46,756 nt of DNA from an uncultured Gammaproteobacteria bacterium (lineage in GTDB: Bacteria; Pseudomonadota; Gammaproteobacteria; SZUA-152): the NCBI GenBank assembly GCA_913009875.1, contig CAJVYS010000009.1, positions 1-46,756 on the forward strand, read 5' to 3'. A program made the position numbers and the translations under genes. The notes beneath the pieces were generated by a model. That model was not told where the DNA came from, made no database searches, and saw only the letters and a list, made by a program, of their open reading frames with translations. Below, in pieces: positions 1 through 46,756 of this stretch; the stretch's first letter is position 1; the number at the start of each line of letters is the position of its first letter.

Positions 1-406
1 TGATTAACGGCAGTACCTCATCCCACAATAGGCCACCGATGCCTGTCGCAAGAGCCGGCAATGCAACCGAGGAGAACCTCTCTTTCTGGATGATTTTCTT
101 CAATGCGCGCAAGGTATGATTGACGTTTCTAGTGCTGGCTTTGCCCGGTCGGGCACCATGTCCGTAGCCGCCTTCCTGAGTCAGGAGGCTGATAATACGA
201 ATGCCATTTGGCCCTCCCCACAGCCAAGCCTCACCTGGCTTTGGATGCTTTTGGTGACACCAATGATGGAAGTCCTTATGCAGGGCCGGATAGTATTCGT
301 GCAGCGACTTGGCCAGGCCTTGATCCATAGGGTCGTTCGCCGCTACGCCATGAGCGATTGCTTGGGCCTTGCTGAGAAGGATGTCACCCGCAATTTCATA
401 AATCAT
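1..406 (-). CDS. Macro domain (ADP-ribose-binding/hydrolase-like) protein, 3' end cut by the window edge
   Basis: Not in the supplied ORF track. Reverse-strand reading from ATG at 406 is open to base 1: MIYEIAGDILLSKAQAIAHGVAANDPMDQGLAKSLHEYYPALHKDFHHWCHQKHPKPGEAWLWGGPNGIRIISLLTQEGGYGHGARPGKASTRNVNHTLRALKKIIQKERFSSVALPALATGIGGLLWDEVLPLI. GDIL...A.AIAHGVAAND and ALPALATGIGGL are macro-domain-like. AAGGA lies upstream of the ATG. Confidence 0.75.
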   Translation of the reverse strand, partial: MIYEIAGDILLSKAQAIAHGVAANDPMDQGLAKSLHEYYPALHKDFHHWCHQKHPKPGEAWLWGGPNGIRIISLLTQEGGYGHGARPGKASTRNVNHTLRALKKIIQKERFSSVALPALATGIGGLLWDEVLPLI

Positions 407-990
407 GCAATGTTTTCCTTAATAGATGTTTAAAAACTGGCCCTGCGTACAAGCAGGGAGAAATAAATCACTCATGACTTCGTCTTGAAATGTAAGTTAA
501 TATTCGTTGGAAAAGGGGAAATTATTATTATCCTGCGCTTTAAATGGTGCGGGCATATTAATGATGAGCTAAGCAGTTAGCCCATCCCTTAAGTATAGCA
601 ATGGGGTCATTTCTTGCTACGATGCCGAAGGGTCTTTTTATTAACTATCTATCACGAATGGCTCCTCCTGGCCGATAGCAGCTGCTTTCTACGATTAGTA
701 TTAATCGTCGCATAAGTATTAGCATAAAATATTGCGCTAATTACCGAAAAATGACGCTATTCGAGCGCAAGAACTTATGCAACGATTAATATAGATGACC
801 GCTACCGCTGCAAAGCAGTAATTCTCGTAACCGCCTGAGAGGAAATGCCACGATTATACTCGGCAGGATTCACTGCATCTGATCCGTCTTTCTTCGCCCC
901 ATCGCAATCCACGGCGTTTTTTAATCCTTGCTTAAGATTCATGCCCTAGATTATGCATCAAGATGTCATTGGTCATAATTGGAGCAAGAT

Positions 991-1602
991 ATGGAAAAGC
1001 AACAGGTTGTCGTCTGGGATCTCGGGGTGCGTGTTTTCCATTGGTCCCTGGTTGCGTTGTTTACGTTTTCGTATCTCAGCGGGGATGAGCTAGAGACATT
1101 ACACGCCTACAGTGGTTACGCCATCATCGGCCTGCTGGTGTTCCGGCTTATCTGGGGTTTCATGGGCAGTAAGCATGCCCGCTTTGCCGATTTTGTGCGT
1201 AGTCCACGGGTGGTCATTGATGACCTGAAGAGTATAAAAGAAGGGCACCCGAAGCGTTATTTGGGGCACAATCCCGCCGGTGGGGCAATGATCGTGATGC
1301 TGTTGGTCGGGCTATCGCTGTTGACCTTTACCGGGCTCATGGCCTATGCGGAGGAGGGCCATGGACCCTTGGCGGGCGCCGAAGTTTCTATCATTTCCAC
1401 GGCCTATGCCGACCATGATGAAGATAAAGGCGGCAAGAAGGGCGAGAAGAAGGATGAGTTCTGGGAGGAGGTCCATGAATTCACGGGCAACTTCCTGCTG
1501 GTGCTGATCTTTCTGCATATTGCCGGCGTTGTCGTGTCATCAAAGCTGCATGGCGAGAATCTGGCTAAGGCAATGATGAGCGGTAAGAAGGAAGTTTCTT
1601 GA
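991..1602 (+). CDS. Cytochrome b561 / Ni-Fe hydrogenase b-type cytochrome-like membrane protein
   Basis: VVVWDLGVRVFHWSLVALFTFSYLSG...LHAYSGYAIIGLLVFRLIWGFMGSKHARF; histidine-bearing TM helices; charged DHDEDKGGKKGEKKDEFWEEVHEF insert before the last TM. Confidence 0.8.
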   Translation: MEKQQVVVWDLGVRVFHWSLVALFTFSYLSGDELETLHAYSGYAIIGLLVFRLIWGFMGSKHARFADFVRSPRVVIDDLKSIKEGHPKRYLGHNPAGGAMIVMLLVGLSLLTFTGLMAYAEEGHGPLAGAEVSIISTAYADHDEDKGGKKGEKKDEFWEEVHEFTGNFLLVLIFLHIAGVVVSSKLHGENLAKAMMSGKKEVS

Positions 1603-1696
1603 CCCGCCGCTGCGGTGACTCATTGCCTAAAAATTGGCTGCTTGCCTCAAACACCTTTTTTGGTATGGCGAAATAATTTTATGGCTCTGAACACGG

Positions 1697-1765
1697 GTAG
1701 GAGCGGATCCTTGGGCCGCGATGGTTTTCCCACTCAGGTATCGCGGCCCAAGGGTCCGCTCCTAC
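1697..1765. repeat. REPIN (GTAGGAGCG-headed inverted repeat)
   Basis: GTAGGAGCGGATCCTTGGGCCGCGAT...ATCGCGGCCCAAGGGTCCGCTCCTAC; between convergent genes. Confidence 0.8.
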
Positions 1766-1941
1766 AACAACAGCTCGCCTGAAGCGCCTGCTGTCGCTTC
1801 TGCGCGGTAGGTCGGGGTGGTTTTTTCAATCAATCACGTGGGCACATAAGACGTGCCCACCCTACGCATAACCGCACCGGTCGTATTGGTATTGCGGGGT
1901 GGCTTGCTCTCGATTGAGAATCTGCCAAACAAGGAGGGGGG

Positions 1942-3129
1942 TTATTGCAACGAGAGGTAGTGCTGGAATAACACTGGATCCTGTTGCTTGAGCCGGGCGC
2001 GCAAGGCGATGTTGTCGTCGGTTTGCGCAGACCGGTTGCTTTGCAGTTGATACAGGGTGCGGTAGCTGGCGGGGCAGTCTGCCGCATCGTGGCGGGGGCC
2101 GGCGAGGACTTTGCTCAGGCCGGGTTTGTCCAGCAGCAGCCAGGCCGGAAAGGTGTGGGCCGGCAGTTCCGGTTCCAGTTCCTGGAAGGCGGCCCATTGC
2201 TGGCGTAGTTCTGTATCGAGACTGGATTTGATGGCACCGCTTTGTTCCGGAAACTGCCAGCACAGGGTGAACCCGCTCAGCAAGGCGTCGCATCGCTGAT
2301 GCAACTGGTCACAGGCCCGGGCATGGCGCTGGAGCAATACGGAATCGCTTTGCCAGCCGGGTACCTGTTCCACTGCCTGGCGTGCGTTGTCCCAATCCAT
2401 GGCCCGGCTGGCCGTGTAACTCGTGTGTTGCTCGGGTTGTGCCGCGTGGTAGGGCTGGCCGTGCAAGGCGGTACTCAGACGGCGCCAGAGGGGAACCAGC
2501 AGGTTACGGCTTTCTTTGCCCAACAGGTTTTCCGCCAGCGGGGTCAAGGTCTCTTGTAAGGTTTGCAGGTCAGCGGCGATATCGTCAACCGGTGTATTGA
2601 GGTTTTCCGCCGCTTCCACTAGGCGCTCCAGTTCGCCCAGGCGGATATGATCGGGTGCGGTGTCGTAGAGGCCTTCCAGTTGGCGTCGTGCCTCGCCGGC
2701 ATCACGATTGACCAGGGCCCGGGTGATGCCGTTGACCCGGTTGGTGGCCGGGGCATCGGTGAACATGTCTAACTGCGGCTGATCTTGCGGTTTGCGGTAA
2801 CGCTGGTGAAAACAGTCATCCAGCGCGTCGTTCTGGCTGAAACGCAGGGCGCGTGAGAGGTCAGTGCGCCAGGCGTGATAAGTGATCATTTCCGCCTGCC
2901 AGCCCCGCCGTTGCAGGTAGTCGGCGGCCTGCATCAATTGTTGTTTGATGTGTTGCGGATCGCCGAACAAGGCCCCGTCGAGCGTGTCGAGTTCGCCGTT
3001 GCGCCACGCTTCGTAGTCGGCATAGGTCAGGCGGCCTTCCCGCAGCAAAAATTCCAGGGGCAGGTATTCGCCTTGCTCCAGCAATAACTGATCGACTGGA
3101 TATTGGATGTGTTGCGGTTTGTTATCCAT
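1942..3129 (-). CDS. Hypothetical 395-aa protein beside the SNF2 helicase
   Basis: Long ORF on the same strand as the downstream-numbered helicase ORF; no recognised family motif. Confidence 0.7.
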   Translation of the reverse strand: MDNKPQHIQYPVDQLLLEQGEYLPLEFLLREGRLTYADYEAWRNGELDTLDGALFGDPQHIKQQLMQAADYLQRRGWQAEMITYHAWRTDLSRALRFSQNDALDDCFHQRYRKPQDQPQLDMFTDAPATNRVNGITRALVNRDAGEARRQLEGLYDTAPDHIRLGELERLVEAAENLNTPVDDIAADLQTLQETLTPLAENLLGKESRNLLVPLWRRLSTALHGQPYHAAQPEQHTSYTASRAMDWDNARQAVEQVPGWQSDSVLLQRHARACDQLHQRCDALLSGFTLCWQFPEQSGAIKSSLDTELRQQWAAFQELEPELPAHTFPAWLLLDKPGLSKVLAGPRHDAADCPASYRTLYQLQSNRSAQTDDNIALRARLKQQDPVLFQHYLSLQ

Positions 3130-3236
3130 TTGTCTTCAAGGGTATTTGCCTTTATTCGCGTTTATTGGTGTTCATTTGCGGACTTTTATCTGATTGGGTC
3201 TGCAAATTAACGCCAATAAACGCAAATGTAACTATT

Positions 3237-3368
3237 CACCACAGAGGCACGGAGAACACAGGGAATGCTCCGATGGAATGAGCGCAGGGGTAAGGCTTGG
3301 GCGAGTGTAGCAAGATCCTGGCTCGTTCATCATTGAGCAATCTCTGTGTCATTCGTGCCTCTGTTGTG
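3237..3368. repeat. MITE-like element with CACCACAGAGGCACG termini
   Basis: CACCACAGAGGCACGGAG at 3237-3254 and the inverted CGTGCCTCTGTTGTG ending at 3368. Related ends near 26826, 31706-31732 and 33841-33868. Confidence 0.5.
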
Positions 3369-3387
3369 AGCAGAACAGAGGCCATCC

Positions 3388-3435
3388 GTGCGCACAGCGC
3401 ACGCTACGGGCAGGTGTAGTGTGCGCCGTGCGCAC
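3388..3435. repeat. 48-bp GTGCGCAC palindrome, copy 1
   Basis: GTGCGCACAGCGCACGCTACGGGCAGGTGTAGTGTGCGCCGTGCGCAC. Confidence 0.75.
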
Positions 3436-3508
3436 AAGATGGATATCCAATTCCCCGGTGTCTCTGTGGTGAGTTGAAGGGTGATATGTAAAAAACAAAA
3501 GCCTCAAT

Positions 3509-6500
3509 CTATTCACTATGGGCAGGTTCATCCAATGGCCCGAAGAATGCGTCCAGATCCTGTTCATTCCATTGCAATTCATTGTTGCCGTCCGGCTGAT
3601 ACAGACCGTCGGCCAGGGCCTGTTTGCGTTGTTGCATGGCGTGGATTTTTTCTTCCAGGGTTCCTTCGCAAATCAGCTTGTAGACGAAGACGACCTGTTG
3701 CTGGCCGATGCGGTGGGCGCGGTCGGTGGCCTGACGTTCTACGGCGGGGTTCCACCAGGGATCGTAGTGGATGACGGTGTCGGCACGGGTGAGGTTGAGT
3801 CCGACGCCGCCGGCCTTGAGGCTGATCAGAAACAGTGGTATCTCGCCCGCCTGGAATTGCCCCACGGGCTTTTCCCGGTCACGGGTCTGGCCGGTGAGTT
3901 TGACATAGGCGATGCCGGCGTTTTTCAATTCGTCTTCAATCAGTCTCAGCATGCCGGTGAATTGCGAAAACAATAAAATACGCCGGCCTTCTTCGACCAT
4001 TTCCGGTAGCAGTTCCATGAGCAGGGTGAGTTTTGCCGATTGCTTGACCTTTTGCGCGCTTTCCAGTTTCACCAGGCGTGGGTCACAGCAGACCTGACGC
4101 AGTTTCAACAGGGCGTCCAGCACCACGATGTGGCTACGGCCCATGCCCCGGCGTTCGATTTCCTCGCGTACCCGGCGGTGCATGGCCAAGCGCACGGTCT
4201 CGTAGAGTTCCCGCTGTTTTCCTTCCAAGACCACGGTCTGGATGATTTCTGTTTTCGGTGGCAGTTCCGTGGCCACTTGCTGCTTGGTGCGGCGCAACAG
4301 GAAGGGGCGAATACGGCGGCTGAGTCGCTCCGCAGTGGCTTCGTTGGCCCGTTTTTCGATCGGTGAGCGGAAAAAACGGCGGAACTGTTTGCTGTCGCCC
4401 AGCAGGCCGGGTAGCAGAAAATCAAACAGCGACCACAGCTCGCCCAAATGGTTTTCCAGTGGTGTGCCGGTGAGGCACAGGCGATGGCGGGCGTCGATTT
4501 CACGCACCACATGGCTGGCCTGTGCCTTGGGGTTTTTGATCACCTGCGCCTCGTCCAGGATCAGCAAGTGAAACGCGTGGCTCAGCAGGCGTTCCTTGTC
4601 CCGGGACAAGAGGGGGTAGGTGGTGAGAATCAGATCGTGGTGGGCGATCTCGGCGAACTGTTCATGGCGGTGTGGGCCATGTAGAACCAGTACCTTGAGT
4701 TGCGGTGTAAAACGCTCGGCCTCGTTGCGCCAGTTGAACATCAGGCTGGTGGGGGCAATCACCAGGCTGGGGCGGTCGGCACGGCCCTGTTGTTTTTCCA
4801 ACAGCACATGAGCCAGAGCCTGCACGGTCTTACCCAGTCCCATGTCATCGGCCAGAATACCGGCCAGCCGGTATTCGCGCAGGAACTGCAACCAGTCCAG
4901 TCCCTGTTGCTGATAGGGGCGCAGGGTCGCCAGCAGGCCGTCGGGTGGCGAGACCGCCGGGATGCCGTCCAGCTCGCGCAGGCGCCGGGCCAGTTGCTTT
5001 GCTTCGTCGTCGCCCAGCCAGTGCAGGCCGGGGCCGTTTCCGTCATGATCCAGGGCCGTGAAACGCGCCAGTTGCACGCGGTTGAGGTGTAAGTGTTGGC
5101 CTTCATCCCGGGCGACGCTGTCGACCATCTCCAGCAGGATTTCCAACAGGGGCAATATCCGTTTTGCGGGCAGGAGCAGTAGACGTTCGCCAAGTTGTTG
5201 CCCGGGCTGCTCGTCCAGTGGCTCATCGTCCGGCTCATTACCGGATTCATCATCTGCTTCATCAAACAGGGGGATGACAAAGTTTTGTGTGGTAATTTCT
5301 TCCGCATTCGGCAGGCCACGAGGGAAGTTGTGCAGGTATTCCAGCAGGGTGGGTAACAGATCGACGCGCCGGCCATCGATCTCCACCCCCAGGCTCATGC
5401 TGAACCAGTCCTGTTTCTCCAATTGATCGACGTCGCAATACCAGTGTGAGGCCTCGACCAGCTGGAAGCGGAAATTGTCGTATTCGATGCGCCAGCCCTG
5501 AGCGCGTAACTTGGGGATGCCTTCCATCTGGAAATTCAGCCAGTTTTCGGCATCGTTGCCGAAGTCATCGGATCCAAGAAAAAAACAATCATCGTGGGCT
5601 TGCAGATCCCAGGCTTCGCCTTCCTCGAAACCCCACTGGCACAATGTCTTTATCGCAGCCTGCTCGGTCTTTTTATCACGTGTCACCTGGGTGATGCGTT
5701 CACCATCGAAATACGTGGAGGAGCCCTGATACGCCAGGGGGATGCCGTCGTAATCAAAACTGAGACGGGCGAAGTCTTCATATTCGCTCAAGTCTCCCCA
5801 GTCGTGGTATTCAGCCGAGCTTAAACACAGGCAGGGCGTAGGTTTGGTTCGCGCTGCGGTGACGACGTCGAAGTGTTGCAGCGGCGGGATGTCGGCGTCG
5901 GGATAACGTTGTTGCAAATCGGCTTGCACGGTATCGGCCTGGCCGGCCTCCACGGCGGGCAGATCGAGCAGCTCTGTGACCAACGCCACCGGCAATCCAC
6001 AGTCCAAAATCCCGCATTGGCCTTGTTCACGATCCAGGTACCAGAGGGATGACAGTCCCAGTATCTCCAAGTTATCGTCCTCGGAGCGGAGTGCCCAGTC
6101 GCAGCACTGATTGCCGAAGTCATCGACCACCCAGTGCAGTGTTTCTGCACGCGCGGCGCCTTGTTTCAGTTGAGGGCCCCATTGGATGTCTTGCAAAAAA
6201 CAGCGTCCACTGGCGAGCATGGTCTCTAACAAATGACTGGATCGTGGGCCGCTGAGTAGGGGGATTCCCGTGGGATGCGCGCGCGGCAATTGATTCAGGG
6301 CATCAAGCAGCTCAAGATCGCCCGCTTCCAGAAAACGCGCCGGAGTCCGCTGAGTTGTCTGGCCGGGCTCAAAATAAGTACTCCCTGAATACGTCCCGTT
6401 TTTCAGGCGGCGTGCGGCGAAGGTCTCTATCAGCAGACCGTCTTCGCTGGGTTGTAAAACATACAGTAAGGCCTGTTGAGGGTTGGCTGCGGGCTTGTTT

Positions 6501-6823
6501 TTCTTGCGTGTGCCTGACGTGGGTGTTGCGGGTAGTGCTTGTTTGTCCTCTAGTGCCTGCAACAATACCGCCGCCACATGTTCGCAATTCCTTTTCTTGG
6601 CACAACTGCATTCGCCATTAATGGTAATGGCATCTCCTGTTTTGTCCGTGCGGACATAGACCCGAATCGGGTGATTGCCGGAGTGCGGGATGACGGCGGT
6701 AATCAATGCGCCGCCGCGCTGAATATTCGGCGCGCTGATCCGGCCTGTCGTGAATAATTCCCACCCCTCGTTGAAAGGCTGCGGGGGGATTTGCGCGGCG
6801 ATGTCTGCTAGCGTAAATAACAT
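3509..6823 (-). CDS. SWIM zinc-finger + SNF2-family DEAD/DEAH helicase
   Basis: SWIM: CSCAKKRNCEHVAAVLL. Helicase motifs: LADDMGLGKTVQ (Walker A), LILDEAQ (Walker B), LCLTGTPLENHLGELWSLFDFL, SLKAGGVGLNLTRAD, ATDRAHRIGQ. Confidence 0.95.
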   Translation of the reverse strand: MLFTLADIAAQIPPQPFNEGWELFTTGRISAPNIQRGGALITAVIPHSGNHPIRVYVRTDKTGDAITINGECSCAKKRNCEHVAAVLLQALEDKQALPATPTSGTRKKNKPAANPQQALLYVLQPSEDGLLIETFAARRLKNGTYSGSTYFEPGQTTQRTPARFLEAGDLELLDALNQLPRAHPTGIPLLSGPRSSHLLETMLASGRCFLQDIQWGPQLKQGAARAETLHWVVDDFGNQCCDWALRSEDDNLEILGLSSLWYLDREQGQCGILDCGLPVALVTELLDLPAVEAGQADTVQADLQQRYPDADIPPLQHFDVVTAARTKPTPCLCLSSAEYHDWGDLSEYEDFARLSFDYDGIPLAYQGSSTYFDGERITQVTRDKKTEQAAIKTLCQWGFEEGEAWDLQAHDDCFFLGSDDFGNDAENWLNFQMEGIPKLRAQGWRIEYDNFRFQLVEASHWYCDVDQLEKQDWFSMSLGVEIDGRRVDLLPTLLEYLHNFPRGLPNAEEITTQNFVIPLFDEADDESGNEPDDEPLDEQPGQQLGERLLLLPAKRILPLLEILLEMVDSVARDEGQHLHLNRVQLARFTALDHDGNGPGLHWLGDDEAKQLARRLRELDGIPAVSPPDGLLATLRPYQQQGLDWLQFLREYRLAGILADDMGLGKTVQALAHVLLEKQQGRADRPSLVIAPTSLMFNWRNEAERFTPQLKVLVLHGPHRHEQFAEIAHHDLILTTYPLLSRDKERLLSHAFHLLILDEAQVIKNPKAQASHVVREIDARHRLCLTGTPLENHLGELWSLFDFLLPGLLGDSKQFRRFFRSPIEKRANEATAERLSRRIRPFLLRRTKQQVATELPPKTEIIQTVVLEGKQRELYETVRLAMHRRVREEIERRGMGRSHIVVLDALLKLRQVCCDPRLVKLESAQKVKQSAKLTLLMELLPEMVEEGRRILLFSQFTGMLRLIEDELKNAGIAYVKLTGQTRDREKPVGQFQAGEIPLFLISLKAGGVGLNLTRADTVIHYDPWWNPAVERQATDRAHRIGQQQVVFVYKLICEGTLEEKIHAMQQRKQALADGLYQPDGNNELQWNEQDLDAFFGPLDEPAHSE

Positions 6824-6932
6824 GCGCGTATTATAACGGGGGCTGGGTTAAAAGCGTTTTAATATTTGAAATTGTGTAACTATTCAGTTCGCTACAGGGT
6901 TATGGAATCACCGGGAGGTGCCTGTCCATGTT

Positions 6933-6980
6933 GTGCGCACGGCGCAACCTACACTTGCCCGTAGCGTGCGCTATGCGCAC
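6933..6980. repeat. 48-bp GTGCGCAC palindrome, copy 2
   Basis: GTGCGCACGGCGCAACCTACACTTGCCCGTAGCGTGCGCTATGCGCAC. Confidence 0.75.
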
Positions 6981-7064
6981 GATAATTTCTGGAAATTAAT
7001 ATAAAAAATAGTAATTTAGCTGTTATTGTTGATATTTTAGTTGATGTTTAAGGGGGGCTTGACA

Positions 7065-8190
7065 CTACCCGCACCTTTCTACAATGCCACGGGCGCCATC
7101 GACGACAACCTGCTCACCGTCACGAATGACATTCAATAACCCCGGAATGTTCACGACTGCGGGGATGCCGTATTCACGGGCGACGATGGCCCCGTGAGAG
7201 AGTTGGCCGCCGGTCTCCATGACGATGGCAACGGCATTTAAAAACAACGGTGTCCAGGCGGGATCGGTGGAGGGGGCTGCCAGCACATCACCCGGTCTTA
7301 GTGTGATGTCCTGTTCCGGGCTATGAATCAGGGGCATCAAGCCACTGCCGTCCCAGTCGCCAGTGAGTATTGACGTGACCTCAATATAGGCACAATGAAA
7401 TATCTCATCATTTCTTTGCAGTAAACCTCGGGATTCAAGGCGTCGCCCCGCTTGCAGAAACAAGCGGCGTAAGGGTTCGAACAATCGAATATAAACGGAC
7501 TTCGCCATCTCCTTTGATGCCGCACCGGCGGCGGCCTGTTTGACCAGTGATTTGATGACCACTCGTCGATAAAGAGGGATCTGTTTTTCAATGCTTTGCC
7601 AGGCCTGTTTTGCTTTTTCTTTTTGTTGTGCCTTTAGCACCGATGGGGATGGGCTACCGATGCTCTGTTTAATCACCTTCAACAGATAATCCGGGTTTTC
7701 CCGCCAGCGGGGATTGTTGAGATAGACTTCGTATACCGCACGGTGTCCGTACTCATCGATAAACGCCTGAAACGCCTGTTTGAACGCTGAGGATTCCGGC
7801 AGGCTTTGCCATCGGTTGGGTACAAACGGTTCGGTATTGAAAAACAACTGTGCCGCCGAATCCGTCTCAACGAGGGCGGCAAGATCCTGGAGCCGATAGC
7901 CGTGATCGGTGCTGGTGATATCCCCCGCGCCGGCAAGCAACGCATTGGCGAGGGCTGTCCCCTTGCCGGGCAGGTGCTTTTCCAGCAGATCAAACAGCCC
8001 GGCCGGTCGTCGGATCACAGGAAAAGGCGATCCCTGATGATTGGGCTTCGACCAGGGCCATGATGACCACAGCGCAGCCGAGTGCCGGGTCGTCGATTCC
8101 CATTTTGTGACGATAGGCGACTGCACGGAGTGTCCAGAGAGATGCGAAGCAGTTGAGAACCGCTTGTTCAACGGGTCGGAAATGCCGGGG
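7065..8190 (-). pseudogene. Decayed PEP/pyruvate-binding phosphotransferase (PEP synthase/PPDK-like)
   Basis: C-terminal mobile domain METGGQLSHGAIVAREYGIPAVVNIPG is intact in ORF 7065-8267. The N-domain fragment FASLWTLRAVAYRHKMGIDD...VEAQSSGIAFSCDPTTGR lies in a different frame (ORF 7990-8307) and lacks most of the expected N-domain. Confidence 0.75.
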
Positions 8191-8314
8191 GATGCAAAAG
8201 GGAAATGACAAGCCGCTCTTGGGATGATGTGATCGCAGGAAAAAAGCCGACAGCCTGTCATTTTCACTGAGGACAGGCGGACATCTTGCCCGCAAAACCG
8301 GGTACAATACGCCG

Positions 8315-8971
8315 ATGGAAGATTTGACCTTGGTTCAGCGCATCGCGGTGTGGGCGCTGCCCGTACTATTTGCCATCACCGTGCATGAAGTGGCGCACGG
8401 CTGGGTGGCGCGCAAACTGGGCGACCCCACCGCCATGATGCTGGGCCGCCTGACCCTTAACCCCCTCAAGCATATCGACCCCATTGGCACCATCCTGGTG
8501 CCTTTGGTGCTGATGTTTCTCGGCGGGTTCATCTTCGGCTGGGCGAAGCCGGTGCCGGTGACCTGGGAGAATCTGAAGAATCCCAAGCGCGACATGGCGC
8601 TGGTGGCCATTGCCGGGCCGCTGTCCAATCTGCTCATGGCCATCGCCTGGGCCTTTGTGATGAAGCTGGGTTTCTCCCTGGGGCAGGGGGTGGAGTGGCT
8701 GGCTTGGCCACTGATCTATATGGGTGGGGCGGGGATCACCATCAACGTGGTGCTGTGTCTGCTCAATCTGCTGCCCATTCCGCCGCTGGATGGCGGGCGT
8801 GTGCTGTCGGGGTTGTTGCCCGGGCCCTGGGCCTGGCGGCTCAACCAGTTGGAGCCCTATGGCTTTTTCATCCTCGTCGGTCTGCTGGCCACGGGGCTGT
8901 TGGGCAAGATACTGGGGCCACCGCTGTCCGTGGTGCAGATGGCCTTGTTTCGTCTTGCGGGAGTGGGTTAA
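8315..8971 (+). CDS. Site-2 protease family (M50) membrane metalloprotease
   Basis: HEVAHGW (HExxH) near the N terminus and NLLPIPPLDGGRVL (DG) motif; several TM segments. Confidence 0.9.
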   Translation: MEDLTLVQRIAVWALPVLFAITVHEVAHGWVARKLGDPTAMMLGRLTLNPLKHIDPIGTILVPLVLMFLGGFIFGWAKPVPVTWENLKNPKRDMALVAIAGPLSNLLMAIAWAFVMKLGFSLGQGVEWLAWPLIYMGGAGITINVVLCLLNLLPIPPLDGGRVLSGLLPGPWAWRLNQLEPYGFFILVGLLATGLLGKILGPPLSVVQMALFRLAGVG

Positions 8972-9013
8972 GCATCTCTCTGGGCTGGATTTCCCGCTGC
9001 GTGCGGCGTATTT

Positions 9014-9076
9014 GTAGGAGCGGCTTTAGCCGCGATAGCTCGGTAGCAAGTCTTTCGCGGCTAAAGCCGCTCCTAC
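9014..9076. repeat. REPIN (GTAGGAGCG-headed)
   Basis: GTAGGAGCGGCTTTAGCCGCGA...TCGCGGCTAAAGCCGCTCCTAC. Confidence 0.85.
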
Positions 9077-9154
9077 AAATACCCTGTCGGCTTGCCGCGG
9101 GGTGGTTTGTTAAACAATAAGAATTTTTCGTCAATATTTGAGAGGGAATACGGT

Positions 9155-10375
9155 TTGAGTTCTTCGGTTCCGAGCCAATATCATCGCGTGCTGTCGGGCA
9201 TGCGTCCCACGGGTAAGCTGCATCTGGGCCACTACCATGGTGTGCTGAAAAATTGGGTGCGGTTACAACATGAGCACGAATGTTTTTTCTTCGTTGCCGA
9301 CTGGCATGCCCTGACCACTCACTACGAAGATCCGTCAATCATCGGCGACAGCGTGTGGGAAATGATCATCGACTGGCTGGCGGCGGGCGTCAGTCCCGGC
9401 TCGGCGAAACTGTTTATCCAGTCGCAGGTGCCGGAGCACGCCGAGCTGCACCTGCTGCTGTCGATGATGACACCCCTCAGCTGGCTGGAGCGCGTGCCCA
9501 CCTACAAGGACCAGCAGGAGGCGTTGAAGGAAAAGGACCTGGCGACCTATGGCTTCCTCGGCTACCCGTTGCTGCAAAGTGCCGACATCCTCATTTATAA
9601 GGCCGGCCAGGTACCGGTGGGTGAGGACCAGGTGGCGCACGTCGAACTGACCCGCGAGGTGGCGCGGCGCTTCAATCATCTCTATGGCCGTGAGCGTGGT
9701 TTCGAGGCAAAGGCGGAGGCGGCCATCAAGAAGATGGGGAAGAAAAACGCCAAGCTTTACAATAGTTTACGCAAACGTTTTCAGGAGCAGGGTGACCATG
9801 GAGCGTTGGCAACTGCACAGGCCCTGTTGGAGTCGCAGGGCAATATCACTCTCGGTGACCGTGAGCGCCTGTTCGGCTATCTCGAAGGCGGTGGCCGCAT
9901 CATTCTGCCCGAACCAAAGGCCCTGCTCACGGATGCCTCGAAGATGCCGGGACTGGACGGGCAGAAAATGTCCAAGTCCTACGGCAATACCATCCCCCTG
10001 CGCGCCGACCCCAAGCAGGTCGAGCAGAATCTGCGCACCATGCCCACCGACCCGGCGCGCGTGCGCCGCACCGATCCCGGCGATCCCGGCAAGTGCCCGG
10101 TGTGGCAGCTGCATGCGGTCTATTCCGACGACGCCACCCGCAAGTGGGTCAATGAGGGCTGTCGTTCCGCCGGCATCGGTTGTATCGACTGCAAGCAGCC
10201 GGTGATCGAGGCGGTGCTGGCCGAGCTGGCGCCGATCCGCGAGCGCGCGCAGGAATACATCGACAATCCCAAGCGGGTGCGCAGCATCATCAACGAGGGC
10301 AACGAGGCCGCCCGCGACGTCGCCCGCGACACCCTGGAAGAGGTGCGCGAGGCCATGGGGCTTGTGTATTCCTGA
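9155..10375 (+). CDS. trpS: Tryptophanyl-tRNA synthetase
   Basis: SGMRPTGKLHLGHYHGVLKNW (HIGH-like) and GQKMSKSYGNTI (KMSKS). TTG start at 9155 is probable; ORF track starts at 9092. Confidence 0.95.
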   Translation: MSSSVPSQYHRVLSGMRPTGKLHLGHYHGVLKNWVRLQHEHECFFFVADWHALTTHYEDPSIIGDSVWEMIIDWLAAGVSPGSAKLFIQSQVPEHAELHLLLSMMTPLSWLERVPTYKDQQEALKEKDLATYGFLGYPLLQSADILIYKAGQVPVGEDQVAHVELTREVARRFNHLYGRERGFEAKAEAAIKKMGKKNAKLYNSLRKRFQEQGDHGALATAQALLESQGNITLGDRERLFGYLEGGGRIILPEPKALLTDASKMPGLDGQKMSKSYGNTIPLRADPKQVEQNLRTMPTDPARVRRTDPGDPGKCPVWQLHAVYSDDATRKWVNEGCRSAGIGCIDCKQPVIEAVLAELAPIRERAQEYIDNPKRVRSIINEGNEAARDVARDTLEEVREAMGLVYS

Positions 10376-11274
10376 TGAGTGGCGATACCCCCCAAGCCAC
10401 GGACACGGCAGCGGACCAGCCGCCCGAGCAGGGTGAGCGGGTGGCGGACGCGCCGCCGCACAATCCGCAGCAGGAAGAGATGCCCTTCGCGGTGGTGCAG
10501 GGCGAGGCGGTGACCACTCTGCCCAAGGATCTGTATATCCCGCCGGAGGCGCTGGAGGTGTTCCTGGAGGCCTTCGAGGGGCCGCTGGATCTGCTGCTGT
10601 ACCTCATCAAGCGCCAGAACCTGGAGGTGCTCGACATCCCCATCGCCGAGATCACCCGGCAGTACATGGAATACGTCGAGATGATGAAGGAGCTGAATCT
10701 GGAGCTGGCGGCGGATTATCTGGTGATGGCCGCGATGCTGGCGGAGATCAAGTCGCGCATGCTGCTGCCGCGCCCGGTGGAAGTGGACGACGAAGATGAC
10801 CCGCGCGCTGAACTGGTGCGGCGGCTGCAGGAATACGAGCGCTTCAAGCAGGCGGCGGAAGACATCGACGAGCTGCCGCGCCTCAACCGCGATGTGTTCC
10901 AGGCCTCGGCCAAGACGCCCGACCTCAAGCTTATCAAGCCCGAGCCGGAGGTGGACCTGCGCGAACTGATCACCGCCTTCCGCGAGGTGCTGACACGCGC
11001 TGAAATGTTCACCAGTCATCAGGTCACCATGGAATCCCTGTCCGTGCGCGAGCGCATGTCCGAGATTCTGGATCGGGTGCCCGCGGACCGATTCATGCCC
11101 TTCAGCAGCCTGTTCACGCCGGAAGAAGGGCGTCTGGGCGTGGTGGTGACCTTTCTCGCCATCCTTGAGCTGGTGAAAGAATCCCTGCTCGAACTGATCC
11201 AGACCGACCCCTTCGAACCCGTACACGTCAAGGTTCGGGCGCAGCTCAGCACTGAACCCGAACTGGAATTTTGA
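10375..11274 (+). CDS. scpA: Segregation and condensation protein A
   Basis: FEGPLDLLLYLIKRQNLEVLDIPIAEITRQYMEY...LVMAAMLAEIKSRMLLP; ATG at 10375 overlaps the trpS stop (TGATG). Confidence 0.95.
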   Translation: MSGDTPQATDTAADQPPEQGERVADAPPHNPQQEEMPFAVVQGEAVTTLPKDLYIPPEALEVFLEAFEGPLDLLLYLIKRQNLEVLDIPIAEITRQYMEYVEMMKELNLELAADYLVMAAMLAEIKSRMLLPRPVEVDDEDDPRAELVRRLQEYERFKQAAEDIDELPRLNRDVFQASAKTPDLKLIKPEPEVDLRELITAFREVLTRAEMFTSHQVTMESLSVRERMSEILDRVPADRFMPFSSLFTPEEGRLGVVVTFLAILELVKESLLELIQTDPFEPVHVKVRAQLSTEPELEF

Positions 11275-11291
11275 GGTGAGGTAACGATGCC

Positions 11292-12155
11292 ATGTCATTG
11301 AACCCCGAAAAGACCAAGAATATTGTCGAAGCGGCGCTGCTGGCCGCCGGCCAGCCGCTGTCCATCGATCGCCTGCTGACCCTGTTCCTGGATGAATACC
11401 AGCCCTCGCGTGACGAGCTGTGCGCCGCGCTCGCCAGCCTCGCCGAGGATTGCGAAGGCCGCGGTATCGAGCTGGTGGAGGTCGGTTCTGGCTTTCGCTA
11501 CCAGGCACGGCAGGACTACGCACAGTGGGTGGCACGGCTGTGGGAAGAAAAGCCCACGCGTTATTCCCGCGCCCTGCTGGAAACGCTGTCGCTGGTGGCC
11601 TATCGTCAGCCCGTTACGCGTGGCGAGATCGAGGACATCCGCGGCGTCAGTGTCAGCTCGCACATCATGAAGACCCTGCAGGAGCGCGAGTGGGTAAAGG
11701 TGGTTGGCCATCGCGACGTGCCCGGCAAGCCGGCCATGTATGCCACCACGCGTCAGTTCCTCGATTACTTCAGTCTCAAGGGCCTGGGCGACCTGCCCAC
11801 CCTGGCGGAGATCCGCGACATCGACAGTATCAACGCCGAGCTGGATCTGGCGGAGCCGGGTAGCGAGCACGCCGGCGGGGAAAGCAAGGCGGAGGACGCC
11901 CCGGCCAGCCAGATGTCCATCGATGAGATTGTGGCGGCGGAGGCAGCGGCAGTTGAGGCCGCCGAAGCGCGTGGCGAAAGTGACGCCGAGGCAGGTGGCG
12001 ACGAAACGGGCGTCGCCGACACGGACGACGAAATGTCGGTGGGCGGGGAAGCCGTTACCGCCGAGACTGTTGAGAGTGCGCAATCCTCCCCTGAAGAAAA
12101 CGTCGACACGGCGGACGAACACGCCCGAAAATCACCTGCGGAAGCCCCCCAGTGA
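11292..12155 (+). CDS. scpB: Segregation and condensation protein B with acidic C-terminal tail
   Basis: EAALLAAGQPLSIDRLLTLF...RALLETLSLVAYRQPVTRGEIEDIRGV. Confidence 0.95.
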   Translation: MSLNPEKTKNIVEAALLAAGQPLSIDRLLTLFLDEYQPSRDELCAALASLAEDCEGRGIELVEVGSGFRYQARQDYAQWVARLWEEKPTRYSRALLETLSLVAYRQPVTRGEIEDIRGVSVSSHIMKTLQEREWVKVVGHRDVPGKPAMYATTRQFLDYFSLKGLGDLPTLAEIRDIDSINAELDLAEPGSEHAGGESKAEDAPASQMSIDEIVAAEAAAVEAAEARGESDAEAGGDETGVADTDDEMSVGGEAVTAETVESAQSSPEENVDTADEHARKSPAEAPQ

Positions 12156-12970
12156 GTGAAAAGTTGCAAAAAGTGCTGGCCCGCGCCGGCTTCGGCTCGC
12201 GCCGGGAAATCGAAGGCTGGATCAGCGAAGGCCGCGTCAAGGTCAACGGCAAGGTGGCCACCCTCGGCGACCGCGTCGATCCGGCCACCGACCGTCTCGA
12301 AGTGGACGGCAAGCGCATCCACCCGGGCAAGCTGAAGGACAAGCGCACCCGCGTGCTGGCCTATCACAAGCCGGTGGGCAAGGTCTGTACTCGCCACGAC
12401 CCGGAAAAACGCCCGACCATCTATGAAGATCTGCCGTCACTGGCCGGTGGCCGCTGGATCAGCGTTGGCCGGTTGGACCTCAATACCGGCGGCCTGCTGT
12501 TGCTCACCACCGACGGCGAACTGGCCAACCGGCTGATGCATCCCTCGCAGCAGATCGAGCGCGAATATGCCGTGCGCGTGCTCGGTGAAGTCACCCCGCA
12601 GATGCTGAAAAACATGCAGGATGGCGTCGAACTGGAGGACGGCAAGGCCCACTTCGATGCCATCCGCGACGTTGGTGGCGAGGGCGCCAATCACTGGTAT
12701 CACGTTATTCTGCGCGAAGGCCGCAACCGCGAAGTGCGCCGCCTGTGGGAATCCCAGGGGGTGCAGGTCAGCCGCCTGCATCGGGTGCGTTTCGGCCCCA
12801 TTGCCTTGCCGCGCTGGCAGAAGCCGGGACGCTGGGAAGACCTGGATGAAAAGACCATCGAACGTCTGCTGGGCATGAGCGGACTGACTACCAAGGTGGG
12901 CCAGCATGGCGCCAGCAAGGCCTTTCAGAAAAAGCGCCCGCGCAAGGCACCGCACGCACGGCGGCGCTGA
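12152..12970 (+). CDS. rluB: 23S rRNA pseudouridine synthase RluB
   Basis: S4 domain EKLQKVLARAGFGSRREIEGWI plus SVGRLDLNTGGLLLLTTDGELANRLMHP and EGRNREVRRLWE; GTG start overlaps the scpB stop. Confidence 0.92.
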   Translation: MSEKLQKVLARAGFGSRREIEGWISEGRVKVNGKVATLGDRVDPATDRLEVDGKRIHPGKLKDKRTRVLAYHKPVGKVCTRHDPEKRPTIYEDLPSLAGGRWISVGRLDLNTGGLLLLTTDGELANRLMHPSQQIEREYAVRVLGEVTPQMLKNMQDGVELEDGKAHFDAIRDVGGEGANHWYHVILREGRNREVRRLWESQGVQVSRLHRVRFGPIALPRWQKPGRWEDLDEKTIERLLGMSGLTTKVGQHGASKAFQKKRPRKAPHARRR

Positions 12971-13123
12971 GTTTGGCCCGACCCCGGTGCCAAAATCTTA
13001 GGAATTTTCACTGCTGTCTCTCGTGACATCGCTCTGCGGTGTCACGAGCAATTTGGACCCGATCTTTTGCCGGGATTGAGAAAAGAAGCTCCCCCTAGGC
13101 AAGCAAGAAGGGGCTTCTTACTG

Positions 13124-13210
13124 GTAGGTTGGCGGTGAGCCTGCGAACCCCAACATCGGCGGGTGAAACGGCCTTTGTTGTTGGGGTTCACAGGCTCACC
13201 ACCAACCTAC
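13124..13210. repeat. GTAGGTTGG-headed inverted repeat between convergent rluB and metE
   Basis: GTAGGTTGGCGGTGAGCCTGCGAACCCCAAC...GTTGGGGTTCACAGGCTCACCACCAACCTAC. Confidence 0.75.
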
Positions 13211-13221
13211 GATTTTTGCCG

Positions 13222-15516
13222 TCAGGCCGCCGAGGCGGCCGCCTTCTCGCGCAACACTTCCGCCGCACTCACCATGTTTTCCAGCGCCCGCTCGACCTCC
13301 GGCCAGCCGCGGGTCTTGAGTCCGCAGTCGGGGTTGATCCACAGGCGCTCGGCGGGGATGCGTTGCGCGGCCTTTTCCATCAATGACACGATCTGCGCGA
13401 TCTCCGGCACGTTCGGCGAATGGATATCGTATACGCCGGGGCCGATTTCGTTGGGGTAGTGGAAGTCCTCGAAGACGTCCAGCAGCTCCATGTCGGAACG
13501 TGAGGTCTCGATGGTGATCACATCGGCATCCATTTCGGCGATGGAGGCGATGATGTCGTTGAACTCCGAATAGCACATATGGGTGTGGATCTGGGTGACG
13601 TCATCGACGCCCGAGGCGGTAATGCGGAAGGCCCGCACCGCCCAGTCCAGATAGCGTTTCCAGTCGGCCTTGCGCAGCGGCAGGCCCTCGCGCAGGGCGG
13701 CCTCGTCGATCTGGATGATGCCGATGCCGACGGCCTGCAGATCCTGCACTTCGTCACGCAGGGCGAGGGCGATCTGCTCGCAGGTTTCGGCGCGCGGCTG
13801 GTCGTCGCGCACGAAGGACCAGTTGAGAATGGTCACCGGGCCGGTGAGCATGCCCTTCACCGGCTTGTCTGAGAGTGACTGGGCGTAGCGGGCCCAATCC
13901 ACCGTCATCGGCCGTGGGCGGTTGACGTCGCCAAACAGCACTGGAGGCTTTACGCAGCGCGAACCATAGGACTGCACCCAGCCGTTGCTGGTGAAGGCAA
14001 AGCCCGCCAGCTGTTCGCCGAAATACTCCACCATGTCGTTGCGTTCGGCTTCGCCGTGCACCAGTACGTCCAGCCCCAGGGCCTCCTGCCGCTGGATGGC
14101 CTCATTGATTTCTGCCTGAATCTGCTCACGATAGGTGCTCTCAGCCAGCTTGCCCTGTTTGAAGTCGCGGCGCACGCGGCGGATCGCCGGCGTCTGCGGA
14201 AAGGAGCCGATGGTGGTGGTCGGATACAGAGGCAGATTGAAGGCCTTGTGTTGTTCAATGCTGCGCTGCGGATACGGGCTGTTGCGCCGGGTCATCTCGT
14301 CTGTGATGGCGGCGACGCCTTCGCGCACGGCCGGGTTGTGGGTGCGCTCGGACTGGTGGCGTGAGGCGACGGCTGTACGGGAAATGCCCAGGGTCTCACT
14401 CATTGTTGCCTCGCCCTGGTCCAGCACTTGCTGCAGGGTGGCGATCTCCCCGACCTTTTGCACCGCAAAGGCCAGCCAGGATTTGATCCCGGCATCCAGC
14501 GTGTCTTCACCGTCCAGATCCACCGGCACATGCAGCAGTGAGCAGGAGGGTGCGATCCATAGCCGCTCGCCGAGACGTGCCTTGAGGGGTGAAAGGATCT
14601 CCAGGACGGCGTCGAGATCGGTACGCCAGATGTTGCGGCCGTCGACGATGCCCACGGACAGCACCTTGTAGGCCGGCAGCTTGTCCAGCACGATGGCGAG
14701 TTCCTGCGGGGCACGCACCGCGTCGACATGCAGACCGTCCACCGGCAAGCGGCAAGCGAGGTCGAGGTTGTCCTGCAGGGGGCCGAAGTAGGTCGCCAGC
14801 AGGTGCTTCAGGCCCGGGGTCTGTAAACGGGTGTAAGTGGACTCGAAGGCGTTTCGCCAGGCCTGCGGCAGATCCAGGGCGAGGATGGGCTCGTCGATCT
14901 GCACCCATTCGACGCCCTGTTCTTTGAGGTGCAGCAGAAGTTCACCGTAGACACTGATCAGCCCGTCCAGCAGGTCCAGTTTGTCGAAATCGCCGCCCCG
15001 GGTCTTGCCCAGCCACAGCCAGGTCAGTGGGCCGGGCAGCACGGCCTTCACCGCGTGGCCCAGCGCCTGTGCCTCGGTCACCTGCTCGAACAGACGTGAG
15101 GAAGACAGCGCAAATGACTGATTGTACTCCAGTTCCGGCACGATGTAGTGATAGTTGGTATCGAACCACTTGGTCATCTCGCAGGCCGCCGACGGGGTGC
15201 CGCTGGGGGCGCGGCCACGGGCCATGCGGAAATAGGTGTCGAGATCGACGTCACCGCCTTCCCAGCCGAAACGCGGGGGCACCACGCCCAGGGCGGTGGT
15301 CAGGTCCAGCAGGGTGTCGTAGAAGGAGAAGTCGCCGACGGGGATCAGATCCAGCCCCTTGTCCGCCTGCAGTTGCCAGTGGCGGGCGCGCAGTTCGCGG
15401 CCAACCTGTTCCAGTTGTTCAGCGTCGATATCGCCGTGCCAGTAAGCCTCTTGTGCCTTTTTCAGTTCCCGCTGGGCACCGATGCGGGGGAAGCCCAGGT
15501 TGTGTGTGGTGGTCAT
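13222..15516 (-). CDS. metE: Cobalamin-independent methionine synthase
   Basis: [21 protein letters not shown]...; C-terminal [39 protein letters not shown]...[12 protein letters not shown]...[11 protein letters not shown]. Confidence 0.97.
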
Positions 15517-15585
15517 GTCGGTTGCCTCTGAAGATTGTTTGCGAAAGAGTTTGACTTGCTGGACAGTATGCGGCGCGCATAGAAT

Positions 15586-15598
15586 TGAGTAAAACTCA
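15586..15598. promoter_or_regulatory. Putative MetR box 1
   Basis: TGAGTAAAACTCA in the divergent metE/metR intergenic region; cf. MetR consensus TGAANNNNNTTCA. Confidence 0.45.
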
Positions 15599-15616
15599 TA
15601 GTTCTAATAAACATCA

Positions 15617-15629
15617 TGAGGTAAATTCA
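15617..15629. promoter_or_regulatory. Putative MetR box 2
   Basis: TGAGGTAAATTCA, one mismatch from TGAANNNNNTTCA, just before the metR ATG at 15632. Confidence 0.45.
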
Positions 15630-15631
15630 TA

Positions 15632-16516
15632 ATGTTTCTGGAGATACGCCACCTGCGCAGTCTGCTGGCGATACGGGAAACGGGCAATCTGGCGCGCGCC
15701 GCCGAACGCCTGCATGTCACCCAGTCGGCGCTGTCACACCAGATCAAGTCGCTGGAACAGTATTTCGAGGCGCCGTTGTTTCTGCGTAACAGCAAGCCGC
15801 TGCGCCTGACCCCGGCGGGGGAGAAGCTGATCGGGCTGGCCCGGCAGGTGTTGCCGCTGGTGGAGGGGGCGGAGAACGACCTGCGCCGCGTGGCGCGTGG
15901 TGAACTGGGGCGGCTGCACATTGCCATCGAATGTCATGCCTGCTTTGAATGGCTGGCGCCGGTACTCAACCGTTACCGCCAGCAGTGGCCGCAGATCGAG
16001 GTTGATATTCGCGTCGGTGTCAGCTTCGAGGCCCTGCCGGCCCTGCAAAAGGGTGAAGTGGATTTGGTTATCAGTTCCGATCCGCTGAAGAGTACCGACC
16101 TGCAGTTTGCCGAACTGTTTGACTACGAGGCCCTGCTGGTGATGCCGGCCGACCACCCGCTGACGCGCAAGAAGCGCATCCAGCCGGCGGATCTGGCCGG
16201 GGAAACCCTGATCACTTATCCCGTCAACCGCCAGCGGTTGGACGTGTTCAGCCGCTTCCTGCAACCAGCGGGGGTGGAACCGGCGGCGGTGCGCCAGTCG
16301 GAACTGACCTCGGTGATCCTGTTGCTAGTGGCCAGCGGCCGTGGCGTGGCGGTATTGCCGGACTGGGTGCTGCGCGAGGCCGAGCAGGCCGGCACCTTGG
16401 CGACGCGGCCACTGGGTCCGCGCGGCATGAAGGGGATGCTTTATGCCGCCGTGCGCCGGGCGGAATTCGACACAGCCTATCTGCAGGATTTTATCGAGCT
16501 TGCCCGTCGGCGCTGA
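15632..16516 (+). CDS. metR: LysR-family regulator of methionine biosynthesis
   Basis: LysR HTH RHLRSLLAIRETGNLARAAERLHVTQSALSHQIKSLEQ; divergent from metE. Confidence 0.92.
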   Translation: MFLEIRHLRSLLAIRETGNLARAAERLHVTQSALSHQIKSLEQYFEAPLFLRNSKPLRLTPAGEKLIGLARQVLPLVEGAENDLRRVARGELGRLHIAIECHACFEWLAPVLNRYRQQWPQIEVDIRVGVSFEALPALQKGEVDLVISSDPLKSTDLQFAELFDYEALLVMPADHPLTRKKRIQPADLAGETLITYPVNRQRLDVFSRFLQPAGVEPAAVRQSELTSVILLLVASGRGVAVLPDWVLREAEQAGTLATRPLGPRGMKGMLYAAVRRAEFDTAYLQDFIELARRR

Positions 16517-16582
16517 GCGGTGATCTCGGCCGATCTTCCCGGTACCTGCCCGCGATTGAGGACATAAAGAAATGACAAAATT

Positions 16583-16643
16583 GTGGGAGCGGCTTCAGCC
16601 GCGAATACCGGTTAGCCTCATTCGCGGCTGAAGCCGCTCCCAC
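16583..16643. repeat. REPIN (GTGGGAGCG-headed, GGCTTCAGCC type)
   Basis: GTGGGAGCGGCTTCAGCCGCGAA...TTCGCGGCTGAAGCCGCTCCCAC. Confidence 0.9.
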
Positions 16644-16826
16644 AGTTTCCAAAATAACCAATAACAGTGGCGAGAGAAAAGGCATCGCGGGCGTGCATTG
16701 ACAGCGATTCTTCCGTTTGTATTCGCGCGGCCCATGGCGTAGAATTTGCGGCTCGAAAAATCCGGATTAACCTCCTTGCTTCACCGCAACGCTTGCGGGA
16801 GGCTAAATAACCCAAGAGGAGTGCTC

Positions 16827-17303
16827 GTGAGACACTACGAAATCGTGTTTCTGGTCCATCCTGACCAGAGTGACCAGGTGCCTGCCATGGTCGAAAAGTA
16901 CAAAGACTTCGTCGAAAGCGATGGTGGTACGGTTCACCGCATGGAAGACTGGGGCCGCCGTCAGCTGGCCTATCCCATCAACAAGATCCACAAGGCCCAC
17001 TACGTACTGATGAACATCGAGTGCGGCGACAAGGCCCTGGAAGAAATCGAGACTGCATTCCGCTTCAACGATGCCGTGCTGCGCAACATGGTGATGCGTG
17101 TTAAAGAGGCTGTCACCGAGGCCTCTCCGCTGGCTAAATCCCGCGAAGAGGAATCCCGTGAGCGCAGGCCTGCACCGGCCGCGGCTGAGAAACCAGCTGC
17201 CACGGAAGAGGCCGCCCCGGCTGCCCCCGCAGACAGTGCACCGGCCGCCCCTGCAGACAGCGCACCGGCTGCCGATGCAGCTTCTACAACTTCCGAAGCC
17301 TGA
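16827..17303 (+). CDS. rpsF: 30S ribosomal protein S6 with Ala/Pro-rich tail
   Basis: [28 protein letters not shown]...[27 protein letters not shown] start at 16827 preceded by AGAGGAG. Confidence 0.96.
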
Positions 17304-17493
17304 GGAAACCCCTGATCAATTCGTGGAACATGGCCTTACGCGCTGAAATTGCCCATCGCGGCGTTGCGAATCTTACCAATAGACCCACTATCGGTTGCGA
17401 TTCGCGTCTGGCGATGAACAATTTCATCACGCAATCCCATTGTCCCAGAATCAATCAGAGGTTTCCGAACCCGATTACGTTGAGAGGATAGTC

Positions 17494-17721
17494 ATGTCAC
17501 GTTTTTATCGTCGTAGAAAGTATTGCCGTTTCACGGCCGAAGGCATTAAGGAGATCGATTACAAGGATCTCAATACCCTGAAGGCCTATGTTTCCGAGTC
17601 GGGCAAGATTGTGCCCAGCCGTATTACCGGCACCAAGGCCAAGTACCAGCGTCAGCTGGCGACCGCCATCAAGCGTGCCCGCGCGCTGGCGTTGTTGCCT
17701 TACAGCGATTCCCACAAGTAA
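17494..17721 (+). CDS. rpsR: 30S ribosomal protein S18
   Basis: [75 protein letters not shown]. Confidence 0.97.
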
Positions 17722-17787
17722 TCGCTGGCCGGGCGGTTCGTTGCCCGGCTGTGCAGCCATGTACGAAATAAGCGCAGGTTTCGCACA

Positions 17788-18717
17788 ATGAAGGCATTGG
17801 CTTCGTTTATTCTGCGTGGTCAGAGTCAAGCCATGCTGGTGGTGGTTGGCTTCGCCGTGCTGTCGCTGGCGTTGCCGCCGTTCAGCATCCTCAGTGGTGC
17901 CGCCGTGGCGCTGGTAACCCTGCGTCACGGTATGCAGGCCGGTGTTGTGCTGATGGCCGGGGCGACACTGGCGGTGGGATTGCTGTCGGTCTTTTCGCTG
18001 GGCAACCCCGCTCCGGCGATGATGTTCCTGACGGCCCTTTGGTTGCCGCTGTGGATACTGGGTTCACTGTTGCGCGCCAGCCGTTCGCTGTCGCTGACGC
18101 TGATGGTGGCGGGTGGCCTGGGATTGCTGGGTGTGCTGTTGATGTATCTGTTGCTTGGTGATGTCGCCGGATGGTGGCATGGCATCCTGCTACAGATCTT
18201 CAACCCCGTGATGGATGAAGCCGGGCTCGCCGATCGGGACGTCATACTGGCGGCCCTGGAGAGCGTCTCCCAGGTTATGACGGGAATGATGGCGGCGGGC
18301 ATGGTGCTGAATGCCATCATCTGTCTGTTTCTGGCACGGGGCTGGCAGGCGCAGCTGTTCAACCCGGGCGGTTTCCGTGAGGAGTTTCAGCAGCTGCGCA
18401 TGGGGCGCTCGTTGTCGGGCGTCACGGTGGCCCTGGTTCTGCTGTATATGTTGCAGATGGGCGCCATTTCCAGCATGGCGGCTGACATGCTGATTGTGTT
18501 GCTGAGCCTGTACGTGTTGCAGGGTCTGGCCCTGGCGCATGCGGTGGTGGCGCTGAAGCAGCTGCACATTGGCTGGCTGATCGGGTTGTATGTTGTGGCT
18601 TTTGTCGTCTTGCCCCAGCTGATGCTGGCGGTGGCGGCAGTGGGTTTATTGGACACCTGGGTTGATCTGCGCCGGCGCTTTGCAGGGCAGGGTGCGGGAG
18701 GTACGGGAGAAGAGTAA
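17788..18717 (+). CDS. DUF2232/YybS-like multi-pass membrane protein
   Basis: Multiple hydrophobic helices; position between rpsR and rplI. Confidence 0.7.
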   Translation: MKALASFILRGQSQAMLVVVGFAVLSLALPPFSILSGAAVALVTLRHGMQAGVVLMAGATLAVGLLSVFSLGNPAPAMMFLTALWLPLWILGSLLRASRSLSLTLMVAGGLGLLGVLLMYLLLGDVAGWWHGILLQIFNPVMDEAGLADRDVILAALESVSQVMTGMMAAGMVLNAIICLFLARGWQAQLFNPGGFREEFQQLRMGRSLSGVTVALVLLYMLQMGAISSMAADMLIVLLSLYVLQGLALAHAVVALKQLHIGWLIGLYVVAFVVLPQLMLAVAAVGLLDTWVDLRRRFAGQGAGGTGEE

Positions 18718-18774
18718 CCGCTCTTCGTTCCGGGTGACCATTGGATGAATGCAGGATTGAGAGAGACTTGAACG

Positions 18775-19221
18775 ATGAATGTCATTCTGTTGGAAAAAGT
18801 AAATAACCTCGGTGATCTGGGTGAGCAGGTCAATGTCAAGGCCGGTTATGGCCGTAACTTCCTGATCCCTCAGGGCAAGGCGGTATCTGCCACGGCGGAC
18901 AATGTGGCCAAGTTTGAGGCCCGTCGCGCGGAGCTGGAGAAGACCGCCGCCGAGAAGCTGGCCGCCGCAGAGGCGCGTAAGGTCGCCCTGGGCGAACTGA
19001 CCGTCACCATTGCCCAGAAAGCGGGCGAGGAAGGCAAGCTGTTCGGTTCCGTCGGCACGACCGATATCGCCAGCGCCATCACCGAGGCCGGTGTGGACGT
19101 CAGCAAGAGCGAGATCCGCTTGCCGGAAGGCGCCCTGCGTCATATCGGCGCATTCGAGATCGATGTCGAATTCCACACCGATGTGATCGCGACCATTGCG
19201 CTGGAAATCATTCCCGAATAA
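18775..19221 (+). CDS. rplI: 50S ribosomal protein L9
   Basis: [37 protein letters not shown]...[12 protein letters not shown]. Confidence 0.97.
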
Positions 19222-19246
19222 GTCCTTTTGGCAGTGAAAAAAAGAG

Positions 19247-19279
19247 GCTGGCGGTGGTCGCATCGCCAGCTTTTTTTTT
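19247..19279 (+). terminator. Rho-independent terminator after rplI
   Basis: GCTGGCG-gtggtcgcat-CGCCAGC followed by TTTTTTTTT. Confidence 0.85.
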
Positions 19280-19329
19280 GTCATTTTTTGGGCCGCTGAC
19301 AGCCCAATTCAGGTAAGATAATTCTATTA

Positions 19330-19569
19330 TCCTAGATTAATCAGTTGACCGCTTCGAGGTAAGTTTAAGTGCATGGTAATAAACGAATTTATCTAAAAGC
19401 CAGACTTCATCTGCCGGGTGAAAACGCTACGACCTGCCCAGTAGCTCTGAGTGCCCGCCTGGCTATGCCAAAAAACTCGTTAAGGAACAAGGCCATTAAC
19501 TCATTTTTTTGCTACGCCAGACGAACACTCAGAACCACTGAACAGGGCATTCAACTGATTAATCTAGGA
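19330..19569. other. 240-bp nested palindromic element 5' of dnaB (structured leader or MITE)
   Basis: Perfect 19-bp arms TCCTAGATTAATCAGTTGA (19330-19348) and TCAACTGATTAATCTAGGA (19551-19569), plus a long inner stem 19433-19463/19516-19546. Confidence 0.7.
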
Positions 19570-19571
19570 CC

Positions 19572-20975
19572 ATGCAAGAGTTAGCCTATCCCCCCGGAAG
19601 CATTGATGTGGCCACCGAGGCATTGAAGGTGGCCCCCCAATCCATTGAGGCCGAGCAGTCCGTGCTGGGCGGCCTGATGCTGGACAACACTGCCTGGGAC
19701 AAGATTGTCGATGCCATCACGGAAGAGGATTTCTATCGCCGTGATCACCGCCTGATCTTTCGTGCCGTCGCTGCGCTAGCGGCACGCACCGAACCCTTTG
19801 ATGTGATTACCCTGTCCGAATGGCTGAACACGCAGGGTTTGCTCGATGATGCCGGGGGTTTGGCCTATCTTGGCACCCTTGCCAAGGACACACCCAGCGC
19901 CGCCAATATCGGTGCCTATGCCGCCATCGTGCGTGAACGCTCAGTGTTGCGCCAGTTGATCAGTGTCGGCAATGAAATCAGCAGCAGTGGCTATCAGACC
20001 GAGGGCCGCAGCACCGAAGAACTGCTCGATAACGCCGAGCGGCAGGTGTTCCAGATTGCCGAGCAGGGCGCACGTGGCAAACAGGGGTTTGTCGCCATCA
20101 AGGATCTGCTGGTGAAGGCGGTGGATCGTATCGACACCCTGTTTCAGCAAGACAATCCCATCACCGGCGTGCCCACCGGTTGGAATGACTTTGATGAAAT
20201 GACCTCCGGCCTGCAACGTGGCGATATGATCATCGTCGCGGGTCGCCCGTCCATGGGCAAGACCACCTTCGCCATGAACATCGCCGAGCACGCCGCCATC
20301 AAGTCCGGTCTGCCCACGGCCGTGTTCAGTATGGAAATGCCGGGCGCATCACTGGCCATGCGTATGCTCTCGTCGCTGGGGCGTATCGACCAGCATCGCG
20401 TACGCACCGGCAAGCTGGAAGACGACGATTGGCCGCGCCTGACCTCGGCGGTGGGTCTGTTGGCCGAGGCTCCCATGTTCATCGATGACACGCCGGCACT
20501 GTCACCCAACGAGCTGCGCGCCCGCGTGCGCCGTCTGGCGCGCGAGCACGGCCAGCTGGGTCTTATCGTGATCGACTATTTGCAGTTAATGCAGGTGCAT
20601 GGCTCGTCGGAGAACCGTACCAACGAAATCTCGGAAATCTCCCGCTCGCTGAAGGCCCTGGCCAAGGAGATGGATGTGCCGGTGGTGGCCCTGTCGCAGC
20701 TCAACCGCAGCCTTGAACAGCGACCCAACAAGCGCCCGGTGATGTCTGATTTGCGTGAGTCGGGCGCCATCGAGCAGGATGCCGACGTGATCGTCTTCAT
20801 CTATCGCGACGAGGTCTACAACGAAGACAGCGACAGCAAGGGCGTCGCCGAAATTATTATCGGCAAGCAGCGTAATGGCCCCATCGGCACCACGCGCCTG
20901 ACCTTCCTCGGCCAGTTCACCCGCTTTGAGAACTTTATCCACGACGTCTATTCCGACGACGAGGGTTATTCATGA
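19572..20975 (+). CDS. dnaB: Replicative DNA helicase DnaB
   Basis: PQSIEAEQSVLGGLMLDN...AGRPSMGKTTFAMNIAEHAA...LIVIDYLQLMQ...SDLRESGAIEQDADVIVFIYRDEVY. Confidence 0.97.
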   Translation: MQELAYPPGSIDVATEALKVAPQSIEAEQSVLGGLMLDNTAWDKIVDAITEEDFYRRDHRLIFRAVAALAARTEPFDVITLSEWLNTQGLLDDAGGLAYLGTLAKDTPSAANIGAYAAIVRERSVLRQLISVGNEISSSGYQTEGRSTEELLDNAERQVFQIAEQGARGKQGFVAIKDLLVKAVDRIDTLFQQDNPITGVPTGWNDFDEMTSGLQRGDMIIVAGRPSMGKTTFAMNIAEHAAIKSGLPTAVFSMEMPGASLAMRMLSSLGRIDQHRVRTGKLEDDDWPRLTSAVGLLAEAPMFIDDTPALSPNELRARVRRLAREHGQLGLIVIDYLQLMQVHGSSENRTNEISEISRSLKALAKEMDVPVVALSQLNRSLEQRPNKRPVMSDLRESGAIEQDADVIVFIYRDEVYNEDSDSKGVAEIIIGKQRNGPIGTTRLTFLGQFTRFENFIHDVYSDDEGYS

Positions 20976-21030
20976 GATATTCTTCATGAAAATCTTTGCA
21001 TGAAAGGTCTTGTATGAGGAGCCTTGCATG
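20972..21030 (+). other. Ladder of four 5-codon minicistrons coupled by ATGA overlaps (dnaB-alr junction)
   Basis: ATGs at 20972, 20986, 21000, 21014 and 21028 (alr), exactly 14 nt apart, each in ATGA. The reads are MRYSS*, MKIFA*, MKGLV*, MRSLA*, with each stop overlapping the next start. Confidence 0.7.
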
Positions 21031-22113
21031 AGCCGGGCGGCACGGGCCGTCATCGACCTTTCGGCGCTTCGGCATAATCTGCAACAGGTTCGCCGTGTCG
21101 CCCCGCAGCAGCAGATCATTGCCGTTATCAAGGCCGATGCCTATGGCCACGGCATCGTACCGGTGGCACGGGCTCTGGCCGATGCCGACGTGTTCGGCGT
21201 GGCTTGTCTCGAAGAGGCGCTGAGCCTGCGTGAAGCCGGTATCGACAAGTCTATCCTATTACTGGAAGGCTTTTTTCATGCCGACGAACTGCCATTGATC
21301 CGGCACCACAAACTGCAGATAGTGGTTCATAGTGAGCACCAGTTGGACGTGCTGGCGTCACTGCCAGCGCAAGCCTTTTCTATTCCCGCCTGGCTCAAGG
21401 TGGACACAGGCATGCACCGTCTGGGGATTTTGCCGCAGGCCGTGCCGGCAGCCTGGCAGCGTCTCGCTGCATGTCCTGCCGTGGCGCCCCTGCTCGGTTT
21501 GATGACGCATCTCGCCAATGCCGATGACCGCGGTGACGATACCACCCGGCAGCAACTGGAGTGTCTGGCAGCTGTGCGTCCGGATTCTTCGATAGCCGTC
21601 TCCATCGCCAATTCCGCCGGCATCCTGGCCTGGCCCGCCTCGCATGGCGATGCGGTGAGGCCGGGCATCATGCTGTACGGGGTTTCGCCCATGCTCAACG
21701 AAACCGGGCTGCAACGTGGTCTGCGTCCCGTGATGACCCTGCAAAGCGAGTTGATCAGTATTCGCCCGTGCAAAAAGGGCGATGCCGTCGGTTATGGCGG
21801 TAGCTGGGTCTGCCCCGAGGACATGCCGGTGGGTGTGGTGGCGATGGGCTATGGTGACGGCTATCCGCGTCATGCGCCGTCCGGCACGCCGGTGCTGCTC
21901 AATGGCCGGCGGGCCGCGCTGGTCGGACGCGTCTCCATGGATATGATCTGTGTCGATCTGCGCGGTCAGCCCGATGCCGCTGTCGGTGATTCCGTCATCC
22001 TGTGGGGCGATGGACTGCCCGCGGAAGAGATTGCCGAGTACGCCACAACCATTGCCTACGCGCTGTTCTGTGGTGTGACTTCCCGCGTTAAAAAGGAAAC
22101 CATCGATGGCTAA
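21028..22113 (+). CDS. alr: Alanine racemase
   Basis: ARAVIDLSALRHNLQQVRR...AVIKADAYGHGIVPVARAL (PLP lysine); GRVSMDMICVDL. ATG at 21028 with GAGGAG SD 6 nt upstream. Confidence 0.95.
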   Translation: MSRAARAVIDLSALRHNLQQVRRVAPQQQIIAVIKADAYGHGIVPVARALADADVFGVACLEEALSLREAGIDKSILLLEGFFHADELPLIRHHKLQIVVHSEHQLDVLASLPAQAFSIPAWLKVDTGMHRLGILPQAVPAAWQRLAACPAVAPLLGLMTHLANADDRGDDTTRQQLECLAAVRPDSSIAVSIANSAGILAWPASHGDAVRPGIMLYGVSPMLNETGLQRGLRPVMTLQSELISIRPCKKGDAVGYGGSWVCPEDMPVGVVAMGYGDGYPRHAPSGTPVLLNGRRAALVGRVSMDMICVDLRGQPDAAVGDSVILWGDGLPAEEIAEYATTIAYALFCGVTSRVKKETIDG

Positions 22114-23479
22114 GGCCAAGACTAAAACCGCTTACGTCTGCAACGATTGCGGCTCAGACTATGCCAAGTGGCAGGGGCGTTGTGACGACTGTGGGGCCTG
22201 GAACACGCTGACCGAGATTCGCCTCGGCCCGGTGTCTGGCGGTGGCAGCCGCACGGCCAAGCGGCAGGGCTATGCCGGCAGCCTGTCCGCGGTCACCACG
22301 CTGGCCGACATCGACCTCACCAACGTGCCGCGCATCAGTACCGGCGTCGAGGAATTCGACCGTGTGCTGGGCGGCGGGCTGGTGCCGGGTTCGGCCGTGC
22401 TCATCGGTGGCCATCCCGGCGCAGGAAAAAGCACCCTGTTGTTGCAAGTCCTCTGTCGGCTGGCGCAGCACATGAAGGCGCTGTATGTGACCGGCGAGGA
22501 ATCCCTGCAGCAGGTGGCGATGCGTGCCCGGCGACTCGACCTGCCCGTCGACAACTTGCAGTTATTGTCGGAGACCTGTGTGGAAACCATCTGCGCCGTG
22601 GCCGAGAACCAGAAACCACAGCTGATGGTGGCGGACTCTATCCAGGTGATGCACGTGGAAGATGTTTCTTCCGCCCCGGGTGGTGTGGCGCAGGTGCGCG
22701 AGAGCGCGGCGCAAATGATCCGCTATGCCAAGCAGAGTAATACGGTGCTGATCCTCGTCGGCCATGTCACCAAGGACGGCACCCTGGCCGGCCCCAAGGT
22801 GCTGGAGCACATGATCGACTGCTCCATCATGCTCGAAGGTTCCGACGACAGCCGCTTCCGTACCCTGCGTGGTACCAAGAACCGCTTCGGTGCGGTCAAT
22901 GAACTGGGTGTGTTCGCCATGACCGAACACGGCCTGAAAGAGGTCAAGAACCCCTCGGCCATCTTCCTTTCACGCTCGGACGAGCCTGCCGCCGGCAGTG
23001 TGGTGATGGTGGTGTGGGAGGGCACGCGGCCCCTTCTGGTGGAGATACAGGCATTGGTGGATGACAGCAGCTTCGGCAATCCACGCCGCCTCGCGGTGGG
23101 GCTGGATCAAAATCGCCTGGCCATGTTGCTGGCTGTATTACACCGCCACGGCGGCCTGCAGGTGGGTGATCAGGACGTCTTCGTCAACGTTGTGGGTGGT
23201 GTGAAGGTGGTGGAGACCGGCGCCGATCTGGCCCTGCTGCTATCCATCGTTTCCAGCCTGCGTGACCGGCCTTTGCCGCATGATCTGGTGGTGTTCGGTG
23301 AAGTGGGCTTGTCGGGTGAGATCCGCCCCGTGCCCAGCGGACAGGAACGTCTCTATGAGGCGGTAAAGCATGGTTTCCGGCGCGCCATCGTGCCGTTGGC
23401 AAATTGCCCACGCGAGAAGCCCAAAGGGATGGAAGTGGTTGGTGTGAAGACCCTGGCCGAAGCGCTGGCGGCTATATGA
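22106..23479 (+). CDS. radA: DNA repair protein RadA (Sms)
   Basis: YVCNDCGSDYAKWQGRCDDCGAWNTL zinc finger; GGHPGAGKSTLLLQ; KNRFG motif (GTKNRFGAVNELGVF). Confidence 0.97.
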   Translation: MAKAKTKTAYVCNDCGSDYAKWQGRCDDCGAWNTLTEIRLGPVSGGGSRTAKRQGYAGSLSAVTTLADIDLTNVPRISTGVEEFDRVLGGGLVPGSAVLIGGHPGAGKSTLLLQVLCRLAQHMKALYVTGEESLQQVAMRARRLDLPVDNLQLLSETCVETICAVAENQKPQLMVADSIQVMHVEDVSSAPGGVAQVRESAAQMIRYAKQSNTVLILVGHVTKDGTLAGPKVLEHMIDCSIMLEGSDDSRFRTLRGTKNRFGAVNELGVFAMTEHGLKEVKNPSAIFLSRSDEPAAGSVVMVVWEGTRPLLVEIQALVDDSSFGNPRRLAVGLDQNRLAMLLAVLHRHGGLQVGDQDVFVNVVGGVKVVETGADLALLLSIVSSLRDRPLPHDLVVFGEVGLSGEIRPVPSGQERLYEAVKHGFRRAIVPLANCPREKPKGMEVVGVKTLAEALAAI

Positions 23480-23498
23480 GGACTAAGTGCTCAGAAAC

Positions 23499-23578
23499 GT
23501 AGCCTGGGTTGAGCCTGCGAAACCCGGGGGAGGCGGCATGATAAACTCCCGGGTTTCGCTACGTTCAACCCAGGCTAT
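23499..23578. repeat. GTAGCCTGGGTTGA-headed inverted repeat
   Basis: GTAGCCTGGGTTGAGCCTGCGAAACCCGGG...CCCGGGTTTCGCTACGTTCAACCCAGGCTA; between convergent radA and the PilZ gene. Confidence 0.7.
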
Positions 23579-23601
23579 TTGCTCAGGATTAAGTAAACTC
23601 C

Positions 23602-23988
23602 TCAGACCTCAGCCCTCCCCAGCGCCGACAACTCACGATCCAGCAACTCGGCATCTCCCAGGTTCAGCTCCACCAGCCGTCGCAGGTGGCTGATACTGTC
23701 CAGGTCAATGTGTTCGCAGCGGAAGCCAATGTGGTCATTTTCAAGGTGTGATACGGAGACCTCCATACGGATCACCACTTCTTCACTGCTGTCCAGCGCA
23801 AGTTCCAGCAGGAAATGCTCGCCCGGTTGTCCGCTCCAGTCCCGCGGGGCGGCAATCAGGGCACCTTTTAGAGATAGATCGATAAGCTGGCTGCGCCAGC
23901 TGCCCTTGGCGTCAACCAGCTGCACGTCCGCATCGAAGCTAATGCGGGAAAACCGGCGTTGTTCGTTGAATTTCGAATCTTTATTCAT
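23602..23988 (-). CDS. PilZ domain protein
   Basis: NEQRRFSRISFDADVQLVDAKGSWRSQLIDLSLKGALI: RxxxR and D-S-x-G PilZ motifs. Confidence 0.88.
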   Translation of the reverse strand: MNKDSKFNEQRRFSRISFDADVQLVDAKGSWRSQLIDLSLKGALIAAPRDWSGQPGEHFLLELALDSSEEVVIRMEVSVSHLENDHIGFRCEHIDLDSISHLRRLVELNLGDAELLDRELSALGRAEV

Positions 23989-24022
23989 GCCTGTACCTGA
24001 TATTTAGCACTGCACACTTGAC

Positions 24023-24460
24023 TCAGGGAGTCTTCGTGTCGGTCTTCTTCAGCTTGTCGAAGGAACGCATGCCGGCGATACCCAGCATACCGGTAATGAT
24101 GGTAAACATCATGCTGGAATCCATCTGCGGTGGGGCCTTGCTGGCGTCATCGAGTGTCCACAGCAGCAGCGGATAGACGATGAACTGGTAGGCGAGGGTG
24201 ACAGCGCCGATCCAGCCGATAGCCGGCCGCCAGCCGGCTTGGAACCAATTGCCCTTGGCCTCCTGCTTGTTGACCTCCATCTGGCCAATATTCTGCTCGG
24301 CGACGAGTTTGTTTTCGAGATAATCGAAATTCCGCCGCGCCTTCATGATCTCCTGTTCGGCTTCCAACCTTTCCTCGTCGGATGTGAACAGATTGTCCAG
24401 CGTATCCCCCACGGACTTGACGATATCGCCGCCGCCCAGCAGTTTTGTCATAAAGCTCAT
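24023..24460 (-). CDS. 3-TM holin-like protein (GTA/phage holin type)
   Basis: Amphipathic N terminus, then NWFQAGWRPAIGWIGAVTLAYQFIVYPLLLW typical of 3TM holins; start overlaps the stop of the muramidase ORF. Confidence 0.75.
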   Translation of the reverse strand: MSFMTKLLGGGDIVKSVGDTLDNLFTSDEERLEAEQEIMKARRNFDYLENKLVAEQNIGQMEVNKQEAKGNWFQAGWRPAIGWIGAVTLAYQFIVYPLLLWTLDDASKAPPQMDSSMMFTIITGMLGIAGMRSFDKLKKTDTKTP

Positions 24461-24945
24461 GCGACACCTCCCAATGCACGGTTGATCCAGCCAAGCAGGT
24501 ATTTCTTCTGCGACTTGTTGCGATTACAGATATACGCGTAGCGCGCAATCTTGGCGATGGTGTAACTGGCGATGAATAACGATTCATCGGCGGCGTTGAT
24601 GGTTTTCAGTGACTGGTTGCCGATGATGCCGTCGGCGGGCTCGATTTCCAGCGCCACCTGCGCAAGCCGGCTGGCGGTGCGTACGCCCATGTTGACGGCG
24701 GTATCGAAAATATTTTCCGCGATCGCCTGTGATGTTATCTCGTCGGCACGGATACGATCCCAGTAATCGCGTTTGTAGATGTCGCGCGCCTGCTGCTCAG
24801 TCAGATTGCGGATATCGACGTTGGGATAGGCACGCTGGGAAATGCCGTACTTGGTGGCACCGCCACGGTCGGTGGGGTCGTCGGTAAACTTTGCGCCACC
24901 TTCGTGGGCAAGGGTCTTACCGATGGCCTTATTGAAATCTGCCAT
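24457..24945 (-). CDS. GH108-like N-acetylmuramidase (phage-type endolysin)
   Basis: LAHEGGAKFTDDPTDRGGATKYGIS...ARDIYKRDYWDRIRADEI...NIFDTAVNMG: EGG catalytic motif of GH108. Confidence 0.88.
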   Translation of the reverse strand: MADFNKAIGKTLAHEGGAKFTDDPTDRGGATKYGISQRAYPNVDIRNLTEQQARDIYKRDYWDRIRADEITSQAIAENIFDTAVNMGVRTASRLAQVALEIEPADGIIGNQSLKTINAADESLFIASYTIAKIARYAYICNRNKSQKKYLLGWINRALGGVA

Positions 24946-25111
24946 AACTTTACTCCATGAAAGTTGCTGGGACAGAGACTGTCAGGATACTTTGAGTATA
25001 GGGCTGTTGATGGTTATGCGCCATTTCCTTTAGCGTGATTTATTACCGTTGGAGGGCGGGTGTCGATACAGGAGTGGGGAGGGCGAGAATACGAAAAACT
25101 GTGCTTCTGGC

Positions 25112-25179
25112 GTAGGAGCGGCCTCAGGCCGTGATTAAGATAACCAACAATTTTATCGCGGCCTGGGGGGCACTCCTAC
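25112..25179. repeat. REPIN (GTAGGAGCG-headed, GCCTCAGGC type)
   Basis: GTAGGAGCGGCCTCAGGCCGTGA...TCGCGGCCTGGGGGGCACTCCTAC; imperfect. Confidence 0.75.
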
Positions 25180-25269
25180 GGCTAATGTGCAGCGGCCCAT
25201 GCCCGATATAGTCTATCGTGGTCTGTAACTGTTCACCGATCTGTTCATCAACAAACAAGCGAGATAGTC

Positions 25270-25470
25270 ATGTTCGGCATCAAGAAACTTATCATGGGAT
25301 TGATCATTGGTCTGCTGGTTGGGCTCTGGGCCGGTGTCAACATCGGCTACGATCAGCCCATCTGGTCGAATCCCTTTGAGGCTCCAGCGCTGACGGAGAA
25401 GGCGAAGGGCGTTGCGGCCGATGCCTGGCAGGATGCAAAAAAGGCAGCACGGGATTCGCTCGACGACTGA
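25270..25470 (+). CDS. Small single-TM protein (66 aa)
   Basis: MFGIKKLIMGLIIGLLVGLWAGVNIGYDQP...KAKGVAADAWQDAKKAARDSLDD. Confidence 0.55.
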   Translation: MFGIKKLIMGLIIGLLVGLWAGVNIGYDQPIWSNPFEAPALTEKAKGVAADAWQDAKKAARDSLDD

Positions 25471-25476
25471 CGGCCG

Positions 25477-26766
25477 TCAGTCGTCTTTTTCCGCCGCTGG
25501 CGCAACGTCACGGGCGCTCGATTCGATCTGCTCGGTCTTGTCGATGGATTTTTTTGCGCTGATGCCCATGTCGCTGAACTTGCGCGCACTGGGCAGTACG
25601 CGGCTGTCGAAGGACGCCACTGCCTTGTTGTAGTGCTGCACCGAGCTGTTGAGGCTCTTGCCCATCTTGCCCAGATGGTCGGCGAAGGTGCCCAGTCGTC
25701 CATACAGCTCTTCTCCCACTTGGCGAATCTGTTCTGCATTTTCCGCCAGTGACTCCTGCCGCCAGCCATAGGCCACGGCGCGCAGCAGGGCGACGAAACT
25801 GGTGGGGGTAGCGAGGATCACCTTCTGCCGCATGGCGTCCTCCAGCAGGGCGTGATCCTGATCCAGTGCAGCACTGAGGAACTGGTCGCCGGGGATGAAC
25901 AGCACGACAAAATCCGGTGAATCCTTGAACTGCTTCCAGTAGGCCTTGCTGGCCAGCTCTTGTACGCGCTTGCGCACATTGCGGGTGTGGCGCTGCAGCT
26001 GCGCATCGCGCTCGCTATCGTCCGTGGCCTCCACCGCGGAGAGGTAGGCGTCCAGCGGGGTTTTGACGTCCACCACCACCTCGCGTCCGCCGGGCATACG
26101 CACGATCATGTCGGGACGCAGGGCACCGTCTTCGGTGTCGGTGTGTTCCTGCTCGAAAAAGTCACAGTGTTCGACCATGCCGGCCAGCTCGGCGAGGCGC
26201 CGGAGGGTTAGCTCGCCCCACTGACCGCGTACCTCGGGCCGACGTAGGGCCTGCACCAGATTACGTGTCTCGCCCTGCAGGGCCTGCTGGGTCTGGGTCA
26301 TGGTTTCGAGGTGCTGGGTGAGGGCGCCATAGGCCTGCTTGCGTTCCTGCTCCATTTCGCGGATCTGTTTTTCGGTCTTTTCCAGCGCCTCGCGGATGGG
26401 TTTGACCAGTGTCTCGATGGCCTGCTCGCGCTGGCTGAGTTCGCCCTTGGCCTGCGACTGAAATCGCTGTAGGTTTTCCTGCGCCAGTTTCAAAAATTCC
26501 TCATTGTTATGTTTCAGTGCCTGGCTGGAGAGATGGCTGAAGCTCTCTTTCAGTTGCTCGCGCTGCTGTTCACCGGCCTGTTTCAGGGTTTCCAGTTTGT
26601 CCTCGTGGGATTTGCGCTCTATTTCCAGTTTGACGCCCAGCCCGGTATTCTTTTCCGACAGGCTGCTGATACGCTTGTGCAGGCGTAGATAGACCACCCA
26701 GCCACCGGCGATGGCGGCGAGCAGGGCGATGAGGATCAGGATAATGAGCGAGATGAGAGAGTCCAT
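25477..26766 (-). CDS. rmuC: DNA recombination protein RmuC
   Basis: N-terminal TM and coiled coil; RRPEVRGQWGELTLRRLAELAGMVEHCDF...DVKTPLDAYLSAVEA. Confidence 0.93.
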   Translation of the reverse strand: MDSLISLIILILIALLAAIAGGWVVYLRLHKRISSLSEKNTGLGVKLEIERKSHEDKLETLKQAGEQQREQLKESFSHLSSQALKHNNEEFLKLAQENLQRFQSQAKGELSQREQAIETLVKPIREALEKTEKQIREMEQERKQAYGALTQHLETMTQTQQALQGETRNLVQALRRPEVRGQWGELTLRRLAELAGMVEHCDFFEQEHTDTEDGALRPDMIVRMPGGREVVVDVKTPLDAYLSAVEATDDSERDAQLQRHTRNVRKRVQELASKAYWKQFKDSPDFVVLFIPGDQFLSAALDQDHALLEDAMRQKVILATPTSFVALLRAVAYGWRQESLAENAEQIRQVGEELYGRLGTFADHLGKMGKSLNSSVQHYNKAVASFDSRVLPSARKFSDMGISAKKSIDKTEQIESSARDVAPAAEKDD

Positions 26767-26911
26767 CGGGCTATTCTAATCGGAATCGCGGAGCGGGACA
26801 CGGGTTGTTGTGCATGTTCCTTATTCACCACAGAGGCACAGAGTTCACAGAGAAAATGCATATTGCTCGTGACACGGCTCTGCGCTGTCATACACCCGGC
26901 GGGCACGGCTT

Positions 26912-27096
26912 GCAGGAGCGGGCCATACCCGCGATGAAGTCTACCCGGCAGGGAAAGCCAGCCATAAACTGTGGGAGCGGCTTCAGCCGCGAAAAAAGAG
27001 TCGGCTTATCCTTCGCGGCTGAAGCCGCTCCCACAGTTTTATAACAACACTATCGGTAGCGAAAGCAATAATATCGCGGGCATGGCCCGCTCCTAC
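26912..27096. repeat. Nested REPIN: outer GGCCATGCCC type enclosing an inner GGCTTCAGCC type
   Basis: Outer left arm GCAGGAGCGGGCCATACCCGCGAT, inner REPIN 26971-27034, outer right arm ATCGCGGGCATGGCCCGCTCCTAC. Confidence 0.85.
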
Positions 27097-27761
27097 CGGG
27101 ACTCAAGCCAGATGAGGATCTCGCCCGGCTGCTCGATGAGCGCATCCGCCCCCCAGTCCTGCGGGTGGTCGTCCGCGCCGATGTAGCCGAACAGGGCCGC
27201 GAGGGTATGGGTGCCGGCGCGCCGGCCGGCCTCGATGTCGCGTTCGGCATCACCCACGTACAGGCATTCCCGCGCCTCGGCGCCGGCCTGCCGGCAGGCG
27301 TGCAGGATGGGCTGCGGATGCGGCTTGCGTTGCTCGCAGGTATCACCGCTGACGATGCAGGCGGCGCGCTGGCTGAGCCCCAGCGCCTCCAGCAGCGGTT
27401 CGGTGAGCCAGGCGGGTTTGTTGGTAACCACGCCCCAGTTGAGGTCGCGCGCCTCGATGTCGGCCAACACCTCAGCCATGCCGGGGAACAGGTGCGTTTC
27501 GCGGGCGATATTGGCCTGATAAATGTCCAGCAGGCGCAGCCGCAGGGTCTCTTCCTCGGGATGGTGTTCGCCAAAGCCACAGCGGATCAGGGCGATGCCG
27601 CCATGCGAGGCGGCGGGGCGAATGATATCCAGCGGCAGCGGTGCGCGGCCTTGTTCGGCGAGCACACCGTTGAGGGCATAGGCCAGGTCCGGGGCGGTAT
27701 CGGCCAGGGTGCCATCGAGGTCGAAGAGCACCGCTTTGATGGGCGGGAAGGGCGTCACCAA
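27093..27761 (-). CDS. HAD-family phosphatase (phosphoglycolate phosphatase / MupP-like)
   Basis: AVLFDLDGTLADTAPDLAYALN...VVTNKP...YVGDAERDIEAGRRAGTHTLAALFGYI; next to ubiG. Start is TTG 27761 or GTG 27758. Confidence 0.88.
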   Translation of the reverse strand: MVTPFPPIKAVLFDLDGTLADTAPDLAYALNGVLAEQGRAPLPLDIIRPAASHGGIALIRCGFGEHHPEEETLRLRLLDIYQANIARETHLFPGMAEVLADIEARDLNWGVVTNKPAWLTEPLLEALGLSQRAACIVSGDTCEQRKPHPQPILHACRQAGAEARECLYVGDAERDIEAGRRAGTHTLAALFGYIGADDHPQDWGADALIEQPGEILIWLESR

Positions 27762-27766
27762 CGAAC

Positions 27767-27832
27767 GTAGGGTGGGTATTGCCCACCAACGACATGCAGC
27801 CAGTCACATCCGGTGGGCACTGCCCACCCTAC
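27767..27832. repeat. GTAGGGTGGG-headed inverted repeat
   Basis: GTAGGGTGGGTATTGCCCACC...GGTGGGCACTGCCCACCCTAC; a related half-copy lies near 1837-1864. Confidence 0.75.
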
Positions 27833-27836
27833 GGAG

Positions 27837-28568
27837 TCAGGCCTCATCGCACGTGCAGCAGGCCAGGTAGTTGACGGCCAGATCCCGCCCCAGCGAGTAC
27901 TGCTTGCTGAGCGGATTGTAGCTCATGCCGGTGAGGTCGCGCATCTTCAAACCGGCGTGGCGCGCCCAGCTTTCCAACTCCGAGGGGCGGATGAACTTGT
28001 CGTAGTCGTGGGTGCCTCGGGGCAGCATGCGCAACAGGTATTCGGCACCGACGATGGCCAACAGATAGGCCTTGGGATTGCGGTTGATGGTGGAAAAGAA
28101 CACCACGCCATCGGGCTTCACCAGCGTGCGGCAGGCACGGATCACCGAGGCGGGATCCGGCACGTGCTCCAGCATTTCCATGCAGGTGACCACGTCGAAG
28201 CGGCCCGGGTGCTGTTCGGCGAAGGCCTCCGCGGTCGCCCGCTGATAGTCCACCTCGATGCCGGATTCCAGTCCGTGCAGACGCGCCACCGACAGCGGCG
28301 CCTCGCCCATGTCGATGCCGGTCACCTGTGCGCCGAGGGTGGCCATGCTCTCGGAGAGGATGCCGCCGCCGCAGCCCACGTCCAGCACCTGTTTACCGTC
28401 CAGCCCGCCAGCGTGGCGCTCGATGTAGTCGAGGCGTAGCGGATTGATCTCATGCAAGGGTTTGAATTCACTCTGTGGGTCCCACCAGCGCGAGGCCAGG
28501 GCCTCGAACTTGGCAATTTCAGCAGGATCGGCGTTGTGGTTTGTCGTGTCAAAGGTCGTATCAGTCAT
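27837..28568 (-). CDS. ubiG: Ubiquinone biosynthesis O-methyltransferase
   Basis: [38 protein letters not shown]...[16 protein letters not shown]. Confidence 0.95.
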
Positions 28569-28777
28569 GCCTATAGCTTACCCCATCTTTGCTCTTGATG
28601 GACTTTGCCTCCAATAATACGGTGTAGGGAATCCGTATCGGCGGTGGTTTTAATGCAGGGGGAAGGCAGGCCAAATGACATGTTGCTGCTGGGCTGAATG
28701 GGGGTTTGGAATCCTACAGCTTGGGTGTCGGTGAGGGAAGATCAGGTATCTTACTGTTATCTGATGTGACGAAAACT

Positions 28778-28953
28778 GTAGGAGCGGGCCATGCCCGCGA
28801 TGGTACACCCCTTAAACCGCCGAGATTGTTATTTCGAATATTGTGGGAGCGGCTTCAGCCGCGAATTAAAGGCTAAATTCATTCGCGGCTGAAGCCGCTC
28901 CCACAAATTTATTATTTTCCCACCCACCCATCGCGGGCATGGCCCGCTCCTAC
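28778..28953. repeat. Nested REPIN: outer GGCCATGCCC type enclosing an inner GGCTTCAGCC type
   Basis: Outer arms GTAGGAGCGGGCCATGCCCGCGATGG and CCATCGCGGGCATGGCCCGCTCCTAC; inner REPIN 28843-28904. Confidence 0.9.
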
Positions 28954-28992
28954 CATTGTCTAGGGGCTTCCTTGCCCCATGGACAATTCTGG

Positions 28993-31500
28993 TTATTCCA
29001 CCGGCAGGGCGGGCACTGGTTTCAGTTTCCAGATGTCGGCGTTGTATTCCTGCATGGTGCGGTCGGTGGAGAACTTGCCGCTGGCGGCGGTGTTGAGGAT
29101 GCTCATGCGCGTCCAGCGTTCTTCATCGCGGTAGGCCTCGGCGGCCTGCTGCTGGGCTGCGACGAAACTGGTGAAGTCGGCGGCCACCAGCCACGGGTCG
29201 AAGGGGCTGCGGATGGCGTTGATGATGGGGTCGAACAGGCCTGGCTCGAACTGGTTGAAGTGGGCGCTTTCCAGCAGCTGCATGACGCGCTTCAGGTTTT
29301 CGTCACCATTGATGATGGCGCTGGGATCGTAGTTCTGTCGTGCTTCCTCGACCTCGCTGGCGGTGAGGCCAAACAGGAAGAAGTTGTCGTCGCCGGCCTC
29401 TTCGCGGATCTCGATGTTGGCGCCGTCCAGGGTGCCGATGGTGATGGCGCCGTTCATCATGAATTTCATGTTGCCGGTTCCCGAAGCTTCCTTGCCGGCG
29501 GTGGAAATCTGCTCAGAGAGATCAGTGCCGGGAGCGATGATTTCCATCGCCGTAACACGGTAGTTGGGCAGGAAGGCTAACTTCAGTTTGTCGCCCACCA
29601 TCGGGTCGTTGTTGACCATGAAGGCGATGTTGTTGGTCAGTTTGATGGTCAGCTTGGCCATGGCATAGCCGGGCGCGGCCTTGCCGCCGATGAGCACACA
29701 GCGCGGGGTCCAGTTGTCGCTGTCGCCGCGCTTGATGCGGTCATACAAATGAATGACATGCAGCAGGTTAAGCAGCTGGCGCTTGTATTCATGGATACGT
29801 TTGACCTGTACGTCGAACATGGCGTCGGTGTTGAATTTCACGCCACGCTCGGTTTCGACCAGCTCCGCCAGGCGCACCTTGTTGGCCTGCTTGATTTCGC
29901 GCCACTGGTAGCGGAAGCCGGCGTCGTCGGCGAGGGGGGTGAGTTTGGCGAGCTGGGGCAGATCGGTGAACCATTCTTCGCCAATGGTGTTGATGATCAG
30001 AGTGCTCATGTCCGGGTTGCACCAGGCCATCCAGCGCCGCTGGGTGACGCCGTTGGTCTTGTTGTTGAATTTGTGTGGCCACAGCTCGCAGAAATCGTGG
30101 AACAGGCCTTCCTGCAGCAGCTTCGAATGCAGCTCGGCGACGCCGTTGATGGAATAGCTGCCGACGATGGCCAGGTAGGCCATGCGCACCTGCGGCTCCG
30201 GGCCTTCCTCGATGATGGACATGCGGCGCAGGCGGTCGGTGTCGCCGGGCCAGCGGCAGGCGACACTGCCGAGGAAGCGGGCGTTGATTTCGTAGATGAT
30301 CTCCAGCAGACGCGGCAACAGGCCTTCGAACAGGCGTACCGACCATTTTTCCAGCGCCTCGGGCAGCAGGGTGTGGTTGGTGTAGGCCATGGTGCGGGTG
30401 ACGATGTCCCAGGCCTCGTTCCAGCCCAGCTTGTGCTCGTCGAGCAGCAGGCGCATCAGCTCGGCGATGGCGCAGGTGGGGTGGGTGTCGTTGAGCTGGA
30501 AACAGTTCTTGGCGGCGAATTGGCTGAAGTCCTCGCCGTGATCGCGGGCCCAACGGCGCAGGGTGTCTTTGAGGCTGGCGGAGGCGAGGAAATACTGCTG
30601 GCGCAGGCGTAGTTCCTTGCCGTTTTCGCTGCTGTCGTTGGGATAGAGCACCATGGTGATGTGTTCGGCGGCGTTCTTGGCGGCGACGGATTCGGGATAG
30701 CTGCCGGCGTTGAATTCGCCCAGGTCGAACTCGTCGGTGGCGGCGGCCTTCCACAGACGCAGGCTGTTGACGGTACCGTTGCGATAGCCGGGCACGGGCA
30801 CGTCGTAGGGCACTGCCAGCACGTCGTGGGTGTCGACCCAACGGTTACGGGTGATGCCGTTGGCATCCTGATAGAGTTCGCTGCGTCCGCCGAAGTGCAC
30901 GCGCTGGGTGAACTCGGGGCGTTCCAGTTCCCAGGGGTTGCCGTCGCGCAGCCAGTGATCGGGCTCTTCGATCTGGTAACCGTTTTCGATTTTCTGCCGG
31001 AACATGCCGTATTCGTAACGAATGCCATAGCCCAGCACGGGCAGTTGCAGGGTCGCACAGCTGTCGAGGAAACAGGCGGCAAGACGGCCCAGGCCGCCGT
31101 TGCCGAGGCCGGCGTCGTGTTCCGCCTCGGCAATTTCTTCCAGTTCCAGTCCCAGCTTGTACAGCCCCTGGGTGGCCTCATCGGCGACGCCAAGGTTGAT
31201 CATGGCATTCCCCAGCGCGCGGCCCATGAGAAATTCCAGCGACATGTAGTGCATGCGCCGGGAGTCGTTTTCCTCGTAGGCGTAGCGGGTGTTTTTCCAG
31301 CGCTCCATGATGCGATCGCGCAGTGCCATGACCAATGCGGTGTAGGGGTAGTGAGTGGATCGGCAGTGCCGGTCACGCCCCAGGGTGTGGCTGAAGTAGC
31401 GGCGGAAGTCCTCGGCGATGCTGTCGGCATCCAGGCCCAGGGGGGGCAGCTCGGTCAGCTTGGGGTGCGGCTTGCTGTTGCGCAGAGGAATGAAGTTCAT
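28993..31500 (-). CDS. glgP: Glycogen/starch/alpha-glucan phosphorylase
   Basis: LGNGGLGRLAACFLDS...KFNNKTNGVTQRRW...KRIHEYKRQLLN...EASGTGNMKFMMNGAITIGTLDGANIEI (PLP site). Confidence 0.97.
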   Translation of the reverse strand: MNFIPLRNSKPHPKLTELPPLGLDADSIAEDFRRYFSHTLGRDRHCRSTHYPYTALVMALRDRIMERWKNTRYAYEENDSRRMHYMSLEFLMGRALGNAMINLGVADEATQGLYKLGLELEEIAEAEHDAGLGNGGLGRLAACFLDSCATLQLPVLGYGIRYEYGMFRQKIENGYQIEEPDHWLRDGNPWELERPEFTQRVHFGGRSELYQDANGITRNRWVDTHDVLAVPYDVPVPGYRNGTVNSLRLWKAAATDEFDLGEFNAGSYPESVAAKNAAEHITMVLYPNDSSENGKELRLRQQYFLASASLKDTLRRWARDHGEDFSQFAAKNCFQLNDTHPTCAIAELMRLLLDEHKLGWNEAWDIVTRTMAYTNHTLLPEALEKWSVRLFEGLLPRLLEIIYEINARFLGSVACRWPGDTDRLRRMSIIEEGPEPQVRMAYLAIVGSYSINGVAELHSKLLQEGLFHDFCELWPHKFNNKTNGVTQRRWMAWCNPDMSTLIINTIGEEWFTDLPQLAKLTPLADDAGFRYQWREIKQANKVRLAELVETERGVKFNTDAMFDVQVKRIHEYKRQLLNLLHVIHLYDRIKRGDSDNWTPRCVLIGGKAAPGYAMAKLTIKLTNNIAFMVNNDPMVGDKLKLAFLPNYRVTAMEIIAPGTDLSEQISTAGKEASGTGNMKFMMNGAITIGTLDGANIEIREEAGDDNFFLFGLTASEVEEARQNYDPSAIINGDENLKRVMQLLESAHFNQFEPGLFDPIINAIRSPFDPWLVAADFTSFVAAQQQAAEAYRDEERWTRMSILNTAASGKFSTDRTMQEYNADIWKLKPVPALPVE

Positions 31501-31608
31501 GGGCTGCTCTCTATTGAAATTGAGTTAAATCAAAAAGATAAGAATTAAACATAACAATTCAGTTCATCATAGGGATACGGAAGTTACCGAGGAAGGGGTA
31601 TCCATATT

Positions 31609-31656
31609 GTGCGTACGGCGCACACTACATCTGCCCGTAGCGTGTGCCGTGCGCAC
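31609..31656. repeat. 48-bp GTGCGCAC palindrome, copy 3
   Basis: GTGCGTACGGCGCACACTACATCTGCCCGTAGCGTGTGCCGTGCGCAC. Confidence 0.75.
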
Positions 31657-31755
31657 GGTGGTCCTGAACAATGACGAAAGATGACATCCATTCCAGCGCT
31701 GCATTCTCTGTGCTCTCCATGCCTCTGTGGTGAATGCTTTTGTTGCCTGAGATAC

Positions 31756-33333
<1,578 letters not shown>

Positions 33334-33773
33334 GTTTGGGTCAATTGGTCTCTAAGGTCGTGAAATACACAGGTTTCCACATTTTCGTTGCCGTTGTGTG
33401 ACGGGCAGCGAACCTTCCGGTAGAGCGGGAACAACAGGGATGTGGCGGATGAATAGCGGCTTGCGGTAGTGATACTTGATGGTTGCTGGCAGTGGTTTGT
33501 CTCGGTTGTGACGCGGGTCATGAATTGCGGCGCGGAAAGACCGCAGGAAAAGCTAGGCATTCTATCGGTTTGGCGTCTGTGGGTCAATTCACCCACTTTG
33601 GCGGAAAGGGGGAATGATAGATATTACAATGGGTTACAGATTGTAGCTAAGCCTAAAGAGACAGAGGGGTTGGTCGGTGAGCAGATAGGATTGTCACCAC
33701 GGAAACTGGCCCATCCCGTCGCTATCCCGGCGCAGGTCGGAGTGACGGTTTTTTGTAGCTATTCAGTAGCAAT

Positions 33774-33823
33774 GTGCGCACGGCGCACGCTACGGGCAAG
33801 TGTAGTGTGCGCCATGCGCGCAC
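33774..33823. repeat. GTGCGCAC palindrome, copy 4
   Basis: GTGCGCACGGCGCACGCTACGGGCAAGTGTAGTGTGCGCCATGCGCGCAC. Confidence 0.75.
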
Positions 33824-33904
33824 AACATGGGTAGCCAATTTCTCTGTGCGCTCCGTGCCTCTGTGGTGAATAATTACCTTTTAATGCCTTGCGGTAAAAA
33901 CACC

Positions 33905-36238
33905 TTACCGTAGCCGCAACAGGCGCAGGCTGTTGGCGATCACCAGCAGGCTGGCGCCCATGTCGGCGAATACTGCCATCCACAGGGTGGCGTAGCCAGG
34001 GATGGCGAGGGCCAGGAAGATGGCCTTGAGACCCAGGGCCACGGCGATGTTCTGGTGAATCACGCGCAGGCTGGCGCGCGACAGGCGGATGGCGAAGGGC
34101 AGGCGGGCGAGGTCGTCGCCCATTAGTACCAGATCGGCAGTCTCCAGCGCCACGTCGCTGCCGGCGGCGCCCATGGCGATGCCCGTGGTGGCGGCGGCCA
34201 TGGCCGGGGCGTCGTTGACGCCGTCGCCCACCATGCCCACCCGCTGATGGCGTGCGACCAGCGCCTTGACGGCTTCCACCTTGTCGGCGGGCAGCAGCTC
34301 GGCGCGGGGTTCATCAATGCCCAGGTGCTCGGCGATGGCGCGGGCGGTGCCGCGGTTGTCGCCGGTGAGCATGGTGATGTGTTCGATGCCCAGGGCGCGC
34401 AGGTGGACGATGGCCTCGCGGGCGTTGGCGCGTGGCTGGTCGGCGATGCTGATGAGGCCCAGCACGCGCTGTTCATCGCCGAGGATGATCACAGTCTTGC
34501 CTTCGGCCTCACGGCGATCCAGCACGGCTTCCACGGCAGGGCCGCAGAGGCCGCCTTCCTCGAACAGGCGGTGATTGCCCATTTGGTAGCGGTGGCCTTT
34601 GATGCGGGCCTGCACGCCGCGGCCGGTGAGGGCCTGGAAGTCGCTTACCTCGTCGGGCGTGATGCCGGCCTCGGCGGCGTGTTCGAGGATGGCCTGCGCC
34701 AGCGGGTGCTCGGAGCGGGCCTCCAGGCTGGTGGCGATACGCAGCAGTTGCGCCGGCGGCGTATCACCGAGGGCCTCCACATCCTGTACCTTGGGCCGGC
34801 CCTCGGTAAGGGTGCCGGTCTTGTCGAAGGCCAAGGCACGCAGGTGGCCGATGTTCTCCAGGTGCATGCCGCCCTTGATCAGTACCCCCGCACGCGCGCC
34901 GCGCGCCAGGCCGGAGACGATGGCCACCGGGGTGGAAATCACCAGCGCGCAGGGGCAGGCGATCACCAACAGCACCAGGGCGCGGTAGAACCAGTCGTCG
35001 AAGGCCTGGCCGAACAGCAACGGCGGCAGCACGGCGATGAGCGCCGCCAGCACCAGCACTGCCGGGGTATAGAGGCGTGCGAAGCGGTCGATGAAGGTCT
35101 GCGCCGGGGCGCGTGCCGCCTGTGCCTCTTCGATGAGGTGGATGATGTGGGCCAGGGTGGTGTCGGCGGCGAGGTGGGTGACGCGCACATCCAGGCTGCC
35201 CTGGCCGTTGATGGAGCCGGCGTACACGGTGTCGCCCGGCGCCTTTTCCACAGGCAGGGATTCGCCGGTGATGGGGGCCTGGTTGAGGGCCGAATGGCCG
35301 TCCACCACCTCGCCGTCCAGCGGTGCCTTGTCGCCGGGGCGCAGGCGGATGATCTCGTCCACCTGCACCTGTTCCACCGGCACCGTGACCTCTTGTCCCC
35401 CGCGCAACACCTGCGCCACCGGCGGCGCCAGTTCCATCAGCGCGCGCACTGCGTTGCGGGCGCGGTCCATGGAGCGGCTCTCCAGCCACTGGGCGAGGGA
35501 GAACAGGAACACCACCATGGCACCCTCGTCCCAGGCGTCGATGAACAGGGCGCCGATCACCGCCACGCTCATCAGCACGTTCATGTCGATGGCGCCGTGG
35601 TGTGCCGCTGCCCAGGCCTTGCGGGCGATGGGCCAGCCGCCGGCGAGGATGGCGCTGCCGAAGGCCAGCTTTGCCCACAGCGCGCCTGCGCCGAGGAGGT
35701 GATGCAGGATCAGCCCCAGGGCCACCAGCACGGCGGCGGACAGCATGGCGACGAGCGCCCCGTTTTCCGCCCAGAACCCTCTCTTTACCCGCGCCTCACC
35801 GAAGGGCACTGCGGTAAGTTTCGCCTCGGCCAGGGCGGCGATGATCTGTCCCAGGGGGAGTTGCTCAGGATCGTGCACCACGGCCAGACGCTGGGTGACG
35901 GGATTGGCATCGAGACTCACCAGCCCCGGCAGGTGGCCGAGCATTTTCTCGATCAGAGACACTTCTTCCGAGCAGTCCAGATTCTCCACTAGCAGCACGC
36001 TGGTGACCGGCTGCGAGGCGTCGTGCAGGGTGTAGCCCAGTGACTTTACCGTGTCACGCAGTTGGTCCGCCGCCTCGGGCGAGGCGACCTTGGCCGACAG
36101 CTTGCCGGCGGTGAAGTCCACGCGCAGATCCTCGACACCCTCGAGCCGGCCCGCCAGCTTCTCCACCTTGGCGGCGCAGTCGGGGCAGTCCATGCCGTCG
36201 ATACGGCAGGTGAGGGTTTTGGGGTTTTTGTTGGTCAT
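33905..36238 (-). CDS. zntA: Heavy-metal P1B-type ATPase (Zn/Cd/Pb class)
   Basis: HMA motif GMDCPDCAAK; CPCALVIS; DKTGTLTEG; MVGDGVNDAPAMAAA; degenerate second HMA-like segment LDCSEEVSLIEKML. Start at 36238 inferred (MTNKNPKTL). Confidence 0.9.
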   Translation of the reverse strand: MTNKNPKTLTCRIDGMDCPDCAAKVEKLAGRLEGVEDLRVDFTAGKLSAKVASPEAADQLRDTVKSLGYTLHDASQPVTSVLLVENLDCSEEVSLIEKMLGHLPGLVSLDANPVTQRLAVVHDPEQLPLGQIIAALAEAKLTAVPFGEARVKRGFWAENGALVAMLSAAVLVALGLILHHLLGAGALWAKLAFGSAILAGGWPIARKAWAAAHHGAIDMNVLMSVAVIGALFIDAWDEGAMVVFLFSLAQWLESRSMDRARNAVRALMELAPPVAQVLRGGQEVTVPVEQVQVDEIIRLRPGDKAPLDGEVVDGHSALNQAPITGESLPVEKAPGDTVYAGSINGQGSLDVRVTHLAADTTLAHIIHLIEEAQAARAPAQTFIDRFARLYTPAVLVLAALIAVLPPLLFGQAFDDWFYRALVLLVIACPCALVISTPVAIVSGLARGARAGVLIKGGMHLENIGHLRALAFDKTGTLTEGRPKVQDVEALGDTPPAQLLRIATSLEARSEHPLAQAILEHAAEAGITPDEVSDFQALTGRGVQARIKGHRYQMGNHRLFEEGGLCGPAVEAVLDRREAEGKTVIILGDEQRVLGLISIADQPRANAREAIVHLRALGIEHITMLTGDNRGTARAIAEHLGIDEPRAELLPADKVEAVKALVARHQRVGMVGDGVNDAPAMAAATTGIAMGAAGSDVALETADLVLMGDDLARLPFAIRLSRASLRVIHQNIAVALGLKAIFLALAIPGYATLWMAVFADMGASLLVIANSLRLLRLR

Positions 36239-36310
36239 GGCTGTCAGTCTGTCACGGATATGCACAATTTTTTGTGATATATCTGTGGCCTGTTTGTGAG
36301 AGTGATTTCT

Positions 36311-36372
36311 GTGGGAGCGACTTTAGTCGCGAAGAAATAACAACCCTGTTCGCGACTAAAGTCGCTCCCACA
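36311..36372. repeat. REPIN (GTGGGAGCG-headed, GACTTTAGTC type), RAYT left flank
   Basis: GTGGGAGCGACTTTAGTCGCGAAgaaataacaaccctgTTCGCGACTAAAGTCGCTCCCAC. Confidence 0.92.
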
Positions 36373-36442
36373 GAAGTTGTTTCCACAAATGTGCCTTCTT
36401 TAGAAGTTGTAGGTTTGATTATCTCAACTGAAATATCCGTTT

Positions 36443-36924
36443 TTACGCCTCCAATACCCCTAGCCAGGCGGCATCCCAAAGCGGGTAATCACCAATCTTC
36501 TCGACCAGTCCGGCGCGAAGAGGGTTTGCAACGACATAGCGAGCAACGTCCCGTATATCCTCGTTCTTGCGCAGGGCATGGTCATGAAAGCCTGTCTGCC
36601 AAACGGCTCCATTCCTGCCTAACTTCAGATTGATGCCCCTTGCACTACTGCCTTTCAAGCGGCGAACAATCTCCGATAATCCCAGGTTTCCCTGGAGTTG
36701 AATCAGCCAATGCAAATGGTCCGGCATGATGACAAAGGCGAACGAATCCACCATGTGCATTGATGAAGCGCTTTCATTTCACCAACCAGAATGCGTCCAA
36801 GCATGAAATCTGCAAAAAACGGACAGCGTTCGTGTGTGTTAGTGGTAATCAGGTAGACAGCACCTTGTTGTGAGATGCGTCCTTTTCGCAGCACTTGCGA
36901 TCTGGCTTTTTGTAAGTTTGGCAC
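36443..36924 (-). pseudogene. REP-associated tyrosine transposase (RAYT, Y1/HUH superfamily), frameshifted
   Basis: N-terminal frame MPNLQKARSQVLRKGRISQQGAVYLITTNTHERCPFF; C-terminal frame DSFAFVIMPDHLHWLIQLQGNLGLSEIVRRLKGSSARGINLKLGRNGAVWQTGFHDHALRKNEDIRDVARYVVANPLRAGLV. The frames switch around 36740-36765. Confidence 0.85.
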
Positions 36925-36966
36925 TCCCGAGACCCTCCTTGGTCATAATTGATTTGCACAACTCGT

Positions 36967-37028
36967 GTGGGAGCGACTTTAGTCGCGAAGAAATAATAAC
37001 CCTATTCGCGGCTGAAGCCGCTCCCACA
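36967..37028. repeat. Chimeric REPIN, RAYT right flank
   Basis: Left arm GTGGGAGCGACTTTAGTCGCGAA, right arm TTCGCGGCTGAAGCCGCTCCCACA: arms from different subtypes. Confidence 0.9.
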
Positions 37029-37093
37029 AGAAGCCGCTCCCACAAGAAGCCGCTCACACAAGAAGCTGCTCCCACAAGAAGCCGCTCACACAG
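37014..37093. repeat. Five-unit 16-bp tandem half-REP array
   Basis: GAAGCCGCTCCCACAA x2, GAAGCCGCTCACACAA, GAAGCTGCTCCCACAA, GAAGCCGCTCACACAG. Confidence 0.92.
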
Positions 37094-37098
37094 ATGCT

Positions 37099-40000
37099 TT
37101 ACTTCTGCTCCATTTTCTCCCGCGAAAACACCCCATACAATACCGGCAGCACGAACAGCGTCAGCAGGGTCGACGAGGCCAGCCCACCCACCACCACGGT
37201 GGCCAGTGGCCGCTGTACCTCGGAGCCGACGCCGCTGGCGAGCAGCATGGGGATCAGACCCAGGGCGGCGATGCTGGCGGTCATCAGCACCGGGCGCAGA
37301 CGCGAGAGGGCGCCTTCGAAGACCGCCGTGTGGGTGTCGTCGCCGCCCAACAGGCGTTGGTTGATGGCGTTGACCATCACCACGCCGTTGAGCACGGCAA
37401 CACCGAACAGGGCGATGAAGCCGATGGAGCCGGGCACCGACAGGTACTGGTTGGAAATGTACAATGCGACGATGCCGCCGATCAGCGCCAGCGGCACATT
37501 GATCATGATCAGCGCCGCCTGGCCGACGGAGTTGAAGGCGAAGTAGAGCAGCAGGAAGATCAGCCCCAACGACAACGGTACCACGATCATCAGGCGTGCC
37601 TGGGCGCGCTGCTGGTTCTCGAACTGACCGCCGAAGACGACGGTGTAGCCGGGCGGCATGTCGATGTCACTGTCGATGCGCTGTTGTAGCTCGGCGACCA
37701 GACCACCCATGTCGCGCCCTTCGACATTGGCCTGAATCACCACGCGGCGCTGCACGTCGTCGCGACGGATCTGCGGTGGGCCGGACTCGATGGCGACGCC
37801 GGCCACATCGCCCAGTTTTACCCAGGCGCCGTTGGGGGCCTGAAGGATCAGGCTGCGGATGGCCTCGACGTCGTCACGGTAGGGCTTAGCCAGACGCACA
37901 TAGATATCGTAACGCTCATTGCCGTTGATGACCTGCCCGGCCTCGGCACCACCGATGCCGTCGGCCACCAGGTTCATGACCTGCGCCACGGGGATGCCGT
38001 AGCGGGCCAGGGCGTCGCGATCCGGGCGCACCACCAACTGCGCCTCACCCTCGATCTGCTCCATGGCAACGCCACGTGTACCTTCCACCTGCTTCACCAA
38101 GGCTTCGATCTCGCTGCCCTTTTTCGCCAACATATCGAGATCGGCGCCGAACAACTTGATGGCCAGCTGCGCCTTGACGCCGGACAGCAGTTCGTCGACG
38201 CGTGTGGCGATAGGCTGGGAGAAAGAGAACAACAGGCCGGGGTGTACCGACATCTTCTTTTCCATCAATACCTGCAGTTCCTTGCGGTTCGGCGCCGTGG
38301 TCCACTCATGCACCTGCTTCAGGCCGACGAAGATCTCCACGTTGGACACCGGCTCCGGGTCGCCGCCGATTTCAGCGCGGCCGATGCGGCTGGAGACATA
38401 CAACACCTCGGGGAAGGTCATCAACTGGTGTTCCAGCTTCTGCGCCACGTCCAGCGAGGTTTGCAGGCTGGAGGAGGGTGCCAGGGTGATGCGGATATTC
38501 ATCGTGCCTTCCTCCAGTTCCGGCACGAATTCGGTACCCAGCAGTGGTACCAGGGCCAGGGCGCCGCCGAACAGGAGCAGCGCCGATCCGACCACCAGCC
38601 AGCGCCGTTTCATGGCCGCCTTGAGTGACCAGCGATACAGCGCCGACAGCGGCCGCATGATGGGGCTTTCCCTTTCCTTCACGCCACGCTTGAACAGATA
38701 GGTCGCCAACGCCGGCACCACTACCAGGGCCACCAGCAGCGAGGCCAGCATGGCCAGCACGATGGAGATGGCCATGGGCTGGAACAGCTTGCCTTCCACC
38801 CCTTCGAGGGTGAATAGCGGGGTGAAGACGATGATGATGATCATCACCGCAAAGAACACCGGTCGGCCCACCTCTTTGGCGGCCTCCTTGATGCGCAGGG
38901 CCATGCCGTGGTTGTCGTGGGCGGCGTCGAAGGGGGTGGGCGAACCGCCGGCGATCTCCTTGCGGATCTGTTCCCGATGGTCGGCATCGGGCCGGGTGAG
39001 GTGACTGAAGATGTGCTCCATCATGACCACCGAGCCGTCGACCATCATGCCAATGGCGATGGCCAGGCCACCCAGTGACATGAGATTGGCCGAGATGCCC
39101 CAGTGGGCCATGGCCATCAGCGCCAGGCCGATGGAGATGGGTACCGAGATCAGGACCAGCAAAGCGGCGCGCAGGTTGAGCAGGAACAGCACCAGCACCA
39201 CCACGATCAGCACGAAGGCCTCCAGCAGGGCCTTGCTGACGGTGGACACGGCCTGATCCACCAGATCGGACTGGTCGTAGAACGGCTCCAGGGTGACGCC
39301 ATCGGGCAGGGCGGTCTGGATCGCCGGCAGGCGCTCCTTGATGCCGTCGATGGTGGCCTTGGTGTTGGCGCCCATGCGCTTGAGCACGATGCCGGCCACC
39401 ACCTCGCCGAGCTGCTCGGGATTGCCGTCGGCGTCACGACGGCTCATGGTCACCGCGCCCTGGCGGATCTCCGGGCCGAAGGTAACGCTGGCCACGTCGC
39501 GCACGCGCACCGGTATGCCGTCTGCGTCTTTTAATGGCACGTTGCCGATATCGCGCAGGCCGTCCTCGCCGCTGCGCACCCAGCCCACGCCGCGAATCAC
39601 CAGCTGCTCGGCGCCGCGGTCCAGGTACCAGCCGCCGGCATTGCGGTTGTTGTCCTCGATGGCATTGGCCACATCGTCGCCGTGCAGGCCGAAGGCCAGC
39701 AGTTTCTGCGGATCGAGTTGCACCTGGTACTGGCGCACTTCTCCGCCGAAGGAGAGCACGTCGGTGACGCCGCCCACTGGCATCAGCAGCAGTTTCACCA
39801 CCCAGTCGTTGAGGCTGCGCAGGGCGATGGCGTCGTACTTCTGCGTATCTTCAGCGCGCAGGATGTACTGATACACCTGTCCCAACCCCGACGTGTTGGG
39901 CCCCATCTCGGGCGTACCGATACCGTCGGGGATCTGTTCCCGCGCGGCCTGCAGGCGTTCGAACACCAGCTGACGGGCGAAGTAGATGTCCGTACCTTCC

Positions 40001-40293
40001 TTGAAGACCACGGTGATTACGGACAGGCCGGTCTTGGAAATGGAACGCACCTCTTCCACGTCCGGCAGGGCGTACATGACCGCTTCGATGGGGAAGGTGA
40101 TGAGCTGCTCGACTTCCTCCGAGGCCAGACCGCGTGCCTCGGTGTTGATCTGCACCTGCACGTTGGTGACGTCGGGGAAGGCATCCAGATTGAGCTTGGG
40201 AAGGATGAGCATGCCGCCGACGATACTGGCCAGCAAGGCCAGTACCACCAGCAGGCGATTCTCGACGCCGAGGTCGATGATTTTATTAAGCAT
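37099..40293 (-). CDS. czcA: CzcA/CusA-family heavy-metal RND efflux pump
   Basis: NLDAFPDVTNVQVQINTEARGLASEEVEQLITFPIE...; about 1064 aa RND architecture. Confidence 0.93.
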   Translation of the reverse strand: MLNKIIDLGVENRLLVVLALLASIVGGMLILPKLNLDAFPDVTNVQVQINTEARGLASEEVEQLITFPIEAVMYALPDVEEVRSISKTGLSVITVVFKEGTDIYFARQLVFERLQAAREQIPDGIGTPEMGPNTSGLGQVYQYILRAEDTQKYDAIALRSLNDWVVKLLLMPVGGVTDVLSFGGEVRQYQVQLDPQKLLAFGLHGDDVANAIEDNNRNAGGWYLDRGAEQLVIRGVGWVRSGEDGLRDIGNVPLKDADGIPVRVRDVASVTFGPEIRQGAVTMSRRDADGNPEQLGEVVAGIVLKRMGANTKATIDGIKERLPAIQTALPDGVTLEPFYDQSDLVDQAVSTVSKALLEAFVLIVVVLVLFLLNLRAALLVLISVPISIGLALMAMAHWGISANLMSLGGLAIAIGMMVDGSVVMMEHIFSHLTRPDADHREQIRKEIAGGSPTPFDAAHDNHGMALRIKEAAKEVGRPVFFAVMIIIIVFTPLFTLEGVEGKLFQPMAISIVLAMLASLLVALVVVPALATYLFKRGVKERESPIMRPLSALYRWSLKAAMKRRWLVVGSALLLFGGALALVPLLGTEFVPELEEGTMNIRITLAPSSSLQTSLDVAQKLEHQLMTFPEVLYVSSRIGRAEIGGDPEPVSNVEIFVGLKQVHEWTTAPNRKELQVLMEKKMSVHPGLLFSFSQPIATRVDELLSGVKAQLAIKLFGADLDMLAKKGSEIEALVKQVEGTRGVAMEQIEGEAQLVVRPDRDALARYGIPVAQVMNLVADGIGGAEAGQVINGNERYDIYVRLAKPYRDDVEAIRSLILQAPNGAWVKLGDVAGVAIESGPPQIRRDDVQRRVVIQANVEGRDMGGLVAELQQRIDSDIDMPPGYTVVFGGQFENQQRAQARLMIVVPLSLGLIFLLLYFAFNSVGQAALIMINVPLALIGGIVALYISNQYLSVPGSIGFIALFGVAVLNGVVMVNAINQRLLGGDDTHTAVFEGALSRLRPVLMTASIAALGLIPMLLASGVGSEVQRPLATVVVGGLASSTLLTLFVLPVLYGVFSREKMEQK

Positions 40294-40307
40294 ATCAACG
40301 ACTCCTA

Positions 40308-41540
40308 TTAATGGTTATGTATATCAAACCCGCCCTTGGCGAGTTCGGATTGCACGAAGAAGGTGCCTTCGGTCACCACACGTGTGCCGGGGGCGATACC
40401 GTTGATGATCAGCTGTTCGCCGACGCTGCGCACCACCGTGACCTCTTTCGGCTCGAAGCGGCCGGGTTCTTTCTCGACGAAGACCTGCCAGTCACCATCA
40501 GCGCTGCGTACCACCGCGTCCAGCGGCAGGGCCAATGCTTTGCCCTGGCTTTCCGCATCGATAGTCACATCGACAAACATGCCGGGGTGCAAACGGTCAC
40601 CGGGATTCTTGATGCCGATGCGTACGGCCTGGGTACGTGTGTTTTCGTCGATAGCGTGATGGATCTGCAGCACCTTGCCACGCAGGGTGGTGTTGCCGAT
40701 ACGCACGGTGGCGCCAGCGCTGTTATGGATGCGGTGGGCATCCTCCGGCGTCAGGCGGGCTTCCACCCACAGGGCGGATTCGTCACTGATGTCGAACAGC
40801 ACGCGACCCGGTTCGATCAGTTCGCCGAGGATGAAGTCGTCGCTGGTCACGGTGCCGCTCTGCAGGGCATAGAGATCGAAGCGGCCGATGGCCTGTGCGG
40901 GATCATCGGTTCTCAGAAGGGCCGCTACCTGTGGTTTGCTCATGCCGTAGGCAAGCACGCGGGCCTCGGCCTGCTGACGGTTGATTTGTGCCTCGGCGTA
41001 GCGTTTGGCCGAGACTACCTTGCGACCGAGTTTTTTCACCCGTTTCCATTCACGGTCGCTCTTTAGAAGATCGCCCTGGGCCTCGGCCATGGCGACGCTG
41101 GAGAGAGTGACAAGCAACTGCCCACGCTTGACATGATCACTCAGGCGGGCGTGCCGGGCGACGATCTGCGCGCTGATGCGCGGTGTGATCTTGCTGGCGC
41201 GGTAGGCGTCGAACATTACCTCGCCGGGGGCGCTGACCACTTCGTGCAAGGTTTGCTGGCGCAGAGGGGTAACGACAATACCGGCGGTGGTCATTTGTTG
41301 TGGGGTCAGTTCGACGTCGCCGCCTTCTTCCTCGTGTCCGCCGTGTTCATCACCATGTTCGTCTCCGTGACCCTCTTCCTCGTGTCCACTGTGCTCATCG
41401 TCGTGATCATTGTGGCTTTCACTATGACTTTCATTATGGATCGGTTTTTCATCATGCCCGTGGCCGTGCTCTTCGCTGGCCCAGCCAGGGCCGGCCAGGA
41501 TCAGGGCGAGCAGGGCGGGGTAAAGAATGTGCTGTTTCAT
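40308..41540 (-). CDS. czcB: CzcB/CusB-family membrane fusion protein with His/Glu-rich N-terminal segment
   Basis: Signal peptide MKQHILYPALLALILAGPGWASEE, then 13 His within about 50 aa; MFP body VVSAPGEVMFDAYRASKITPRISAQIVARHARLSDHVKRGQLLVTL. Start at 41540 inferred; ORF track starts at 41636. Confidence 0.88.
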   Translation of the reverse strand: MKQHILYPALLALILAGPGWASEEHGHGHDEKPIHNESHSESHNDHDDEHSGHEEEGHGDEHGDEHGGHEEEGGDVELTPQQMTTAGIVVTPLRQQTLHEVVSAPGEVMFDAYRASKITPRISAQIVARHARLSDHVKRGQLLVTLSSVAMAEAQGDLLKSDREWKRVKKLGRKVVSAKRYAEAQINRQQAEARVLAYGMSKPQVAALLRTDDPAQAIGRFDLYALQSGTVTSDDFILGELIEPGRVLFDISDESALWVEARLTPEDAHRIHNSAGATVRIGNTTLRGKVLQIHHAIDENTRTQAVRIGIKNPGDRLHPGMFVDVTIDAESQGKALALPLDAVVRSADGDWQVFVEKEPGRFEPKEVTVVRSVGEQLIINGIAPGTRVVTEGTFFVQSELAKGGFDIHNH

Positions 41541-41661
41541 GCTGTTCTCCGTTTGCCGGCGCTGCGCGTTGGGCGCGCCGGCGAATTGTTCAATGGCAAA
41601 GGGTGTGAGTTTCCACCGCTTGCTTAAAGGCACCACTTTTGGTGTGGCGATGTGTTGGCTT

Positions 41662-41724
41662 GTGGGAGCGGCTTCAGCCGCGAAGCATTGTTCGGCATCG
41701 CTTCGCGGCTGAAGCCGCTCCCAC
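41662..41724. repeat. REPIN (GTGGGAGCG-headed, GGCTTCAGCC type) between czcC and czcB
   Basis: GTGGGAGCGGCTTCAGCCGCGAAG...CTTCGCGGCTGAAGCCGCTCCCAC. Confidence 0.92.
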
Positions 41725-41763
41725 AGTATTCATTGCGAAGGCGATGGGTATTCTATTGATTCG

Positions 41764-42996
41764 CTATTCATGGATACTCCCGTCTTTAGATCCAGCGCCA
41801 ATCTGCCCCGATGCCCTCAACCACTCGACCCAGGCCAGGCGCAAGTCGCCCTTCAGTTCGGCGGCGGTGATCTGGGTATTGATGTTCTGGCCGGTTTGCA
41901 ACAGGTAGTTGGTAGTACTGAGTTCGCCAGCTTCCCAGATGCGCTGCACCAGGTTCAACTGCTGTGTCAGATTGCCCTGGCCCGCATCCTGCCACTGGCG
42001 CCAGGCGCGGTGGGTGAGGCGGTATACCGAGAGGCTGCCATTGAAGCGGCTGGCGGCGAGACGGTGCAGATCCAGCAGAATTTTTTCTTCCTGTACGGCC
42101 TGTTGCGAGGCAGCGGTGACCTCGGCGGTGAAGTTATTGCGCACATTCAGCGGTATGGAGAAATTCAGCCCCAGCAGCAGATCATTTTCCTCGGCGCCGC
42201 CACGCAGGCCAAACGTGGGATCGGCACTGCGGCTGGCACGCGCCAGCTCGATGCCGCCACGGGCATTGGCGATACGCGCCTGCTGGGCAATGAGCTGGGG
42301 CAGCCTGGCCAGCAAGGCGTCACGTTGTGGCTCGGCGGGCGGGGCGGGGGGCGGGCTCGGCAGGCTGGGCCACTGACTCAGACTCAGACTGCTGGCGGCC
42401 ACCAGTGAGGCCTGCTGTGTTGCGACTTCGGCCTCACGGCGTGCCACCTGCATACGCGACTCGCTATAGGCGACCCGCGCCAGGGCGACGTCCAGCTGGC
42501 CGAGGTCGCCGGCGGCATAGCGCTGTTCGGTGGTCTCCACCAACTGGCCCATGAGTTCACTGTAACGCCTGGCCAGTTGCCGCTGCTCCTGCGCGCTTTG
42601 ATAGCTGGCAAGGGCTGTCAGTACCTCGCTGGCCACCTGCTGGTGCAGGCTGGCCAGCTCGGCCTGGGCGATGTGTACTTCGCTGTTGCCCATCTGCCGC
42701 TGGGCGCCGCGCTTGTCGCCCCAGTCGATGGTTTGGTTGATGCCGACACTGATGGTATTGACGGCAGTGCGTTCCGCGTCCACTTCCAGTTCCGGGTTGT
42801 AGATGGGTTTGCCTGCCGCGGCACCACGGGCGCGGGCGGCATCGATGGCGGATTGTGCCGCCTGTATGCCGGGGTGGCTTTCCCAGACCTGCTGCAGCAG
42901 GTCATCGATGGCTGGCGATGTGGGCGGTGGTGCGGCCCATGTGGGCAAGACCAGACAGGCCAGCAGGCCTGCCAGAAAAAGGTGCTTCAAAGGCAT
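41764..42996 (-). CDS. czcC: TolC-family outer membrane efflux protein (CzcC-like)
   Basis: Signal peptide, coiled-coil OEP repeats; upstream of czcB/czcA on the same strand. Confidence 0.85.
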   Translation of the reverse strand: MPLKHLFLAGLLACLVLPTWAAPPPTSPAIDDLLQQVWESHPGIQAAQSAIDAARARGAAAGKPIYNPELEVDAERTAVNTISVGINQTIDWGDKRGAQRQMGNSEVHIAQAELASLHQQVASEVLTALASYQSAQEQRQLARRYSELMGQLVETTEQRYAAGDLGQLDVALARVAYSESRMQVARREAEVATQQASLVAASSLSLSQWPSLPSPPPAPPAEPQRDALLARLPQLIAQQARIANARGGIELARASRSADPTFGLRGGAEENDLLLGLNFSIPLNVRNNFTAEVTAASQQAVQEEKILLDLHRLAASRFNGSLSVYRLTHRAWRQWQDAGQGNLTQQLNLVQRIWEAGELSTTNYLLQTGQNINTQITAAELKGDLRLAWVEWLRASGQIGAGSKDGSIHE

Positions 42997-43076
42997 GTAG
43001 AACTCCCGAAAATCTGAAAATCACACGTTGTCGCAGGACGCATACAGGCGCTGCGCGATATGTAAAAAAGTGTGAA

Positions 43077-43385
43077 TCAGATCCGGGGAGGGCGAACGGG
43101 CGGGGCGGAATGCCGGGAAATCAGGGTTTGAAGGGAAATCGGAAAATAGGTGTCATGCCCCAGGAAGTGTATGACATCGCTGTCCGAGGTCATGGCCACC
43201 AGGTGCGATGACATGTGGCAGCCGTGACTCTGGTGGTGGTCGGTGCCGTCCACCGGGGCATCATACAGGCAGCCGGATGCCACGGCGGCGTGGTCTGGCA
43301 CCAGACCCACATGCGTATCCGATGCCCAGACGATACCGGTGCTGAACAGGGCAAGGATCAATAGCGAGAGGAGTGTGCGGCGCAT
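43077..43385 (-). CDS. Small secreted His/Cys-rich protein, CzcI-like
   Basis: Signal peptide MRRTLLSLLILALFSTGIVWA; DHHQSHGCHMSSH motif; first gene of the czcCBA transcription unit. Confidence 0.6.
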   Translation of the reverse strand: MRRTLLSLLILALFSTGIVWASDTHVGLVPDHAAVASGCLYDAPVDGTDHHQSHGCHMSSHLVAMTSDSDVIHFLGHDTYFPISLQTLISRHSAPPVRPPRI

Positions 43386-43559
43386 AGGTAGTGATTCTGG
43401 TGGCTAGCCGGTGTTCCGTCAAGTTAATAGGTGAGGTGAGAGGCCGGATGAGGCGAAGTGGAATCCTGCGGCGCATTCCCTGGATTGCGCTACGCACCAT
43501 CCAGGCTACCTTGTTATCACAGGACCGCGCTGATAGATGGAGTAATTGAATGCCGGGCA

Positions 43560-44207
43560 CTATTTTTGCCGCAGGCGGCCGATGATGCGCGGCAGAAAGG
43601 CCACCAGCGCCAGCAGGGCGAGGGCCAGCATGCCTTTCTGGATCAAGCCCTCGCCGCTGGCCACCGCCTCGCGCCCGGCGTAGCCGAGATAGGTATAGGC
43701 GAGGGCGCCGGGCAGCATGCACACATAGGTGGCGATGAGATAGTGGGACAGCTTGATGCGCGTCAGGCCGAGGGCGTAATTGAGCAGGTTGAAGGGGAAC
43801 AGCGGCACCAGGCGCACGAAGGCGACGAAGCGCCAGCCTTCACCCTCGACGCCTTGTTTGAGCTGCTGCAGACGGCCGCCGGTCTTTTGTTCCACCCAGT
43901 CCGAGGCCAGGTAACGGGCGACAAGAAAGGCCAGCGTGGCGCCGAGGGTTGCGCCGGTGAGGTTGTACAGCGTGCCCCAGACCGGGCCGAACAGCGCGCC
44001 GCCGACCAGCGTCAGCGCCGAGCCGGGCAGAAAAAAAACCGCGCCCAGGGCGTAGACGAGCATGAACAGGATCGGCCCGGCGGGGCCGGCGTCTTTCACC
44101 CAGATTTCCAGTGCGGCGGCGTCGAAGGCATCGCGGTAGACGATGGCCAGGGCGATGCCGGCGATCAGCAGGGCGAACAGGGCGTAACGAAAGATGCGAG
44201 TGTTCAT
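43560..44207 (-). CDS. TVP38/TMEM64 (DedA-like, SNARE-associated) membrane protein
   Basis: FLPGSALTLVGGALFGPVWGTLYNLTGATLGATLAFLVARYLASDWVE...LVPLFPFNLLNYALGLTRIKLSHY. Confidence 0.9.
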   Translation of the reverse strand: MNTRIFRYALFALLIAGIALAIVYRDAFDAAALEIWVKDAGPAGPILFMLVYALGAVFFLPGSALTLVGGALFGPVWGTLYNLTGATLGATLAFLVARYLASDWVEQKTGGRLQQLKQGVEGEGWRFVAFVRLVPLFPFNLLNYALGLTRIKLSHYLIATYVCMLPGALAYTYLGYAGREAVASGEGLIQKGMLALALLALVAFLPRIIGRLRQK

Positions 44208-44240
44208 GGATTGATAATTCCCGTTGGATTTGTTCCGGGT

Positions 44241-44319
44241 GTAGGTTGGGCAAGGGAGCGAAGCGACGTGCCCAACGGAACTCTGGAATGTTGGGCACGC
44301 TGCGCTTTGCCCAACCTAC
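44241..44319. repeat. GTAGGTTGGGC-headed inverted repeat
   Basis: GTAGGTTGGGCAAGGGAGCGAAGCGACGTGCCCAAC...GTTGGGCACGCTGCGCTTTGCCCAACCTAC. Confidence 0.8.
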
Positions 44320-45188
44320 AGATTTTTACTTTCGCCGGGTTTGCTCCATTCGCGTCGATTGATCGCATACCCCGTAATCTTGCCCACGAACGGCAGGACC
44401 AACATGCCGGGTAGTTGATTGACCTGTTTCGGATCACGGTATTTATGGATGCCGATGGTCATGTTGTCGTGGCCTTCACGCGGCTGGTCGATGTAGGTGC
44501 CGAACAGGCGGTCCCAGTGGGACAGGTTAAAGCCGTAGTTGCTATTGGCCTCGTTATCTTCCACAGAATGATGCACACGGTGCATATCGGGTGTAACTAC
44601 GAATAGACGTATGATGCGGTCGATGCCGCGCGGCAGGCTGACGTTGCTGTGATTGAACATGGCCATGGCATTCAGCACCACTTCGAAGATCACCACCGCC
44701 ACCACCGGCGCGCCAAGCACAATGATGGTGGCGAACTTGATCAGCAGCGACAGGATAATTTCGATAGGGTGAAAACGCGCGCCGGTGGTGACGTCATAAT
44801 CCAGGTCGGCATGATGCACCCGGTGCAGGCGCCACAGGGTGGGCACGGCATGCACCAGCACATGTTGCAGATAGATGATGAAATCCATCGCCACCACCGC
44901 CAGCACCACGCTCAGGGCAACGGGTAGGGAATAATAGTTGAGTAGACCCCAGCCATGCTCGGCGGCGAAGACGGCCATGCCCACGGCGGCGGCGGGAAAC
45001 AGCAGCCGCAGCAGCAGATTATTGAGGAACACCAGGCCCAGGTTGTTGGCCCAGCGCACCGCCTTCGAAACGGTCAATGCGCGGCGTGGGGCGATGACCT
45101 CCCAAGTTGCCATCACGGCGAAGATGCCGAAAAAGAAGCCGAGACGGATGGCGATCTCGTTTTGCACCACAAATTCGTCGAACGTCAT
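44316..45188 (-). CDS. Sterol desaturase / fatty acid hydroxylase family protein
   Basis: His clusters LQHVLVHAVPTLWRLHRVHHADLDYD and HRVHHSVEDNEANSNYG. Confidence 0.88.
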   Translation of the reverse strand: MTFDEFVVQNEIAIRLGFFFGIFAVMATWEVIAPRRALTVSKAVRWANNLGLVFLNNLLLRLLFPAAAVGMAVFAAEHGWGLLNYYSLPVALSVVLAVVAMDFIIYLQHVLVHAVPTLWRLHRVHHADLDYDVTTGARFHPIEIILSLLIKFATIIVLGAPVVAVVIFEVVLNAMAMFNHSNVSLPRGIDRIIRLFVVTPDMHRVHHSVEDNEANSNYGFNLSHWDRLFGTYIDQPREGHDNMTIGIHKYRDPKQVNQLPGMLVLPFVGKITGYAINRREWSKPGESKNL

Positions 45189-45205
45189 GTCTGGCTTGTT
45201 CCGGG

Positions 45206-45234
45206 TTGGGTGCCCGCAAAACGCGGGCTATAAT
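45206..45234 (+). promoter_or_regulatory. Putative sigma70 promoter of the ArsR-rhodanese gene
   Basis: TTGGGT (45206-45211), 17-bp spacer, TATAAT (45229-45234). Confidence 0.5.
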
Positions 45235-45248
45235 GGGTAATGAATCAA

Positions 45249-45272
45249 CTATTCAATAAATCAGTTGAATAG
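45249..45272. promoter_or_regulatory. Putative ArsR-family operator
   Basis: Inverted repeat CTATTCAA-taaatcag-TTGAATAG, overlapping TCAACT...AGTTGA, just downstream of the putative -10. Confidence 0.5.
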
Positions 45273-45285
45273 AAGAATAGCGGGA

Positions 45286-45987
45286 ATGGCCACCATGTCA
45301 AGCAATGCATCGAACTCACAAAGCATGAAAGGCAGTTTCAAGCACGACCTGTTTGCCCAGTTCGCCCGTGTCGGCAAGGCGCTGAGCAATGGCAACCGGC
45401 TGGAATTGCTGGAGTTTCTCGCCCAGGGCGAACGCGGCGTGGATGAACTGGCGCGGATTTCCGGGCTCAGCGTCGCCAACACCTCGCAGCACCTGCAGCA
45501 GCTTCGCCAGGCTGGGCTGGTGCTGTCGCGCAAGGAAGGACTGAAGGTTTACTACCGACTCAGTGGCGACGATATTATTACTCTGCTGGATGCCCTGCGC
45601 GGCGTGGCCGAGCGCCACGTGGCCGACGTGGAACGACTGGTGAACACCTATCTCACGGTGAAGGACAGCCTCGAACCCATCCCCCGAGACGAGCTGCTGG
45701 AGCGCGTGAAGCATGATCTGGTGACGGTACTGGACGTGCGCCCGCCGGAGGAATTCGCCGCCGGCCACGTGCCGGGCGCGGTCAACGTGCCGCTCGACGA
45801 ACTGGAGCAGCATTTGAAGACATTGGACCCGGAACAGGAAGTGGTGGCCTATTGCCGCGGCCCGCACTGCGTGCTGGCCTTCGATGCGGTGGCCAGGCTA
45901 CGCGAAAAGGGTCTCAAGGCGCGGCGGATGCAGGATGGGTTTCCCGAGTGGAAGCAGGCGGGGTTGCCGGTGGAGGAAGGGGAATAG
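45286..45987 (+). CDS. ArsR-family HTH regulator fused to a rhodanese domain
   Basis: wHTH NRLELLEFLAQGERGVDELARISGLSVANTSQHLQQLRQAGLVLSRKEGLKVYYRL; rhodanese VLDVRPPEEFAAGHVPGAVNVPLDEL...VAYCRGPHCVLA. Start is 45286 or 45295. Confidence 0.92.
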   Translation: MATMSSNASNSQSMKGSFKHDLFAQFARVGKALSNGNRLELLEFLAQGERGVDELARISGLSVANTSQHLQQLRQAGLVLSRKEGLKVYYRLSGDDIITLLDALRGVAERHVADVERLVNTYLTVKDSLEPIPRDELLERVKHDLVTVLDVRPPEEFAAGHVPGAVNVPLDELEQHLKTLDPEQEVVAYCRGPHCVLAFDAVARLREKGLKARRMQDGFPEWKQAGLPVEEGE

Positions 45988-46135
45988 CGCCCTGTTATTT
46001 CACCCAATTGTAAAGGCTGTCCCGAGAAAGGCTTCGTTTATTGGTCTCAGTCCGCTAGTCAAAACTATGCACTTTAGTGCAAGGCTTTAGCATTAATAAA
46101 CAAGTGTGCGCAGCACCATCATTGCTTGAAAGCAT

Positions 46136-46156
46136 AACGACTTTCAGTCGTTTTTA
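46136..46156 (+). terminator. Hairpin plus T-run, possible terminator of the ArsR-rhodanese gene
   Basis: AACGACT-TTC-AGTCGTT followed by T residues. Confidence 0.4.
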
Positions 46157-46218
46157 AACAACCTATGGACTTTCAGTCCATAGTGGTTGAGTTTGGCACT
46201 GACAGCCATTGGAATAGT

Positions 46219-46755
46219 TCATTCTTTGGGGCTGTTTGGTTTCAGCGCCCCCAGTGCTTCAAGGCGTTGGTAGATGATGTCTTCACGTGCAGGCTCGTTA
46301 CGGGCACAGGCTTGTACGGTGTAATCAAAATCATTGTGTTTAAGCAGCGTATGAATCTGTGTGCCAATATAGTTTTTTAGTTTTGTCCCTGCCTGTTCGA
46401 CTTCTTGTTGTAATTCTTTTCGGCCATCGATGATATTCAGCAAGTCTTCAATGTCATGGCTGGATAACGGGTCGTTATTTCCTCGGCCATTGTAGGCTTC
46501 TAATTTCGTGGCGATAAAATAGCAGGGGTTGACTAGGCGTATATGCTGGCCATCACTCAGCTCGACATCCTTGGCGTATTTGAGGGCGTCACTGTACCAG
46601 CGGTTGCTGAAGCCAAGAATACTGGCATCGTCGGGCATGAAGTCGACTTTAAGTTCCCCAAGGCGCATGCGGCATATCACGTCGTCTTGTGGATTGACGG
46701 TAAATCCTCGTTCTGTGAGTTGCGCCTGAAAGGCTGCCCACTGCGGATAACCGAT
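46219..46755 (-). CDS. Nucleotidyltransferase-like protein, 5' end cut by the window edge
   Basis: Frame is open to the right edge: IGYPQWAAFQAQLTERGFTVNPQDDVICRMRLGELKVDFMPDDASILGFSNRWY...NPCYFIATKLEAYNGRGNNDPLSSHDIEDLLNIIDGR. Confidence 0.6.
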   Translation of the reverse strand: MGYPQWAAFQAQLTERGFTVNPQDDVICRMRLGELKVDFMPDDASILGFSNRWYSDALKYAKDVELSDGQHIRLVNPCYFIATKLEAYNGRGNNDPLSSHDIEDLLNIIDGRKELQQEVEQAGTKLKNYIGTQIHTLLKHNDFDYTVQACARNEPAREDIIYQRLEALGALKPNSPKE

Positions 46756-46756
46756 G

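Follow-up and report, generated by a model that had tools for sequence, protein, structure and literature searches.

The window analysed here, a contiguous stretch of 46,756 nucleotides from an uncultured gammaproteobacterium, carries on its plus strand rplI (18775-19221; ribosomal protein L9, TIGR00158) and, downstream of it, dnaB (19572-20975; replicative helicase, TIGR00665), the N-terminus of which is conserved in relatives. A terminator scan placed an intrinsic-terminator-like hairpin behind rplI at 19238-19279 (plus strand), and a long palindrome follows after this terminator, as the initial annotation had described. The outer arms of the palindrome (19330-19348 and 19551-19569) are perfect over 19 bp, the right arm stops 2 nt short of the dnaB ATG at 19572, and the inner stem reported at 19433-19463 and 19516-19546 exists and is part of the predicted fold; all three earlier observations were confirmed. 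The proposed extent of 240 bp was borne out in part. The palindrome itself is well supported by the plus-strand fold (MFE -88.8 kcal/mol, z = -8.2, a level reached by no dinucleotide shuffle out of 200), and the boundary shifts inwards to 19331-19568 by comparison with other copies. The earlier view was confined to the plus strand; to this we add that the opposite strand, antisense to dnaB, folds better still (-108.7 kcal/mol, z = -9.4).

Copies from the same genome and from the genus align exactly at these positions and define an element of 238 bp, the outermost T/A pair of the 19-bp arms being flanking DNA. The element ends in perfect 18-bp terminal inverted repeats, CCTAGATTAATCAGTTGA on the left (19331-19348) and TCAACTGATTAATCTAGG on the right (19551-19568; both as read on the plus strand), and contains no transposase. 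A BLAST search within the genome (3.56 Mb, 211 contigs), which had been suggested on the grounds that multiple copies would indicate a MITE, returned at least eight copies: that of the window, six others of full length and one truncated to 131 bp. The further copies, at least seven, are 83-91% identical to the window copy and align over 19331-19568. Exact 5-bp target duplications (ttgaa, ataat, gtgac, tttac, ttaaa and ttcaa; mostly of the type WTNAW) flank 12 of the 16 other full-length genus copies. Around the window copy no obvious duplication had been noticed earlier; a diverged one exists, with ATTAT at 19326-19330 and ACCAT at 19569-19573, the AT of the latter opening the dnaB ATG.

The site in front of dnaB is empty in each of the six congeneric species examined and in 12 further genomes of the same family (18 in total), with congeners reading, for example, TTCAGGTAAGATAATCCGATC/ATG, ...CCCGACC/ATG or ...CGGACC/ATG. 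The duplicated 5-mer corresponds to the last three bases upstream of the dnaB ATG plus its AT, which read ATCAT or ACCAT in the empty sites. If the target was originally ATCAT, one change on each side would explain the present pair; if it was ACCAT, two changes on the left would. Both flanks of the insertion match relatives that lack the element, which makes an assembly chimera at the junction unlikely. Short, multi-copy, framed by terminal inverted repeats and devoid of a transposase, the 238-bp element has the features of a MITE, and the family adds target duplications and empty sites, the window copy's own duplication agreeing in three of five bases. The palindrome before dnaB is one copy of a MITE, as the initial annotation had allowed, and not a leader specific to dnaB. 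Rfam covariance models gave no match to the palindrome at gathering thresholds or at E <= 10. An integron attC site, prompted by a GTTGAAC near one end, was dropped because no partner box was met on the other side.

Across the GTDB genomes, the exact 19-mer occurred in 29 further stretches, nearly all from gammaproteobacterial MAGs, and no copy of the element was found in plasmid and phage collections. Class-wide searches showed that few genomes carry the family, yet these belong to several taxonomic families, with 72-81% identity and a nearly constant length of 233-238 bp. Alignment A1 comprises 17 full-length copies from four species. Two loci, L043 and L049, have one exact end each and no second end; the single 19-mer of L049, at position 3918 of a Patescibacteria MAG contig, is probably due to chance or contamination. 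Shorter elements of 162, 180 and 202 bp, with the terminal repeat of the MITE, other interiors and mostly attat/ataat-type duplications, occur in FCS_M_Gamma_062.3 (L032, L035, L038, L039, L042, L046, L048, L050, L051, L055 and L058), some of them adjoining 238-bp elements (L032, L058). Weak covariance-model matches in the congener G004 turned out to be another palindromic repeat, GACCTGAATCCGTG...CACGGATTCAGGT, which is present there in many copies (L166 and L177, about 1480-1670).

The strand difference in folding recurs throughout the family. The minus strand folds better in 17 of 17 copies (mean -118.6 versus -90.3 kcal/mol) and likewise in six diverged copies, and the consensus fold reaches -107.1 on the minus strand and -58.2 on the plus strand. 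This difference is carried by a rod hairpin of 122 nt (P2; 19429-19550, minus strand) with 49 consensus pairs and an A7 ... T7 terminator-like stem at its apex; the two small hairpins of the left arm, noted previously, are not the conserved part. Among 23 copies, six of them diverged and from other taxonomic families, 97.7% of the cells in the rod pair. Two-sided changes were seen in 20 of the 49 pairs (shuffle mean 5.8; 0 of 500 shuffles reach 20, a count that overstates independence because the copies are related), and in at most seven when the alignment was slid out of register. The covariation score of the rod was 0.264 versus 0.164, and covariance model R1 gave 129.6 bits on the minus strand and 67.5 on the plus strand at the window copy (about 121-142 and about 48-84 bits, respectively, on genus copies), the structure having been derived from the same sequences that were scored by covariation and by R1.

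The wobble pairs of the rod favour one strand. Read as the minus strand, G-U occupies 164 cells and A-C 7; the corresponding numbers are 26 versus 7 for columns (p = 0.0013, again overstating independence between related copies) and 8 versus 0 for majority pairs. The terminal stem functions as DNA, and there G-U and A-C are about equally frequent. These patterns suggest a strand-specific structured RNA carried by the family, which appears to maintain the 122-nt rod, as RNA or as single-stranded DNA, on the strand antisense to dnaB; folding of single-stranded DNA also tolerates G-T. A remaining alternative for the wobble bias is a mutation bias linked to transcription. It is also conceivable, though we consider it unlikely, that the rod is a palindrome in decay, preserved by hairpin-templated correction in replication rather than by selection on an RNA. 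MITEs are commonly palindromic, and quasi-palindrome correction can create two-sided changes such as those counted above. Symmetric decay, however, predicts similar numbers of G-U and A-C on either strand, which fits neither the large excess of G-U in the rod nor the confinement of this bias to the rod, the terminal stem being free of it.

A candidate source of the mobilising enzyme lies in a SZUA-41 genome (G097), where one end (IRR) of an insertion sequence (IS) of 1685 bp (L128:1239-2923) agrees with the MITE end at 18 of 18 positions and the other end at 14 of 18. The IS encodes a DDE transposase of 516 aa that matches Pfam DDE_Tnp_1_4 and DDE_Tnp_1; its best NCBIfam match is IS1380 (NF033539, 4.5e-38), with 130.9 bits, below the cut-off of 180, and it shares 24-27% identity with annotated IS1380 transposases. 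Its closest plasmid relative, from Polaromonas, is 45% identical and lies between the ends CCTATTTTCGGCAGTTAG / CTAACTGCCGTTTCTAGG, which are flanked by an exact duplication, TTAAA/TTAAA. The end variant of the MITE in other taxonomic families, CCTAGATTCCGCAGTTG, resembles these Polaromonas ends. ISEcp1, a member of the IS1380 family, has the IRL CCTAGATTCTACGT and 5-bp duplications (PMC7864471), and shares with the MITE ends starting CCTAG(ATT) and the length of the duplication.

Since an IS end is identical to the MITE end, we consider an IS1380-type transposase, of the NF033539/PF13701-type DDE class encoded by the matching IS, the probable mover of the MITE in trans. Unlike members of the IS1380 family, the MITE has no transposase, and its interior shows no similarity to the IS, which rules out a simple internal-deletion derivative, as the ends alone match. 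In the MITE's own draft genome no IS with MITE-type ends was found; its only near-full-length IS1380-type transposase gene (L059; G000:C47:24139-25383) has an in-frame TAG, and neither this gene nor the other IS1380-type genes inspected have matching ends, which only L128 does. The literature searched contained no IS1380-derived MITE, and the family, a MITE with IS1380-type ends, appears to be undescribed.

We are highly confident that at dnaB this MITE, with an IS1380-family transposase as its probable mover in trans, inserted into a WTNAW target overlapping the start of the gene. The ancestral target was ATCAT|G or ACCAT|G, overlapping the start codon, and the 5-bp duplication re-created the start codon at the right end of the element, so that the DnaB protein was unharmed. 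Among the genus species examined, the insertion appears at dnaB in a single species or lineage. Proximity of the right end to start codons is a wider property of the family: among about 40 copies, taken in the orientation of the window, a few of them missing a flank or having ends that are poorly placed, mechanical start calls put a start codon no more than 20 nt from 13 right ends and from one left end (p = 0.0018). Distances from right end to start are 0 for an M23 peptidase, 0 or +3 for moaE, +3 for dnaB and for a ParA-like ATPase after motB, +4 for a glycosyltransferase, +14 for cheD (after cheR), +15 for glmU, and 0 for a SpoU methylase with a TTG start; Pfam support is confined to the genes in this list. 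At L069:1480-1760, a copy apparently follows directly on the ATG of a gene for a SpoU-type rRNA methylase, and this ATG has likely been cut off to the left of the element, leaving the TTG at its edge as the start. ATNAT(G), ATGAN and TTGAA(TG) all agree with the WTNAW target, and insertion at a start codon would be tolerated because the 5-bp target duplicates it. The bias towards the right end needs an extra reason, which may be avoidance of the strong rod in a leader, or a promoter at the right end.

In MITE-free relatives, the sequence upstream of dnaB is constrained in position. By eye, 17 of the 18 same-family genomes show a recognisable TTCAGGTAANATRAT-like motif, without gaps, at a distance of 6 nt from the dnaB ATG, and NATRAT stands at exactly this position in 11 of 18. 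In the rplI-dnaB intergenic regions of this gammaproteobacterial family (L090-L107), a TTCAGGTAAnATRAT-like motif keeps a fixed place, 6 nt from the ATG. The last base of a -10 element sits at -7 relative to the transcription start; if the motif is the ancestral promoter, the dnaB mRNA would therefore start at the A of the AUG and be leaderless. There is no Shine-Dalgarno site at normal spacing before dnaB in the relatives. In the window, the motif (TTCAGGTAAGATAAT, 19308-19322, plus strand, with the -10-like GATAAT at 19317-19322) is intact and lies 243 nt further from the dnaB ATG than the fixed 6 nt of the relatives, the insertion having displaced it by this distance. The predicted old transcription start would now fall at about 19329, with the MITE beginning 2 nt further on, and, if the promoter still fires, the MITE would make up nearly the whole 5' UTR. 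Transcription would now either include the MITE in a leader of 243 nt or restart near its right end.

It is possible that the window copy now serves as the 5' UTR of dnaB. A modelled leader has its AGG fully base-paired (unpaired probability about 0) and its AUG mostly open. Co-option of the right end as the dnaB promoter seems unlikely to us. The hexamer TAATCT, 6 nt before the ATG, retains a TAnnnT core at the spacing of the ancestral GATAAT, start codons cluster at right ends, and IS1380 elements are known to carry promoters that point outward (PMC9330008). Against this, a promoter scan of the region found no sigma-70-like site, the ancestral motif is still intact upstream, and the terminal repeat is the same at both ends, and so cannot alone explain the asymmetry in start codons. 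An evolved, dnaB-specific cis-regulatory leader that masks the ribosome binding site is very improbable: the right-arm AGGA lies 2 nt from the ATG, and the predicted mRNA fold pairs the AGG of this AGGA, but such a spacing is poor for a Shine-Dalgarno site, and the leader is refuted, on the grounds named when it was proposed, by the many copies with target duplications that adjoin unrelated genes elsewhere, before or after them, together with the empty dnaB sites in all 18 same-family genomes.

Two well-known bacterial repeats invite comparison, made here through reviews. ERIC, an enterobacterial MITE, is likewise intergenic and palindromic, forms a stable stem-loop when transcribed and has a reported orientation-dependent effect (PMC2229807). 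It differs in its ends and in its length of 127 bp, the MITE described here being nearly twice as long at 238 bp, with a 5-bp WTNAW duplication and start codons concentrated at one end. By description, the Correia/NEMIS elements of Neisseria are also mobile and palindromic, and are predicted to form double-stranded RNA when transcribed, a possible substrate of RNase III (PMC10969869). RNase III cuts the terminal repeats of Correia elements, whereas the conserved part here is an internal rod on one strand.

Tentatively, and as a reading that we regard as possible rather than probable, the family could be a mobile carrier of a functional strand-specific RNA, the 122-nt rod with its conserved apex, spread over several gammaproteobacterial families. 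By a target rule that rebuilds the codon, it would insert at start codons, with the RNA strand nearly always antisense to the downstream gene, and would repeatedly rewire gene 5' ends, among them those of essential genes like dnaB. The asymmetry between G-U and A-C offers a direct and testable case for selection on the RNA of a bacterial MITE. The insertion at dnaB, for its part, constitutes a clean natural experiment, in which the conserved 5' signal of an essential replication gene, fixed in position in relatives, has been shifted by 243 bp in one species and the intact empty sites of close relatives serve as the comparison.
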